DNA of 64,000 bases from Imtechella halotolerans (GTDB lineage: Bacteria > Bacteroidota > Bacteroidia > Flavobacteriales > Flavobacteriaceae), in assembly GCF_028743515.2 (NCBI RefSeq), contig NZ_CP117969.2, positions 1,769,501 to 1,833,500 of the forward strand, read 5' to 3'. Numbering within the stretch: the stretch's first letter is position 1; every line of letters starts with the position of its first letter. The notes under the pieces were generated by a model. It made no database searches. It was not told where the DNA came from and was given only the letters and a program-made list of their open reading frames with translations. Made by a program: the position numbers and the translations under genes. Positions 1 to 64,000 of the stretch are shown piece after piece.

Positions 1-1011
1 GATAGATTTCAATGGGTTGATGGCTATAACATTACAAATGGAAACATGCAAGTTACCTCTCGTGGTATTCCTGGAAGTGACGCCAATCGAATTAGCAGTG
101 CTAAGGCCTTTGCCGCTCACGCCATGTACAAATTAAAATACAACAATCTAACACTGACTCCAGGGGTTCGATATGAAAACATTATCTTAGATCGAATAGA
201 CTATGGAAAAACCGACCCAAATCGTACGGGTTCAAATTTATCTGAAAGAGAAAATAAAGTTTCAGTCTGGATACCTGGTGTAGGTTTTAACTATAACCTA
301 AATAACACAACCTCTATATTTGGAGGAGTTCATAAAGGATTTTCACCGCCTAGCAATGCTCCTGGACAGAAAGCCGAAGAAAGCATTAATTATGAATTAG
401 GTAGTCGCTTTAAAATGGCTGCTATTTCTGGAGAGATTATAGGGTTCTATAATGACTACAATAATCTTTTAGGTAGTGATCTAGCAGCTTCTGGAGGTAC
501 TGGAAGCCTAGATCAATTTAATGCGGGAAAAGTAAAAGTGCAAGGTGTAGAACTCCTTATTAATTATAACATACTACAAAAAAGCACGGATTTCATTCTG
601 CCTATAACATTTGGTTACACATTTACTGACACTGAATTCCTAACAGACTTTGGAAGTGAAGAAGGACTTTGGGGAGAAGTACATAAGGGTGATGAAATAC
701 CATACATTGCAAAACATCAATTCAATTTAGGAATAAGTCTAGAGCATAAAAAATTTGATATCAGCGTTAATGGTAGATACAGTGGAGCCTTTAGGACCCA
801 AGCAGGCAACGGTTCTATTCCAGAAAATGAAAAGGTAGCTTCAAATTTTATTGTAGACATGGCAGCAAAATACCACCTAACAAAACATGTAAGCCTAACA
901 GGAAATATCATCAACTTATTAGATGAAACGTATTTAGTTTCCAGAGTACCAGCAGGCTTACGTCCAGGCCATCCTTTTGGTGCATATGGTGGTTTGTCAG
1001 TAAAATTTTAA
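1..1011 (+). CDS. TonB-dependent receptor, C-terminal part (5' end outside window)
   Basis: The frame is open from base 1, so the gene begins before the window; 336 residues of an outer-membrane beta-barrel are visible. Alternating aromatic/polar strands, a plug-distal motif of the type TSIFGGVHKGFSPPS, the sequence NYELGSRF, and a C-terminal strand ending in GGLSVKF with final Phe are those of ferric-citrate/siderophore type TonB receptors (FecA/FhuA-like). The protein would take up an iron chelate or similar ligand across the outer membrane with TonB energy. The substrate cannot be read from this part. A good terminator follows 24 bases after the stop. Confidence 0.85.
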   Translation, partial: DRFQWVDGYNITNGNMQVTSRGIPGSDANRISSAKAFAAHAMYKLKYNNLTLTPGVRYENIILDRIDYGKTDPNRTGSNLSERENKVSVWIPGVGFNYNLNNTTSIFGGVHKGFSPPSNAPGQKAEESINYELGSRFKMAAISGEIIGFYNDYNNLLGSDLAASGGTGSLDQFNAGKVKVQGVELLINYNILQKSTDFILPITFGYTFTDTEFLTDFGSEEGLWGEVHKGDEIPYIAKHQFNLGISLEHKKFDISVNGRYSGAFRTQAGNGSIPENEKVASNFIVDMAAKYHLTKHVSLTGNIINLLDETYLVSRVPAGLRPGHPFGAYGGLSVKF

Positions 1012-1034
1012 GGCATTAATTAGTTAGTCAAATT

Positions 1035-1065
1035 CACCTGCTTCTTATGGCAGGTGTTTTTTTTT
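1035..1065 (+). terminator. Rho-independent terminator after the TonB receptor
   Basis: The stem CACCTGC/GCAGGTG (7 bp, 8-base loop) is followed by nine T residues. It ends the plus-strand receptor transcript; the stop codon of the convergent HMG-CoA lyase gene lies at the end of the T run. Confidence 0.85.
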
Positions 1066-1930
1066 AATGATACACAGAGAAAATTTTAGTAGCCTCATTA
1101 TACGCACTTTCAAAACTCATTGCTCCAAGCCCAGTTTCCGATTTTACCGTAGTACAATAGGAAAATAATTTTTCAGTTGGCATATTCCCAGTAAGTTCAT
1201 CCTTAGCCATAGGACAACCACCAAATCCTTGAATAGCACCATCAAATCGACGACAACCAGCCTTATAGGCGGCATCTACCTTCTCATACCAACTATTTGG
1301 AGTTGTATGTAAATGTGCTCCAAATTCAATGGTTGGATATTTCGGTATCAAATGAGAAAAAAGATAGCTAATAACTTCCGGAGTAGAACTACCCACTGTA
1401 TCTGATAGAGACAGTATTTTTACACCCATACCAGCCAACCTTTCAGTCCATTCTCCCACAATATCAACATTCCATGGATCTCCATATGGATTACCAAACC
1501 CCATAGACAAATAAGCTACAACTTCTTTATTAGTTGCTACTGCAATCTCCATTATTTCCTGGAGAACTACAATGCTTTCTGAGATGGTTTTATGAGTATT
1601 CCTCATTTGGAAGTTCTCCGATATAGAGAATGGATACCCTAAATATTGAATAGGATTATGTTGAGCTGCCTCTTCCGCACCTCTGGTGTTAGCTACGATA
1701 GCTAATAATTTACTTTTAGTCTGTGATAAATCTAATTGAGAAAGAACCTCTGAAGTATCAGCCATTTGAGGAATTGCCTTTGGTGAAACAAAACTTCCAA
1801 AATCAATAGTATCAAAACCTACCCTTAGCAAAGCCTGAATATATTGAACTTTTCTCTCCGTAGGAATAAACATCTTAATACCCTGCATGGCATCCCTAGG
1901 ACATTCTATAATTTTTACAACTGATGACAT
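1064..1930 (-). CDS. Hydroxymethylglutaryl-CoA lyase family protein
   Basis: 288 residues, the usual length for bacterial HMG-CoA lyases. It opens with VKIIECPRDAMQG, the family's substrate-binding N-terminal strand (usually E-x-PRDGLQ), carries the TIM-barrel metal-site motif HLHTTP (residues about 203-208), and the mobile active-site loop GFGGCPMA with the catalytic Cys near residue 237. HMG-CoA lyase splits HMG-CoA to acetoacetate and acetyl-CoA in leucine breakdown. The Gly-Leu to Ala-Met change in PRDAMQ is a small departure. The start overlaps the end of the upstream HAD gene by 16 bases, so the two are probably one transcript. Confidence 0.88.
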   Translation of the reverse strand: MSSVVKIIECPRDAMQGIKMFIPTERKVQYIQALLRVGFDTIDFGSFVSPKAIPQMADTSEVLSQLDLSQTKSKLLAIVANTRGAEEAAQHNPIQYLGYPFSISENFQMRNTHKTISESIVVLQEIMEIAVATNKEVVAYLSMGFGNPYGDPWNVDIVGEWTERLAGMGVKILSLSDTVGSSTPEVISYLFSHLIPKYPTIEFGAHLHTTPNSWYEKVDAAYKAGCRRFDGAIQGFGGCPMAKDELTGNMPTEKLFSYCTTVKSETGLGAMSFESAYNEATKIFSVYH

Positions 1931-2583
1931 ACGGGCAAGTTACTTAAAAATTCACTGGTAATCTCATCAAAATGTTCAATGATCACATCTGCCATCGATA
2001 AATCTTGTGGCCCAGAATGTTCGTTTTTATAACCAATACAAAACATTCCGGCAGATTTCGCTGCTACAACTCCATTTCGGCTATCTTCTATAACTATACA
2101 GACAGAGGGTAAAACTCCCAGTAAATCGGCAGTTTTTAAAAAAATGTCAGGAAAAGGTTTACTTCGACTCACCTCTTCTCCACTAACAAATTCCTGAAAA
2201 AAAGATTGAATATGCAATTGAGAAGTATAGCTCTCAATGAGCAATTTAGGAGATGACGAGGCAACTGCCATAACATATCCTTCTAACTTAAGTCTATTAA
2301 GCAGTGATAAAATACCTGGGGTTGCAGGTATAGTGTAGGACGGTAATAATTGACCCTTAAGTACTTTGTGCTTTTTTACAAGACTACCAACTTCTTCATG
2401 TAATGCAAAATCTGCTTTAATCTTTTCCCACATTGGTCCTGCAGCCATACCCACTAAGGTATAATAATACTCGTCTAATAAGGAAATACCTAATTCCTGA
2501 AAGGTTTGCGAAAGGATTTGCTGGTGCACAGGCTCACTATCTATCAAAACCCCATCCATATCAAAAATAAAATACTTTTTCAT
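1915..2583 (-). CDS. HAD-superfamily phosphatase (beta-phosphoglucomutase-like subfamily)
   Basis: 222 residues from the ATG at 2583; the longer frame to 2616 adds only a non-conserved leader. Motif I DMDGVLIDSEP (catalytic Asp pair) is at residues 7-17, motif II ASSS in the middle, the motif III Lys in SRSKPFPD, and motif IV VIEDSRNG. The helical cap inserted after motif I marks subfamily I, like 2-deoxyglucose-6-phosphatase or beta-phosphoglucomutase. It dephosphorylates a small sugar phosphate in the cytoplasm, but the substrate is unknown. Its 3' end overlaps the HMG-CoA lyase start by 16 bases, which suggests translational coupling. Confidence 0.85.
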   Translation of the reverse strand: MKKYFIFDMDGVLIDSEPVHQQILSQTFQELGISLLDEYYYTLVGMAAGPMWEKIKADFALHEEVGSLVKKHKVLKGQLLPSYTIPATPGILSLLNRLKLEGYVMAVASSSPKLLIESYTSQLHIQSFFQEFVSGEEVSRSKPFPDIFLKTADLLGVLPSVCIVIEDSRNGVVAAKSAGMFCIGYKNEHSGPQDLSMADVIIEHFDEITSEFLSNLPVCHQL

Positions 2584-2688
2584 GCTTTTGTGGCTCTGTG
2601 TAAAGATAGCAAACAATAGGCACGACCCAAACTTATATTTACACGACCCTATTGAGGTGCGTTAATGAAAGTCTTTAAAATTCGTAAC

Positions 2689-3705
2689 CTATTGACCTAA
2701 TAATGCCTGATTAATATTTTTAATTAGTTTAGGCCCTTCGTAAATAAATCCAGTATACAACTGTACTAAGGAGGCTCCAGCATCTAATTTTTCCAGCGCA
2801 TCCTCAGCAGAATGAATTCCTCCTACCCCTATAATAGGAAAGGCTTTTCCACTTTGTTCAGAAAGAAAACGAATAACTTCGGTAGAGCGACTTTTTAAAG
2901 GCTTTCCACTCAACCCTCCCATCTCTTTCTGATTTAAAGAATGTAAACCACCTCTTGCAATGGTTGTATTTGTAGCAATTACACCTGCTATTTGAGTCTG
3001 TTTCACTATATCAATGATATCCAGTAATTGATCATTAGTTAAATCTGGCGCTATTTTCAATAAAATTGGCTTTGGTTTAATTTGCATTTCATTGCGTTGC
3101 TGCAAAGTCTTTAACAATGCTGTTAATGGCTCTTTATCTTGCAACTCTCTTAAATTAGGTGTATTAGGTGAACTAACATTCACCACAAAATAATCGACAT
3201 AAGGGTATAGCGCATCATAACAAATAACATAATCCGTAACTGCTTCTTCATTTGGAGTCACTTTGTTTTTCCCGATATTTCCACCAATAAGAATTCCTTT
3301 ATTCTCTTTTAATCGAAGTACAGCTTCTTCTACACCACCATTATTGAAGCCCATCCTATTAATAATAGCGTTATCCTCCTTTAACCTAAAAAGTCGTTTT
3401 TTAGGATTCCCAGGTTGAGCCTTTGGTGTCAATGTTCCTATTTCTATAAAACCAAACCCCAAATTATCCAATTCTTTATAAAGACGAGCATCTTTATCAA
3501 AACCAGCAGCAAGTCCTACCGGGTTTTTAAACTTTAGCCCAAACACTTCACGTTCAAGTCTCGGATCGCTAATTTCAAAATTTGAACGAATCAATGTGCT
3601 AACTCCTGGAATTTTACTTATTATTCTTAGAGATGAAAATACAAAATGATGCACTTTTTCAGGGTCAAACCAAAAAAGTACCGGTCTGATAATTAGTTTG
3701 TACAT
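2689..3705 (-). CDS. pyrD: Dihydroorotate dehydrogenase (quinone), class 2
   Basis: 338 residues from the ATG at 3705, matching the class 2 family (about 336). The N-terminal amphipathic membrane region ([18 protein letters not shown]) is present, followed by [28 protein letters not shown], and the [11 protein letters not shown] segment with the catalytic serine. IATNTT and GVGGI bind FMN and phosphate. It oxidises dihydroorotate to orotate with quinone as acceptor at the inner membrane, the fourth step of pyrimidine synthesis. An in-frame TTG at 3786 would add 27 residues but destroys the conserved N-terminus. Divergent from pepT. Confidence 0.95.
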
Positions 3706-3736
3706 AAGGTTGTGTTGTTGGGTGTATAAAACAGCG

Positions 3737-3744
3737 CAAAAATA
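3737..3744 (-). promoter_or_regulatory. Candidate -7 promoter box for pyrD
   Basis: The minus strand reads TATTTTTG, matching the Bacteroidetes -7 consensus TAnnTTTG, 32 bases upstream of the pyrD ATG. No TTG is seen at the expected -33 spacing, so only half of the promoter is supported. Confidence 0.4.
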
Positions 3745-3819
3745 CAGGTTTTTAAATAGAATAATTTGTTTTTCTAGAATTCTCAAGTTGCTTTCCCTAC
3801 AATATTCTTTTTTTCGCAG

Positions 3820-3827
3820 TATTTTTG
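3820..3827 (+). promoter_or_regulatory. Candidate -7 promoter box for pepT
   Basis: TATTTTTG matches TAnnTTTG and ends 27 bases before the pepT ATG. The nearest upstream TTG (3788-3790) is too far away (29 bases) for a normal -33 element. Confidence 0.4.
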
Positions 3828-3854
3828 AGGTTTATAATACAAATACACTTTTTT

Positions 3855-5087
3855 ATGCAATCTATCATAGATCGATTTATCAGTTATGTAACTGTAGATA
3901 CGCAATCAGACGCAAGCTCTTCAACAACACCTAGTACTCAAAAACAATGGGATTTAGCCCATAAATTAGTAGCTGAATTAAAGGCAATAGGAATGCAAGA
4001 TGTTTCTATTGACGAGCATGCCTATATTATGGCAACATTGCCTTCAAATGTCTCGCATGATGTTCCAACAATAGGATTTGTTGCACATTTTGACACCTCT
4101 CCGGATTTTAGTGGAACCAATGTAAAACCGCAAATTGTTCAAAACTATGACGGAAAAGACATCCTTCTTAATGCGGAACAAAACATTGTTTTATCACCTG
4201 ATTATTTCGAAGATTTACTTTTATATAAAGGTCAAACTCTAATCACAACTGATGGAACCACCTTACTCGGGGCCGATGATAAAGCTGGAATTACTGAAAT
4301 AGTCTCTGCAATGGAATATCTAATTAATCATCCAGAAATAAAACATGGAACCATACGAGTTGGCTTTACTCCTGATGAAGAAATTGGAAGAGGTGCACAT
4401 AAATTTGATGTAGAAAAATTTGGTGCCCAGTGGGCTTACACCATGGATGGTAGCCAAATTGGCGAACTAGAATACGAAAATTTTAACGCAGCAGGGGCTG
4501 TAATAACCGTTAAAGGCCGAAGTGTTCACCCAGGCTATGCCAAAGGAAAGATGGTTAATTCCATGCGCATTACCAGTGAACTTATCAACAAATTACCTTC
4601 AAAAGAAGTACCAGAACGCACAGAAGGACGAGAAGGCTTTTTTCATCTTACCGATATCCAAGGAAGTATTGAAGAAACACGTGCACAATTTATCATAAGA
4701 GACCACGATCGTGAAGCCTTCGAAAACAGAAAAGAATTGCTTAAAAAAATTGTAAATGATTTGAACCAACAATACAATGGAGCCGTTACTCTTGAAATAA
4801 AAGATCAATATTTCAATATGCGAGAAAAAGTAGAGCCTGTATTCCATATTGTAGAAATAGCCGAACAAGCCATGAAGTCTTTAGGTATAACACCAATTAT
4901 AAAACCTATAAGAGGGGGTACAGACGGCTCTCAATTAAGCTTTATGGGGCTTCCCTGCCCTAACATCTTTGCAGGAGGGCATAACTTTCATGGAAAGTAT
5001 GAATATGTACCAGTAGAAAGCATGCAAAAGGCCACGGAAGTTATTGTAAAAATTGCAGAGCTTACAGCTTCTAAATATAAGCAGTAA
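3855..5087 (+). CDS. pepT: Peptidase T (tripeptide aminopeptidase, M20B)
   Basis: 410 residues from the ATG at 3855, close to the 408 of the enterobacterial enzyme. Metal ligands of the M20 family can be followed: [18 protein letters not shown], the catalytic Glu pair in TPDEEIGRG, the Asp of TMDGSQIGE, and the C-terminal His in [11 protein letters not shown]; the GGTDGS motif is also present. The enzyme is a cytoplasmic di-zinc exopeptidase that releases the N-terminal residue of tripeptides. A longer start at 3825 is not conserved. The gene stands alone, divergent from pyrD, and is followed by a strong hairpin. Confidence 0.95.
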
Positions 5088-5132
5088 TGAACCTTATGTT
5101 CGCGTAGTTCACTTAAAAAGAATTCACTTAAC

Positions 5133-5163
5133 AGAAGGTGTTGGACCAACTCCAACACCTTCT
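5133..5163 (+). terminator. Hairpin at the end of the pepT transcript
   Basis: A perfect 13-bp stem (AGAAGGTGTTGGA / TCCAACACCTTCT) with a 5-base loop lies 45 bases after the pepT stop. It lacks a real T run, so it may be a mRNA 3' end-stabilising stem or a weak terminator. Confidence 0.55.
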
Positions 5164-5520
5164 ACTATTAACAAAACATGGGAAAACACATAACAGGATA
5201 AAACCTTCTACTCGCATTCCTAACTAGAACACCCAAGTAGGTATTTCATTATTTAAGGCACACAGTACCTATAGGCTTGATAGTAACTGTTTCTTATAAG
5301 ACCACCATTAAATATTAGTCAACATTTAATAGAAAAACGAATGTACTTCGACTATGACCCTTTGAATAATATCGTCACAGTTAAATCCAAAGTATTGAAA
5401 AACTTTCTTAAGGCAATAAAAAAAACAGTAGTAAAGGATGGTAACAACCTATGGAATAGAATAGAACTATAGCCGTTTCAAAATGACTCCAAAAAGGATA
5501 CTCCTTGAAGATGAGAATAA
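5164..5520. other. Intergenic stretch without a recognised gene
   Basis: This is the main part of a 479-base gap between pepT and yajC. The only open frame of note is a 43-codon frame at 5341-5472 (plus), beginning MYFDYDPLN and ending WNRIEL, with no clear ribosome binding site. Neighbouring frames hold several stops. It may be a decayed gene, but no family was recognised, so no gene is called. Confidence 0.4.
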
Positions 5521-5547
5521 AAAAGCCTCGATTATTTCGAGGCTTTT
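5521..5547. terminator. Bidirectional terminator downstream of yajC
   Basis: An 11-bp perfect stem AAAAGCCTCGA/TCGAGGCTTTT with a 5-base loop has T-rich tails on both strands. It closes the minus-strand leucine dehydrogenase-nusB-DUF1573-yajC region. Confidence 0.85.
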
Positions 5548-5566
5548 TTATAATAAATTGTATTTA

Positions 5567-5845
5567 TTAGCTTTTATCTGCTTGAGCTTTTTGGCTTAAC
5601 TCCATAGAGATAGCCGAGCGTTCAAACTTAATCTTTCCAGCTAAGGTTTCAATTACACATGCAGTGTCGGTTAAATCTACGATTTTACCATGTAAACCGC
5701 TTTTAGTAATTACTTTATCGCCGCGCTTAAGCTCGGATGCAAAATTCTTTTCTTGCTTTTGACGTTTCATTTGCGGGCGTATCATAAAAAAATACAATAC
5801 AGCAAACATTAAGATAAAGGGGGCTAAACTGCTTAATGATTCCAT
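5567..5845 (-). CDS. yajC: Preprotein translocase auxiliary subunit YajC
   Basis: 92 residues: a single N-terminal membrane helix (about residues 7-22, ending FFMIRPQMKRQKQ) and a small cytoplasmic beta domain with RGDKVITKSGLHGKIVD, the family signature. YajC joins SecDF-YidC and assists Sec translocation. The gene is 6 bases after the DUF1573 lipoprotein gene and 3' of nusB, so the three are likely one operon, an order common in Bacteroidota. Confidence 0.92.
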   Translation of the reverse strand: MESLSSLAPFILMFAVLYFFMIRPQMKRQKQEKNFASELKRGDKVITKSGLHGKIVDLTDTACVIETLAGKIKFERSAISMELSQKAQADKS

Positions 5846-5851
5846 TTATAA

Positions 5852-6334
5852 TTATTGAGTGATTTTTAAATTAGGCAAACCTGCATTGGCTTTAGGCGAT
5901 ACAAATGCTTTTATACGCACCTGCTCCTGACCAGCTTGAGTATTTGCTGTTAAAGTTACAATTTTGGTTACAAGGTTTTGTCCAGAACCATTGAAATGTA
6001 CTTTTATTTCTCCTTTTTCTCCTGGTGCAATTGGGCCATTAGGTTTCTCTGGAACCGTACATCCACAACTACTACTTGCATTTGTAATAACCAAAGGAGC
6101 ATCCCCAGTATTAGTAAAGGCAAATACGGTCTCTACATTGGTTCCTTGTTCAATAGTTCCAAAATCATGTTCTACTTTTTCGAAAGTAATTACAGGATAT
6201 TTCCCTGCAGTAACAGTTTCATTAGTAGTTTCTACAGAAGTTGCATCAGATTTTATCTTACTACTTGCATCATTCTTGCATGAAGCAAAAACCATAGCAC
6301 AAGCCATTCCTAAGAGTATAACACTTTTTTTCAT
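5852..6334 (-). CDS. DUF1573 domain lipoprotein
   Basis: 160 residues. The N-terminus is a lipoprotein signal with lipobox FASC (Cys 19), so the protein should be lipid-anchored. A low-complexity linker leads to a DUF1573 domain (about residues 46-135) with EHDFGTIEQG and SSCGCTVPE, an Ig-like fold of unknown function that is often next to nusB and yajC in Bacteroidota. The CGC pair may bind metal or form a disulfide; this is a guess. Confidence 0.85.
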   Translation of the reverse strand: MKKSVILLGMACAMVFASCKNDASSKIKSDATSVETTNETVTAGKYPVITFEKVEHDFGTIEQGTNVETVFAFTNTGDAPLVITNASSSCGCTVPEKPNGPIAPGEKGEIKVHFNGSGQNLVTKIVTLTANTQAGQEQVRIKAFVSPKANAGLPNLKITQ

Positions 6335-6388
6335 GGTGGTTTTATAAGTTAATTAGTTTATAATCGGTTAAAAATACTAATATTTTCA

Positions 6389-7333
6389 TTAGACAAGCCC
6401 TCTTCCTACCTTTTTTAACGAATTGTTAGCTTCCAATTCCTTTACTACTTTATCCAAAATACCGTTTATAAATATGCTACTTTTTGGTGTAGAATACTCT
6501 TTAGCTATTTCAAGATATTCATTAATAGTAACTTTAACTGGAATACTAGCAAATTTTAAAAACTCACAGATTGCCATTTTAATAATGATAGCATCCAACT
6601 CAGCGATACGTTCAGCATCCCAATTTGGGGTTTTACCATCAATATACTGTTGAAATTTTTCATCATTCAATACTGCTTTACGCAATAACTGAATTGCATA
6701 GTCTCTGTCATCCTCATCTTTGTATAACTTTGGAAGAAAATAACCCTCAGCACCCGTTTCTGATGCCTTCTTGAGTTTCTTTAATAACAACGTATTTACT
6801 GACGGTAAATCATCCAACCAAGTAAGTTTATGATCTTCTAAATACTCATATAACTTTTCGTTTGTTGCTATAATTTCTTTGTAAATATGAACAATAAAGT
6901 CTCTGTCAGTATCAAAATCTGTTTCTTTAAGACTCATATATTCTTTATAAGCACTACTAGCCAAAATTTGCTGATAGATAATAACTACATACTCATCATC
7001 TAACTTCCAATTGGCTATGTTTCGCTCTTCTTGCACTTCAGCTAAAGACTCGTTAGCCGCTAGTGCCCGAAGTAATTTATTGTCAATAAACTTTCTATTT
7101 GGATTTTTTTCTTCTGAAGTTGCTAAGTATTTTTTTTGGGAAAGAACAATCTGATCCTCTCCATGTTGGCGAATTTCAACAAGAAGACTTAGTAATAACA
7201 GATAAAGATTATACATATTATCAATACTGTTCAGAAGGAATTTTTCCTCTTTCTCAAGAGAATCTGTTTTAGACTGGTGCAATGCATATATGGATTGCAT
7301 TACTTTTACCCGGATGTGTCTTCTTGTTAACAT
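6389..7333 (-). CDS. nusB: Transcription antitermination factor NusB (long form)
   Basis: 314 residues, over twice the 139 of Escherichia coli NusB. It starts MLTRRHIRVKVMQSIYAL, the conserved first helix with the RNA-contacting Arg residues, and ends with the second half of the fold (IIIKMAICEFL, VTINEYLEIAKEYSTPKSSIFINGILDKV). The roughly 170 extra residues lie between these parts; such long forms are typical of Bacteroidota. NusB binds boxA RNA with NusE during rRNA antitermination. A TAnnTTTG box sits 51 bases upstream. Confidence 0.92.
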   Translation of the reverse strand: MLTRRHIRVKVMQSIYALHQSKTDSLEKEEKFLLNSIDNMYNLYLLLLSLLVEIRQHGEDQIVLSQKKYLATSEEKNPNRKFIDNKLLRALAANESLAEVQEERNIANWKLDDEYVVIIYQQILASSAYKEYMSLKETDFDTDRDFIVHIYKEIIATNEKLYEYLEDHKLTWLDDLPSVNTLLLKKLKKASETGAEGYFLPKLYKDEDDRDYAIQLLRKAVLNDEKFQQYIDGKTPNWDAERIAELDAIIIKMAICEFLKFASIPVKVTINEYLEIAKEYSTPKSSIFINGILDKVVKELEANNSLKKVGRGLV

Positions 7334-7383
7334 AATAAAGAACTAAAAAAATGAGGCGAAAGATTTTAATTCCTTTCGCCCCG

Positions 7384-7391
7384 CAAAAATA
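7384..7391 (-). promoter_or_regulatory. Candidate -7 promoter box for nusB
   Basis: The minus strand reads TATTTTTG, 51 bases before the nusB ATG and just after the leucine dehydrogenase stop, in a T-rich context. No matching -33 TTG is present. Confidence 0.35.
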
Positions 7392-7411
7392 CTATTATTT
7401 TGGAAAATGAT

Positions 7412-8515
7412 TTATTTTTTTTGCTCTAATTTTCTAGCGTCAATACGGCCTTGAGCTACTTGCAGGGCTGCTTGATGAGTGGTTATTTTATTAGAAGCAG
7501 CATGACCAAAAATCTCTAAAGTAGTATTATAAATATTTTCAGTACGACGCATAATTTCATCTTTACCGTAACCAGCAATTTCAGCATAAACATTGATAAT
7601 ACCACCAGCATTAATTAAAAAATCAGGCGCATATGCAATACCTCTATCAAGTAACATCTGACCATGTTTTTTCTCATCTGCCAATTGATTATTAGCGGCA
7701 CCTGCAATTACTTTTGCTTGAATTTTATTAATAGTATCATCATTAATAATAGCACCTAAGGCACAAGGAGCATAGATATCTACAGGAGCGCTATAAAGAT
7801 CCTCGCCTCCAAAAATAGTTGCTCCATAGGCATCACGCACTTGTTCTAAACGAGCTTGATTAATATCTGCTATCATAACTTGAGCTCCTTCTCTTGTAAG
7901 GTGATCTACCAAAGACTCCCCTACATGCCCAATTCCTTGTACTAAAACTGTTTTACCCTCGAGATTATCACTGCCAAATTTGAATTTAGCAGCAGCTTTC
8001 ATTCCCATAAAAACTCCATATGCTGTAATAGGTGAAGGATTACCTGATCCACCCTTACTTTCAGAGATTCCCGTTACATAAGGAGTTACCTCTCTTACTA
8101 AATCCATATCAGCTGTTTCCATTCCTACATCCTCAGCTGTAATATATTTTCCGCTTAATGAATGAACATACTCCGCGAACTTACGCATCAACTCAGGAGT
8201 CTTTTGTGTTTTAGCATCTCCTATAATTACAGCCTTACCACCACCAAGATCTAAGCCTGTTACAGCAGATTTAAATGTCATTCCGCGTGATAAACGCAAT
8301 ACATCATTTAGTGCCTCCCATTCATTGTTATATGCCCACATACGAGTACCGCCCAATGCCGGACCCAATACTGTATTATGGATACCTATTATTGCTTTTA
8401 ATCCTGTATCTTTGTCGTTACAGAACACTATTTGCTCATGGTTATCAAATGAAAGTTGCCCAAAAACAGGGTCTACTTTATGAATTTCACTGGGTTTTAC
8501 AACTTCTGTTATCAT
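7412..8515 (-). CDS. Leucine dehydrogenase (Glu/Leu/Phe/Val dehydrogenase family)
   Basis: 367 residues, normal for branched-chain amino acid dehydrogenases. The substrate-domain motif GPALGGTRMW, the catalytic lysine in LSRGMTFKSAVTGLDLGGGKAVI (two conserved lysines), the catalytic Asp of TAEDVGM, and the NAD-binding VQGIGHVGE are visible. It reversibly deaminates leucine, valine or isoleucine to the 2-oxo acid, feeding branched-chain fatty acid primers and the leucine breakdown path that includes HMG-CoA lyase. It precedes nusB on the same strand. Confidence 0.92.
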   Translation of the reverse strand: MITEVVKPSEIHKVDPVFGQLSFDNHEQIVFCNDKDTGLKAIIGIHNTVLGPALGGTRMWAYNNEWEALNDVLRLSRGMTFKSAVTGLDLGGGKAVIIGDAKTQKTPELMRKFAEYVHSLSGKYITAEDVGMETADMDLVREVTPYVTGISESKGGSGNPSPITAYGVFMGMKAAAKFKFGSDNLEGKTVLVQGIGHVGESLVDHLTREGAQVMIADINQARLEQVRDAYGATIFGGEDLYSAPVDIYAPCALGAIINDDTINKIQAKVIAGAANNQLADEKKHGQMLLDRGIAYAPDFLINAGGIINVYAEIAGYGKDEIMRRTENIYNTTLEIFGHAASNKITTHQAALQVAQGRIDARKLEQKK

Positions 8516-8644
8516 ATGAATTCGTTTGTTTCGTTTTTAGAATCTTTCAAAAATTCAATGCGAAATTAAACCTATTTTACAGATTACACAAAAAATAATA
8601 TTCTCAATTAAGAATATATTAATTTTAACACGTATCGCCCTTAT

Positions 8645-10405
8645 ATGAAAGAACTTCAGTTCCTTAACAAATATTTTTACAAATATAAGTATCAACTTCT
8701 GCTGGGTATCCTTATTACAATTATTGCACGGGTGTTTTCACTAGTAATGCCTGAATATGTACAATACTCATTGGATGCCGTTGAAAACCATATTTTGGCA
8801 GGTAATAATGATTTTGAAGCGGTAAAGAAAAAGCTAATTAACTACATTCTAATAATTGTTGGATCTGCTTTCCTGTCAGGAATTTTTACATTCTGGATGC
8901 GTCAAACCATTATTAATATTTCTCGTTACATTGAGTTTGACTTAAAAAATGAAATTTTCAAACAATATGAACGATTGTCTCAAAACTTCTATAAAAAGAA
9001 TCGAACGGGTGACTTAATGAACCGTGTAAGTGAAGATGTCAGTCGAGTACGGATGTATGCTGGACCAGCAATAATGTACAGTGTACAAACTGTTACTTTA
9101 TTTTTATGTGTAATTCCTTTAATGTTTTACACATCTCCCATCCTAGCTTTGTATACCCTTATACCTTTACCTATTTTATCCGTTTTAATCTATTACATTA
9201 GCAGAACAATTCACAAACGTACTACAGTAGTTCAAGAATACCTATCTGAACTTTCTACGTTTTCACAAGAAACATTTTCTGGAATTGGAGTTATCAAAGC
9301 ATATAGCATTGAAGGTCGCATTAACGAAGATGTACATAGACTTGCAGAAGAAGGAAAAGAGAAGAGTATGCATTTAGCCAAAGTACAAGCCTGGTTCTTC
9401 CCTCTTATGCTTTTGCTAATTGGTCTTAGCAATGTATTCGTAATTTTCATTGGAGGTAAGCTATATATTGATGGTCAAATCGAAACCGTGGGTGTTATAG
9501 CCAAGTTCACCATATATGTACTAATGCTTACTTGGCCTGTAGCGACTGTCGGATGGGTAAGTTCTATAGTGCAGCAAGCAGAAGCTTCCCAAAAACGTAT
9601 AAACGAATTCCTAAAAGTAGTTCCACAAATCCAAAATTTGCAACAAGAACCTACAACCATTGATGGAAATATTGAATTCCGAAATGTTTCATTCACCTAT
9701 GAAGATACCAATATTCAAGCTTTAAACAATATCTCCTTCACAATACAGAAAGGAGAAACCGTTGCTTTCATAGGAAAAACAGGTTCCGGAAAATCGACCA
9801 TTTTAGATTTGATAAGCCGTATGTATGACACTAGTGAAGGAACAGTATATATTGATCAAACACCAATTAAAGAAGTAAACCTTTTGAGCCTTCGTGGTGC
9901 AATAGGTGCAGTACCTCAAGATGCATTTTTATTTTCAGATAGTATAAAGAACAATATAAAATTTGGTAAGGAAACAGCAACCGATGAAGAAGTAATACTG
10001 GCAGCAAAAAAAGCTGCTGTTCACAAGAACATTAAAAAATTTAAAGATCAGTATGATACTGTTTTAGGAGAACGAGGAATTACCCTTAGTGGCGGACAAA
10101 AACAGCGAGTTTCTATCGCTCGAGCAATTATTAAAGATGATGCAACTATCTATTTATTTGATGATTGTCTCTCAGCTGTTGATACTGAAACTGAAGAAGA
10201 AATTCTTAATAACCTAATGAAGGTTGCTGATAAAAAGACCACCATAATAGTCAGTCATCGCATTTCTTCTGCTAAAAATGCAGACAAAATATTCATTTTA
10301 GACAAAGGTCAAATTGTTCAGCAAGGATCTCACAATCAGCTCATAAATCAAGATGGATATTACAAAGAACTGTATATCGCGCAATTGGCTGCAAAAGAAA
10401 GCTAA
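8645..10405 (+). CDS. ABC transporter, fused permease and ATP-binding protein (exporter type)
   Basis: 586 residues with a six-helix transmembrane domain (about residues 15-310) followed by a nucleotide-binding domain: Walker A GKTGSGKST, Q-loop AVPQDAFLF, signature LSGGQKQR, Walker B ending in LFDDCLSAVD, and switch His in VSHRISS. The usual Walker B Glu appears as Asp (FDD), which in heterodimeric exporters marks a weakened site; no partner half-transporter is next to it. Likely an inner-membrane exporter of lipid or drug-like substrates in the MsbA/LmrA group. The substrate cannot be told. Confidence 0.9.
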   Translation: MKELQFLNKYFYKYKYQLLLGILITIIARVFSLVMPEYVQYSLDAVENHILAGNNDFEAVKKKLINYILIIVGSAFLSGIFTFWMRQTIINISRYIEFDLKNEIFKQYERLSQNFYKKNRTGDLMNRVSEDVSRVRMYAGPAIMYSVQTVTLFLCVIPLMFYTSPILALYTLIPLPILSVLIYYISRTIHKRTTVVQEYLSELSTFSQETFSGIGVIKAYSIEGRINEDVHRLAEEGKEKSMHLAKVQAWFFPLMLLLIGLSNVFVIFIGGKLYIDGQIETVGVIAKFTIYVLMLTWPVATVGWVSSIVQQAEASQKRINEFLKVVPQIQNLQQEPTTIDGNIEFRNVSFTYEDTNIQALNNISFTIQKGETVAFIGKTGSGKSTILDLISRMYDTSEGTVYIDQTPIKEVNLLSLRGAIGAVPQDAFLFSDSIKNNIKFGKETATDEEVILAAKKAAVHKNIKKFKDQYDTVLGERGITLSGGQKQRVSIARAIIKDDATIYLFDDCLSAVDTETEEEILNNLMKVADKKTTIIVSHRISSAKNADKIFILDKGQIVQQGSHNQLINQDGYYKELYIAQLAAKES

Positions 10406-10482
10406 CAATTTTTTGGATGATTTCATTTTTTTTTTCATTTTTGATTGGCAATTAAGCCATCCAAAAAAGTATTTGAGAGACT

Positions 10483-10851
10483 ATGAGTGACAAAGAACTA
10501 TTAGAAAAAGATGAGATTTTCTCAAAAGTATTAAGAGCAGGAAGAAGAACTTACTTCTTTGATGTAAGAGCCACCAAAGCTGGGGATTATTACCTAACCA
10601 TTACGGAGAGTAAAAAATTCACCCATGATGATGGTTCATTTCACTACAAAAAACACAAAATATACCTATACAAAGAAGACTTCTCTTCTTTCAAAGAAAT
10701 TCTCGACGAAATGACTGGGTATGTTTTTGATGAAAAAGGTGAGGAAGTAATTTCTGAACGCCATCAAAAAGACTTTAAAAGAGAATTTACCACTGAAAAC
10801 GGTGAAGTTTCAACAGAAAATTTTACCGATATTAATTTTGACGATATTTAA
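10483..10851 (+). CDS. PUR-alpha-like nucleic-acid-binding protein (DUF3276)
   Basis: 122 residues. The core from FSKVLRAGRRTYFFDVRATKAGDYYLTI through HKIYLYKEDFSSFKEILDEM has the beta-beta-beta-beta-alpha pattern of a PUR repeat, as in the borrelial regulator BpuR. Related proteins bind single-stranded DNA and RNA. The acidic C-terminal tail (ending FDDI) is not part of the fold. It stands between an ABC exporter and an M14 peptidase and has its own terminator. Targets are unknown. Confidence 0.82.
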   Translation: MSDKELLEKDEIFSKVLRAGRRTYFFDVRATKAGDYYLTITESKKFTHDDGSFHYKKHKIYLYKEDFSSFKEILDEMTGYVFDEKGEEVISERHQKDFKREFTTENGEVSTENFTDINFDDI

Positions 10852-10876
10852 TGTTAAAACTTCTCTAAAAAGCTTT

Positions 10877-10907
10877 AACCGTTTACCTTTTCGTAAACGG
10901 TTTTTTT
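10877..10907 (+). terminator. Rho-independent terminator after the PUR-like gene
   Basis: The 10-bp stem AACCGTTTAC/GTAAACGGTT with a 6-base loop is followed by an unbroken T run. Confidence 0.9.
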
Positions 10908-10941
10908 ATTTTTACTCGACAACCAAATTCAATTAAATCAA

Positions 10942-13455
10942 ATGAAAAAAGCACTTCTATTACTACTGTTTTCCTTCCAGTACCTTTTAGCTCAAGAAAC
11001 TCCCACTTTGGATTATTATTTACCCAAAGATGTGACTTATAATAAGGATATTCCAACACCAGAAAAAATCCTGGGCTATCAGGTTGGTCAATGGCATGTT
11101 ACCCACGATAAACTCGTAGAATATATGCGAGCTCTTGCAGAAGCTTCTGATAGAATCACCATAGAAACTAGAGGTACAACTTTTGAAACCAGACCACTAA
11201 TTCTACTTACAATTACCTCTGCAAAAAATCATCAAAACCTAGATCAAATTCGTAAAGATCATGTAGCACTTACAGACAATGACAATACGAACATTTCACA
11301 AATGCCAGCCGTTGTTTATCAGGGATTCTCTATCCATGGAAATGAACCTAGCGGATCTAATGCTGCTTTAGTTGCGGCATATTATTTAGCTGCTGCACAA
11401 GGACCTAAAATAGAATCGTTACTTAATGACGTAGTTATCCTTTTTGATCCTTCTTTAAATCCCGATGGGCTTCAGAGATTCGCCTATTGGGCTAACACCA
11501 ACAGAAATATGAATCTTACTGCGGACCCTAATGATCGTGAATATAGTGAGGTTTGGCCAGGGGGACGAACTAATCATTATTGGTTTGATATGAATCGTGA
11601 TTGGCTCCCAGTACAATTACCAGAAAGTCGTGCACGTATTGAAACCTACCATCAATGGCTTCCAAATATACTAACTGACCATCACGAAATGGGGACCAAT
11701 TCAACTTTCTTCTTTCAGCCAGGTGTTCCTGAACGTGTACATCCATTGACACCAAAAAAGAACCAAGAACTCACACTAGACATTGCCCAATATCATATAA
11801 AAGCCTTAGACAATATAGGTTCTTTATACTACGCTCAAGAAAGTTTTGATGACTACTACTATGGTAAAGGATCTACATTTCCAGATATCAACGGTGGAAT
11901 TGGAATTCTTTTTGAGCAAGGAAGTTCTAGGGGCCATATTCAAGAAAGTGATAATGGACTACTCACTTTTGCATTCACTATACGAAATCAGTTCGTAACA
12001 GCATTATCAACACTGGAAGCCGCTCAAGGTCTTCGCACCGAACTTCTAACTTATCAACGTGATTTCTATAAAAATGTTCGTACCAACAACGCTAAGAACA
12101 AAACCAAAGCTTATGTGTTTGGTGACGAAAAGGATGCAGCCAAAACCTTTCATCTAGCAGAAGTACTTAACAGGCATAAAATAGAGGTTCATGAAGTGGC
12201 TAATGATTTTACTCAAAACGGGAAAAAATTTAAAAAAGGATATAGCTATATCGTACCTACCAATCAAAAGAACAGTACAATACTTCAAGCGATGTTTGAA
12301 AAACGTACAACTTTTCAAGATAGCCTATTTTATGACATCTCAGGTTGGACCTTCCCTTATGCCTTTAACGTAGACTATGCGGAATTATCAAATCTCCAAC
12401 ATGCTGGTGGGAAAATTGAAAACCTAACTCTACCTAATGGTGTGGTATCTTCTAAAAGCAACTACGCCTATATTTTTGAATGGCATGAATACTATACCCC
12501 AGAAGCCTTATACAAGATTCTTGATAAAGGGATTAGAGCAAAGGTTGGAAAAACTCCTTTTACACTTCAAGGCACCACCTATGATTACGGAACAATTATG
12601 ATTCCTGTCCAAAATCAATTACTTAACAGTGATGAATTATACACATTTTTACAAGATGTGGCTAAAGAGAGTCATCTAAACATCAGAGCGGTTAGTACTG
12701 GGTTTTCAGATGGAATTGATCTAGGGAGCAATGATTTTATAACCTTAAAACTTCCTAAAATAGGAATTATTACAGGAAGTGGAATCACCTCTTATGACGC
12801 TGGAGAAACATGGCATCTACTTGACACCCGATACAACATTCCAATTAGTAAACTTGATTTATCTAATTTCAATAGAATGAATTTAGATAAGTATACTACT
12901 ATTATTTTACACAATAGTTTTGGTGGTGCTTTGGATGAAACTGCCAAACGTAAATTACAAACGTGGGTTCGAAACGGTGGTACCTTAATAGGGTATAGAA
13001 ATGCAGCCAATTGGTTATCTGAAAATGACTTTATGAATCTGGAATTTAGAAAGAAGGACCGAAATGCAGAAAATATTTCTTATGAGAATCGCAACAAATA
13101 CTCAGGGGCACAAGTAACTGGTGGAGCTCTATTTGAAACGAAAATTGACCGTAGTCATCCTATAAATTTCGGATATAAGAACACATCTTTGGCCCTTTTC
13201 AGAAATACAAATATTTATATTGAACCTAATAAAAACAGCTATAATAATCCAATTCAATATTCCAATTCTCCTTTAATAAGTGGGTATATCTCTGAAGAAA
13301 ATTTAGAGTTATTAAAAGGAGCTGTTCCATTTCAAGTACAACGAATGGGGAATGGAAAAGTGGCTGTATTCACAGATAACACTAACTTTAGAGCTTTTTG
13401 GTTTGGAACAAATAAACTTCTAATGAATGCTATTTTCTTTGCCGATATGATGTAA
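10942..13455 (+). CDS. Secreted M14-family zinc carboxypeptidase-like protein
   Basis: 837 residues with a Sec signal peptide ending LLAQ (about residue 18). The M14 domain (about 60-350) shows the zinc site H-x-x-E in SIHGNEPSG, the substrate-site segment NPDGLQRFAYWANTNRNMN, and a HHEMG segment near residue 250. The remaining half contains a glutamine-amidotransferase-like fold region (GIITGSGITSYDAGE, residues about 610-700) typical of large Bacteroidota M14 proteins. It probably degrades peptides in the periplasm or outside the cell. Its last 26 bases overlap the convergent acyltransferase gene. Confidence 0.85.
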   Translation: MKKALLLLLFSFQYLLAQETPTLDYYLPKDVTYNKDIPTPEKILGYQVGQWHVTHDKLVEYMRALAEASDRITIETRGTTFETRPLILLTITSAKNHQNLDQIRKDHVALTDNDNTNISQMPAVVYQGFSIHGNEPSGSNAALVAAYYLAAAQGPKIESLLNDVVILFDPSLNPDGLQRFAYWANTNRNMNLTADPNDREYSEVWPGGRTNHYWFDMNRDWLPVQLPESRARIETYHQWLPNILTDHHEMGTNSTFFFQPGVPERVHPLTPKKNQELTLDIAQYHIKALDNIGSLYYAQESFDDYYYGKGSTFPDINGGIGILFEQGSSRGHIQESDNGLLTFAFTIRNQFVTALSTLEAAQGLRTELLTYQRDFYKNVRTNNAKNKTKAYVFGDEKDAAKTFHLAEVLNRHKIEVHEVANDFTQNGKKFKKGYSYIVPTNQKNSTILQAMFEKRTTFQDSLFYDISGWTFPYAFNVDYAELSNLQHAGGKIENLTLPNGVVSSKSNYAYIFEWHEYYTPEALYKILDKGIRAKVGKTPFTLQGTTYDYGTIMIPVQNQLLNSDELYTFLQDVAKESHLNIRAVSTGFSDGIDLGSNDFITLKLPKIGIITGSGITSYDAGETWHLLDTRYNIPISKLDLSNFNRMNLDKYTTIILHNSFGGALDETAKRKLQTWVRNGGTLIGYRNAANWLSENDFMNLEFRKKDRNAENISYENRNKYSGAQVTGGALFETKIDRSHPINFGYKNTSLALFRNTNIYIEPNKNSYNNPIQYSNSPLISGYISEENLELLKGAVPFQVQRMGNGKVAVFTDNTNFRAFWFGTNKLLMNAIFFADMM

Positions 13456-14485
13456 ATCTAACCTCAGAAACTATCCCCGCTAAAGCTATAGAAAAACCTA
13501 GGTAAATGATTGCTGCGGTGGAATTCCAAATCCAGGCAATAGCAATAGATTGAAAAACATAAAACAAAGGAACTACTGAAATTCCCAAAGCGAACCTGAA
13601 TGTATCAATAAATTCAGGTTCGCTTATTTTTGGTCTAATACCCCATCTCCAAAGTATATAGGGAAGCCATGTGTTAATTAATAATAACCTTTTACGAAAT
13701 AATGTTTTTTTCATTACCTCGCCTTTCCTATCATAGGTTCTAAAATTTTTACTTATAATGGTTTCATTAACAACTTCAGGATTTAAAAAATCAACCTGTC
13801 CATCCAAAAGCAATGACTCTACCTCATCATACTCCAATGTCAATGGGATATGAGTAGTAAGTTTGGTTAGTGCCGAATGTACATCTGTTCGTAGCAATTT
13901 AACAGCATCGCGAGGAGATAAATTCAAATATTCATTGGCAAGTAAAGGTCTTCCGTAGTTCACTGAAACTTTAGAAGGGAACTGAGTTGGTTTATCGTAA
14001 TTAACGCCCACGGGAACTATATACAATTCACGTTCTGGATATCTATTTAACATTTCCATTACAATTCGAGTAAATCCCTTACTAAGAGGCCTTACCCTTC
14101 TTTGTAGATTATGATTTCCCTCTGGAAAAATAAGAATGGCTTTTTGATTTTTTAGTAATAAAACACAACGCTCAAAAATTTCATTATTAAGCAATATACT
14201 ATCAAAACCATCTCTAATACGATAAATAGGCAGCATTTGTAATCGAGTGAGCAATGTAGCGTAAATTGGCCTTTTAAACACAGCTGCTCTAGCTAAAAAA
14301 TGGGTATCACGCTTATTACTTACACCTATTACCAATGGATCTATCAACCCATTTTGGTGATTGCTCACAAATAATACAGCTCCCTTTCTAGGAATATTAC
14401 ATTGCCCATTTATTTTGAAATCCGTATAATAGAACTGAAAAGCTAACTTAATATAAAGCTTAACACACCGTTGCAGGGAACTCAT
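13430..14485 (-). CDS. 1-acyl-sn-glycerol-3-phosphate acyltransferase family protein (PlsC-like)
   Basis: 351 residues. The acyltransferase domain is N-terminal: SNHQNGLIDPLV carries the catalytic His and Asp in the H-x5-D spacing seen in the GPAT/DHAPAT-like branch (the bacterial PlsC norm is H-x4-D), and FPEGNH is the glycerol-phosphate-binding block. Two membrane helices near the C-terminus (about 285-340) anchor it. It should acylate a lysophospholipid or glycerol phosphate at the inner membrane. The ATG overlaps the stop of the upstream transporter gene by 4 bases (ATGA), so translation is probably coupled. Confidence 0.85.
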   Translation of the reverse strand: MSSLQRCVKLYIKLAFQFYYTDFKINGQCNIPRKGAVLFVSNHQNGLIDPLVIGVSNKRDTHFLARAAVFKRPIYATLLTRLQMLPIYRIRDGFDSILLNNEIFERCVLLLKNQKAILIFPEGNHNLQRRVRPLSKGFTRIVMEMLNRYPERELYIVPVGVNYDKPTQFPSKVSVNYGRPLLANEYLNLSPRDAVKLLRTDVHSALTKLTTHIPLTLEYDEVESLLLDGQVDFLNPEVVNETIISKNFRTYDRKGEVMKKTLFRKRLLLINTWLPYILWRWGIRPKISEPEFIDTFRFALGISVVPLFYVFQSIAIAWIWNSTAAIIYLGFSIALAGIVSEVRFTSYRQRK

Positions 14486-15396
14486 ATTGGTATTTTTTTT
14501 GCTTCTGATCTACTCCAGATATAAGCTAGCAATAATCCAGAAAAAATATGCCAGATTCCCCAAAAAGCAGTCACCAAAGCCATACCTCCCAACCCTTCAA
14601 AAAAAGTAAAGATGAGTAACAATCCCAATCCTGAATTTTGAATGCCTGTTTCAATTGCAATAGTCTTTGTGTTTCGAGTGGATAAACCAGTTAATTTGGC
14701 AATGGAAAAACCTGAAAAAACTGCCAAAGCATTGTGAACTAAGACTAAGGCAAATACGTAATGTATATAAGAAAAAAAGATCTCTAAATTATTAATGAAG
14801 GCCAAGATAACAAGCAAAACAAACACAAAGATGGATCCAACTTTAAAATAAGGTGCTACTTTTAATACAAAACGCATAGCATAATATCGAGTCAGCATCC
14901 CAAAAATTAGTGGAACAATCAATAAGAAAACTATGGTCCAAAATATATCCATAGGATGTAAAGCAACCTTTTTTAACAAAGTGGCTGTTGGGGGGTACAT
15001 GCCACCCCACAGCTCCAAATTAAAAGGAACAAAAAAGATTGCCAACACGGTTGCAAAGGCAGTTAGACTGACAGACAAAGCATTATTTCCTCCAGCCAGG
15101 TGAGTCATAAAATTTGAGATATTCCCTCCTGGACAAGCCGCAACTAGAATCATTCCTAAGGCAATACTTGGTGAAGGTTTTAATATCCAAATCAACATAA
15201 AGGTTACCAAAGGCAAAAGAATAAACTGAGATAGTAGTCCTACAATTATAGGTTTAGGCCTAAATAGCAATTGCTTAAAATCGCTAGGAGAAATATCCAT
15301 TGCTACCCCATACATCACCAACGCTAATGCTATATTAAGCCCCCAGAGAGCATCCGTTGAAAAATTTATTGTTACTTGATCTAGGGGTGTTAACAA
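14482..15396 (-). CDS. Bile acid:sodium symporter family (BASS) transporter
   Basis: 304 residues with about nine hydrophobic helices. The motifs AACPGGNISNFMTHLAGGN and ETGIQNSGLGLLL are the two crossed helices that bind sodium in this family. Substrates in bacteria include bile acid analogues and organic anions such as pantoate; here it is unknown. The best start is TTG at 15396, 12 bases after the csaA-like stop with AGAAG upstream; the first in-frame ATG lies within helix 1. Confidence 0.88.
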   Translation of the reverse strand: MLTPLDQVTINFSTDALWGLNIALALVMYGVAMDISPSDFKQLLFRPKPIIVGLLSQFILLPLVTFMLIWILKPSPSIALGMILVAACPGGNISNFMTHLAGGNNALSVSLTAFATVLAIFFVPFNLELWGGMYPPTATLLKKVALHPMDIFWTIVFLLIVPLIFGMLTRYYAMRFVLKVAPYFKVGSIFVFVLLVILAFINNLEIFFSYIHYVFALVLVHNALAVFSGFSIAKLTGLSTRNTKTIAIETGIQNSGLGLLLIFTFFEGLGGMALVTAFWGIWHIFSGLLLAYIWSRSEAKKIPI

Positions 15397-15408
15397 TTTA
15401 CTTCTGAA

Positions 15409-15744
15409 TTAAGAAATTCGCCATCCATTTGGAATTGAATGTGTAGGTTCTAGAAGAACTACGTCACCTTGATCTCCAACAGCACCCATCACTAAACATT
15501 CACTCATAAAGTTTGCAATTTGTTTTTTAGGAAAATTTACAACTGCTATTATCTGCCTATTAAGTAATTCTTCTTTATGGTATCTCTTTGTTATTTGTGC
15601 TGAAGACTTCCTAATTCCTAATTGACTTCCAAAGTCAATAGTAAGTTGAAAAGCCGGCTTTCGCGCATTAGGAAAATCATTAACTTCAATGATCGTACCT
15701 ACTCGCATTTCTACTTTTTCAAAATCATTCCAAGTGATTTCCAT
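15409..15744 (-). CDS. tRNA-binding domain protein, CsaA-like
   Basis: 111 residues from the ATG at 15744, equal to CsaA of other bacteria. The OB-fold shows FEKVEMRVGTIIEV, NARKPAFQLTIDFG, QIIAVVNFPKKQIANFMSECLVMG and the C-terminal SIPNGWRI. CsaA is a dimeric cytosolic protein with chaperone-like and tRNA-binding properties. The frame is open back to a TTG at 15855, giving a hydrophobic leader that the family does not have, so the shorter start is preferred. Confidence 0.85.
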   Translation of the reverse strand: MEITWNDFEKVEMRVGTIIEVNDFPNARKPAFQLTIDFGSQLGIRKSSAQITKRYHKEELLNRQIIAVVNFPKKQIANFMSECLVMGAVGDQGDVVLLEPTHSIPNGWRIS

Positions 15745-15871
15745 TGTGTTACATTTAACGTATTTAAAAGGAAGCACCCGAATTGAAGACAAAATCAAAA
15801 AAAGTATCAGGAGCATTCTCGAAACAAACATACTAGAACTCCTTTTGGTTTGCAAATTAGATAGATGATTT

Positions 15872-16174
15872 TTAGTGTATTTTTAGCTTATCAAGCATTT
15901 CCCTAGAAATTTCACCAGCATATACACCATAGGCATCCAAAAGCAATCCCTTTTCACCTCTGGCAGTTTCTATAGCATATAATATAGCATTATCATCAGG
16001 ATTAGTATTACCTTCAAATCTATACACACATACCACGGTAAGATCAGATGCTGGAATATGACTCTTTTTTTGACTATTCAAAATACCTTTATCTTGCAAG
16101 TTATAATCATAGGTAAAACCTTCCTGTTTTAATGCGTTAATGGCTTCCGAAAGAGTTTCATAGGCTACTTTCAT
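15872..16174 (-). CDS. Small conserved Bacteroidota protein (often named phosphoribosylpyrophosphate synthetase)
   Basis: 100 residues beginning MKVAYETLSEAINALKQEG and containing VYRFEGNTNPDDNAILYAIE, a block that recurs in small Bacteroidota proteins. The database name 'phosphoribosylpyrophosphate synthetase' for this family is not supported by any PRPP synthetase motif or by its length. Cytosolic, function unknown. It lies 16 bases upstream of the csaA-like frame on the same strand. Confidence 0.75.
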   Translation of the reverse strand: MKVAYETLSEAINALKQEGFTYDYNLQDKGILNSQKKSHIPASDLTVVCVYRFEGNTNPDDNAILYAIETARGEKGLLLDAYGVYAGEISREMLDKLKIH

Positions 16175-16358
16175 TGGTTTCAGTTTTTAATTTGATAAGA
16201 AGAATAAATCAATTAAGTTGCAAGCTGTGCAAAGAAATTCTTACTGTTAAAATTATAGGATATATCTAATAGCTCCTAACAGTGTATAGGTACTATAGTA
16301 AAGGTACAAAAAAAAGACAATCCTAATTTTATTTTAGTTAGTCCACTTATTACCCTCT

Positions 16359-16823
16359 CTATTTATTTCCAAACAAACTATTAATAACCCATGCTGGGCC
16401 AATAAGTAAAAACTGAATGTCTTTCAAAAAAGAAGGTTTCTTACCTTCTAATTTATGTCCATAAAATTGACCTATCCAAGCAATGACAAAAATGCTCAAT
16501 GAAGCTATCCATAAAGTGACAACTGACCCTAGATAGTAATTTCCAATTATACATAACATTGAAAAAATCAACATCTTTATTCCCATTGCAAAGGATAAGC
16601 GAACGTAGAAAAACAACACTAATAATATGACTGGTGCAGCCCAATTCTCAAGAATAAAGTTAGTCCCTGGAATAAGTTCTTCTAAGAAAGTAGCAGGAAT
16701 ACTCATTAGTAATCCAACAATGGAAAAGAAAATGACTGGTACGCATATATAATGTATCCCCTTATTTATCTTATTTTGATGAGATATTGAGTATTCATCA
16801 AACCAATGATTAAGTGTTTTCAT
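16359..16823 (-). CDS. Mpo1/YGL010w-like membrane protein (DUF962)
   Basis: 154 residues with four predicted membrane helices. The N-terminus MKTLNHWFDEYSISHQNKINKGIHYICVP holds the family's conserved H-x-N...N-x-x-I-H pattern. In yeast, Mpo1 is an iron-dependent dioxygenase in 2-hydroxy fatty acid alpha-oxidation; whether the bacterial homologues do the same is not shown. The four His residues needed for metal binding are partly seen (H15, H24, H124). Confidence 0.82.
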   Translation of the reverse strand: MKTLNHWFDEYSISHQNKINKGIHYICVPVIFFSIVGLLMSIPATFLEELIPGTNFILENWAAPVILLVLFFYVRLSFAMGIKMLIFSMLCIIGNYYLGSVVTLWIASLSIFVIAWIGQFYGHKLEGKKPSFLKDIQFLLIGPAWVINSLFGNK

Positions 16824-16844
16824 ACCTATCTGTTTTTGATTTTG

Positions 16845-16852
16845 TAATTTTG
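16845..16852 (+). promoter_or_regulatory. Candidate -7 promoter box for the thioredoxin-like gene
   Basis: TAATTTTG matches TAnnTTTG, 59 bases before the ATG at 16912. No -33 TTG at normal spacing. Confidence 0.35.
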
Positions 16853-16911
16853 AAGATACATTAATTTTTCATTCAACTCACAATTTTCTTATTTCAATTT
16901 AGACCGAAATT

Positions 16912-17469
16912 ATGGCAAACACTCCAAGTAATATGATTCCACTAGGAACTAAAGCTCCTGATTTTAACCTCCCAGACACGATCTCTGGAAACACTTACTC
17001 CTTAAATAATCTCAAAGGAGACAAGGCAACTGTTATCATGTTCATTTGCAACCATTGCCCTTTTGTTAAACATATAAATAATCAACTGGTTCTTCTGGCT
17101 TCAGAATACAAATTAAATGGTGTAAGCTTTATAGCAATTTCCAGTAACGACGCTATGGCATACCCACAGGATGGTCCTGAGTTAATGAAAAAAAATGCCA
17201 GGGAAAATTCCTATAATTTTCCATATTTATACGATCAAACGCAGCAAACGGCTATAGACTACGATGCCGCCTGTACACCTGATTTCTATATATTTGACCA
17301 TACACTTTCCTTAGTTTATAGAGGTCAATTGGACGATTCTAGACCAGGAAACTCAATACCCGTTACTGGCCGCGACATTAGAATGGCTTTAAATAATCTT
17401 CTAGAGAATAGATCAATAGATAAAGATCAAAAACCAAGTCTGGGATGTAATATTAAATGGAAAATTTAA
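16912..17469 (+). CDS. Thioredoxin-family redoxin (AhpC/TSA-like)
   Basis: 185 residues. The redoxin fold starts with GTKAPDFNLPDT, and the active-site motif is ICNHCPFVKH (C-x-x-C), a subgroup distinct from classical thioredoxins. Further conserved parts are ISSNDAMAYPQDGPE and ACTPDFYIFD, with the cis-Pro. No signal peptide is seen, so it is cytosolic. Probably a thiol-disulfide reductase or peroxidase; the exact substrate is unknown. It is followed by a peroxiredoxin gene 73 bases later. Confidence 0.87.
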   Translation: MANTPSNMIPLGTKAPDFNLPDTISGNTYSLNNLKGDKATVIMFICNHCPFVKHINNQLVLLASEYKLNGVSFIAISSNDAMAYPQDGPELMKKNARENSYNFPYLYDQTQQTAIDYDAACTPDFYIFDHTLSLVYRGQLDDSRPGNSIPVTGRDIRMALNNLLENRSIDKDQKPSLGCNIKWKI

Positions 17470-17508
17470 TTTTTTAATATTTTTAACTTATTAATCTATT
17501 AATTCTAT

Positions 17509-17516
17509 TACTTTTG
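17509..17516 (+). promoter_or_regulatory. Candidate -7 promoter box for the peroxiredoxin gene
   Basis: TACTTTTG matches TAnnTTTG, 26 bases before the ATG at 17543. The -33 region is AT-rich without a clean TTG. Confidence 0.45.
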
Positions 17517-17542
17517 TAGACTAATATTAAATAATGATCATC

Positions 17543-18184
17543 ATGTCTACATTACGTTTAGGAGATAAGGCTCCCAATTTTCAAGCTCAAACTTCAGAAG
17601 GACCTATTGATTTTTACGAATATTTAGGAGATGGTTGGGGAGTATTATTCTCACATCCTGCTGATTACACCCCAGTTTGTACAACTGAACTTGGAACAGT
17701 AGCCAAGTACAAAATTGAATTTGAAAAAAGAAACACCAAGGTTATCGCCTTAAGTGTAGATGGACTTGAGTCTCATAAAGGTTGGATTAAAGACATAAAT
17801 GAAACCCAAAACACACAAGTTAACTTTCCCATTATTGCCGATGAAGATAGAAAAGTTTCTGATCTCTATGACATGATTCACCCCAACGCGAATGAAACAT
17901 TTACAGTTCGTTCCGTATTTGTTATCGGTCCGGATAAAACAATAAAGTTAATTATTACTTATCCAGCTTCAACAGGTCGTAATTTTGACGAATTATTACG
18001 TGTTATAGATTCACTTCAACTCACTGCCTATCAAAAAGTAGCTACCCCTGCCAATTGGAATCAAGGACAAGATGTTGTTATCAGTCCATCAGTGAGTAAT
18101 GAAGAAGCCAAGATATTATTTCCAAAAGGATTTACAGAAGTTAAACCTTACTTAAGATTAACTCCCCAGCCAGTGAGTAAATAA
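17543..18184 (+). CDS. 1-Cys (Prx6-type) peroxiredoxin
   Basis: 213 residues from the ATG at 17543 (an ATG three codons earlier, at 17534, is also possible). The peroxidatic Cys is in the motif DYTPVCTTELG near residue 44; RSVFVIGPDKTIK and the long C-terminal extension (about residues 165-213) mark the Prx6 subgroup. It reduces hydrogen peroxide and alkyl peroxides in the cytosol. The neighbouring redoxin may supply electrons, which is an inference. Confidence 0.92.
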   Translation: MSTLRLGDKAPNFQAQTSEGPIDFYEYLGDGWGVLFSHPADYTPVCTTELGTVAKYKIEFEKRNTKVIALSVDGLESHKGWIKDINETQNTQVNFPIIADEDRKVSDLYDMIHPNANETFTVRSVFVIGPDKTIKLIITYPASTGRNFDELLRVIDSLQLTAYQKVATPANWNQGQDVVISPSVSNEEAKILFPKGFTEVKPYLRLTPQPVSK

Positions 18185-18211
18185 CACATGGGAGAATTGC
18201 TATGAAAATGG

Positions 18212-18239
18212 AAAAAGTCTGTTAAGTCAGACTTTTTTT
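18212..18239. terminator. Bidirectional terminator between peroxiredoxin and DinB-like genes
   Basis: The stem AAAAAGTCTG/CAGACTTTTT (10 bp) is flanked by A and T runs, so it can end both convergent transcripts. The DinB-like stop codon is inside the plus-strand T run. Confidence 0.88.
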
Positions 18240-18780
18240 ATTTCCATCCTTTTCTATTCGCCAAATGGGCTATATGAGCATAATGATGTTCCCCATGCCA
18301 GGCATACAACCCTGTCAATCGACGTAAAGAAATTTCCTTAGCTGTCTCAGGATGAACAAATGTTTTTGAGAAATCTTCTTCTGTTAACACCTTTAACAAG
18401 AACACCCATTTTATATGCAAGGCCTTAAGCATTTGCAGTGACAATTTAACATCCGCCTTATAATCATTTAGTTCAGCCCATCGATCTTCATGATAGGTTT
18501 TAATCACAGGACAATCCTCTGTTAATGTCCATTTATACCTCACATAACTATTCACATGACTATCCACAAGATGATGTACCACTTGTCGTACAGTCCAGCC
18601 TCCTGGCCGATATGGTGTATCTAATTGCTCCTCGCTAAAAGAAAGAACTAGAATTTCTAACTTAGAAGGTAATTCAGAAATTGAGACTACCCATTCATCA
18701 AGAGTTTCTTTGGTTATTGTTTCAGGCCAAGAATACTTTCCAATGGGATACTTTAATAATTCTAATTGCTCAGGTGTCAT
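18238..18780 (-). CDS. DinB/YfiT-family putative metal-dependent hydrolase (bacillithiol transferase-like)
   Basis: 180 residues from the ATG at 18780 (the frame extends one TTG codon further out). The four-helix DinB fold has metal-ligand histidines in VVHHLVDSH (residue about 66) and YAWHGEHHYAHI (about 165). It starts LEEL-like and contains KYPIGKYSWPE, typical of YfiT. Relatives in Firmicutes are bacillithiol S-transferases; some Bacteroidota make bacillithiol, so a thiol-transfer role is possible. It follows the dual PPIase gene on the same strand after a terminator. Confidence 0.82.
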   Translation of the reverse strand: MTPEQLELLKYPIGKYSWPETITKETLDEWVVSISELPSKLEILVLSFSEEQLDTPYRPGGWTVRQVVHHLVDSHVNSYVRYKWTLTEDCPVIKTYHEDRWAELNDYKADVKLSLQMLKALHIKWVFLLKVLTEEDFSKTFVHPETAKEISLRRLTGLYAWHGEHHYAHIAHLANRKGWK

Positions 18781-18791
18781 ATTCAAAAGAT

Positions 18792-18817
18792 AAAAAAAGC
18801 CGTCCTAACAGAACGGC
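18792..18817 (-). terminator. Rho-independent terminator after the dual PPIase gene
   Basis: On the minus strand a 5-bp GCCGT/ACGGC stem with a 9-base loop is followed by seven T residues. It sits 9 bases after the PPIase stop and just before the DinB-like ATG, so that gene may depend on read-through. Confidence 0.75.
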
Positions 18818-18826
18818 CTACTTATA

Positions 18827-19759
18827 TTACTTCACTTTCATTAATTCTACATCAAAAACCAAGGTTGCATTTGGGGGAATTACACCACCTGCTCCTCTGC
18901 TACCGTAACCCAGTTGTGGAGGAATAACTAAACGAGCCTTATCTCCCACTTGAAGAAGGCTAATACCTTCGTCCCAACCTTGTATAACTTGTCCAACTCC
19001 CAAAGCAAAATCAATTGGTTGATTACGTTTATAAGATGAATCAAAAACAGTACCGTCAACTAACATTCCTTTGTAATGAACAGAAACTGTTTTTCCTTTC
19101 TCTGCTTGTGTACCATTACCCTTCTGAATAATTTTATAACGTAATCCACTTGGAGTTTTATCAAATCCTGCAGCCACTTTATCAATCGCTTCCTCTTCTC
19201 TACGTTTTTCTTCAGCCAAACGTTGTTCTCTAGATCCTTCAAAAGTACGGAAAGCCTCTATAGCATTCCACTTTTGAGCTTCCTCACCAACTCGAATAAT
19301 CTCAAGTTTTTCAATAACATCACCTTGAGCAATAGTATCAACAACATCTTGACCGCTCTCCACAAAACCAAATACTGTATGTTTGTTATCCAACCATGCC
19401 GTATCTACGTGAGTAATGAAAAATTGGCTACCATTAGTACCTGGACCAGCATTCGCCATTGAAAGAACTCCAGGACCATTATGTTTTAACTCCGGATGAA
19501 ATTCATCATCAAATTGATATCCTGGACCACCTACTCCTGTACCCTCAGGGCATCCTCCCTGTATCATAAAATCAGCGATTACCCGATGAAATGTAAGTCC
19601 GTCATAATACGGTTTTCCTTGAGGTTTAGCTGTATTTTCTAAATTACCTTCAGCCAATCCAACAAAATTACCTACCGTTCCAGGAGTTTTATCATGTGTA
19701 AGCTTCACAAGGATATCCCCTTTGCTAGTATAAAATTTGGCGTAAATACCGTTTTGCAT
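18827..19759 (-). CDS. Dual-domain peptidyl-prolyl isomerase: cyclophilin fused to FKBP
   Basis: 310 residues. The cyclophilin domain (about 1-155) has FHRVIADFMIQGG, MANAGPGTNGSQFFI and the loop WLDNKHTVFG; the active-site Arg in FHRV is present. A charged linker (about 165-200, rich in Glu/Arg/Lys) leads to an FKBP domain (about 205-310) with VSVHYKGMLVDGTVFDSS, GVGQVIQGWDEGI and LGYGSRGAGGVIPPNATLVFDVEL. Both catalytic sites look whole. No signal peptide, so cytosolic. Such cyclophilin-FKBP fusions are known as dual-family immunophilins. Confidence 0.93.
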   Translation of the reverse strand: MQNGIYAKFYTSKGDILVKLTHDKTPGTVGNFVGLAEGNLENTAKPQGKPYYDGLTFHRVIADFMIQGGCPEGTGVGGPGYQFDDEFHPELKHNGPGVLSMANAGPGTNGSQFFITHVDTAWLDNKHTVFGFVESGQDVVDTIAQGDVIEKLEIIRVGEEAQKWNAIEAFRTFEGSREQRLAEEKRREEEAIDKVAAGFDKTPSGLRYKIIQKGNGTQAEKGKTVSVHYKGMLVDGTVFDSSYKRNQPIDFALGVGQVIQGWDEGISLLQVGDKARLVIPPQLGYGSRGAGGVIPPNATLVFDVELMKVK

Positions 19760-19782
19760 ATTTATTCTTTTTTAATGATGTA

Positions 19783-19790
19783 CAAAGATA
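19783..19790 (-). promoter_or_regulatory. Candidate -7 promoter box for the dual PPIase gene
   Basis: The minus strand reads TATCTTTG, matching TAnnTTTG, 24 bases before the ATG at 19759. No -33 TTG at the right distance. Confidence 0.4.
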
Positions 19791-19808
19791 CGGTGCTTCC
19801 TATAAAAT

Positions 19809-20750
19809 CTATAATAAAGAAACCTTCTTTTTAGCAATTTCGAACTCATCTAACAATTGCTGCACTAATTCAGCTGCTGGTTTAATATCATGTATAAGAC
19901 CTGCTATTTGTCCTATTTCTAATTCCCCCTCATCTAAATCACCTTCAAACATCCCTTTTTTAGCCCTGGCTCTGCCCAATAATGTTTTGAGCGATTCAAT
20001 ATCCGCACCCTTAGTATAAAGTGCCTGAATATCATGATAAAATTTATTTTTAAGAAGTCTTACGGGCGCAAGTTCCTTTAACGTAAGATAAGTATCCCCC
20101 TCTTGGGCTTCAACCACCTTTTGTTTAAAAGAAGGATGGGAAGATGCCTCCTCACTGGCCACAAAACGGCTACCTACCTGAACACCATCAGCCCCCAAAA
20201 CCATTGCAGCTAACATTCCTGAGCCACTAGCAATCCCGCCAGCTGCTATTAATGGAATACTAATTTTTTCTTTAACCATTGGTATCAAAGTAAAAGTAGT
20301 GGTCTCCTCTCTACCATTGTGGCCCCCTGCTTCAAACCCTTCAGCTACAATAGCATCGACTCCAGCTTCCTGAGCCTTTAATGCGAACTTTACACTACTT
20401 ACCACATGAACTACAGTAATCCCTTTATCCTTTAAATAAGTTGTCCAGGTCTTAGGATTCCCAGCTGAAGTAAACACTATAGACACTCCTTCATCAACAA
20501 TAATTTCCATGAGTTGCTGTATATCTGGATACAACATTGGCACATTCACAGCAAACGGTTTGTCGGTAGCTTGTTTACACTTTTGGATATGTTCTCTTAA
20601 AATCTCTGGATACATTGAACCTGCGCCAATAATTCCCAATCCACCCGCATTACTAACTGCAGATGCCAATTTCCAACCACTAGCCCATATCATTCCTGCT
20701 TGAATGATTGGATATTGAATTTTAAATAAAGATGTAATTCTATTATGCAT
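19809..20750 (-). CDS. Nitronate monooxygenase family (2-nitropropane dioxygenase/FabK-like)
   Basis: 313 residues of an FMN TIM barrel. N-terminal KIQYPIIQAGM binds FMN; SNAGGLGIIG, VAEGFEAGGHNGR, IAAGGI and GADGVQVGSRF are the family blocks; the His of GGHNG is the usual active-site base. It oxidises nitronates or acts as a related enoyl reductase; the two cannot be separated with certainty from sequence alone. Its ATG overlaps the stop of the upstream protease by one base (TAATG), so the two are probably translated together. Confidence 0.85.
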   Translation of the reverse strand: MHNRITSLFKIQYPIIQAGMIWASGWKLASAVSNAGGLGIIGAGSMYPEILREHIQKCKQATDKPFAVNVPMLYPDIQQLMEIIVDEGVSIVFTSAGNPKTWTTYLKDKGITVVHVVSSVKFALKAQEAGVDAIVAEGFEAGGHNGREETTTFTLIPMVKEKISIPLIAAGGIASGSGMLAAMVLGADGVQVGSRFVASEEASSHPSFKQKVVEAQEGDTYLTLKELAPVRLLKNKFYHDIQALYTKGADIESLKTLLGRARAKKGMFEGDLDEGELEIGQIAGLIHDIKPAAELVQQLLDEFEIAKKKVSLL

Positions 20751-22366
20751 TAGTCTTTTATTATTTTTAGTGTTATAGTTTTCTGATTTAAATATACCTC
20801 CACAAAATATATCCCTTTAGGATGATGAGTCAGATCCAGTTCAACTTCTTTAGCAACTACATCATTAGATAGAATCAAAGCACCTGTTAGGTTATATACT
20901 TTACACCCCAAGATTCGATTACCAACAGAAGTTTGTATTGTTACTAAATCAGATGTAGGATTAGGAAACCATCCTACTTCCTCTAAAAAAAGTGATCCCT
21001 CATCCAATTCACCATAATATGCCTCTAAAAAATCAGGAATACCATACCCCATCTCAACAGAAGGGTTTGAATATAGAGAAGCTGATGCTCTGACAATTTC
21101 CATAAGCTCAAGGTTTGTTTTTTCTGGCATTGCTTGCCATAAACAGGCCATTGACCCGGCAATTATTGGAGATGCAAATGAAGTTCCATTATTCCCAACA
21201 ATTACCCCATTTTGATTGATTACCGCAGTTTGAATCCCTTGAGCCATAACATCTGGCTTTATACGACCATCAGTCGTTGGGCCCCTTGAACTAAAACTAG
21301 CGTAATTCCCATACATATCCACAGCTCCTACTGTAAAAACATTAGCATCTGCAGGTGCTGTTATAATACCCCAACTACTATTACCTGAATTACCTGCTGA
21401 GTTAACAACCAACAACCCTTTTTCAGTCGCCACATTAGCTCCTCTTGAGATAAATGTAGATGTTCCATCCATTTCTGTCTGTAAATAATTAAATCTAGAT
21501 TGATCAAAAGTAGTATAGCCTAAAGAGGTATTGATAATATTCACCCCCAAACTATCTGCCCTTTCTACTGCTTCAACCCAATAACTTTCTTCAACAGGGG
21601 ATTCAGAATCAACATCTTCAGTTACATATAACACATAGGCAGCATCAGGAGCACTTCCAACATAAGTACCAGGTAAATTGGCAGCCATGGTTGACAAAAC
21701 TCTAGTTCCATGAGAATTTAAGGATACATTCGCAAAATCGGCATCCCTTTTCACAAAATTATACCCACCAACCAATCGCCCGTGATCTCTTAGGTATTGA
21801 AAAGCATCCAATGTGTTTACATTTGGAAAACCAGCATCTAATACTGCTACTAACATTCCTTCCCCCTTAAAACCAATAGAATGCAATTGATTTGTCTTAA
21901 TCAGTGCTATTTGTCCCTGAGTATTCCCATATGGAAAATCAACTAAAGTATTTTTATCCCTTCCTACAACCCCTACCTCATCACTAAAAACTTCACGAGC
22001 ACTTAAATTCAAATTTCTATCTGCAAAACTAATGTGACTCACAAAGGGCAGTTCTTGCAAGGCGGATATCGCTTCTCTAGTTCCAGTCAAATGTACACAA
22101 TTAAACCATTTTGATTTTGCCCTATAAACAATACCTGGCTGTGACTTAATTATTTGTATATAGTTTTCAGTAACAGGGACATCCCGTTCATCAATTTTAA
22201 TCCCATATTGATGTTTTCGATCTATGGCGCGTATGCTAAGTATAGATTCTGGTTTGGAAAGAGATTTTACAACATCTTCCTTATCGGTAAAAAACACCCA
22301 TGCATGCTCTTGAGAATAGGAAGCAATACTAAATACAAATCCGAAAAAAAACAGTATTGGTTTCAT
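20750..22366 (-). CDS. Secreted subtilisin-like serine protease (S8) with T9SS sorting domain
   Basis: 538 residues. Signal peptide (about 1-19, ending SYSQ), a pro-region (20-165), the S8 domain with catalytic Asp in VAVLDAGFP (about 177), His in NSHGTRV (about 219), and Ser in NGTSFASP (about 390), then a C-terminal domain of about 75 residues beginning GWFPNPTSDLVTIQ and ending in a KGIYFVEV...LKIIKD pattern. That tail is a type A sorting domain, so the protein is exported to the surface or medium by the type IX system. The 3' end overlaps the nitronate monooxygenase start by one base. Confidence 0.93.
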   Translation of the reverse strand: MKPILFFFGFVFSIASYSQEHAWVFFTDKEDVVKSLSKPESILSIRAIDRKHQYGIKIDERDVPVTENYIQIIKSQPGIVYRAKSKWFNCVHLTGTREAISALQELPFVSHISFADRNLNLSAREVFSDEVGVVGRDKNTLVDFPYGNTQGQIALIKTNQLHSIGFKGEGMLVAVLDAGFPNVNTLDAFQYLRDHGRLVGGYNFVKRDADFANVSLNSHGTRVLSTMAANLPGTYVGSAPDAAYVLYVTEDVDSESPVEESYWVEAVERADSLGVNIINTSLGYTTFDQSRFNYLQTEMDGTSTFISRGANVATEKGLLVVNSAGNSGNSSWGIITAPADANVFTVGAVDMYGNYASFSSRGPTTDGRIKPDVMAQGIQTAVINQNGVIVGNNGTSFASPIIAGSMACLWQAMPEKTNLELMEIVRASASLYSNPSVEMGYGIPDFLEAYYGELDEGSLFLEEVGWFPNPTSDLVTIQTSVGNRILGCKVYNLTGALILSNDVVAKEVELDLTHHPKGIYFVEVYLNQKTITLKIIKD

Positions 22367-22390
22367 GCAAGGGGCTATTGTCCCTGCAAT

Positions 22391-23581
22391 TTAAGAAATT
22401 ACTCCCGATCCTACTAATTCATCACCAATATGCCAGGCTACGAATTGGCCTTCAGTAATTGCACTCTGCGGAAGTGCAAAATCTACATACATACCATTAT
22501 CTACTTTATAAAGTGTAGCTTTTTGAAGTGGCTGCCTATAACGAATCCTAGCCTTCACCTCCATTACGCCACCTGTCTGAAGAGCTAAGTCTTCTCGTAC
22601 CCAATGGAGCTCATCGTTGTGGATAAACAAAGTTCGACGATACAACCCAGGATGTTCTTTTCCTTGACCAGTGTATATAATATTGTCATCCACATCTGTA
22701 TCTATCACAAATAAGGGTTCGATAGTACCACCAACATTCAAACCTTTTCGTTGTCCCTTAGTAAAATAATGGGCGCCTGGATGTTTTCCAACAACCTTAC
22801 CGTTTGTTACTTGATAATGGTTCTTTTTAGCATAAAATTCCAACTCCTCCATTTTAGAATCAAAAACAGAAGGAATTTTATTGTAATCCTCAAAATCAGT
22901 AGGAATTTCTACAATCACACCCTCTTTGGGCTGAAGTTTTTGTTGAAGAAACTCAGGCAAACGAACTTTTCCGATAAAACACAAGCCTTGTGAGTCCTTC
23001 TTTTCAGCTGTGATAAGACCTGCATTTTGTGCAATTTCACGGACTTGGGGCTTGGTGAGTTCACCTATTGGAAATAAAGCTTTTGAAAGTTGCTCTTGAG
23101 AAAGCTGACATAAAAAATAGGATTGGTCTTTATTTACGTCTACTCCCGCCAGTAGTTGATATACCTCCTTACCATCACTTGTTACCGTTCCTTTACGGCA
23201 ATAGTGGCCTGTAGCTACAAAATCAGCTCCTAGACTCAGTGCTATTTTCATAAAAACATCAAACTTGATTTCTCGATTACAAAGAACATCAGGGTTTGGA
23301 GTACGGCCTCGTTCATATTCATTAAACATATAATCCACTATCCGTTCTTTGTACTGCTCACTCAAATCGACAGTTTGAAATGGAATACCTAATTTCTCAG
23401 CCACCAATAAGGCATCGTTACTATCTTCAAGCCATGGACATTCGTTAGAAATTGTAACTGAATCGTCATGCCAATTTTTCATAAAAAGCCCAATTACCTC
23501 GTAGCCTTGCTCTTTAAGAAGCCAAGCAGCCACACTAGAATCAACCCCTCCTGAAAGTCCTACAATAACTCTTTTTTGCAT
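22391..23581 (-). CDS. mnmA: tRNA 2-thiouridine(34) synthase MnmA
   Basis: 396 residues. The PP-loop ATP motif GLSGGVDSS is at residues 8-16, catalytic Cys in [12 protein letters not shown] (about 101), second Cys in SQGLCFIGK (about 200), and the C-terminal beta domain with the motif GQFVAWH-like end. It puts sulfur on U34 of tRNA for Lys, Glu and Gln in the cytosol. It is a little longer than the E. coli protein (368). A TTG-N22-TAATTTTG promoter candidate lies just upstream. Confidence 0.96.
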
Positions 23582-23598
23582 GATAAGAAATTAGGTTG

Positions 23599-23631
23599 CA
23601 AAATTACAAAAATTGAAATGAAAATAAACAA
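23599..23631 (-). promoter_or_regulatory. Candidate promoter for mnmA
   Basis: Minus strand TTG at 23631-23629, 22 bases, then TAATTTTG at 23606-23599. Both Bacteroidetes boxes are present; the -7 box ends 17 bases before the ATG. Confidence 0.5.
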
Positions 23632-23659
23632 TGTTCACTCTAGTCAAACGTACTTCAAT

Positions 23660-23689
23660 AGAAAAGGCAGTCTAATGACTGCCTTTTCT
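23660..23689 (-). terminator. Terminator after the 23.7 kb secreted protein gene
   Basis: A perfect 12-bp stem (AGAAAAGGCAGT/ACTGCCTTTTCT) with a 6-base loop lies 23 bases after the stop at 23713. The flanks give only short T tracts in either direction. Confidence 0.75.
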
Positions 23690-23712
23690 ATTTATTCAAA
23701 ATTAAACCCCAC

Positions 23713-24525
23713 TTATTTCTTTGCAATTTTAAAATTACCCATAAAAAGTTGAGCACCATGTTTCATGTTTAAAGGAGAGCTGATAAAAAAGTATTTGATT
23801 CGATCTTTCTCAAACATTTCAGCATCTAAAACCTTACTTTTATTTACATAGACCCTCATCATTTCTCCTTCTACCTCAATAGAAATTCTAAGAGTTGCAT
23901 TTCCAAAATTATTTAAAGGAAAATCCAAGTGATTGTTAGTTCGTGTATCGCTGCTTGAACTCCCAACAGTTTTATTCCAAAAATGGAGGTTTGTAGTAGT
24001 AATAGAATTATTATTATAGGCATCTGAAATCCAATTTCTAGAACTATTATCTTTAGAAAAACCAAACAATAACTCTCCTAAATCAGAAGGCTTATCGGTT
24101 CTGGTAACTAAATCAAATTCTATTGTTGCATTTTGTGGGATTTCAAATAATTCTTTCAATTTATAGGTAGCATTACTCTCCATTTTAAGCCACTTCCCTT
24201 CCATGCCTGGTATTTCCACCACTGAACCGCTCCCATTTGTTTTCCAATGTTGAGGCATTTTCCCCAGCAATTCTGATGAAAATTTATCCTCAAACAATAC
24301 TTCACTACCACTCGCAAAAGTAAAAGGCTCATCCACAGCTAATACACCTTGGGGAGTTTCCATGTCATTCTCGGATTTTGAGCTTTTCCCGTTCAAAACC
24401 TCATCCACTTTCTCTTCTGCTTTACGCTCAACCTTTTCCTTTACTTTTTTCCATAACTGTGCTTGTGCTACCATAGGAAATAAGATCACCAATCCAAGTA
24501 CAATTACAACTAGTTTCTTGTTCAT
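23713..24525 (-). CDS. Secreted protein with charged leader helix, function unknown
   Basis: 270 residues from the ATG at 24525. A signal peptide (MNKKLVVIVLGLVILF...QAQ) is followed by a lysine/glutamate helix WKKVKEKVERKAEEKVDEVL, then a beta-rich domain (about 70-270) with FEDKFSSELLGKMPQHWKTNGSG and a LamG/sugar-lectin-like pattern. In other Bacteroidota the same charged leader and jelly-roll domain precede an OmpA domain; here the OmpA part is absent. Not recognised as an enzyme. Likely periplasmic or outer-membrane associated. Confidence 0.72.
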   Translation of the reverse strand: MNKKLVVIVLGLVILFPMVAQAQLWKKVKEKVERKAEEKVDEVLNGKSSKSENDMETPQGVLAVDEPFTFASGSEVLFEDKFSSELLGKMPQHWKTNGSGSVVEIPGMEGKWLKMESNATYKLKELFEIPQNATIEFDLVTRTDKPSDLGELLFGFSKDNSSRNWISDAYNNNSITTTNLHFWNKTVGSSSSDTRTNNHLDFPLNNFGNATLRISIEVEGEMMRVYVNKSKVLDAEMFEKDRIKYFFISSPLNMKHGAQLFMGNFKIAKK

Positions 24526-24694
24526 TTTTTTAACAATTTTGAGTATTAAGGGGCGAAAAATACTCAATGTCTATAAAAGAAAAAAACGTCAACCGTACAG
24601 ATTTCAATGGTTTTTACATCACAAAAGAAATGATTAACCCTACATTTTTGATAATCAACAGCCTACTCAAATCATTTTTTTTATTAACAAATGG

Positions 24695-25261
24695 TTACAT
24701 TTTTCTCCCTTTAAGATAATTAGCTCTGTAGAGTTCATTTCCCTTCTCATCATACTTAATGGATGTCCCATGCAAAACTCCATTAACGTACGTACTTTCA
24801 TCCGTAATTTTACCATTTGGATAATAGGTTATCACCCTGCCATGTAGTTTCCCTTGTACATATTCTTCTGTACTAAGCAACGTTTTTCCATCTTGTTGAA
24901 AATACTTCCAAATCCCTTCTCGATTGCGTCCTACAATATAACCTTCACTCTGTTTCTTTTCATCACTATCGTAATACACTACCATGACAGAATCTGAAGT
25001 AGCATTGAAGGTACGAGTAGCTTCTAAATAGTTCTTAGGACTTTTAGCGTAAAATCGAAATTCTCCAATTTCTTTACCATGCTCAAATTGACCCTCATAC
25101 CTCACTAAATCGGAGCCTTCATGATTCTTTCTCCATACTCCATGTCTTTTCCCTTGTGAATCCGTTTGATTCACTTTTTCTTGAGCTTGGACACCGATTC
25201 CAGCTAGGATAAAAAGGCCAAAAACACCCACTAAAATCCTCTTATAATTAGCACCTATCAT
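24695..25261 (-). CDS. MORN-repeat secreted protein (YwqK-like)
   Basis: 188 residues with a signal peptide ending VQAQ (about residue 26). At least five MORN-type units follow (for instance GKRHGVWRKN, GKEIGEFRFY, GRNREGIWKYF, GKLHGRVITYYPNGKI, GVLHGTSIKYDEKG). In databases this family is named 'toxin-antitoxin system YwqK antitoxin', but there is no toxin partner beside it and the signal peptide points to an envelope location. The function is unknown. Confidence 0.78.
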   Translation of the reverse strand: MIGANYKRILVGVFGLFILAGIGVQAQEKVNQTDSQGKRHGVWRKNHEGSDLVRYEGQFEHGKEIGEFRFYAKSPKNYLEATRTFNATSDSVMVVYYDSDEKKQSEGYIVGRNREGIWKYFQQDGKTLLSTEEYVQGKLHGRVITYYPNGKITDESTYVNGVLHGTSIKYDEKGNELYRANYLKGRKM

Positions 25262-25325
25262 CTTTATTTCAATATTAAATTTATAGTTTATTTGTAACGT
25301 AATCTATGGCTGAAAGTTGCATAAA

Positions 25326-25355
25326 GCACAAAAAAATCCGGCAATGCCGGATTTT
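25326..25355 (-). terminator. Rho-independent terminator after yidC
   Basis: A 10-bp stem (AAAATCCGGC/GCCGGATTTT) with a three-base loop is followed on the minus strand by a T run. It ends the pyrG-yidC transcript. Confidence 0.85.
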
Positions 25356-25360
25356 CAATT

Positions 25361-27226
25361 TTATCGTTTTCCTTTTGATTTTTGCTGCGCCTCTGCCTGC
25401 TCCATCATTTCTTTCATTTTACGTTGAAAGCGACTTTCTTTTTTAGGCTTCTTTTTATTCTCTTGAATTTGTGCATGTATTTTATTTTCATCTATTATAA
25501 AATATTTAATAGCCAACATGATAAAAATGGTAATCAAATTGGAAATAAAATAATACAAACTCAAACCACTTGCATAATTATTAAAAAAGAATAACATCAT
25601 TAATGGAGATAAATACATGATGAATTTCATATTTGGCATACCAGGTTGTTGTTGCATATTTTGACCAGTTGTCATCATCATGTAGATAAAGATAGCAATA
25701 GAAGCCAAAATAGGGAACAAACTTACATGACTACCATAAAAAGGAATTTCAAATGGTAATTGAGCTATTGAGTCATACGATGAGAGATCATCAGCCCATA
25801 AAAAACTCTTCTGTCTTAATTCAAAAGCAGTTGGAAAGAAAGTAAACAGAGCATAAAAAATCGGCAATTGCAATAAGGCTGGCACACACCCACTCATTGG
25901 ACTAACTCCTGCTTTACCGTATAAAGCCATAGTTTCCTGCTGACGTTTCATAGCATTATCCTTATGCTTTTCATTAATTTCCGTAATTTCAGGACGCAAA
26001 ACTTTCATTTTTGCCTGAGACAGATATGATTTATACGTTACAGGTGACATTAATAAGCGTACAATAATTGTCATTAACACAATAGCAATACCCTCTGCAA
26101 AATACTTAGTTAAGAAATTAAACATTGGAATAAAAATCCAAATATTCAACCATCCAAATATTCCCCAACCCAGAGGAATTGAATCTGTAAGTTGATATTC
26201 ATCGTATTTTTTAAGAATTGTATAGTCGGTTGGACCAAAATACCAATGCATCGTAGTATTCAATTCTCCTCCTTGATAGGCCAATGGTATGGATGCACCA
26301 AAGGTTTTGGTTTGCTTTACATTTTCACCTTCATTTTCTACAAGATTTTCAGATGACAATTTAGCAGTCTTAAAAGGTGTATCACTTACCAATATTGAAC
26401 TGAAAAAATGCTGTCGATATGACAACCAATTTACTTCAATTTCTTCTTCCTCATCATTACCAGTTGGACTCAATTTTGACACCTTATCACCTTCGTGTTT
26501 GTAGGTTAAACGAGTATACCTATTCTCATAGGTAACACTTTTTGCAAATCGGTTTCCTGTAAATTTCCAATCCATAAGGACTGGTTGAGCACTATTAAGT
26601 ACTTGACCTAATCCTTGTGAGCGAACTGTAAAATCAACCATATATTCGCCTTGCTTCATCTCATAACGGTATTCCAGATATTGATTTTCTGAAACTTTCA
26701 ACTTCATAGAAACAATTTGATTGTTTCCGTTGTTGCTCACCGTTGGTTCGAAAAATAAATCTTTCGTCTGCAAGGTCCGATTATCTGAAGTAGCTAATTG
26801 GAGATTAAAAAGACTATTTCCATCATTAATTAAATTCAAAGGAATAGAGTCATACGCTTTATAATTCTTCAATTGAACTTGAACTAGTTGCCCTCCTTTA
26901 TTACTGATTTTGTAACGTACAAGGTCGTTTTCAATTTCGACAAACTCATCCTTAGCAGAAGGTAAAGTAGCCGCGTATCCAAATGCTCCCAATTGATCCT
27001 TATACTTCGCAAATGTCACAGAATCAACAGGTCTAACAGCTGACTCCTTTGGATTAACAACAGCTTTACTTTCATTAATTTGTGCCTTGTCTATCTGCTC
27101 TTGTTTAGCCTTATCAGCAGCTAGTTCTTCAGCACTAGGCTGATTCTGGTAAAGCATCCATATTAGGATACCAAAAATAAGTGTAAATCCAATAATCGTG
27201 TTTATGTCCAGTTTCTTCTCTTCCAT
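25361..27226 (-). CDS. yidC: Membrane protein insertase YidC
   Basis: 621 residues. An N-terminal membrane helix (about 10-24) is followed by a large periplasmic beta domain (about 90-350) and the conserved C-terminal five-helix core (about 365-590) with FNFLTKYFAEGIAIVLMTIIVRL, the positive groove Arg, GCVPALLQLPIFYALFTFF, and a basic cytoplasmic tail. It inserts membrane proteins with or after SecYEG; YajC is coded elsewhere in the window. It follows pyrG by 44 bases on the same strand, so probably the same operon. Confidence 0.96.
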   Translation of the reverse strand: MEEKKLDINTIIGFTLIFGILIWMLYQNQPSAEELAADKAKQEQIDKAQINESKAVVNPKESAVRPVDSVTFAKYKDQLGAFGYAATLPSAKDEFVEIENDLVRYKISNKGGQLVQVQLKNYKAYDSIPLNLINDGNSLFNLQLATSDNRTLQTKDLFFEPTVSNNGNNQIVSMKLKVSENQYLEYRYEMKQGEYMVDFTVRSQGLGQVLNSAQPVLMDWKFTGNRFAKSVTYENRYTRLTYKHEGDKVSKLSPTGNDEEEEIEVNWLSYRQHFFSSILVSDTPFKTAKLSSENLVENEGENVKQTKTFGASIPLAYQGGELNTTMHWYFGPTDYTILKKYDEYQLTDSIPLGWGIFGWLNIWIFIPMFNFLTKYFAEGIAIVLMTIIVRLLMSPVTYKSYLSQAKMKVLRPEITEINEKHKDNAMKRQQETMALYGKAGVSPMSGCVPALLQLPIFYALFTFFPTAFELRQKSFLWADDLSSYDSIAQLPFEIPFYGSHVSLFPILASIAIFIYMMMTTGQNMQQQPGMPNMKFIMYLSPLMMLFFFNNYASGLSLYYFISNLITIFIMLAIKYFIIDENKIHAQIQENKKKPKKESRFQRKMKEMMEQAEAQQKSKGKR

Positions 27227-27270
27227 TGTGAGATATTAAGAAGGCAGTTAACCTGCCTTGGTTATTTATA

Positions 27271-28983
<1,713 letters not shown>

Positions 28984-29038
28984 CTATCGGTAAAAACCTT
29001 CAAAGATCACTCTTTTACATTCCTGAAAATTATCATTA

Positions 29039-29272
29039 TTATATCGAAGGAAATTGTTTGCGAACCGTTCGTATTAATTCTTCTAGTCCATTTACTTTTA
29101 TCTCATAGATTGCCTCAAGTTGCTTCCCCAAGGTTCCTTTAGGAAACCCTTGTTGTTTAAACCACACCAAATATGATTCCGGCAAATCTATCAAATAACG
29201 CCCTTTGAATTTCCCAAATGGCATTTGAGCATGAGAAAGCTGAATCATTTCTTTTCTATTTATATCAATCAT
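29039..29272 (-). CDS. Small DUF3820 family protein
   Basis: 77 residues from the ATG at 29272 (a TTG two codons earlier is open too). The DUF3820 core MPFGKFKGRYLIDLPESYLVWF (residues about 17-38) is complete. Members are small cytoplasmic proteins, sometimes labelled 'quorum-sensing-regulated virulence factor', with no proven function. The start overlaps the last codons of the decayed HxlR gene. Confidence 0.85.
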   Translation of the reverse strand: MIDINRKEMIQLSHAQMPFGKFKGRYLIDLPESYLVWFKQQGFPKGTLGKQLEAIYEIKVNGLEELIRTVRKQFPSI

Positions 29273-29582
29273 TCCCAAACTGTGTGTACATTTCTTCCAA
29301 ATGCTTTTAAACTTGTATTAACGTTTTGATCTAATCAGCAAGCTCATACTCCACTTGCAACGGCTATGCTGCAATTACTTTTCATCCCAAAATTTCAGAA
29401 ACCTCCATCTCTTTAAAAACAACTGTAAGAGATTATTGGCGCACCCCGATTAATACCTTAAACAAGGTATTAAATCATAAAGGGCTTTTATTTGCTAACC
29501 GCAAAATTTGAAGTTTCCACCTACCACTCAATGCCTTTAACAAATCTAGTTCAGGATACGAAATGTCCCGAAAAGAGTTCAT
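29265..29582 (-). pseudogene. Decayed HxlR-family transcriptional regulator
   Basis: Read from the ATG at 29582 in one unbroken frame, 105 codons give a clear HxlR winged-helix pattern: LSGRWKLQILRLANKSPL, then FNTLFKVL, SLTVVFKEMEV and, near the end, PLQVEYELAD and KTLIQV. Six in-frame stops interrupt it (codons 36, 50, 67, 73, 84 and 92), with no frameshift needed. The family's recognition helix and wing are still recognisable, so the gene died by point mutations. It faces away from the decayed DsbA-family gene that begins about 115 bases away, a regulator-target arrangement. Confidence 0.8.
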
Positions 29583-29697
29583 GCCTCTACTTTCTCTGAC
29601 TAATTGACACGCCGGTAGCTATCAATTTATTTTGGAACAAAGATACCTATTAAAAATCCCATGAACAACTATCTGTCCTTCCCACTTTACACATATA

Positions 29698-30251
29698 ATC
29701 ACAGGATTTTGTCAATCAATCAATATTGAATTTAATTCAAATACCGTTCATAAATTAAATCCTTCAAAAGGTATTGAAATCATCTATTTTACAGATCCTA
29801 TATTCTTATCATATTGGAGTAATGAACCACCAATAAGTAAACTAAAATTAGAATACGCACATCATTTCAATATCACTTACAACCTTCGAAAATAATGCAA
29901 TTATATGGTTTGAAGCAGATCTTTCTTTGGCAAAGAAATTAGGTGTACGTGAATTTCCAACATTACTTTTAATAAACCAAAAAGGTGACTCTCAATTCAT
30001 CTATGGAGTTCAACTTTATGACAATTAAAAAAAATACCTTATTAACCTTATTCAATTCAATGTATTAAAAAATTATAACGCTAGTGAAAAGGCATTAACT
30101 TCAGAATTCGAAACCCCTTCTGTTAAAAAATGTTCAATACTTGTTATGAAAAGAACGAAAGGAATCAGAAGAATTATTGGAGAAATTAATAGCCAAAGTT
30201 CTAAACCCCATTCAATGCCAAAACGGTTCGTTATACTTTATACCACATTAA
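29698..30251 (+). pseudogene. Decayed SpxH/FrnE-like DsbA-family protein
   Basis: Fragments in three frames form one protein. 29698-29895 encodes GIEIIYFTDPIFLSYWSNEPP and KLKLEYAHHFN, where the C-x-x-C of the family (normally DPxCxxCW) is changed to Phe and Tyr. 29900-30028 gives ADLSLAKKLGVREFPTLLLINQKGD and FIYGVQLYDN before a TAA. 30153-30251 gives ERKESEELLEKLIAKVL and QNGSLYFIP, the C-terminal part. The middle helical domain (some 90 residues) is missing. Functional relatives are thioredoxin-fold proteins such as the ClpXP adaptor SpxH. The protein is dead. Confidence 0.82.
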
Positions 30252-30252
30252 T

Positions 30253-30789
30253 TTAATACGAAGAATACAAACTCAATTGTGCTTCAATATTACTTTTCCA
30301 TTGGTATTGGAGCGTATCATTTCTAGAATAGTCAGTTTGGACATCATAAATATCTTGAACAGAATCCAAAGACTTCATCGCACGATTAAATAATACTTTC
30401 ATTTCCTTATCAGCATCTTGAGTGAATGAATAAGTAGCTATCTTTTTTCTAAGTTTCCTTGCATACAGCTCTGTAATATCAAAATGTAATTGTTCGTGGG
30501 ATAGTAAATGATCATCCGCCATATCTTTGTGATACCAAGATTGTCTAGGGCTAAAATAGGCATACACATCAACTACAACCCGTACCTCACTTCCCTTTGT
30601 TCCATATTTAATACTATAGAATACACCAGAGGCCGTTGTAGCCGCTACATCACTATCTTTTTGAGGTTTTCCTTGAAAATCCTTCCAAGTTAGTAAACGA
30701 TTTCGATCCCATTTAATCACCTCATGTTGTTGAGGCATATACATCCAGAGGGACGCCAAAAAAACGACTATTATTGAATTTATCGCCAA
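30253..30789 (-). CDS. Secreted DUF922 protein, predicted zinc protease
   Basis: 178 residues. An N-terminal hydrophobic stretch (SIIVVFLASLWMYM) looks like a signal peptide or anchor. WDRNRLLTWKDFQGKP is the DUF922 start, and HEQLHFDIT (about residue 95) supplies an H-E-x-x-H zinc-protease motif. Start: a TTG at 30789, overlapping the OsmC stop by 10 bases; the first ATG lies at the end of the hydrophobic stretch and would remove the signal. It follows OsmC in one operon. Confidence 0.78.
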   Translation of the reverse strand: MAINSIIVVFLASLWMYMPQQHEVIKWDRNRLLTWKDFQGKPQKDSDVAATTASGVFYSIKYGTKGSEVRVVVDVYAYFSPRQSWYHKDMADDHLLSHEQLHFDITELYARKLRKKIATYSFTQDADKEMKVLFNRAMKSLDSVQDIYDVQTDYSRNDTLQYQWKSNIEAQLSLYSSY

Positions 30790-31181
30790 TGAAATATAAT
30801 TTCTTTTTCAACTTCAGGATGCAAACTCATAAGAACTGGACAAGTGCGAGCCGTATGCTCTAAAATAGTCTTTGTCTTTTCATCAGGATTTATTGAAAAA
30901 TCAAGGGTCACTTCAATTCTTGAAATACGACGTGGATTAGCAGCCATGTGCTTCGTTACACTTGCTCGAGTTCCCACCATATCAACTTGCATTTGAGCAG
31001 CTTTAATTCCCATTACGGTTATCATGCAACTTGCTAACGCCGTTGCAACGGTATCCGTGGGAGAAAAAGCCTCACCTTTGCCGTTATTATCTATAGGCGC
31101 GTCGGTAATAAAGCGATTACCTGATGCCGAGTGCTCACATTCTGTTCGCAAATCCCCTAAATATACTACTGATGCCGTCAT
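30780..31181 (-). CDS. OsmC-family peroxiredoxin-like protein
   Basis: 133 residues. The OsmC fold has the strands LGDLRTECEHSASG and the helix FSPTDTVATALASCMITVMGIKA, with the first conserved Cys at LASC (about 52), and the second in ARTCPVLMSLHP (about 112). These two cysteines reduce organic hydroperoxides in the cytosol. The start is one base from the stop of the LysM gene, so they form an operon with the DUF922 gene. Confidence 0.9.
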   Translation of the reverse strand: MTASVVYLGDLRTECEHSASGNRFITDAPIDNNGKGEAFSPTDTVATALASCMITVMGIKAAQMQVDMVGTRASVTKHMAANPRRISRIEVTLDFSINPDEKTKTILEHTARTCPVLMSLHPEVEKEIIFHWR

Positions 31182-31182
31182 A

Positions 31183-33030
31183 CTATTGTGCTTCTACAAT
31201 TTCTAAATCCTGATATTTAACTATGTAAACTCCCGTATTATAATATCCCCCATGGAGCTTTCTATCATATTTGAATTTATTTTCTATGTAATGAGTTTCT
31301 CCCACTTTCTTTGCAGCCTTATACAAATCACCCTGTGAGGCCATTCTAAGAATTGCATCCATAGTAATATCAAAACCTCTTATAGCATACCTATTTGGAC
31401 TTCCTCCATACTGCGATTCGTACTTCATCGCAAATGTATTTTTTTCACTTGATAACTTGTCTACGGTAGGATAATGAAAAGTCAAATTCGATAAATGGCT
31501 ATTAGAAACATTATTATCATCATAAGCGTCTCCTCTCTGTGTCGTGGCCATTATAATTTGATATTTAGCATCTAATAAGGCATTAAGCGCTCTTGTAGTA
31601 TTACTTATAAAAGCAACACTATTGGACTCTACAATCACCCAATTCACTTTTCCCATCACCAGAGCATTTTTAATGTTTTTCACATCTGTAACCACTCTAG
31701 AGCCCACTATCTTTCCTTGTAATTGAGACTGCATAGAGGCATTCTTCTCATCCGCTAAAATAACTACATGTGCCCCTTGCTGTTGTTTACTCAAAATATG
31801 TGATATCATCGCATTTTGCACCATTAGTTCGGTAGGCAGAGTTTGAAATACATTATCATACAGTTCTATATTCTTATTGGAAAGGGGGGCTAAAACAGGA
31901 ATACTGTCTTTTAACAAACCTGAGGATAAAGTATTAAACACTTTCGGAAGAAACGGACCTACAACCCACTGAGTCCCTTTAAATGTATTCTGAGCCAATA
32001 GTTTACTTATAGCCGATTCACTTCCTTCACTATCTAACACCTTTACCTTCAAATTAAAACCCATCGATTTCGCTGAATCTAACGCCATTAACGCGCCTGA
32101 ATAAAAATCAACAGCATAACCTACTAGACGGTCATTTTCCAATTTTGAACGTAAACTTCCCAATGAATCCTCTGCGCCTTTTTCTAACTTAAAAGGAAGC
32201 ACAAAAGCCAAGGATTGTGGTTGATTGACATTCATACTTTCTCTTAGAAGTTGGTCTGCAGCTGTTTGATCTAACAAACTTACTTCACCCTGTCCAATAG
32301 CATCTCGTTTTTTAGGTAATTTCAATTCCATTCCAGCTTTCAATCCCTGACCGGCCAGCTGTGGATTTAAGGCAATCAACTGCTCTTCAGTAACATTGAA
32401 CTTACGTTTTAAAGCAAAAAATCCTTCTCCTTGCTGTACTGCGTACATTGTGTATTCTCCTGAATCAATTTTATTGGCAGGCACCCAAATAATATCACCT
32501 TCATTCAGAACAGTTTTCATATTAGGATTTATACGTTCAAGTTCGGCCTCCGAAATACCATGGTTTTGAGCTATTCTCCACTTGCCTTCCTTTGGCTTCA
32601 CTATATATTCAACCAATCCTTCAGCTGGTTTTTGCTTTCCCTTTTGAAATACAGGGATACGAATTACCTCACCTCTATTTAAATCACGAGCATACAATTC
32701 ACTATTGTATTTTTTGATTTGATCAATAGAAACATGATATTCCTGCGCTAAAGAAAATAAGGTCTCTTTTCGCTTAACTTTATGCTCAATAAAAGAAGTT
32801 GGCTCTTGTTGAAAAGCAACAGACGGAATTTCAATCACAGCATTAGCTTGTAATCCAGAACGTATCTGAGGATTGTATCTGTACAATACCTCTTCAGTAA
32901 TTTGATACCGTTTTGTAAGACTATAAATTGTTTCACCTTTTGAAACCGTATGCTGTATGGTTGGTTGCTGCATTGCTAATAATACCGTAGAACATGTCAG
33001 TAAAAAGATAAACATTGTGATTTTTCTCAT
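31183..33030 (-). CDS. LysM-repeat protein with periplasmic-binding (type 1) domain
   Basis: 615 residues. Signal peptide (about 1-19, ending LLAM), then four LysM repeats (about 26-70, 82-125, 143-185, 196-240; for example HTVSKGETIYSLTKRYQITEEVLYRYNP-like starts), and a C-terminal half (about 270-600) resembling the ligand-binding fold of branched-chain amino acid receptors (WVVGPFLPKVF, PVLAPLSNKN, HILSKQQQGAHVVILAD, DITMDAILRM). LysM should bind peptidoglycan, and the second part a small ligand. It is periplasmic. Ligand unknown; the fusion is known in Bacteroidota. Confidence 0.85.
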   Translation of the reverse strand: MRKITMFIFLLTCSTVLLAMQQPTIQHTVSKGETIYSLTKRYQITEEVLYRYNPQIRSGLQANAVIEIPSVAFQQEPTSFIEHKVKRKETLFSLAQEYHVSIDQIKKYNSELYARDLNRGEVIRIPVFQKGKQKPAEGLVEYIVKPKEGKWRIAQNHGISEAELERINPNMKTVLNEGDIIWVPANKIDSGEYTMYAVQQGEGFFALKRKFNVTEEQLIALNPQLAGQGLKAGMELKLPKKRDAIGQGEVSLLDQTAADQLLRESMNVNQPQSLAFVLPFKLEKGAEDSLGSLRSKLENDRLVGYAVDFYSGALMALDSAKSMGFNLKVKVLDSEGSESAISKLLAQNTFKGTQWVVGPFLPKVFNTLSSGLLKDSIPVLAPLSNKNIELYDNVFQTLPTELMVQNAMISHILSKQQQGAHVVILADEKNASMQSQLQGKIVGSRVVTDVKNIKNALVMGKVNWVIVESNSVAFISNTTRALNALLDAKYQIIMATTQRGDAYDDNNVSNSHLSNLTFHYPTVDKLSSEKNTFAMKYESQYGGSPNRYAIRGFDITMDAILRMASQGDLYKAAKKVGETHYIENKFKYDRKLHGGYYNTGVYIVKYQDLEIVEAQ

Positions 33031-33096
33031 TTGCCTGTTTTTAATAATTTCAACTATAAGCCTTCGCTTTATAACACTAGAAATTGATTTACATAA

Positions 33097-33140
33097 AAAA
33101 GTTTAATCATTATCAAATAGGCTATAATGATTAAACTTTT
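33097..33140 (-). terminator. Terminator after guaA
   Basis: A perfect 16-bp stem (AAAAGTTTAATCATTA / TAATGATTAAACTTTT) encloses a 12-base loop; on the minus strand a T run follows. It separates guaA from the LysM-OsmC-DUF922 operon. Confidence 0.85.
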
Positions 33141-33165
33141 CAAACTACATATTTTCAAATTTATT

Positions 33166-34695
33166 TTATTCCCATTCAATGGTAGCAGGTGGTTTAGAAC
33201 TAATGTCATACACTACTCTATTAACGCCTTTTACCCTATTTATTATTTCGTTAGAAATTTTTTGTAAAAACTCATACGGTAAATGCACCCAATCTGCAGT
33301 CATACCATCCGTACTCTCCACTGCTCTCAAAGCTACACATTTTTCATAAGTACGTTCATCTCCCATGACCCCAACGCTATTTACCGGCAACAAAATTGCT
33401 CCAGCCTGCCACACTTTATCATACAACCCATGCTCTTTTAGCCCATTAATAAAAATAGCATCTACCTCTTGAGTAATTCGCACTTTTTCAGGAGTAATAT
33501 CGCCCAAGATTCGTATGGCCAAACCAGGACCCGGAAATGGGTGTCTTCCTAGCAATTCTGGATCAATACCTAAAGTTGCACCAACTCTACGAACTTCATC
33601 CTTAAACAACATTCTAAGAGGCTCTACTATCTTAAGCTTCATAAAATCTGGCAATCCTCCCACATTATGATGACTCTTAATAGTTGCTGAAGGACCATTC
33701 ACCGAAATTGACTCGATAACATCAGGATAAATAGTTCCTTGACCTAACCATTTAGCATCTTCTATTAGGTGTGATTCATCATCGAATACTTCAATAAACA
33801 CTCGACCTATTATTTTTCGTTTTTGCTCAGGGTCTTCTACACCAGCCAATGCTTCCAAAAAGCGTGCCGAAGCATCTACTCCTTTCACATTAAGCCCCAT
33901 TCCTTCATATTGATGTAGTACGTTCTCGAATTCATTCTTACGCAATAGACCATTATTCACAAAAATACAGTACAGTTGATCTCCAATAGCTTCATTAAGC
34001 AAAACGGCTGCAACCGTAGAATCTACACCACCAGACAACCCCAAAACGACTTTTTCACTTCCAACCTGCTCTTTAAGAGAGGCTACGGTCATTTCAACAA
34101 AATTATCAGGCGTCCAAGATTGAGATACTCCAGCAATTTTAACCAAAAAGTTTTCTAACAACTGCTTGCCATGAGTCGAATGGTATACTTCAGGATGAAA
34201 CTGAATAGCATACGTTTCTTCTCCCTCAATTCGATAAGCAGCATTAGTGACGTCAGCTGTGCTAGCCAACAATACTCCATTTGTAGGTAGTTCCTTAATA
34301 GTATCACTATGACTCATCCAAACTTGACTTCCCGAAGGAATTCCTTCCAAAAACAACTCTTCATCTTTCATGTATGAAAGATGAGCCCGTCCATACTCCC
34401 TTATATTCGAAGGGGCTACATTTCCACCATCAAAGTGAGCTAAATACTGCGCACCGTAACATACCGCTAGCAAAGGTTTTTTACCTCGTATTTCCGACAA
34501 ATCGGGATGAGGCGCATCTTCACTACGAACTGAGAATGGTGAACCTGAAAGAATAACAGCTTTAAAATCGGAAAGGTTTTCCGGAAGCTTATTGAATGGA
34601 TGAATTTCACAGTAAATATTGAGTTCTCTAACTCTTCTAGCAATAAGTTGCGTGTACTGCGAACCGAAGTCTAAAATTAAAATATTGTGTTGCAT
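33166..34695 (-). CDS. guaA: GMP synthase (glutamine-hydrolysing)
   Basis: 509 residues from the ATG at 34695. The amidotransferase domain has [17 protein letters not shown], catalytic Cys in [11 protein letters not shown], His/Glu in [10 protein letters not shown]. The synthetase domain has the PP-loop [13 protein letters not shown] and the C-terminal dimer domain ending KPPATIEWE, the conserved GMP-binding tail. It turns XMP into GMP in the cytosol. A TTG at 34710 extends the frame by five residues but is not favoured. Confidence 0.97.
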
Positions 34696-34773
34696 GTGCA
34701 AAAATAACAATTTGTAAAATTATGAAACCTATCTTTTGTGTATATTTATTTTTCATTTTAAAAATTATCATTT

Positions 34774-35502
34774 ATGAAAAAGTACACTAGCGCTTTTATC
34801 TTCGGAATTGCCATCATGGCTTCGGCCTATCTTCTTGGAAATGCATATGTTAAAAGAGCTGAAGCACCAAGAACCATTTCAGTAACCGGTCTTGGAAATG
34901 AAGATTTTACTTCAGATCTTATTGTATGGGATGGGACCTTTTCAAGTTTCAGCAGTGATTTAAAAACCGCTTTTGACAAATTAAACGAAGACAAAAACAC
35001 TATTGCTGACTATTTAGTTTCAAAAGGAATAAAACGAGATGATATAATTTTCAACTCAGTAAACACAAGTGAACGCAGAGAAAGCAACTACCTAAACGGA
35101 AGTTACGTAGGAAGTACTTTCCGTGGCTATGATCTGTCGCAGTCCTTCACCATTGAATCGAAAAACGTAAATGATATTGAAAAAATCTCCAGGGAAGTTA
35201 CTGAATTACTAAATAAGGGGCTACAACTCACCTCCCAACCTCCAAGGTACTACTATACTAAATTAGCAGATCTTAAAATTGAGATGATTTCCAAAGCTAC
35301 AGAAGATGCAAGAGTACGTGCAGAAAAAATCGCAAAAAATGGTGGTTCTAATCTAGGAAAATTAAAATCCGCAAGTATGGGTGTATTTCAAATCACAGGT
35401 CAAAATACCAGTGAAGAATACTCTTGGGGGGGAACATACAATACCATAGACAAAAACAAAACGGCCTCTATCACCATGAGATTGGTGTACGAAATAGACT
35501 AA
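34774..35502 (+). CDS. SIMPL-domain (DUF541) envelope protein
   Basis: 242 residues. The N-terminal hydrophobic segment (FIFGIAIMASAYLLGNAYV) is a signal anchor. The SIMPL domain begins TISVTGLGNEDFTSDLIVWDGTFS and holds the KATEDARVRAEKIAKNGG helix and the C-terminal strand ITMRLVYEID. Homologues in Bacteroidota and in E. coli (YggE) are periplasmic; in E. coli loss raises oxidative stress sensitivity. Function not settled. Divergent from guaA, ended by a strong terminator. Confidence 0.87.
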   Translation: MKKYTSAFIFGIAIMASAYLLGNAYVKRAEAPRTISVTGLGNEDFTSDLIVWDGTFSSFSSDLKTAFDKLNEDKNTIADYLVSKGIKRDDIIFNSVNTSERRESNYLNGSYVGSTFRGYDLSQSFTIESKNVNDIEKISREVTELLNKGLQLTSQPPRYYYTKLADLKIEMISKATEDARVRAEKIAKNGGSNLGKLKSASMGVFQITGQNTSEEYSWGGTYNTIDKNKTASITMRLVYEID

Positions 35503-35525
35503 CTATACGCCTACTAGAAATAATA

Positions 35526-35553
35526 AAAAGGTCCCGTAATTACGGGACCTTTT
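35526..35553. terminator. Bidirectional terminator between SIMPL and glnA-III genes
   Basis: The 28-base perfect palindrome (AAAAGGTCCCGTAA joined to its complement) with T runs on both strands ends both convergent genes. Confidence 0.93.
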
Positions 35554-35584
35554 ATCTTCATAAACGTATGCTTTCTAACTCTGA

Positions 35585-37771
35585 TTAACGAGTAAACAGA
35601 AGCTCTCTATATTTGGTAAGTGGCCAACTGTCATCATCTACTAACAATTCCAACTTATCACAATGATATCGAATTTGATCAAAGTAGGGTTTTACCTTAT
35701 CACAGTAGGCATCAGCCATTTTTTGAGCGTCAGTAAGCTTATTAGCCTTTTTACGCTCTTCAATCATGGCATTAACCTTACTATTAATTTCTGAAATATG
35801 ATTAGAAATCTGTTCAATTAAATCCAATTGCTCTCCAGCTACCTTCTTGAAAGCTGCACCGTAAATTTCTTTCAATCCACGCACATTTTCAATAAGAGTA
35901 TTTTGATACTTTATAGCTGTTGGAATTACATGATTTCGAGCAATGTCTCCAATAATCCTTCCTTCAATCTGAATGGACTTTGTATACTCTTCCAATTCTA
36001 TTTCATGACGCGCATGAACTTCTACATTACTCATAACCCCCATTTCTTCATACAATGAAATGGTTTTTTTAGAAATCAAAGCTTTAAGTGCTTGAGGTGT
36101 CGTTTTATTGTTACTCAAACCACGCTTTTCGGCTTCTTTTTCCCAAGCATCACTATATCCATCACCTTCAAAACGAATTTTCTTAGAGGCTTTGATGTAT
36201 TCACGTAAAACATTGAAAATAGCCTCATCCTTTTTTAAACCTTTTTTATCGATAAGCCCATCAACCTCTTTCTTAAAATCTTTAAGCTGTTTAGCCATAA
36301 TTGTGTTAAGTATGGTCATTGGCTTTCCACAGTTTGCCTTTGATCCTACAGCTCTAAATTCGAATTTGTTCCCGGTAAATGCAAATGGAGAGGTACGGTT
36401 TCTATCTGTATTATCCAATAATACATCTGGAATCTTGCCTACCACATTCAATTTCAATTCCGTTTTCTCTTCAGGAGATAATTTTCCATTAGACACCCCT
36501 TCCAACTCATCTAATACTTTGGTCAATTGATCACCAATAAATACTGAAATGATTGCCGGAGGAGCCTCATTAGCACCTAAACGATGATCATTACTTGCCG
36601 ATGCTACTGATGCTCTTAACAATTCTTCATTATCATGAACTGCTTTAATCGCATTTATAAAAAATGTAAGAAACTGTAAATTCTTCATAGGAGTACTTCC
36701 AGGAGCCAAAAGATTTACTCCGGTATCCGTACTTAATGACCAGTTATTATGCTTACCCGAACCATTTATTCCAGCAAATGGTTTTTCATGAAATAACACT
36801 ACAAAATTATGACGATCAGCTATTTTAGTCATCACATCCATAAGTAATGAATTCTGGTCTACCGCCAAATTAGCTTCTTCAAAAATAGGAGCCAATTCAA
36901 ATTGATTAGGAGCTACTTCATTGTGGCGTGTTTTTACCGGAATCCCTAAACGCATGCATTCCAATTCTAAATCTCGCATATAACTCATTACTCGACTTGG
37001 AATTGATCCAAAATAATGGTCATCTAATTGCTGACCTTTTGCAGGTGAATGTCCTAAAAGCGCACGACCTGCCAAAACAATATCGGGACGCGAAAACGCC
37101 AAGGCTTTATCAATCAAGAAATACTCTTGTTCCCAGCCCAGGGTCGCATTTACCTTGGTAACATTCTTATCAAAATACTTAGCAACTTCAGTTGCTGCAT
37201 GATCCACAGCTTGTAGAGCTCTTAATAGAGGAGCTTTGTTATCAAGTGCTTCTCCTGTATAAGAAACAAATACAGTAGGAATACACAAAGTAGTTCCATA
37301 AATAAACGCTGGAGAGGTAGGATCCCAAGCCGTATATCCTCGCGCTTCAAAGGTATTGCGTATACCACCATTTGGAAAACTTGAAGCATCAGGTTCTTGT
37401 TGAACCAACTGTCCTCCTCCAAACTTCTCCATAGCCATTCCACCACCAATCGTCTCAAAAAAAGCATCATGCTTCTCTGCTGTGGAACCAGTCAATGGTT
37501 GAAACCAATGGCTATAATGAGTTGCGCCTTTAGATATTGCCCAATCTTTCATTGCCGCAGCCACTTGATCGGCCATTTTTCGGTCAATTTTGGTCCCATA
37601 TTGTATAGCATCCATTACACTTTTAAATGCATCTTTGGTCATAAACTGACGCATGGAAGCTTCATTAAAAACGTTCTGACCAAAAAGCTCAGATCTCCTT
37701 CCTGCTTCCTCTACCACTACAGGTTTACGATTGAATGTCTCCTGTAATGCTTTAAATCGAATTGTTGACAT
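35585..37771 (-). CDS. glnN: Glutamine synthetase type III
   Basis: 728 residues, the type III length (about 730, against 450-470 for type I). Markers are NEVAPNQFELAPIFEEANLAVDQN (glutamate binding), FHEKPFAGINGSGKHNNWSLSTD, and GSKANCGKPMTILN. The N-terminal SIRFKALQETFNRKPV and the C-terminal helical domain (about 600-728) complete the fold. It makes glutamine from glutamate, ammonia and ATP in the cytosol as a dodecamer. A -7 box lies 29 bases upstream. Confidence 0.95.
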   Translation of the reverse strand: MSTIRFKALQETFNRKPVVVEEAGRRSELFGQNVFNEASMRQFMTKDAFKSVMDAIQYGTKIDRKMADQVAAAMKDWAISKGATHYSHWFQPLTGSTAEKHDAFFETIGGGMAMEKFGGGQLVQQEPDASSFPNGGIRNTFEARGYTAWDPTSPAFIYGTTLCIPTVFVSYTGEALDNKAPLLRALQAVDHAATEVAKYFDKNVTKVNATLGWEQEYFLIDKALAFSRPDIVLAGRALLGHSPAKGQQLDDHYFGSIPSRVMSYMRDLELECMRLGIPVKTRHNEVAPNQFELAPIFEEANLAVDQNSLLMDVMTKIADRHNFVVLFHEKPFAGINGSGKHNNWSLSTDTGVNLLAPGSTPMKNLQFLTFFINAIKAVHDNEELLRASVASASNDHRLGANEAPPAIISVFIGDQLTKVLDELEGVSNGKLSPEEKTELKLNVVGKIPDVLLDNTDRNRTSPFAFTGNKFEFRAVGSKANCGKPMTILNTIMAKQLKDFKKEVDGLIDKKGLKKDEAIFNVLREYIKASKKIRFEGDGYSDAWEKEAEKRGLSNNKTTPQALKALISKKTISLYEEMGVMSNVEVHARHEIELEEYTKSIQIEGRIIGDIARNHVIPTAIKYQNTLIENVRGLKEIYGAAFKKVAGEQLDLIEQISNHISEINSKVNAMIEERKKANKLTDAQKMADAYCDKVKPYFDQIRYHCDKLELLVDDDSWPLTKYRELLFTR

Positions 37772-37799
37772 ATTGACTGGTTGTTTTGTGATTCGAGAG

Positions 37800-37807
37800 C
37801 AAAATTA
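37800..37807 (-). promoter_or_regulatory. Candidate -7 promoter box for glutamine synthetase III
   Basis: Minus strand TAATTTTG matches TAnnTTTG, 29 bases before the ATG at 37771. No -33 TTG at normal distance. Confidence 0.4.
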
Positions 37808-37957
37808 AAAAATATTCACTTTATTTATTTACATACCCCCTATTTTTTTCAAAAAAAAATAAAAAACACAATAAAATCAAGGCACACCCCCTAAAAAATA
37901 GACTTCAATACAAATAAAATAGGATAATTCAGCACAATCCTAAAATAACCCTACAAA

Positions 37958-37979
37958 AAAACCGCTAATTAGCGGTTTT
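37958..37979 (-). terminator. Terminator after the CaCA antiporter gene
   Basis: The perfect 22-base palindrome AAAACCGCTAA/TTAGCGGTTTT has a T run on the minus strand and sits 10 bases beyond the stop. Confidence 0.85.
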
Positions 37980-37988
37980 AAAAATTTA

Positions 37989-38927
37989 TCAACTTATTGT
38001 CAAATAGACAAACACACTGTATGTCACAAGAAGTACAATTCCATCACGCCAATCTAATCGAAGAAACTTTGGTAAAAAAACAAGTGGCAAAACCATAAAC
38101 GACACTATTAACATCCAAAAAATATCTCCAGTTAACAAGCCTTGATCCATCACTTTAATCGGCATAATCATAGAAGTAATTCCAAGTACCGCTAAAATAT
38201 TAAACACATTAGATCCAATTAGGTTCCCAAGCGAAATTGCCTTTTCCTTTTTAAGCACAGCAATAACAGATGCTGCAAGTTCGGGTATACTTGTACCTAC
38301 AGAAACTACAGTAATAGCAATTACCCTATCACTAACACCGAAAGACTCAGCCATCCCAACAGCTCCTTTAATGAGCATTTCTGATCCTCCCCAAAGTGCC
38401 ACACCTCCAATTATAAGAAATAAAGCAACTTTATACAAAGGCAATGGCTCATCATCTTCCGGCATTTCATCTACTACAGCTGGCTTTTGAAAACGCAATA
38501 AATACACTAAAAACACCAATAAAAATGAAAACATAATAACGCCTTCATAACGTTGCAACTCCCCGTCAAAGTAAAGAAAGCCGAATAACATTAAAGAAGC
38601 TATCATCATTACAGGCCAATCTGTCCTATAAAAACTACGCTCAACCTGAATACTTCCAAAAATTACTGTAATTCCCAATATGAGCGCAATATTAGCAATG
38701 TTTGATCCGACCACATTTCCAAGAGCAATGTCCGGAAAACCATCAAGGGCCGACTTTACACTAACAATTAATTCCGGGGCAGATGTTGCAAAAGAAACTA
38801 CAGTCATCCCTATCACAATTTTAGGAATATTGAGTTGCAACGACAAACCAACGGCCGATTTAAGCAACCAGTTACCACCAGCAACTAAAAGCACTAATCC
38901 AAGTACTACAAATAATAAATTTAGCAT
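37989..38927 (-). CDS. Calcium/sodium antiporter, CaCA family (YrbG-like)
   Basis: 312 residues, ten to eleven membrane helices in two homologous halves. The two alpha-repeats are present: GMTVVSFATSAPELIVSVKSAL with the cation-coordinating Glu (about 52), followed by LGNVVGSNIANI, and in the second half ITVVSVGTSIPELAASVIAVL with Glu, followed by LGNLIGSNVFNIL. It exchanges Na+ or H+ for Ca2+ at the inner membrane. It is alone on its strand. Confidence 0.92.
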   Translation of the reverse strand: MLNLLFVVLGLVLLVAGGNWLLKSAVGLSLQLNIPKIVIGMTVVSFATSAPELIVSVKSALDGFPDIALGNVVGSNIANIALILGITVIFGSIQVERSFYRTDWPVMMIASLMLFGFLYFDGELQRYEGVIMFSFLLVFLVYLLRFQKPAVVDEMPEDDEPLPLYKVALFLIIGGVALWGGSEMLIKGAVGMAESFGVSDRVIAITVVSVGTSIPELAASVIAVLKKEKAISLGNLIGSNVFNILAVLGITSMIMPIKVMDQGLLTGDIFWMLIVSFMVLPLVFLPKFLRLDWRDGIVLLVTYSVFVYLTIS

Positions 38928-39048
38928 ATAATCAAAAAAATTTGATGCGAAGATAGCAAAAAGAGCATGTCTAATAATATCTCTATCGATAGTTGTTTTC
39001 CTAAATTTTCATAAAAAAACTACAAACTTAGTTCCTTAACTGTTTTTA

Positions 39049-39061
39049 TAGTTTCAAACTA
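39049..39061. promoter_or_regulatory. Palindrome upstream of the decayed BlaI gene
   Basis: TAGTTTCAAACTA is a 13-base perfect palindrome 41 bases upstream of the decayed BlaI ATG. AACTTAGTT and AACTGTTTTTATAGTTT nearby extend the symmetry. BlaI-type repressors usually control their own promoter through such dyads, so it may be a relic operator. Confidence 0.4.
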
Positions 39062-39102
39062 AATAAATAGTTGTTCGTTTGAAAAACAAAATGCTCTCTA
39101 TC

Positions 39103-39371
39103 ATGGAAAAACTCACAAACAAATCAGAAGAAGTAATAAAGGCCCTTTAGCAACTTGAAATGGCTTTGTAAAAGATATTCTGAATGAATTTACTGAAGAC
39201 AAACCTCATTACAATACCCTTTCCTCCATTGTAAGAAACTTGGAAGAAAAAGGTTCTGTTGCCCATGAAGCGTTTGGAAATACACTTAGATACTATCCTT
39301 TAATTTCAAAAGAGGAGTATCGAAAAAAGTTCGCTAATATTGCAATTATGGGCTACTATAATTATCAGTAG
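39103..39371 (+). pseudogene. Decayed BlaI/MecI/CopY-family transcriptional repressor
   Basis: The ATG at 39103 starts MEKLTNKSEEVIKAL followed by a TAG at 39148-39150, exactly where the family's LW-x-LE Trp is expected (TGG to TAG). A one-base deletion near 39166 shifts the frame, after which the rest reads cleanly as VKDILNEFTEDKPHYNTLSS and IVRNLEEKGSV, then a wing with LRYYPLISKEEYRKKF, ending early in a TAG at 39369. The C-terminal dimerisation part is lost. No M56 sensor gene (BlaR1-type), its usual partner, is next to it. Confidence 0.85.
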
Positions 39372-39390
39372 GTTTTATTATTTTCGCATT

Positions 39391-39543
39391 ATGAAAAAAA
39401 CATTCTTCTCCTTGCTTGCTTGGCTAAATAAAAAATTGCTCCCAAGCTTCTCTAAACAACAATTAGATATTGCAAAAGCCAAAAAATGGCAATTAGCTAT
39501 AATTGGATGGCGAGCTTATGTTACTCTAAATGCATTAAGCTGA
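39391..39543 (+). CDS. Small conserved flavobacterial protein (50 residues)
   Basis: 50 residues from the ATG at 39391 (the frame extends further upstream over unrelated sequence). The pattern MKKTFFSLLAWLNKKLLPSF, DIAKAKKWQLAI and IGWRAYVTLNAL matches a short protein common in Flavobacteriaceae, sometimes misnamed 'SsrA-binding protein' though it has no SmpB fold. Very basic, with amphipathic ends. It ends 3 bases before the convergent apt stop. Function unknown. Confidence 0.72.
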   Translation: MKKTFFSLLAWLNKKLLPSFSKQQLDIAKAKKWQLAIIGWRAYVTLNALS

Positions 39544-39546
39544 CAT

Positions 39547-40059
39547 TTAATAAGTCACTAAAGACCTTACATCATAACTTCGCAATTTATTTCTTCCATT
39601 AAGAAATCCCAATTCCATCAGAAAATTTAACTGAACGATTTCACCACCTAAGCGCTCTACTAACTTGCATACTGCTTCAGCTGTGCCACCAGTTGCCAAT
39701 ACATCGTCATGTATCAAAATTTTATCTCCAGGAGCTATGGCATCCGAATGCATTTCTAACGTATCAAAACCATATTCTAACTCATACTTCTCTTGAATTT
39801 TAGTATGTGGTAACTTATTAGGTTTTCTTACAGGTATAAATCCAGCATTAAGTTCCTGTGCTAGCAAAGTTGCAAAGAAAAATCCGCGACTTTCCATTCC
39901 TACAACTTTATCTATTTTCTGATCTTTTAACATCAAAATAAATTCCTTCACTACCTGTCTTGTCGCAGTTGGACTCAGAAGTAATGGCGTTATATCCTTA
40001 AATACAACTCCTTCTTTTGGAAAATCTTTAATATCTCTTATATATTGAGTAATGTCCAT
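39547..40059 (-). CDS. apt: Adenine phosphoribosyltransferase
   Basis: 170 residues. The N-terminal IRDIKDFPKEGVVFKDITPLL, the VVGMESRGFFFATLLA hood, and the PRPP-binding loop ILIHDDVLATGGTAEA (about residues 115-130) are all present. It salvages adenine to AMP with PRPP in the cytosol. Alone on its strand; the 3' end meets the small plus-strand gene. Confidence 0.96.
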   Translation of the reverse strand: MDITQYIRDIKDFPKEGVVFKDITPLLLSPTATRQVVKEFILMLKDQKIDKVVGMESRGFFFATLLAQELNAGFIPVRKPNKLPHTKIQEKYELEYGFDTLEMHSDAIAPGDKILIHDDVLATGGTAEAVCKLVERLGGEIVQLNFLMELGFLNGRNKLRSYDVRSLVTY

Positions 40060-40222
40060 AAAAATTGGTTTAACGTAAATATACTAACCGGAACTCTATT
40101 CTACAATACTCAAGAATCAATGTGCTCATTTGAAATAAAAAGTGCTCAGAAAATTATTCATTTCTGTAGGGAATATTACTCAAATTAAAAAGACCTAAAA
40201 CATCCACTTTGGGTATTACTTC

Positions 40223-40972
40223 TTATTGAGCAAGATACCCACCATCTATCGGAAAATACGCTCCATTAACAAAAGAAGACTGTGTAGAACTTAACCACAA
40301 AATTAATTCTGCAATTTCACTTGACTCTCCCAAACGACCAATTGGGTGCAATCCAACAAGCATATCTAAGGTATCCTTATCAAGAGAATCCATCACAAGT
40401 GGAGTTTTTATATATCCTGGTCCAATAGAGTTTATTCTAATTCCTTTATTCGCATATTCCAGTGCTGCCGCTTTGGTTAACCCCACCACTCCATGTTTAG
40501 ACGCCACATAAGCTGGAGAAAATCGGGTACCAACTGCCCCAAGTATAGATGCAATATTTACAATAGCTCCTCCATTTTCTATCATGGCTGGAATTTGATA
40601 TCTCAATCCATAAAAAACGCCTGATAAATTGATATCAATTACCTGTTGCCATCCATCTATAGGGTATTCACCTGTAGGAGCTAAAGGACCACCAATACCA
40701 GCATTGTTAATTGCAATATCAAGTCTGCCAAACACCTCAATAGTTTTATTCACAAGCATCTCATGGTCACTTGCCCTTGAAGTATCGGCCTTTATAAATA
40801 AAGCATCTGCACCCATACTTTTAATCTCATTAACCACTTGATGACCATGTGATTCATTAATATCTGAGACAACCACCTTTACACCATTTTGAGCTAATAA
40901 GAGTGCAGCAGCCCTTCCAATACCAGAACCTGCACCTGTAATAATAGCAACTTTGTGTTCAATCTTTTTCAT
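40223..40972 (-). CDS. SDR-family NAD(P)-dependent oxidoreductase
   Basis: 249 residues, a classical short-chain dehydrogenase. TGAGSGIGRAAA (cofactor loop, about 13-24), NNAGIGGP, the catalytic Ser in IVNIASILG, YVASKHG (Tyr and Lys about 155/159), and the C-terminal GGYLAQ. An Asp at the end of beta-2 (SDIN) suggests NAD. The substrate is unknown. It is 22 bases downstream of the universal stress protein gene. Confidence 0.9.
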   Translation of the reverse strand: MKKIEHKVAIITGAGSGIGRAAALLLAQNGVKVVVSDINESHGHQVVNEIKSMGADALFIKADTSRASDHEMLVNKTIEVFGRLDIAINNAGIGGPLAPTGEYPIDGWQQVIDINLSGVFYGLRYQIPAMIENGGAIVNIASILGAVGTRFSPAYVASKHGVVGLTKAAALEYANKGIRINSIGPGYIKTPLVMDSLDKDTLDMLVGLHPIGRLGESSEIAELILWLSSTQSSFVNGAYFPIDGGYLAQ

Positions 40973-40994
40973 GTTTCTGTAATTTATATTTCAC

Positions 40995-41804
40995 TTATTC
41001 TAAAGACGGTATTGATAGTAATGGAATTTGTAATCCAGATGCCATCAGACGAGTTTTACTACGGTGAACAACGGCTTCCCAAAAACCTCTTTTTTGAGGC
41101 ATCATGACTAAAAAATCTGCTTTAATTTCCTTTATCTCAGCTGCAATTGCAGCAATAACGTCCTGAGAACGTACATTTTTATAATAGTAATGAATACCTT
41201 CTAGATCCTCTTTAAATGGATCCACTTTCTCCTTCTGGAGATCTTCTACCACTTTGTCGACACTAAACACTTCGACCTCTCCTTGAAATGACGCTGCAAA
41301 TTCTTTCAATCGCTGCAAAACATCTTGTGGGACTAAACTACTCATATCACAAGCGAAAAGCATTTTACGTGTATCTTTCCATTGGGCTACCTCAGGTACT
41401 GCTAATATGGGGATATTAATTTTCTTAATCATAGATGTTGTTGTATTCCCCATGAGGTCCTGTTCTAAACTTTTCCCTTTCATTCCCATAATCAACAATT
41501 TACCGTTATACTTTTCAATAGTTTCAGGGAGACTATCTTCAATATAGGTAACTGCGCATTCGGAGCTCACTTCAATACCATACTGCCTTCCTATTAATTT
41601 TCCTTGCTCTTCCAAACGATGACCATATTGTTGGAATAGGCTCTGGAAATACTCTGCAGAAAGCTGGGCATTCGCTGCATGAATTGGCCAACTATAAGCA
41701 TGAAATAAAACTAATCTAGCAGAGGTATGCTTTGCCATAGCGGCAGCATACGCCACAGCGTTATCTGCTAATTTTGTAAAATCGGTTGCTACTATAATAC
41801 TCAT
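40995..41804 (-). CDS. Universal stress protein with two Usp domains
   Basis: 269 residues, two Usp folds in tandem (about 1-140 and 145-269). The first starts SIIVATDFTKLADNAVAYA and has a G-x-x-x-x-S/T-like loop (LIMGMKGKSLEQDLMGNTTTS); the second starts KMLFACDMSSLV. ATP-binding residues are only partly conserved. Cytosolic. A promoter with both Bacteroidetes boxes lies upstream. Confidence 0.86.
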   Translation of the reverse strand: MSIIVATDFTKLADNAVAYAAAMAKHTSARLVLFHAYSWPIHAANAQLSAEYFQSLFQQYGHRLEEQGKLIGRQYGIEVSSECAVTYIEDSLPETIEKYNGKLLIMGMKGKSLEQDLMGNTTTSMIKKINIPILAVPEVAQWKDTRKMLFACDMSSLVPQDVLQRLKEFAASFQGEVEVFSVDKVVEDLQKEKVDPFKEDLEGIHYYYKNVRSQDVIAAIAAEIKEIKADFLVMMPQKRGFWEAVVHRSKTRLMASGLQIPLLSIPSLE

Positions 41805-41860
41805 AATTTTTTTTGCTGAATAATTTTGTACTTAGGACATGGTCAAACTCTGATTAATTA

Positions 41861-41888
41861 CAAAGTTATAATGTACCTGAATAATCAA
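41861..41888 (-). promoter_or_regulatory. Candidate promoter for the universal stress protein gene
   Basis: Minus strand TTG at 41888-41886, 17-base spacer, then TAACTTTG at 41868-41861. Both boxes fit the Bacteroidetes consensus and the spacing is good; the -7 box ends 56 bases before the ATG. Confidence 0.55.
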
Positions 41889-41958
41889 GTGTGACTTTTA
41901 TCATCGCTTAATTCATAAAAAATATGTATAGTAAGACCTATACTTCTAATTTTAACTA

Positions 41959-41984
41959 AAAAAGGGAACCAATTGGCTCCCTTT
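41959..41984 (-). terminator. Rho-independent terminator after katG
   Basis: AAAGGGA/TCCCTTT plus the palindromic core CCAATTGG, with a single mismatch, form a long hairpin; a T run follows on the minus strand, 8 bases after the katG stop. Confidence 0.8.
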
Positions 41985-41991
41985 CATAATT

Positions 41992-44208
<2,217 letters not shown>

Positions 44209-44426
44209 TTAATTTTTAATTTCTTTAGATGTACTAATTTAGCTAAAATAATTATCAGGAACATTCTTTTTAATAGATAAAATCTATAGTTAAATTTAAA
44301 TATAATAACTAACCTATTCATTTTCAATACTCATAATAATTATTGACTCTGGTACTTCTTTTGACACTTTCCTTAACCTTTACATTTATTTAATACATGC
44401 CTATCATTTAAGACACCTCGAGCTTC

Positions 44427-44434
44427 TAATTTTG
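44427..44434 (+). promoter_or_regulatory. Candidate -7 promoter box for the ECF sigma gene
   Basis: TAATTTTG matches TAnnTTTG and ends 28 bases before the GTG start. No -33 TTG is present, which is normal if the gene depends on another sigma factor. Confidence 0.4.
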
Positions 44435-44462
44435 CTCCCACATCCAATAACCTATTTGTAGT

Positions 44463-45014
44463 GTGAATGTAATTGAGAGGATTGTACAGGGAGATCAAGT
44501 GGCATTTCGAACTTTCTATGACCACACTCATAAAAAGCTATTTGCATTTGCGCTTAAACATCTAACAGATTTTGAGTTAGTCGAAGAAATTGTACAGGAG
44601 TCTTATATAATTATTTGGAGCAAAAAACACACCATTACTCCATTATGGCCAGTTTTTGAATCTTACCTATTTACCTTTATTCGAAACAAATGTATTCTTG
44701 AATACAAACGTAAAATAGAAGAGGCCAAGGCGCTTCAAACCTATCAAGATGAAATTTCAATTGAAGAGGATCCCTCCACTGAATTTAACGACCACTACTC
44801 AATTGATCAATTACTTGGAGTATTACCAAAACAACAAAGGACCGTTATTGAACTCGTGAAAATTAAAGGGCTTTCATACAAAGAAGTTGCATTCCACTTA
44901 AATATCTCAGAGCGCACAGTGGAATCACATCTCAGAAAAGCCTTCGCAACGCTTCGTCTTGAAGCACATTCCCTACGCCTTACACAACTACTAACTTTGT
45001 TAATGTTTATTTAA
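44463..45014 (+). CDS. ECF RNA polymerase sigma factor, FecI-like (SusCD-linked)
   Basis: 183 residues. The start is GTG at 44463; no ATG occurs in frame and the alignment at VNVIERIVQGDQVAFRTFYD begins there. Region 2 spans about 6-80 (with DFELVEEIVQESYIIIW and FLFTFIRNKCI-like helix), and region 4 about 118-170 (LPKQQRTVIELVKIKGLSYKEVAFHLNISERTVESHLRKA). Such sigma factors sit with a FecR protein and a SusC in Bacteroidota and switch on the transporter genes when the ligand binds. The three genes follow in order. Confidence 0.9.
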   Translation: MNVIERIVQGDQVAFRTFYDHTHKKLFAFALKHLTDFELVEEIVQESYIIIWSKKHTITPLWPVFESYLFTFIRNKCILEYKRKIEEAKALQTYQDEISIEEDPSTEFNDHYSIDQLLGVLPKQQRTVIELVKIKGLSYKEVAFHLNISERTVESHLRKAFATLRLEAHSLRLTQLLTLLMFI

Positions 45015-45071
45015 CATTGGGAAGTACGTAATAACTGGGAATTCCTACTCTTTATATAAAAAGAGGAACCT

Positions 45072-46037
45072 ATGCCCAAACAGGAACGTATAACCTATTT
45101 ACTAAGTAAATTATACAATGGAAATATTAACAGATCCGAATTGGATGAGCTTCAAATGTTCTTCAACAATAAAATCGAATCGGATTTATATTTTAACAAT
45201 TCGTTAGACTCCATAAACCAAACCATTCCTCTTATAAAGGAAGAAACAAGTTCTTCCATGTGGAATACCATTGAACAGCACACAAAAATTAGAAAATTAA
45301 AAAACAGAAGAAATTTCCAATCCACAAAATGGATTGCAGCAGTTAGTATTCTAATTCTTGGAATTACAACACTCTTCTTTCAATTTCAACCTCCTACTTT
45401 TCATATAGCAGAAAATAACAGTAAACTGCCAAAAACGCTATACCTGCCTGATAGTAGCAAAATAATTTTAAGTGCCCATTCTAGTATTAAATACGCCAAG
45501 GATTTTAATAAAAACCGGAATGTTTCACTATTTGGAGAAGCATTTTTTGAGGTAAAAAAGGATACGATGCACCCCTTTATTATTAAAACAAACGAAATCA
45601 CTACGAAGGTTCTTGGCACATCATTTAATGTTAAAACAACGGAATCATTTGTAAAGGTAGTGGTGAATACAGGTCTAGTTCAAGTAAACAGTTACACAAG
45701 CTCCTATATGCTCCACCCCAATGAAATGGCCACTTTTTCCAAAAACACAAAAAGTTTGGCAAAAGAAAACACACTCGCAGAAATTCATAACCTATGGAGA
45801 GAAAAAGAAATATTTCTTAAAGAAATAACTATAGAACAACTCGCAATCTTATTCGAACAATTGTATCAAAGGGATTTTGTATTTAAAGATGAATCAGTAA
45901 AAACTAAAAAGCTGTATTCATTACAAATTCTCAATAACGATCCCATAGATAAACTTATAAACCGCATTAACTATTTAAACGAAGTAGAACTTAAAATAAA
46001 AGACACCAATGAGTTAGAAGTAAAAACTAAAAACTAA
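45072..46037 (+). CDS. FecR-family anti-sigma factor
   Basis: 321 residues. The N-terminal cytoplasmic anti-sigma part (1-75), one membrane helix WIAAVSILILGITTLFF (about 82-98), and a periplasmic FecR domain (about 100-220, KTLYLPDSSKIILSAHSSIKYAKDF, FLGEAFFEVKKD, KVLGTSFNV) plus a C-terminal DUF4974-like domain (FLKEITIEQLAILFEQLYQ). The STN domain of the outer-membrane partner contacts the periplasmic part, which releases the sigma factor. It lies 57 bases after the sigma gene. Confidence 0.92.
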   Translation: MPKQERITYLLSKLYNGNINRSELDELQMFFNNKIESDLYFNNSLDSINQTIPLIKEETSSSMWNTIEQHTKIRKLKNRRNFQSTKWIAAVSILILGITTLFFQFQPPTFHIAENNSKLPKTLYLPDSSKIILSAHSSIKYAKDFNKNRNVSLFGEAFFEVKKDTMHPFIIKTNEITTKVLGTSFNVKTTESFVKVVVNTGLVQVNSYTSSYMLHPNEMATFSKNTKSLAKENTLAEIHNLWREKEIFLKEITIEQLAILFEQLYQRDFVFKDESVKTKKLYSLQILNNDPIDKLINRINYLNEVELKIKDTNELEVKTKN

Positions 46038-46038
46038 A

Positions 46039-46064
46039 GGAGAGCCTGCTGGCACAGACTCTCC
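46039..46064 (+). other. Stem-loop between the anti-sigma and SusC genes
   Basis: GGAGAG/CTCTCC (6 bp) bounds a loop in the 69-base gap between the FecR stop and the SusC ATG. It may reduce read-through or control SusC mRNA. Evidence is structural only. Confidence 0.3.
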
Positions 46065-46106
46065 AAATAAGCATTGAAATTAAAAAAATCAACACCTAAT
46101 TGTATT

Positions 46107-49100
46107 ATGAAGCAACTAATAAAAATGCGATTTAGCATACTAAGTTTACTCTTAATTACGTGCAATATAAGCCACGTAATTGCAAAAAATCTAAATAACA
46201 CCCAACTATCGTTGGAATTAAAACAGGCTACTTTGGTTACTATTTTTAATCAAATGGCAAAGTTAACACAATTTGAATTCACCTATGGTGACTATATTGC
46301 CCAAAGTAATGTGACATACGATGTTTCGTATAAAAATAAAAATATCGCCAGTATCCTAGATAATTTATCATCAAAGGCCAATTTTCAATATAAAATTGAA
46401 GGCAACTACGTACTAATAGGAAAAAACGGCAGTTTTAAATCAACAACTCCTCAACAACATTTAAAAGGAAAGGTAACGGATAGCCAAGGGCTTCCATTGC
46501 CAGGTGCGACAGTAACAATTAAGGGCACATCAGTTGGTGCTTCAACTGATTTTGACGGAAACTTTTCTATTGAAATACCTTCCAATCATGTCACTCTCCT
46601 TGTAAGCTATATTGGTTTCAAAACCAAAGAGATAAAACTCGAAAAAGAAGAATTTATAACCATTATACTGGATGAAGATACACAAACCCTAGATGAAGTA
46701 GTTGTAATTGGATATGGTGAACAATCGAGGGCAAAAGTTATTGGAGCAGTGGGCGAACTTAAAAGTGAGGAATTAAATAAAATAGCCTCTGTCTCTGTAG
46801 TCGAACAAATGGCAGGAAAAATAGCTGGAGTAGTTGTGAACCAATTTGATGGTCAACCTGGTGCTGAATCACAAATTGTAATCAGAGGTACGGGAACACT
46901 TACCGCAGGAACGAATCCTTTAATTGTAGTAGATGGATACCCCTTAACTGAAGGAAGTTCTTTAAGTTCAATTAATCCAAATGATATCTCTGAAATCAGT
47001 ATTCTTAAAGATGCTGCCTCTTCAGCTATATATGGATCAAGAGCAGCCAATGGAGTATTATTAGTAACTACTAAAAAAGGTCGTAATGATGAAAAAACAG
47101 TAATCTCATTAGATAGTTATATTGGTATTCAAGAACAAAGCTCAAAGGTTGAATTGGTTGATGCATATCAATTGGCACAGTTTCTTACTGAAGCCAGAAA
47201 CTGGGGATATGTTTCTAAAGATCCAACGAATCGTAGCGAAAATGACCCTAATTCAATTCGAGTAACCAAAAAAATAAACGGCAGAAATATTGATGGAAGG
47301 GAATTATTTCTAGATTATCTACAACCGTATTTGGATGGTCAAAAAGGTCTAATAAACACAGATTGGATGGAAGAAGCTTTCAGATCAGCCATCATGTACA
47401 ACTATGATCTATCTATTTCGGGAGGCAACAAAAAAACTAAATACTATACTTCACTAGGCTATTTGGATCAAGAAGGAGTAGTTATTGGAACTGGATTAAA
47501 AAGATACTCAGCTAGTATCAATTTGGAATCACAATTATCTGATAAAATACGAATAGGAGTTAATGTCAAGCCCACCCTTACTAATCAATTTTCTTTTGAT
47601 CAAAGTAGTCGAAGTTCCGGAGCCCTTGCACTTATTCCGTTAAATTTCCCATTTTATGCTCCTTATAAATCAGATGGCAGTCTAAACATTAGTGATCAGT
47701 TAATAAATGAGCAAAGAGAATTGGAAGGACTTCGTATTAATGGAACCCCTGTAGAGAATTTAGTAGCAACAGCAACCAAAGTAAAGGACCATAAAGACCG
47801 ATTCAGAACCTTTGGCAACGCCTACTTAGATGCAGAGATTCTAAAAAATTTAAAATATAAATTCTCTATGGGAGGAGATTATGACAACTACACTCGTAAT
47901 TACTACTATCCTTCCAGCGTAGGTTCCTATCGCACTCCAGCTCCTAGAAGCGATGCTGATGCTCAACAACAAAAGCAAAGTAGGTATAATTATCTTATTG
48001 AAAATACTTTGAATTATCGAATGAATTTAGCCAATCATTCCTTCAATTTTCTTGCTGGGCACACTTTCCAAAAGGAACGTATTAGCTATACTTCCATAAC
48101 GGCAACCGGTTTTGCTGATGACAATATTCAAAGCATTGCAGGAGGTAGTTCATTTACTGCTAAACACCACCTAGATATTTGGACCATGGAATCTTACTTT
48201 TCAAGAGTACAATATGATTACGACGCCAAATATCTATTTTCAGCGGCAATAAGGGCTGATGGCTCTTCCCGATTTGGTAGTAATAATCGATGGGGATATT
48301 TTCCTTCAATTTCAGCGGGATGGGTATTTAGCAAAGAGAACTTTTTCCCGCTTAAGGAGGTAATCACCTTTGGAAAAATTGCTTCAAGTTGGGGACAAAC
48401 AGGAAATAACCAAATTGGGAACTACAGCTCGCAAGCCCTGGTAACAGATTCAAACTATGTGTATGGAAATGTGTTAGCTCCTGGATATATTACAACTTCT
48501 GCACCAAACCCAGATTTGGGATGGGAGATAGCCTCTTCCCTCAACTTGGGAATTGACATTAGTTTATTTCACAAATTAAACCTCAGCGCGGCATATTACA
48601 AAACCAATACCCGTGACCTTTTACTTGATGTACCGGTACCACAACAAACTGGCTATAGTACCATACTAGCGAACATCGGAGAAATGGAAAATCAAGGAAT
48701 GGAATTTCAATTATCTGGTAACAATTTTAACATTGGTCAAGTTTCTCTAGGGTTTAATGCGAACTTGACTTCTTATAAAAACAAAGTATTGGCCTTAGGT
48801 CCTGATCAAGAACAGATTGCTACAGGAACAGATCAAAATTTCGTAACAAAGGTTGGGCATTCGATTGCCGAAATCTATGGATATGATGTAGTTGGTATTT
48901 ATAAAACCCAAGATGAAATAGACAACAGCCCACATTTACCAGGCACACTTACAGGAGATTATATTGTTAGGGACATTAATGGAGATGGTCTTATTGATAC
49001 CGATGATAAAATCTCTAAAGGTTCCTATATGCCTGACTTAACTTATGGATTTGGGGTAAATATGGGTTATAAAGGCTTTTCGCTTAGTTTTGATTTCAAT

Positions 49101-49550
49101 GGAGTGGCTGGGAGAACTCTGCTAGATGGTGATATGTCATCTTTAACCGAAGCGGGAGAAGGTTTCGCAGTTCCAACAACTTATTACTTTAATAACCGAT
49201 ACCATCCTATTAACAATCCCAATGGTTTTTTAGGACAACCTAATTTCGGAAACTTTTCTAACTCAAGGAAATTACTCCGCAGTTCCGTTGTTGTAACTGA
49301 AAATAATGGGGATTATCTCCGATTACGCAATGTCCGCTTGGGTTACAGCTTCTCTAATGAAATGCTAGAAAAACTTAAATTAACAAACCTTCAACTTTAT
49401 ATATCAGGAAACAACGTTTTTACAAAAACTAAATATAGAGGATGGAATCCTGATGGTACATCAGGTAACATTCTAACATCTGGTTTTAACAATGGATCCA
49501 ATTATCCAATCGCTCGCACCTTGATAATGGGATTAAAAATAACCTACTAA
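46107..49550 (+). CDS. SusC/RagA-family TonB-dependent importer with STN domain
   Basis: 1147 residues from the ATG at 46107. Signal peptide (about 1-30, ending HVIAK), a secretin/TonB short N-terminal (STN) domain (about 31-110, LSLELKQATLVTIFNQMAKLT), a carboxypeptidase-like regulatory domain (about 118-200, LKGKVTDSQGLPLPGATVTI), TonB box and plug (from LDEVVVIGYG to IYGSRAANGVLLVTTKKG), then a 22-strand barrel ending ARTLIMGLKITY. The STN domain fits control by the upstream FecR/sigma pair. With the SusD lipoprotein it forms a bag-with-lid importer. The substrate is unknown; the two phosphodiesterase genes downstream are a clue. Confidence 0.94.
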   Translation: MKQLIKMRFSILSLLLITCNISHVIAKNLNNTQLSLELKQATLVTIFNQMAKLTQFEFTYGDYIAQSNVTYDVSYKNKNIASILDNLSSKANFQYKIEGNYVLIGKNGSFKSTTPQQHLKGKVTDSQGLPLPGATVTIKGTSVGASTDFDGNFSIEIPSNHVTLLVSYIGFKTKEIKLEKEEFITIILDEDTQTLDEVVVIGYGEQSRAKVIGAVGELKSEELNKIASVSVVEQMAGKIAGVVVNQFDGQPGAESQIVIRGTGTLTAGTNPLIVVDGYPLTEGSSLSSINPNDISEISILKDAASSAIYGSRAANGVLLVTTKKGRNDEKTVISLDSYIGIQEQSSKVELVDAYQLAQFLTEARNWGYVSKDPTNRSENDPNSIRVTKKINGRNIDGRELFLDYLQPYLDGQKGLINTDWMEEAFRSAIMYNYDLSISGGNKKTKYYTSLGYLDQEGVVIGTGLKRYSASINLESQLSDKIRIGVNVKPTLTNQFSFDQSSRSSGALALIPLNFPFYAPYKSDGSLNISDQLINEQRELEGLRINGTPVENLVATATKVKDHKDRFRTFGNAYLDAEILKNLKYKFSMGGDYDNYTRNYYYPSSVGSYRTPAPRSDADAQQQKQSRYNYLIENTLNYRMNLANHSFNFLAGHTFQKERISYTSITATGFADDNIQSIAGGSSFTAKHHLDIWTMESYFSRVQYDYDAKYLFSAAIRADGSSRFGSNNRWGYFPSISAGWVFSKENFFPLKEVITFGKIASSWGQTGNNQIGNYSSQALVTDSNYVYGNVLAPGYITTSAPNPDLGWEIASSLNLGIDISLFHKLNLSAAYYKTNTRDLLLDVPVPQQTGYSTILANIGEMENQGMEFQLSGNNFNIGQVSLGFNANLTSYKNKVLALGPDQEQIATGTDQNFVTKVGHSIAEIYGYDVVGIYKTQDEIDNSPHLPGTLTGDYIVRDINGDGLIDTDDKISKGSYMPDLTYGFGVNMGYKGFSLSFDFNGVAGRTLLDGDMSSLTEAGEGFAVPTTYYFNNRYHPINNPNGFLGQPNFGNFSNSRKLLRSSVVVTENNGDYLRLRNVRLGYSFSNEMLEKLKLTNLQLYISGNNVFTKTKYRGWNPDGTSGNILTSGFNNGSNYPIARTLIMGLKITY

Positions 49551-49562
49551 TAAATTAACGAC

Positions 49563-50948
49563 ATGAAACAAATCATATTTTCACTTCTTTTAGTCACCCT
49601 TGTATCCACTTCTTGTAGTAATCAACTTGAACAAGACCCTAATACGACCAAAGTGGCTGACAGTTTTTACTCTAATGAAACAGAACTTGAAGAAGCTATC
49701 AATGCAGTGTATGCTTCACTTCAATTTACTGGAAATTTTGACACAGCCATCCCAGCAATGGGAGAACTTCCGGGAGAGGATGCTTATGATGAAACACCAG
49801 CAAATGATGGTGGTGTTTACGGTCAATTAGATGACTTTAACGTTATTGCACAAAGCAGTCTTATCGCCAACATATGGAAAGATGCTTATAAAGGAATTCA
49901 AAGAGCCAATATTGTTCTAAATCGGATAACTGAGATTCCATATGAGAATGAGGCTACAAAAAACGCCCGTATTGGTGAAATGAAATTCATAAGAGCATTA
50001 TATTATTTCAATCTTGTTAGAATATTTGGGGAAATTCCTCTAGTTACAGAAGAAGTTACCAATCCCCAGTCATACTTTGGACAAACGCGTAGTTCGATGA
50101 ATGAAGTATATGAACAAATCACCTTTGATCTTCAAGATGCCATTCACCTATTGCCTGCAAGAAATGAATCAAATAAAATGCGGGTAGTTAAAACAGCTGC
50201 TCAAACCTTACTTGGAAAAGTGGCATTAACTTTAGGAAATTTACCTCTAGCTAAAGCTCATCTTACTGATGTAGTAAATTCTGGAGACCATGACCTTGTC
50301 CCTGTTCACCAGATATTTGCCACGGACAACGAACTCAATAAAGAAATTATTTTTGCAGTACAGTTCTCTTCAGGAATCAACTCTAATAGTGAAGGAACGG
50401 ATGCCTATCGTATGTTTAATCCAACTGGAAGAGTGGTTGGCAACCTTACAGGCACAAAAGGACATGGGGTTTTAAAGGCTGATTTCTATACTCTTTATCA
50501 AGATTTAGATGCAAGAAAAAATGTTTATGTAGGTGCACTTGAATCAGGACTTGCATATAATAACAAAATTGCTGTCCCAGCCACTGTGATTGGAGATGCT
50601 GAAAGCGATTGGATTGTATTGCGGTATGCAGATGTACTGCTAATGCTTTCCGAAATTGAAAACGAACTAAATAACCCAAATCTTGCTCTGGAATATTTAA
50701 ACGATATTCGTCTACGTGCGGGAATAGGCAACTATGAAGGATCCACAGACAAGGAATCATTATTTAATGAAATTGATCTTCAAAGAAGATTAGAATTAGT
50801 TTGGGAAGGTCATCGTTGGTTTGATTTATTAAGACAAGGCAGAGCGATGAGCGTATTGGGTATTACAGACCCCAACAAATTATTAATGCCATTACCTGCT
50901 AGTCAAATTGCCGCAGATCCAGCCCTTGAACAAAATCCTGGTTATTAA
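49563..50948 (+). CDS. SusD/RagB-family surface lipoprotein
   Basis: 461 residues, 12 bases after SusC. Lipobox in STSC at Cys 19, then the SusD fold: helical TPR-like core with YKGIQRANIVLNRI, IGEMKFIRALYYFNLVRIFGEIPL, and C-terminal WEGHRWFDLLRQGRAMSVLGI and NKLLMPLPASQIAADPALEQNPGY, all close to the family patterns. It caps the SusC barrel on the cell surface and delivers ligand. Substrate is not readable from the sequence. Confidence 0.94.
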   Translation: MKQIIFSLLLVTLVSTSCSNQLEQDPNTTKVADSFYSNETELEEAINAVYASLQFTGNFDTAIPAMGELPGEDAYDETPANDGGVYGQLDDFNVIAQSSLIANIWKDAYKGIQRANIVLNRITEIPYENEATKNARIGEMKFIRALYYFNLVRIFGEIPLVTEEVTNPQSYFGQTRSSMNEVYEQITFDLQDAIHLLPARNESNKMRVVKTAAQTLLGKVALTLGNLPLAKAHLTDVVNSGDHDLVPVHQIFATDNELNKEIIFAVQFSSGINSNSEGTDAYRMFNPTGRVVGNLTGTKGHGVLKADFYTLYQDLDARKNVYVGALESGLAYNNKIAVPATVIGDAESDWIVLRYADVLLMLSEIENELNNPNLALEYLNDIRLRAGIGNYEGSTDKESLFNEIDLQRRLELVWEGHRWFDLLRQGRAMSVLGITDPNKLLMPLPASQIAADPALEQNPGY

Positions 50949-50962
50949 TAAACCTTTTTCTT

Positions 50963-51901
50963 ATGAAACAATTTTTATTAAATATAGTTGTTCTAACTTC
51001 CTTCTTAGTTAGTTGCAAGAATAAAGATATAGCAGTCAATTACACTTCAATTGAAGATAAAAGGAGTACTCGAATTGAACAACTAATCCAACACCTCCAA
51101 AATCCAAATGAAAAACACATTATGGTGGTGGCTCACAGAGCAGATTGGAGAAACGCTCCAGAGAATTCAATACAAGCCATACAGAGCTGTATAGATATGG
51201 GAGTAGATATGGTTGAAATTGACGTTCAACAAACTAAAGACGGACATTTAGTCCTAATGCATGACAAAACTATTGATCGCACAACTACTGGAAAAGGAAT
51301 GGTTAGTGATTGGACATTGGATAGTTTAAAAACACTAAGATTGAAAGACGGGTTGGGAATACCAACTCAAAATCAAATACCTACATTGGAGGAAGCTTTA
51401 TTAGTATGTAAAAATAAAATTTTAGTCAATCTAGATAAGAGTTACCCCATTTTTGACAAATGTTTTGAAATTGCTCAACGTACAGAAACACTCGATCATA
51501 TTATTATTAAGGGAGTAAAAACAAAAAATGAGGTTCAAGATCAATTTGGAAAATACTTGGACAAGGTGCATTTTATGCCAATTGTTAGACTCTCGGATGC
51601 TAACTCAAGACAGGTTATTAATGAGTATCTTAATGAACAAAAACCACCTATAGCTTTTGAATTTACAGTTCCTCAAGACACAATTTCCTTAATTAAGGAT
51701 TTTGGACATATACGATCTAAAGGCTCAAGTATTTGGGTAAATTCTTTATGGCCCCAACATAATGGAGGTCATGACGATGAAAAAGCGTATTTAGACCCTT
51801 CGATCTATGAGTGGTTTATACGCAACAATGTCAATATGATACAAACAGACAGACCCCAACTTTTGTTAGAGTATTTACGCAAACGAGGTTACCATAATTA
51901 A
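50963..51901 (+). CDS. Glycerophosphodiester phosphodiesterase lipoprotein 1 (SusCD-linked)
   Basis: 312 residues with a lipobox (FLVSC, Cys 18). The GDPD fold carries VAHRADWRNAPENS (catalytic His and Arg, about residue 57), VDMVEIDVQQTKDGHLVLMHDKTIDRTT with the metal Glu and Asp and the second His (about 95-110). It splits glycerophosphodiesters to glycerol 3-phosphate and an alcohol. The usual HRG is HRA here. It is 14 bases after SusD, so one transcript. It is paralogous to the next gene. Confidence 0.9.
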   Translation: MKQFLLNIVVLTSFLVSCKNKDIAVNYTSIEDKRSTRIEQLIQHLQNPNEKHIMVVAHRADWRNAPENSIQAIQSCIDMGVDMVEIDVQQTKDGHLVLMHDKTIDRTTTGKGMVSDWTLDSLKTLRLKDGLGIPTQNQIPTLEEALLVCKNKILVNLDKSYPIFDKCFEIAQRTETLDHIIIKGVKTKNEVQDQFGKYLDKVHFMPIVRLSDANSRQVINEYLNEQKPPIAFEFTVPQDTISLIKDFGHIRSKGSSIWVNSLWPQHNGGHDDEKAYLDPSIYEWFIRNNVNMIQTDRPQLLLEYLRKRGYHN

Positions 51902-51911
51902 AGTATTCAAT

Positions 51912-51942
51912 TTAAAGCGTAACAGTTCATGTTACGCTTTAA
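51912..51942 (+). terminator. Stem-loop between the two phosphodiesterase genes
   Basis: A perfect 12-bp stem TTAAAGCGTAAC/GTTACGCTTTAA with a 7-base loop lies 10 bases after the first stop. It has no T run, so it may be an intra-operon stabilising or processing element as much as a terminator. It spans the ATG at 51929, which argues against that ATG as the start of the second gene. Confidence 0.5.
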
Positions 51943-51964
51943 CACACTTAAAATCAACAAAAAA

Positions 51965-52894
51965 ATGAAGAAAAAAACAGTATTATTTTCTTTTGTCACT
52001 ATAATTTTTCTAAGTCTTTTATCCGCACAGAAATCCCCCTTACAACAAAAAAAGACAGACCAAATTCTTTATCAAATAAAGAATCCTTCTAAGAATACTA
52101 TTTTAGTAGTTTCACATAGAGGTGATTGGCGATATGCACCTGAAAACAGTCTCCTAGCAATACAACGTTGTATCGATTTAGGTGTTGATATTGTAGAAAT
52201 TGATGTTCAACTTACAAAAGATGGTCATTTGGTTGCCATGCATGACAAGACTGTTGATCGCACTACTAATGGTAAAGGATATGTCAGCGAGATGACGCTT
52301 TCTGAAATAAAAGAATTAAGATTAAAAAATGCCTGCGGTGTTCGAGGATCAAAACAACAGGTACCAACCTTAAAAGAGATTATGCTTTTGACCAAGAATA
52401 AAATTATGGTGAATCTAGACAAGGTTGAAGGAATAACTGTAAAAGAGGCTTATGAAATTTTAAAAGAAACTGGCACCTTACAACAAGTCATTTTTAAGGG
52501 AAGGGAGTCAGTAGACTTTATGATGAATAAATATGGAGGTATTATGAAGGAAATTATATACATGCCTATTATTATAGATAATGTAACGGATGCCTCATAC
52601 TATGTAGACACCTACAACAAAGCCTTAAATCCTGTAATGTATGAAGTCACTTTCACAGATGTAGACACCGACAATTTCAAACAAATCAAGCGTCTTAATA
52701 GCAAGGGAATTTCAGTATTAACTATTCCATTATGGGATTCACTGGTTGCTGGAAGAACAGACGAACTTGCTCTTATTGAAGGTCCAGATGCAGCTTGGGG
52801 ATGGCTCATAAAACAAGGTACAAATGCCATAATGACCGATAGACCAGAGGAATTATTAGACTATCTTAAAAGTAAAGGACTTCGAAATTTCTAG
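51965..52894 (+). CDS. Glycerophosphodiester phosphodiesterase 2, secreted (SusCD-linked)
   Basis: 309 residues from the ATG at 51965, with a signal peptide (about 1-19, ending SLLSAQ) and no lipobox, unlike its neighbour. VVSHRGDWRYAPENSL, VDIVEIDVQLTKDGHLVAMHDKTVDRTT carry the full catalytic set. The C-terminus (AIMTDRPEELLDYL) follows the same pattern as the first copy. The two are tandem duplicates with different targeting. Periplasmic or released. Ends in a bidirectional terminator 71 bases later. Confidence 0.9.
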   Translation: MKKKTVLFSFVTIIFLSLLSAQKSPLQQKKTDQILYQIKNPSKNTILVVSHRGDWRYAPENSLLAIQRCIDLGVDIVEIDVQLTKDGHLVAMHDKTVDRTTNGKGYVSEMTLSEIKELRLKNACGVRGSKQQVPTLKEIMLLTKNKIMVNLDKVEGITVKEAYEILKETGTLQQVIFKGRESVDFMMNKYGGIMKEIIYMPIIIDNVTDASYYVDTYNKALNPVMYEVTFTDVDTDNFKQIKRLNSKGISVLTIPLWDSLVAGRTDELALIEGPDAAWGWLIKQGTNAIMTDRPEELLDYLKSKGLRNF

Positions 52895-52965
52895 TCCATC
52901 TTTTGTTTTTTTAGTTCAGAAAAGAGTCCGATTTAGTATTGGGCTTGATTCTTTAGTTTTGCAAA

Positions 52966-52990
52966 AAAACCGCTCTTATGGGGCGGTTTT
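52966..52990. terminator. Bidirectional terminator between GDPD 2 and the MocR regulator
   Basis: AAAACCGCTC/GGGCGGTTTT (10 bp with one G-T pair, 5-base loop) with A and T runs on both sides closes the two convergent transcripts. Confidence 0.85.
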
Positions 52991-53008
52991 ATTCCTTGAA
53001 AACAGCAC

Positions 53009-54469
53009 CTACTTATTGTCCAATGTTTGAAATTTCATTTCAATAGCAACTACTGAAGCCTCCAATTCATCCTTATTCATTGAGGCAAATCCAAATCGAA
53101 ATGCATTTTGTTCTTCAAATATTTTTGGTAATTGAACTCGTGGAATTTCTTGAAGTAAACCTACCGAATATTGAGGTTTAATTTGCACCCAAATAGCCAT
53201 GCCTCCCGTTGGTAATTTATAATCAATGTATTTAGCTAACCTACTCTTAAGTAGTACATCTAAATAGTCTCTACGGCTTTGATAAATTTTCTTAGCCTTT
53301 TTCACATGTCTTTTTAACTCCCCATTATTGATCAGAGTGGCAAGAGAATTTTGCATATATCCATCCCCCCCTACATCTATTAGTTTTCTTAATGCAATAC
53401 ATTGATTTATAAAATTTGTGGATGCAATCATAAAACCTATCCGTAATGAAGGGTCCAATATTTTAGAAAAAGACCCTATATACAATACATTTCCACAATG
53501 ATTGGCGCTTGCCAAAGGTAAATATGGTGATGAAGAATAGTGATAATCATAGTCATAATCATCTTCAATAATAGCAAATGAAAACTCTTTAGACAACTCC
53601 AAAAGCTTTATTCTGCGTTCCACACTTAAGGTCGCTGTAGTTGGATAATGATGATGAGGAATTACATAAACGGCTGTTATTTCATACTTCCTGCAGTGTT
53701 CTTCAACTTCATTGATATCTAATCCATTTTCGTCCACCTTAACTTCAATTAGAGAAGCCCCCGTCTCCAAAAAAGTTGCATTGGCAGCTTTATAATTTGG
53801 ATTTCCAACAATGATAGTGGATCCTTCATTCAAAAGCAATTGCGAAGCCAGATATATGCTCATCTGCGCTCCATGAGTAATTACAATATTTTGTTCAGTA
53901 ATATTTAATCCCCTTGTTTCTGCCAAATACTGAACCAATTCTTTTCTCAATGGAATAGTTCCCTGCTCTATCCCTATATGAGCATTTCTAATGGCATACT
54001 TTCTCCCCGTAGAAGAACGGAAATTCTTCAACAATTCATCAATAGGTGATAATCGAACATCAGGATAGCCGTCATCAATTATTAATTCTAGAAAGCTGCC
54101 ATTTTTCAATCCTAACAAATTCTCTGATGCTATTCGTTTAAAAGGAAGATCAAAAGAGTTTTTATAAGGGGTTTCATTAGTTCCTACTTTCCACCCTTGT
54201 GGTTTTAATTGTGGTATTTGATCTGATACATACACATGTTTTCTAGGAATGATAACAATCCAGTCTTGGGAATAAAGTTCTTCATAGGCAGCAATGACAG
54301 TCTTTCGATGCACTCCTAACTTCTGAGACAAATCACGACTTCCAGGCAGCTTCATACTAGCCTTCAGTATCCCAGTTTGTATAGCATTAATAATTGAAAA
54401 AGCTATTTGCTTATAAACAGGTATATTACTTTTTCTATCTAAAATGACAATATGTTCAAACGGAAGCAT
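53009..54469 (-). CDS. MocR-family regulator (GntR wHTH + aminotransferase-like domain)
   Basis: 486 residues. An N-terminal winged helix (about 10-85: IPVYKQIAFSIINAIQTGIL, LPGSRDLSQKLGVHRKTVIAAYEELYSQ) precedes a fold-type I aminotransferase domain (about 110-480) with HGAQMSIYLASQLLL, the Asp of IIEDDYDYDYH, and the PLP Lys in YIGSFSKILDPSLRIGFM. MocR regulators sense PLP or an amino compound and usually control a neighbouring gene; PdxR is the best known. It is divergent from a GNAT gene with a shared 79-base intergenic region. Confidence 0.9.
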   Translation of the reverse strand: MLPFEHIVILDRKSNIPVYKQIAFSIINAIQTGILKASMKLPGSRDLSQKLGVHRKTVIAAYEELYSQDWIVIIPRKHVYVSDQIPQLKPQGWKVGTNETPYKNSFDLPFKRIASENLLGLKNGSFLELIIDDGYPDVRLSPIDELLKNFRSSTGRKYAIRNAHIGIEQGTIPLRKELVQYLAETRGLNITEQNIVITHGAQMSIYLASQLLLNEGSTIIVGNPNYKAANATFLETGASLIEVKVDENGLDINEVEEHCRKYEITAVYVIPHHHYPTTATLSVERRIKLLELSKEFSFAIIEDDYDYDYHYSSSPYLPLASANHCGNVLYIGSFSKILDPSLRIGFMIASTNFINQCIALRKLIDVGGDGYMQNSLATLINNGELKRHVKKAKKIYQSRRDYLDVLLKSRLAKYIDYKLPTGGMAIWVQIKPQYSVGLLQEIPRVQLPKIFEEQNAFRFGFASMNKDELEASVVAIEMKFQTLDNK

Positions 54470-54472
54470 TCT

Positions 54473-54513
54473 GGACTACTTAATGAGTTAAATCTGGAAC
54501 ACAAAGGTAGTCC
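54473..54513. promoter_or_regulatory. Inverted repeat in the MocR/GNAT intergenic region (possible operator)
   Basis: GGACTAC at 54473-54479 and GTAGTCC at 54507-54513 are an exact 7-base inverted repeat, 27 bases apart, in the shared promoter region. A TAATG follows each arm on the same side. The second arm overlaps the -7 box of MocR, so bound protein would block its own transcription. Confidence 0.45.
54502..54509 (-). promoter_or_regulatory. Candidate -7 promoter box for the MocR gene
   Basis: Minus strand TACCTTTG matches TAnnTTTG, 33 bases before the ATG at 54469, and overlaps the second arm of the inverted repeat. Confidence 0.45.
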
Positions 54514-54523
54514 TAATGTTTTC

Positions 54524-54531
54524 TAGTTTTG
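54524..54531 (+). promoter_or_regulatory. Candidate -7 promoter box for the GNAT gene
   Basis: TAGTTTTG matches TAnnTTTG, 17 bases before the ATG at 54549. Divergent from the MocR box 15 bases away. Confidence 0.45.
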
Positions 54532-54548
54532 CTTAAAAATTTTACAAA

Positions 54549-54995
54549 ATGTGTTACACTATCAAAAAAGCAAGTCTAGAAGATCTGGATGAAACTGCCG
54601 AACTTTTTGATCTTTACCGTATTTTTTATCGTCAAAAATCTGATTTAGAAAAGGGGAAAGAATTTCTAAAAGAAAGAATACTAAATGGTGAATCAGATAT
54701 ATTTCTTGCAGAAATAGACAATAAAGCAGTTGGCTTTGTCCAGCTATATAAATTATTCCACTACACCAAGCTCCAAAAACAGTGGTTACTAAGTGACTTA
54801 TTTGTTCATCCCGACTTTAGAGGTAGAGGAATATCTATTGGCTTAATTAATGAAAGTAAAAATTGGTGTGAGTTAACTGGTGCCTGTGGTTTAATGCTTG
54901 AAACTGAAAAAACGAATACCATTGGAAATACCTTATATCCAAGATGTGGTTTTAGTTATGATGGTACGCATAATTATTACCACTGGTGGAGATAA
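54549..54995 (+). CDS. GNAT-family N-acetyltransferase
   Basis: 148 residues. The fold is complete: LFDLYRIFYRQKSD, the acetyl-CoA motif LSDLFVHPDFRGRGISIGLI (about residues 82-101, with the R/Q-x-x-G-x-G/A signature RGRGIS), and C-terminal GFSYDGTHNYYHW. Substrate unknown. Its position opposite a MocR gene, with a shared promoter region, suggests the MocR protein controls it. Confidence 0.88.
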   Translation: MCYTIKKASLEDLDETAELFDLYRIFYRQKSDLEKGKEFLKERILNGESDIFLAEIDNKAVGFVQLYKLFHYTKLQKQWLLSDLFVHPDFRGRGISIGLINESKNWCELTGACGLMLETEKTNTIGNTLYPRCGFSYDGTHNYYHWWR

Positions 54996-55034
54996 TAGTA
55001 AGAGGCTATCAAATTTAAGAAGGACTTTACAATA

Positions 55035-55105
55035 GGTCGGATGGCTGAGTGGATAGGCTAAGGCATGCAATACCTTATAGAATGGTTCAATTCCATTTCC
55101 GACCT
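55035..55105 (+). tRNA. tRNA-Cys(GCA)-like gene, diverged
   Basis: 71 bases fold as a tRNA. Acceptor GGTCGGA/TCCGACC (7 bp), D arm GCT/GGC (G-T pair), anticodon stem AAGGC/ACCTT with a C31-A39 mismatch around loop ATGCAAT (U33, anticodon GCA at 55067-55069), variable ATAG, T stem AATGG/CCATT with loop TTCAATT (R57, A58), discriminator T. No CCA is encoded. Typical flavobacterial tRNA-Cys has the same layout but a perfect anticodon stem and T loop TTCGAAT, so this is either a second, diverged copy or a decaying one. It sits between GNAT and YggS, 22 bases from the latter's ATG. Confidence 0.68.
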
Positions 55106-55127
55106 CATTTAATTGTACTTAAAGCTT

Positions 55128-55868
55128 ATGACAAAAAACGAGACAATTATTAGTAACCTTCAAGACACCCTTGAGAGAATTAAAAAAGTGTGTGCTACTA
55201 TAGGTAGAAACCCAGAAGAAATTAAACTCCTACTAGCCACAAAAACAGTACCTGCTGAATATATTCAAACAGCCATACAAAGTGGGCAATTGCTAATTGC
55301 GGAAAATAAAGTGCAGGAACTTAAAGAAAAATATGACCACTTAAAAAACATCTACCATATTAATCACTTTATAGGTCACCTTCAAACCAATAAAATAAAA
55401 GACATTTTACGATATGATGTTAGTTGCATTCAATCTCTTGACCGGTTAGATTTGGCTAAAAAACTTCAGCAAAGATTATTGTTTGAGAACAAAACAATGG
55501 AAGTACTTATACAGGTAAACACTTCTAATGAGGAAAGCAAATTTGGTGTACGACCTGCAATGGTCACAGAACTAGTTCAAGAGGTAGCACACCTTGATAG
55601 ATTAAAAATTAAAGGATTAATGACCATTGGGTTGTTTAGTGCTGAGCCAGAAAAAGTGCGAGGATGTTTTAGATTATTAAAAACTATTCAACAAGAAATT
55701 AATGCACTTCAAATTCCAAATGTGAATTTAAAAGAACTTTCAATGGGTATGAGTAATGATTTAGAAATTGCCATTGAAGAAGGAGCCACAATAGTTAGAG
55801 TTGGAACAGCCATTTTTGGTAAAAGAATATATCCAGATAGCTACTATTGGAATGAGCATGGCAGATAA
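55128..55868 (+). CDS. PLP homeostasis protein, YggS/PROSC family
   Basis: 246 residues from the ATG at 55128 (a TTG at 55113 is open but weak). The TIM-barrel shows the PLP lysine in [11 protein letters not shown] (about 41), GENKVQEL-type loop ([16 protein letters not shown]), [27 protein letters not shown] and the phosphate loop [28 protein letters not shown]. It binds PLP and buffers the pool. With a MocR regulator nearby, a shared PLP theme is plausible. Confidence 0.93.
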
Positions 55869-55883
55869 TTATGCCTTTTATAG

Positions 55884-56720
55884 TTATGAATTAGAGACTG
55901 CTTTTTGCAAAGCTGCAATATCAAATTTACCCATACTCATCATACATGAGCTTGCACTTGAATTTGTGGCTGGATCCTTCATTAAATCTTTTAAAATACT
56001 GGGGATAATTTGCCACCAGACTCCGTACCTATCTCTAACCCAACCACATTTACTTTCCTTTCCTTCCTTAGAAAAGGCATTCCAATAGGTATCTATTTCA
56101 AATTGAGTCTCACATTCTATAACAAACGAATTTCCTTCAGTAAAATCAAAATCATGCTTTTCTTCTCCGCCACTCATGGCATTAAATATATAATGATCCA
56201 ATTTAAATTGGGCAAATATAAGAGGTTGTCCACTACTAGGATATTCCATCAACTTAGTGCTATTAGAGAAAATGGTTGTATAAAAATCTACAGCCTCAGC
56301 CACTCTTGATTGTTTCTCATTCGTAAATAAAAAGGCAGGTACAATGCTTTGCACATTATTTATAGCATCTATATCTAATTGCCAACTCACACCATATTTA
56401 TCTTCAACCCAGGCATATTTAACACTCCAATCATAGGTATCTAAAGGCATTAGTACTTTCCCCCCCACTCTAAGGCTTTCATATAAATTTAAAATTTTCT
56501 TTTCATCATTCCCACAATAAACAAAATATGAAACAGCAGGTGAAGGACTATATCTATCTCCTCCATTTAACCCCATAAACTTAACTCCATAAATTTGAAA
56601 TGTTACTACACGCTCATTTGTATCAATGAACTGAACATCTCCAAAAACATCCTTGTAAAACAAGACTGCTTCTTTGGCTGTATTATTAAACCATATACAA
56701 GGATAAATTGAACTATTCAT
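55884..56720 (-). CDS. Two-domain VOC (PhnB-like) protein
   Basis: 278 residues, two tandem glyoxalase-fold modules (about 1-125 and 126-265). Module 1 has IYPCIWFNNTAKEAVLFYKDVFGD, WVEDKYGVSWQLD; module 2 has IVPAFLFTNEKQSRVAEAVDFY, WVRDRYGVWWQIIP. These are the marks of the PhnB/'3-demethylubiquinone methyltransferase' family, which are mostly uncharacterised. Cytosolic. Last of the long minus-strand cluster; the YggS stop is 15 bases away, convergent. Confidence 0.85.
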   Translation of the reverse strand: MNSSIYPCIWFNNTAKEAVLFYKDVFGDVQFIDTNERVVTFQIYGVKFMGLNGGDRYSPSPAVSYFVYCGNDEKKILNLYESLRVGGKVLMPLDTYDWSVKYAWVEDKYGVSWQLDIDAINNVQSIVPAFLFTNEKQSRVAEAVDFYTTIFSNSTKLMEYPSSGQPLIFAQFKLDHYIFNAMSGGEEKHDFDFTEGNSFVIECETQFEIDTYWNAFSKEGKESKCGWVRDRYGVWWQIIPSILKDLMKDPATNSSASSCMMSMGKFDIAALQKAVSNS

Positions 56721-56747
56721 CTTTTAATATTTAAAACCTATTTGACT

Positions 56748-57809
56748 TTAATTTTGCGGAAAATTAACGTCGGCCTTTACTTCCTCTATTTGCAACATAT
56801 GACGAACTGTGTGTCCTGGAATAAACAAAGCGAACTGATAAGCATCTACTGCTCCAAAGGGAGCATCCAAAATTCGATTTCTTAACTGCTCTTCTGTAAA
56901 TGTATTCAGATAGGAAATAATCTCATCATTCTTATTTTTTAGTTGATTTAATCGGCCCCTCACATCTATAGCAGTTGTTGAAGGCTGCATTGCTTCCGGA
57001 GCTTGTGCCTTTTTCTCTCTATTGGACATTGCACTTTTAATATCTTCATCCTTCATTTTCAACTCTGCTTTACGCTCAGGATTTTCTTCCGCATTTAAAG
57101 CCTTCTTCTCATACTCAAATAGTTCAGGAGCCGTAATTGCCAAATGTTCCACACATTGAGCTATGGACCACCTATCTTTATGAGGCTTAAAATTAAGCTG
57201 AGATTCACTAAGTCCTGCTATAGACTTTAATAGATTTTCGTATGTTTCTCTATAATATCCAGCCAATTCTTGCATACTTGTTTTAGGACTTTTTTGAGCC
57301 TCTACTGCCTTTTTAAGGTTCTGAGTTCCTATTACAAAATCTTTATTCATATCCATAAAAAGTCCCATAAGATTCCATGGATAAGGAGACTTACCAATTA
57401 CTCCCCAAGTTACCTCAGTTTGGCTTGGGCCTAGTTCCTTTAAATGAAAATACCCTTTGGCAGGTGGGCCAAAACCAAAATCTAAAGAAGAAATAACAGA
57501 ATCATTAGCAGTTAGGGAAGTTATTGTTTGAGAACCATTTCCTACTACATCACTTACCCATTTAAAGGTATAACCCGAAGTGCCGTCTATGCCCTCTGAG
57601 GAGGTTTTCATGTTTGGATCCATCTGAAACCAAACACCAAAATTTTCTTGATTATCGAGATATTTCACATAATCATAAACTTCTTGAACGGGCTTATTAA
57701 TCTTTACCGTATTTTCTCCTTTAAATTCATTAGAAACAAACAATGCCATAATCAAAGGAATCGCTATAATAACTAGCAATACAATTAAAATTTTTTTAAG
57801 GATTTTCAT
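56748..57809 (-). CDS. SRPBCC (START-like) and DinB domain fusion protein
   Basis: 353 residues from the ATG at 57809. An N-terminal membrane helix (about 1-25, ILIVLLVIIAIPLIMALFVS), then a SRPBCC/polyketide-cyclase-like domain (about 32-172: INKPVQEVYDYVKYLDNQENFG), then a DinB four-helix domain (about 178-345: YYRETYENLLKSIAGLSESQLN, CVEHLAITAPELFEYEK, IPGHTVRHMLQIEEV) with His ligands. The reading frame passes smoothly from one to the other. It is likely anchored at the inner membrane. Fusion of these two is unusual. Confidence 0.8.
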   Translation of the reverse strand: MKILKKILIVLLVIIAIPLIMALFVSNEFKGENTVKINKPVQEVYDYVKYLDNQENFGVWFQMDPNMKTSSEGIDGTSGYTFKWVSDVVGNGSQTITSLTANDSVISSLDFGFGPPAKGYFHLKELGPSQTEVTWGVIGKSPYPWNLMGLFMDMNKDFVIGTQNLKKAVEAQKSPKTSMQELAGYYRETYENLLKSIAGLSESQLNFKPHKDRWSIAQCVEHLAITAPELFEYEKKALNAEENPERKAELKMKDEDIKSAMSNREKKAQAPEAMQPSTTAIDVRGRLNQLKNKNDEIISYLNTFTEEQLRNRILDAPFGAVDAYQFALFIPGHTVRHMLQIEEVKADVNFPQN

Positions 57810-57847
57810 AATGATAATTTTTAAAATCTTGATCAATTAAACGATGC

Positions 57848-58303
57848 TTATTCACATATTTCCTTAAGTTTTTCCAAGGCATTAGGATAGGTATTATTAA
57901 AATAATCGGCATACTCGTCTACTACATCTATTTCAACTAACACTGTAGTTACGCCATCCTTTTCTGAAAATGTATAATTCTCGTGACCTCCCACCCAACT
58001 ATCTACCTTCTCGCCTGAGATAATCTCCTTGGTTCCTTCTAAAATACCATATGGTCGAATAGAGATAAACTTATTAGGAATATGTTCTTCAATTTCAGCT
58101 ATCATCCCTCCTCTGTTACCATGCTCATCACTTCCAACAAAATAAATTTTTCCTCCCTTATTCCAACTACCTTCAAAGGTTGAGCTAGGGTTAAAAAGTG
58201 CTGTCCATGCTTCATATGTACTTTTATCTTCCAGACCCAACATGACAGTAAATACCTTCTCAACTGGTGCATTTATATGGATACTATACTGCTTCTTCTT
58301 CAT
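57848..58303 (-). CDS. SRPBCC (AHSA1-type) protein
   Basis: 151 residues. SRPBCC fold: IHINAPVEKVFTVMLGLEDKSTYEAWTALFNPSSTFEG, IYFVGSDEHGNRGGMIAEIEEHIPNKF, and a C-terminal helix. The family binds hydrophobic ligands; function unknown. It begins 7 bases after the stop of the next gene and ends 38 bases before the fusion gene. Confidence 0.85.
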   Translation of the reverse strand: MKKKQYSIHINAPVEKVFTVMLGLEDKSTYEAWTALFNPSSTFEGSWNKGGKIYFVGSDEHGNRGGMIAEIEEHIPNKFISIRPYGILEGTKEIISGEKVDSWVGGHENYTFSEKDGVTTVLVEIDVVDEYADYFNNTYPNALEKLKEICE

Positions 58304-58310
58304 GGCATCA

Positions 58311-58727
58311 TTAATTTGTTTCAGTATAACTTTTAAAATTATTTAGAATTGCCTGCCACCCTGCTTTTTGCATATCCAATGGGTTCTGGTCTTCAGCCTC
58401 AAAAGATGTGGTAACTTTTATTCCTCCATCTTCAACCGAAAACAACGTGATTACTTTTCTGCCATCCTCAAGAGTATAGCTCAGTTTATCATGAAGTGAA
58501 ACAACATCATAAATTGCCGTAAAATCAAATCCAAAACTTCCATCTTTAGCTTCCATCCTTGCAAAGTAAGTACCTCCTTCCCTAAGGTCATTGCTAGCTT
58601 CCGGACAATGCCAATCATAAGAAGCAAAATTCCAATTGACAATATGCTTTGGCTCAGTATAAAAATTCCACACTTTTTCCATAGAATTGATAATGTGAGC
58701 ATCTATCGTTATTATTTTATTTCCCAT
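58311..58727 (-). CDS. SRPBCC (AHSA1-type) protein
   Basis: 138 residues. Pattern TIDAHIINSMEKVWNFYTEPKHIVNWNFASYDWHCPEASNDLREGGTY and C-terminal WQAILNNFKSYTE, typical of AHSA1-type SRPBCC proteins (often annotated as activator of HSP90 ATPase 1-like). Cytosolic, ligand unknown. Starts 9 bases after the DUF1801 stop, in one operon. Confidence 0.87.
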   Translation of the reverse strand: MGNKIITIDAHIINSMEKVWNFYTEPKHIVNWNFASYDWHCPEASNDLREGGTYFARMEAKDGSFGFDFTAIYDVVSLHDKLSYTLEDGRKVITLFSVEDGGIKVTTSFEAEDQNPLDMQKAGWQAILNNFKSYTETN

Positions 58728-58736
58728 TTTTAAACT

Positions 58737-59132
58737 CTAATTTAAGCGTTCTAATTTTCCTTTTCTTTTTATGAGATTTTTATAATCCCATTGAATATCG
58801 ACTGCTTTTTCCAACCATCGTTGAACGTCAGAGTGTACAATTTCATCCTCTGATTCATAAAAAACAGAAGCGTCTTTATACTTATCACCTCGTACATTCA
58901 ATGTTATCTCATCAAAATCAGCACCACTCCAAAACATCAATCGGATCCCCTTCTTTTGTTTACTAAAACCAACAATTGGATTCCCGTCTATAAACCAAAC
59001 GGGATGCCCATGCCACACCTTTCTTTCCGTATATGTCAAATGCTCATCTATTAGAACTATTAATTGATTGCAAAGCGTTTTGTGAGAATCCTTTTCTAAG
59101 CCATCGATATAATTAAAAAATACATCAGCCAT
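58737..59132 (-). CDS. DUF1801 family protein
   Basis: 131 residues from the ATG at 59132 (the frame is open to a TTG at 59165). DUF1801 core: FNYIDGLEKDSHKTLCNQL, TERKVWHGHPVWFIDGNPIVGFSKQKKGIRLMFWSGADF. This small alpha-beta family is uncharacterised, often next to SRPBCC and VOC genes. Cytosolic. Confidence 0.83.
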   Translation of the reverse strand: MADVFFNYIDGLEKDSHKTLCNQLIVLIDEHLTYTERKVWHGHPVWFIDGNPIVGFSKQKKGIRLMFWSGADFDEITLNVRGDKYKDASVFYESEDEIVHSDVQRWLEKAVDIQWDYKNLIKRKGKLERLN

Positions 59133-59235
59133 AAAAATGTCTTTTAAAATCACAAGCCGAGACAAATACTATTCGTTTCTTTGATTGATAATGTATTCCC
59201 GAAATTACTATTTGAAAAGGCCTGTGATATTTCTT

Positions 59236-59655
59236 TTATTTAGCTGATGGAAAATTAATCATCCAGCAGACTCCAAATTTATCTACGAACGAGCCAAAAT
59301 AATCTCCCCAAAACATATCAGCCATTGGCATTTCAATAGTTCCCCCTTCCGAAAGACCATTAAACAACGTATCTGCTTCTTCTCGGGAATCTGGGGTAAT
59401 AGAAATATAGTTGTTATTACCTTGATTTAAAACATGTCCTTGGCTCGATATACAATCTGAAGCCATAAGATGTTGACTGTTTCCTATAGAGATAGCTACG
59501 TGCATAGCTCTATTTTTTTCCTCCTCAGATAGATTTTCAGTTCCTGGAGATTGACCCATTTTTTGTATGAAAAAATTTCCACCAAAAACACTGTGATAAA
59601 ATCGGAACGCTTCTTCAGCATTACCATCAAAATTAAGATAAGGATTAAGTGTCAT
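59236..59655 (-). CDS. VOC (PhnB-like) protein
   Basis: 139 residues from the ATG at 59655, where TLNPYLNFDGNAEEAFRFYHSVFGG begins, and ends with GSFVDKFGVCWMINF, the PhnB hallmark. A longer frame to 59736 starts with an unrelated leader. The fold is one glyoxalase module; probably dimeric. Confidence 0.87.
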   Translation of the reverse strand: MTLNPYLNFDGNAEEAFRFYHSVFGGNFFIQKMGQSPGTENLSEEEKNRAMHVAISIGNSQHLMASDCISSQGHVLNQGNNNYISITPDSREEADTLFNGLSEGGTIEMPMADMFWGDYFGSFVDKFGVCWMINFPSAK

Positions 59656-59678
59656 ATATATTACTTTACAAATTATTC

Positions 59679-60065
59679 CTACTCCATGGAGTGAAGCCCA
59701 AACGTATTGCCTTCTGAATCGATACAAATACTGCAAAAACCATGTTCACCGATACTCATTTTCGACGTTACAATTTTTCCACCCGCCTTTTCAACTCGAC
59801 CTTCTTCTTCACTACAATTAATACACGGAAAATATACAATAGTACTAGGACATGATTTTGTATTTACACTAGCACCTTTTACCTGTACTAAAGCACCACT
59901 GACGTCTTGCATATTTTCAGGCGAAGAAAAAGCAGCCATTATTACATCATCATCTATTGCTGGCATATGATAAAACTCTACCCCTAATACAGAAGAATAA
60001 AATTTCTTAGCTCTTTCTATATCTTCAGTATAGATTTCAAACCAACATATCACACTAGTATTCAT
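59679..60065 (-). CDS. VOC (glyoxalase-fold) protein
   Basis: 128 residues. ICWFEIYTEDIERAKKFYSSVLGVEF and the C-terminal CSICIDSEGNTFGLHSM match VOC-family hydroxylase/lyase-like proteins. Ends 23 bases before the next gene's ATG at 59655. Confidence 0.86.
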   Translation of the reverse strand: MNTSVICWFEIYTEDIERAKKFYSSVLGVEFYHMPAIDDDVIMAAFSSPENMQDVSGALVQVKGASVNTKSCPSTIVYFPCINCSEEEGRVEKAGGKIVTSKMSIGEHGFCSICIDSEGNTFGLHSME

Positions 60066-60119
60066 AACATCAGTATAATTAACTAAATATGTTTACCAAA
60101 TGTCGCTGTGAACAATCAA

Positions 60120-60141
60120 AAAAGACTTGTCTTATGACAAG
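60120..60141 (-). terminator. Rho-independent terminator after the Crp-family gene
   Basis: On the minus strand CTTGTC/GACAAG (6 bp, 4-base loop) is followed by T-rich sequence (TCTTTTTT), 9 bases after the stop. It separates the regulator from the VOC gene block. Confidence 0.7.
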
Positions 60142-60150
60142 AAATATATT

Positions 60151-60723
60151 TTAAGAAATTTCTTTACGAATTCTACTAAAGGATGAATCCGTAATTCCAA
60201 GATAAGTAGCAATATTCTTCAGTGGTGCTTGTAAAACAACCTCCGGCTTTTCCTTAATCAATTGAAGATATCGCTCTTTAGCTGAAATTGTAACAATCTC
60301 AAGAGATCGTTGTTTAAAATGAAACAAACTATTAGTCATCCACAACCTTCCCCATTCAGAAAATCCACTTATAGAATGAAAAAGTTCCTGAAATATCTCA
60401 AAATCTATTTGCCAACACTCACAATCAGTTAAGGCTTGAATATTTTCTGAAGTCGGAATCCTTTTAAATAACGAAAGAACATCTATAATAATTTCATGAT
60501 TACAAAAAAAATCTGTAGTGATGTCATTTCCTTTATAATCATAGGCAAAGGAGCGCATCAAACCACTTTCCATAATCATATAATTAGATGAAATAGTTCC
60601 TTGTTTTAGTATATAATCTCCTTTTTTAAAAGATACTTTATGATGAGCAGCAATAATTCTCATCAGTTCATCGTGACTAATTAATGGATGTCTATATACT
60701 TGAGATAATAGTTCTTTTTTCAT
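60151..60723 (-). CDS. Crp/Fnr-family transcriptional regulator
   Basis: 190 residues. A cyclic-nucleotide-type beta barrel (about 15-125: FKKGDYILKQGTISSNYMIMESGLMRSFAYDYKGNDIT, RGE-like phosphate clamp absent) and a short C-terminal helix-turn-helix (APLKNIATYLGITDSSFSRIRKEI). This subgroup of Bacteroidota regulators lacks the cAMP pocket residues; the ligand is unknown. Likely controls the VOC/SRPBCC genes next to it, but the terminator between them speaks for separate transcripts. Confidence 0.88.
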   Translation of the reverse strand: MKKELLSQVYRHPLISHDELMRIIAAHHKVSFKKGDYILKQGTISSNYMIMESGLMRSFAYDYKGNDITTDFFCNHEIIIDVLSLFKRIPTSENIQALTDCECWQIDFEIFQELFHSISGFSEWGRLWMTNSLFHFKQRSLEIVTISAKERYLQLIKEKPEVVLQAPLKNIATYLGITDSSFSRIRKEIS

Positions 60724-60775
60724 TTTAGAGGAATGATTTTCAAAGAAATCGAGGTACAGTTAATTTATTTGAAGA

Positions 60776-61198
60776 TTAAGAATATTTAGATTGTAAGAAA
60801 GTAATTGTTGACTGCATTAGTTTACAAAGGACCTCAGGATTAATATCTGCTAATTTTTTAATATAAATACAGGCTTTACCCATGGAGTATTTTCCCAAAT
60901 CTGCAAGCAAATCTTCTTGACCTTCACAACCTGAATACACATAAAGTGAAATAGCCGCCTTTCTAGGAGAAAATCCAATGAGCATCCAATTTCCTTCTTG
61001 CCTACTTCGTTCAGATTTATAATAATAACTCCCAAATCCTACAATAGAAGCTCCCCACATTTTAGGCGGATATCCAGAGACGGATGTCATGATTCTAATG
61101 AGTTCAAGACTATCATTGCGTCTCTGATCAGTTTGGGCAAACGTATTGATAAATTCATTGACATCAGCATCTGTTTGAGTAGTTTTGAGAACAGCCAT
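60776..61198 (-). CDS. DUF1801 family protein
   Basis: 140 residues. DUF1801 pattern with PPKMWGASIVGFGSYYYKSERSRQEGNWMLIGFSPRKAAISLYVYSGC and the C-terminal LADINPEVLCKLMQSTITFL. A second member of the family in the cluster, but different from the one at 58.7 kb. 52 bases before the Crp-like gene, same strand, so it may be in its own short transcript. Confidence 0.84.
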   Translation of the reverse strand: MAVLKTTQTDADVNEFINTFAQTDQRRNDSLELIRIMTSVSGYPPKMWGASIVGFGSYYYKSERSRQEGNWMLIGFSPRKAAISLYVYSGCEGQEDLLADLGKYSMGKACIYIKKLADINPEVLCKLMQSTITFLQSKYS

Positions 61199-61353
61199 TA
61201 CTTTTGATTTGTGTAAAAAAAACTTTTACTATCATACTTCAATTATCTAATATAGAGAAAAATGATCTATTTTTTTTAAGCTAAATCGAACTAAAATTAA
61301 TAATGGAATCTATAACAACATTTTAGACTGCTTAAAAGGAACTCCAAAACATA

Positions 61354-61382
61354 GAAAGCCCGTTCAAATAGAACGAGCTTTC
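61354..61382 (-). terminator. Terminator-like hairpin after the OmpA/PD40 gene
   Basis: GAAAGCCCGTTC/GAACGAGCTTTC (12 bp, one mismatch, 5-base loop) lies 32 bases beyond the stop; the minus-strand T run is short. Confidence 0.65.
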
Positions 61383-61414
61383 CTAGCTATAAAAGAAATA
61401 GTAATTATTTCAAA

Positions 61415-63352
61415 CTAAAAAGATAAAACCTTTACTTCAGTTCTTCTATTTTTTTGATGAGCATCTTTTGAACATGGAACATTATTATCGCATTCATTCA
61501 GCAATTGGGTCTCACCATAACCTTTAGCCTCCATACGATCACGCTCAATTCCTCTGGAAACTAAATAATCCACTGCAGACTTAGCTCTTCTTTCAGATAG
61601 TACCCTATTATAATTATCACTACCCCTACTATCAGTATGTGATGAAAGTTCTATGGTCAAAGTTGGATTATCACGCATAATTCTCACAAGCTCGTTTAAA
61701 ATTAATGCCGCATCGCTACGAATATTGTGTTTATCAAAATCATAGTGAATATCTTCCAATACAAACTTTTTCCCCACTTCAAATAATGGAATTAGATGCA
61801 AATTGACACGCAGAGTATCTGATTTGATACTATTATTTGTACTAATCGAAACAGAATCTGAATAGAATCCTCCCTTTTGAGCTAAAACCTTATAGGACAC
61901 ATTGGGCTCTATTTCAAATTCAAACATTCCATTGGTTACACTTTGTTTCTTTGCCAATAGAGTTCTATTTTCATCAAAAAGGCTAAGGTTAACTTCACTT
62001 AATGGGATTGTATTTCCTTCTCCATTAAAGGTAATTCCCTCTAATAGAACAACTATTTTTGGCTTGGTATAATTAAAGGCATAAATATCATCATTGCCGG
62101 CCCCTCCACTTCGATTCGAAGTAAAAAATCCCGAAATTTGATTTTCTTGTTCCTTATTTATAACAAATGCAAAGTCATCTCCACCACTATTCATAGGATA
62201 CTTCAGATTTTCAGGTTGAGTCCAATTCTCCTTTTGACCTTTTGATTTAAAAATATCCAGACCACCCATTCCAATAAAACCGTCACTAGCGTAGTATAAG
62301 GTTCCATCTGGAGCTAGTGATGGAAACATTTCATCGTGTATACTATTAATAGCATTCCCAGCATTACGTGGTATCCCCCAGCTTCCATCAGACTGTTTTT
62401 CACTGAACCAAATGTCAGTCCCTCCTTTACCACCTGGCATATCAGAAGCGAAATACAACAATTGCTCATCAGGACTTAATACAGCATGCCCAATTGAATA
62501 CTCCTTTACATTATTGTAAGCAAAGGATATGGATTCCCAACCTTGATCCGACTTGGTGTATATAAACAACTCCAAACGATTTGTATGGAATCTTTTCTTC
62601 CCTTCCTTTACCCTTTCACCATCCTTACCTGCATAAGTACGTGTTACAAAAAATTCTTTTCCAGCCTTATCGCTACTTACTGGTCCCACATGATATTTTT
62701 TATCCTCATTAAATTCTTCCAGTATAACCGAATTTTGAAGCCCTTCTACATTATGATCTGCTTTATAAACCTTTAAAAAAGATTTACCAGTCCAACTTAG
62801 ATGTGGAGTTTTACTCCCTTTAGAGACTTCTCCTGTGTAATACACATGGTTACCTATTGGAAAGGCCGCAAATTCGGAAAATCCGGTATTAACCTCCTTT
62901 TCATTCTTTATATTAAAAGGTTGCGGATTAGCCATCCATGCTATAGCAGCATTACATCCTTGTATTTCAAGTGCTACCTCTTCATATCTACCTGTTTTTT
63001 CAGCATATTGCTGTAATATACTCTTTGCCTCTTCATAACTAGATATTTGTTTTAAAGAAGCGGCATAAAAACGTAAATTTTCTGGCTCACTTTCAGGGTG
63101 ATTAACAACTCTAGAATACCAATTGGATGACAACTCATATTCATTAATCTGGTAAAAACTATATGCTAAACGCTCCATATCATGTAATTGGGGCGTCTTC
63201 GTGTCAACCAACTTTTGATATAACATAACCGCTCTTGCATACTGATAACTCTCAAAATAAGCATCAGCCTTCTCTCGATTACTCAGTTGCTCCTGACCAA
63301 AAACTGGCAGCATACTTAGAATTAATATAATGATCGTACTGTATATTTTCAT
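61415..63352 (-). CDS. OmpA-family protein with TPR and PD40 beta-propeller (T9SS/gliding-associated)
   Basis: 645 residues. Signal peptide (about 1-19, ending PVFGQ), TPR helices (about 25-135), PD40/WD40-like beta repeats (about 165-420: PDEQLLYFASDMPGGKGGTDIWFSE, PSLAPDGTLYYASDGFIGMGGLDIF), a CarboxypepD-reg-like domain, and a C-terminal OmpA domain (about 535-645: DIHYDFDKHNIRSDAA, LSSHTDSRGSDNYNRVLSERRAKSAVDYL). OmpA anchors it to peptidoglycan in the periplasm. Such genes sit next to PorP/SprF genes in gliding bacteria. Confidence 0.9.
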   Translation of the reverse strand: MKIYSTIIILILSMLPVFGQEQLSNREKADAYFESYQYARAVMLYQKLVDTKTPQLHDMERLAYSFYQINEYELSSNWYSRVVNHPESEPENLRFYAASLKQISSYEEAKSILQQYAEKTGRYEEVALEIQGCNAAIAWMANPQPFNIKNEKEVNTGFSEFAAFPIGNHVYYTGEVSKGSKTPHLSWTGKSFLKVYKADHNVEGLQNSVILEEFNEDKKYHVGPVSSDKAGKEFFVTRTYAGKDGERVKEGKKRFHTNRLELFIYTKSDQGWESISFAYNNVKEYSIGHAVLSPDEQLLYFASDMPGGKGGTDIWFSEKQSDGSWGIPRNAGNAINSIHDEMFPSLAPDGTLYYASDGFIGMGGLDIFKSKGQKENWTQPENLKYPMNSGGDDFAFVINKEQENQISGFFTSNRSGGAGNDDIYAFNYTKPKIVVLLEGITFNGEGNTIPLSEVNLSLFDENRTLLAKKQSVTNGMFEFEIEPNVSYKVLAQKGGFYSDSVSISTNNSIKSDTLRVNLHLIPLFEVGKKFVLEDIHYDFDKHNIRSDAALILNELVRIMRDNPTLTIELSSHTDSRGSDNYNRVLSERRAKSAVDYLVSRGIERDRMEAKGYGETQLLNECDNNVPCSKDAHQKNRRTEVKVLSF

Positions 63353-63379
63353 TTTATCTTTCTTTTAGAAATTCGTTAA

Positions 63380-64000
63380 TTAGAAGAATCTTGGACTTAA
63401 CAATCGTTTACTTCTAAGAGGAAAGGTATAACCCAGGGTTATTTCATGAGTCCCTTTCTCTACATCACTTAAAGAATTTAGCATATGGTCATATGAATAC
63501 CCTACACGAAATCTTTCGGTAACATACAATTGCATTATCCCTGATAAGGCATTGGTGGTATCCAATTTGTCAACCGAAAAATCTTTGTAATTCTTATCCC
63601 AAACATTAACACCAGTACGGTAACTTGCACCAAACCAAAAACGTTGATTAAAAATTAACATTCCATTGATATCTAAACTCGTTGGTCCTTTAAAATCTTC
63701 TTTAACCAATAAGCTCGGTCTCAATTTAAGTGTTGGGGATAAATCGAAAACAGCACCAGTAATAAAATATAAATGTCTACGATGTTTTACTTCATAATAG
63801 CTGTCATCAGTTCCAAAAATAGAATTTTCATCATTCTCTAAAAGATTCATTACAGAGAGTCCTGCATACCATTTAGGATTATAATAATAAACACCTGCAC
63901 GCAAATTCCATTTCCAAACTTTTTCGTCACCATATAAATTAGAATCTGTACCATCAACAGGGGAAAATTTGGTTTCATCCAAACCATAGTGAGAAATTCC
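63380..64000 (-). CDS. PorP/SprF-family type IX secretion membrane protein (partial)
   Basis: 207 residues, open to the window end, so the N-terminus lies outside. Beta-barrel strands with YAGLSVMNLLENDENS, FDLSPTLKLRPSLLVKEDF, GMLIFNQRFWFGASYRTG, YVTERFRVGYSYDHMLN and the terminal GTHEITLGYTFPLR...RFF are the PorP/SprF pattern. SprF-like proteins help the surface exposure of giant adhesins such as SprB. It lies 27 bases upstream of the OmpA/PD40 gene on the same strand. The adhesin gene would be beyond base 64000. Confidence 0.9.
   Translation of the reverse strand, partial: GISHYGLDETKFSPVDGTDSNLYGDEKVWKWNLRAGVYYYNPKWYAGLSVMNLLENDENSIFGTDDSYYEVKHRRHLYFITGAVFDLSPTLKLRPSLLVKEDFKGPTSLDINGMLIFNQRFWFGASYRTGVNVWDKNYKDFSVDKLDTTNALSGIMQLYVTERFRVGYSYDHMLNSLSDVEKGTHEITLGYTFPLRSKRLLSPRFF

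Follow-up and report, generated by a model that had tools for sequence, protein, structure and literature searches.

Why does the chromosome of Imtechella halotolerans carry, in addition to a canonical tRNA-Cys, a second and divergent tRNA-Cys gene, and why inside a gene cluster of metabolic type? The gene is found in the 64 kb stretch of DNA analysed here (the window), and the preliminary description of its letters had left two options for it, an additional Cys tRNA or an RNA resembling a tRNA, under selection or in decay.

Identity and fold of the second tRNA-Cys

The gene at 55035-55105 is a genuine second tRNA-Cys, here called Cys2.

Cys2, accessory tRNA-Cys (GCA): 55035..55105, plus strand; ARAGORN and Rfam; compared with 64 other U33 and 16 C33 tRNA-Cys sequences

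ARAGORN called a single tRNA in the 64 kb window, a tRNA-Cys(GCA) at 55035-55106 on the plus strand, and Rfam matched 55035-55105 to RF00005 (E 7.8e-6); with 43.1 bits against a gathering threshold of 29 the gene passes the covariance model of the cloverleaf. Both programs bear out the complete cloverleaf with anticodon GCA seen in the preliminary description, and direct reading agrees with it on the stems. The acceptor stem (GGTCGGA/TCCGACC) is paired at 7 of 7 positions, the T stem (AATGG/CCATT) at 5 of 5 and the anticodon stem (AAGGC/ACCTT) at 4 of 5, the exception C31xA39 being also the one non-standard pair flagged by Rfam. The T loop TTCAATT had been taken as abnormal, which it is not: it fits TTCRANY, the usual T loop of tRNAs. 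Overlooked had been the ability of A32 and U38 to pair and the G/G at positions 15 and 48. Next to its GCA anticodon Cys2 carries U33, U73 and U51-A63, and CCA is not encoded in the gene. Folding of the single sequence recovered no cloverleaf, even for the canonical tRNA, and is uninformative on Cys2.

Of the identity determinants of tRNA-Cys given in PMC9976931, U73, the GCA anticodon and G2-C71 are present in Cys2. The C3-G70 pair, named in the same source as a determinant in bacteria, is replaced by U3-A70; this does not rule out a tRNA-Cys, since canonical tRNA-Cys of other families (e.g. at locus L033) also have U3-A70. With the canonical bacterial tRNA-Cys(GCA) of RF00005 Cys2 shares the cloverleaf, GCA, A37, U73, G2-C71, GG18-19 and the TTCRANY loop. 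It differs by C31xA39 (31-39 is paired in 64 of 64 other U33 sequences), by the A32-U38 pair, U51-A63 and the D stem GCTG, and by its setting inside a gene cluster without a -7-type box of its own.

The search of the own genome (3.11 Mb, one contig) listed 43 tRNAs above the cut-off, of which Cys2 has the lowest score. Two are tRNA-Cys, and the higher-scoring one (61.5 bits; G000:C1:2503137-2503207) is canonical, in line with the earlier proposal of a further Cys tRNA, made there alongside that of a tRNA-like RNA. The canonical copy adjoins a gene that we take to be folB, and a gene to which we give the same name also precedes tRNA-Cys in three genomes from two other families.

Gene cluster and putative expression signals

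Cys2 lies in a small, probably regulated operon with the following elements.

MocR-type regulator with GntR and aminotransferase domains (Pfam): 53009..54469, minus strand; divergent from the GNAT-tRNA-YggS unit
Putative MocR operator, CTGGACTAC ... CTGGA ... GTAGTCC, two direct boxes and one inverted: 54471..54513, plus strand; conserved in Flavobacterium supellecticarium
TAnnTTTG -7-type promoter box TAGTTTTG before the GNAT gene: 54524..54531, plus strand
GNAT acetyltransferase, 148 aa: 54549..54995, plus strand; Pfam PF00583, 1.1e-14; 39 nt between gene end and tRNA
YggS-family PLP-binding protein, 246 aa: 55128..55868, plus strand; TIGR00044, 194.9 bits; start 22 nt past the tRNA

The nearest model for the regulator is NCBIfam PLP_TF_PdxR (303.8 bits, 16 under its cut-off of 320), and its counterpart in F. 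supellecticarium exceeds this cut-off with 332.3 bits. Among solved structures the best sequence match of the GNAT protein is a polyamine acetyltransferase (PDB 8a9o, E 2.6e-21). The YggS protein is the second of the genome and 36% identical to the first; we take YggS to be the COG325 of the regulon literature. RimI/RimL acetyltransferases, COG325 PLP-binding proteins and GuaA-type amidotransferases occur in PdxR regulons, and MocR motifs most often consist of two direct boxes and one inverted box (PMC5320631). Common to these regulons of PLP metabolism and to the window cluster are thus the divergent MocR-type regulator, the acetyltransferase, the YggS-type protein and the operator structure, and the difference is the tRNA gene inside the cluster; the term "tRNA" was not found in the main text of that paper.

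The intergenic region between the MocR and GNAT genes aligns between the window and F. supellecticarium with a score of 29.5 (maximum 12.5 in 500 shuffles). Within it the operator has the same layout and mostly equal letters, and a TAnnTTTG box precedes GNAT in both; the CTGGACTAC-CTGGA-GTAGTCC layout was not found in the other seven loci scanned, G319 (a further genome of the family, see below) included. TAnnTTTG is the -7 promoter consensus of the Bacteroidetes. It occurs within 150 nt upstream of 27 out of 40 own tRNA genes with enough upstream sequence, Cys2 being among the 13 without it (background rate 36/426 and 58/426 window pieces on the two strands), and no terminator-like site was found between the genes of the cluster. 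Given that Cys2 is boxless, that operator and box before GNAT are conserved and that PdxR regulons offer parallels, Cys2 most likely depends on the MocR-controlled transcript.

No enzyme using Cys-tRNA was found near Cys2, and no aminoacyl-tRNA-dependent transferase, Fem-type included, is among its neighbours or among those of the accessory loci read. Elsewhere in the window, positions 50963-52894 hold a pair of adjoining, similar genes, presumably for glycerophosphodiester phosphodiesterases.

Conservation of the locus

Close relatives of the window YggS (E <= 1e-60) are present in 6 out of 299 family genomes, own counted. A tRNA-Cys lies near the YggS gene in the own genome and in G319, and none was found near it in the other four (loci L081, L083-L085), nor in longer segments of G030 and G023. 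When all genome contigs were scanned with a sequence pattern, two matches emerged, one in F. supellecticarium and one in Aquiluna (L086), the latter dropped as chance as it was not called a tRNA. F. supellecticarium has MocR, GNAT, tRNA and YggS in the order and orientation of the window, with 117/147 residues identical in GNAT and 180/241 in YggS.

The order in G319 is GNAT, tRNA, AAA ATPase, YggS, and the cluster lies about 8 kb from a DUF4134 gene, which we take to encode a conjugation protein. The GNAT beside the tRNA in G319 differs from that of the window, with 24/88 residues identical. The AAA ATPase between tRNA and YggS (L088:4815-5543) is a relative of IetA, an anti-phage ATPase, though short (242 aa). 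The region L088:1552-9834 as a whole is a same-strand array of small genes, including GNATs, DinB, GATase, isochorismatase and, presumably, thioesterase and cupin genes, about 3-11 kb from the DUF4134 gene, and looks like mobile cargo. In kind it resembles the run of small minus-strand genes at 55884-60065 of the window, which we read as PhnB/glyoxalase-like, SRPBCC and DinB proteins. A reading of GNAT as a toxin acting on Cys-tRNA was dropped: no adjoining antitoxin gene was recognised, the best matches in solved structures are polyamine acetyltransferases, and the different GNAT next to the G319 tRNA weakens it further.

The tRNAs of the window, F. supellecticarium and G319 are pairwise identical at 58-61 of 71 positions, the first two at 61/71. 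Between these two the surrounding genes are saturated at four-fold degenerate sites, with 25% identity (8/32 in GNAT, 13/52 in YggS, 27/107 in MocR), and the spacers flanking the tRNA match at shuffle level; with a second scorer the score of the 5' spacer was reached by 364 and that of the 3' spacer by 36 out of 500 shuffles. Since the tRNA has kept 61 of 71 positions despite this, Cys2 is, judged by these comparisons, maintained by purifying selection, and the decay suggested in the preliminary description is unlikely.

Accessory tRNA-Cys genes in the family

A covariance model, R1, was built from the three Cys2 sequences (window, F. supellecticarium, G319) and favours their traits, its sources scoring 99-100 bits and canonical relatives 65-83 bits. 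With R1, and with 28 genomes rescanned, at least one tRNA-Cys was found in 385 out of 397 family genomes, and 21 of these had more than one. Of the multi-copy genomes 17, belonging to 14 genera, have an extra gene that is Cys2-like in anticodon arm and T stem, and all 17 carry a canonical tRNA-Cys alongside (F. supellecticarium lies outside this check). The 17/397 carriers are a lower bound, because mostly 12 candidates per genome were scored and filters were strict, and the set was recognised in hindsight, by a model derived from members of the set itself. The remaining four multi-copy genomes (G117, G300, G720, G743) have duplicates or other types; further extra tRNA-Cys outside the set are a third copy in G319 and second copies in G268, G228, G481, G580 and G648. 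An order-wide R1 search of 395 genomes gave at least 95 bits in the own genome only, among the matches listed. An earlier tRNA-Cys sequence pattern had matched 168 out of 299 genomes and missed the Cys2 of G319. A C33 tRNA-Cys pattern, with the 3' strand of the D stem fixed and its 5' strand and bases 49-51 left free, found 10 genes in 9 out of 218 family genomes; all were already known from R1, and all ten have a standard 32-38 pair and U51.

Eighteen accessory sequences were compared. Positions 32-38 form a standard pair in 17 of them, by different letters (CG in nine, AU in three, UA in three, UG in two; CxA in the remaining one), and U51-A63 is present in 18/18. C33 is found in 16, the G319 copy included, and U33 in the window and F. 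supellecticarium only; the same two are the only ones with a mismatch at 31-39 (C-A and A-G, respectively). GG at 18-19 and a T loop starting with TTC are found in all 18. Acceptor and T-stem cells are paired in 99.2% and 100% of cases, with changes on both sides, and the covariation score over all 22 pairs is 0.535, compared with 0.212 in shuffles, in which relatedness is not maintained. The compensated pairs in which the preliminary description had seen an argument for selection thus recur in related genomes.

Sorting by base 33 alone avoids the circularity of a canonical group defined partly by an unpaired 32-38. With window and F. supellecticarium set aside, a standard 32-38 pair is present in 14 of 15 C33 sequences and in 1 of 64 U33 sequences, and U51-A63 in 15/15 and 5/64, respectively; 31-39 is paired in all 64. 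One C33 sequence, that of G235, could not be parsed and is in the set of 18 but outside the 15. The second tRNA-Cys of G268 (U33, U32-G38) is out of register in its T arm and was counted among the 64, outside the 18. Cys2 has the 32-38 pair (A-U) and U51-A63, and it is these two traits that place it in the set, not C33, since the window copy has U33.

Trees of 53-75 columns have little resolution, and in these a single origin of Cys2 with the other members was not rejected, with a p-AU of 0.237 on whole sequences. When the acceptor stem and positions 32, 33 and 38 were left out, a branch with support 53/0 split the accessory set from the rest. One row was excluded from all trees, and three further aberrant rows from the origin trees. 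The acceptor stem of Cys2, taken alone, is the same as in canonical tRNA-Cys of other families, which makes convergence or stem exchange conceivable, and either may lie behind the likeness to the C33 copies. Out of nine loci read, eight with an accessory gene, neighbours agree within a genus (G103/G311, G206/G713) and not between genera; a neighbour gene shared by the dispersed copies was thus dropped, as no common neighbour between genera was seen among these loci.

Other variants of tRNA-Cys were noted in passing. G240 has three successive tRNA-Cys genes (L192:1824-2246), one canonical and two different C33 copies. G319 and G117, which belong to one genus, hold a third kind, whose 5' end reads TGCC... 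and whose loop is canonical (L181:3810, L182:3600), and G720 has a very divergent tRNA-Cys-like gene beginning with GATAAGG (L190:2473). The second tRNA-Cys of G268, outside the set, is at L091:3568-3638, where U32-G38 is a possible pair. The Levitt pair 15-48 changes jointly, being G-C in 62/63 sequences of the canonical group and A-U in 10/15 C33 sequences.

Possible functions of Cys2

U33 is nearly universal in elongator tRNAs, and C33 removes the U-turn base and is expected to hurt decoding. The likeness of Cys2 to the extra, mostly non-U33 tRNA-Cys of its relatives suggests a special job over routine translation. We tentatively favour, with a confidence just short of even, the reading of Cys2 as a Cys-tRNA for a special purpose, produced when needed and little favoured by the ribosome. 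It would be cut from the GNAT-tRNA-YggS transcript under the MocR/PdxR-like regulator of PLP-binding type, CCA would be added to the excised tRNA, and CysRS would charge it; charging with cysteine is likely, as U73, G2-C71 and the GCA anticodon are kept. In a less certain step, the altered anticodon arm and T stem would cause Cys2 to be used poorly by EF-Tu and the ribosome. Cys2 would then supply Cys-tRNA for a purpose outside routine decoding, like the staphylococcal non-proteinogenic tRNA-Gly for the cell wall.

EF-Tu affinity is influenced by the T-stem pairs 49-65, 50-64 and 51-63 (PMC11231383). In Cys2 U51-A63 together with A50-U64 is suggestive of weak binding, and the 51-63 change as such may, by analogy, weaken it; A49-U65 is usual in canonical copies too and counts against a special EF-Tu role. 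According to PMC4052509 the staphylococcal tRNA-Gly, donors for FemXAB, have the EF-Tu pairs 49-65 and 51-63 altered, and Cys2 shares with them the condition of an extra isoacceptor beside a canonical one with altered T-stem pairs of this kind. It differs in that GG18-19, the replacement of which is a criterion for the staphylococcal non-proteinogenic tRNAs, is kept, in its Cys anticodon and in having no Fem-type partner among its neighbours. TglB is an enzyme that employs Cys-tRNA outside translation (PMC12945691). Cys2 may still decode, in view of U33 in the window and F. supellecticarium and of the GG18-19 and TTC T loop of all accessory sequences. The wider claim, that the family holds a class of non-proteinogenic Cys tRNAs (32-38 pair, U51-A63, mostly C33) which in the window, under a PLP-sensing MocR, would provide Cys-tRNA on demand for a non-ribosomal reaction, is possible but on the doubtful side.

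The main rival is that Cys2 translates UGU/UGC as a backup, its altered anticodon arm allowing it to evade anticodon nucleases or toxins by which the canonical copy is cleaved, an escape of the kind proposed for phage tRNAs; we consider this unlikely. The phage tRNAs of PMC10264068 bear loop mutations known to affect VapC cleavage, and Cys2 resembles them as an accessory tRNA with kept anticodon and a loop unlike that of the host. Retention of anticodon, A37 and U73 while loop letters differ, the U33 of the window copy and the position of the G319 copy, next to the IetA-like ATPase and not far from the DUF4134 gene, all fit such a decoder. Against it, the C33 carried by 16 of the 18 accessory sequences should hurt decoding, no recognised nuclease gene adjoins Cys2, and PADLOC was silent for all but one of the six proteins tested, the exception being the G319 AAA ATPase. 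Unlike the phage tRNAs, Cys2 is chromosomal, in a cluster of metabolic type and with no phage or plasmid relative found: there was no plasmid match and one short phage match at chance level, and two exact patterns were found in no viral contig. Phage or plasmid cargo was rejected for the same reasons, and all 25 plasmid relatives of YggS are less than 60% identical (best shown 45.9%).

That Cys2 is an ordinary redundant isodecoder, a spare tRNA-Cys adding dosage whose odd arm is tolerated drift, is distinctly unlikely. In its favour, Cys2 has kept U33, GG18-19, the T loop and the chief identity elements for Cys, and the G15/G48 of the window copy recurs in E. coli tRNA-Cys (PMC9976931). Against it stand a 32-38 pair kept through different pair types in 17/18 accessory against 1/64 other U33 sequences, and a place between two co-directional genes without a promoter-like box of its own. 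Very unlikely is a tRNA-like element of the mRNA, cut by RNase P and RNase Z to part the GNAT and YggS transcripts or sensing CysRS or the charging state; the co-directional genes at 39 and 22 nt without a terminator-like site would suit it, but processing alone needs neither anticodon nor U73, and the accessory genes elsewhere stand beside unrelated genes. A decaying or recently acquired pseudogene, to which the lowest score among 43 tRNAs and the broken anticodon-stem pair (a different one, at the same place, in F. supellecticarium) might point, is highly improbable and was rejected, as the tRNA is 61/71 identical against 25% identical four-fold sites and shuffle-level spacers, and the acceptor and T stems are fully paired in the window and nearly or fully so over the 18 accessory sequences.

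Significance

Among the papers listed by searches of open-access full text, with subscription journals mostly outside the search, none describes such an accessory tRNA-Cys class in its title or abstract opening. Extra, remodelled tRNAs have led elsewhere to cell-wall transferases (PMC4052509) and to anticodon-nuclease evasion (PMC10264068). The accessory set of the family is definable by simple letters, with one member in Flavobacterium supellecticarium, and in one lineage the accessory gene probably lies under a regulator of known ligand type. With a canonical copy beside the accessory one, and a locus that is probably regulated, one can test directly whether Cys-tRNA has a hidden use or the tRNA serves in defence.
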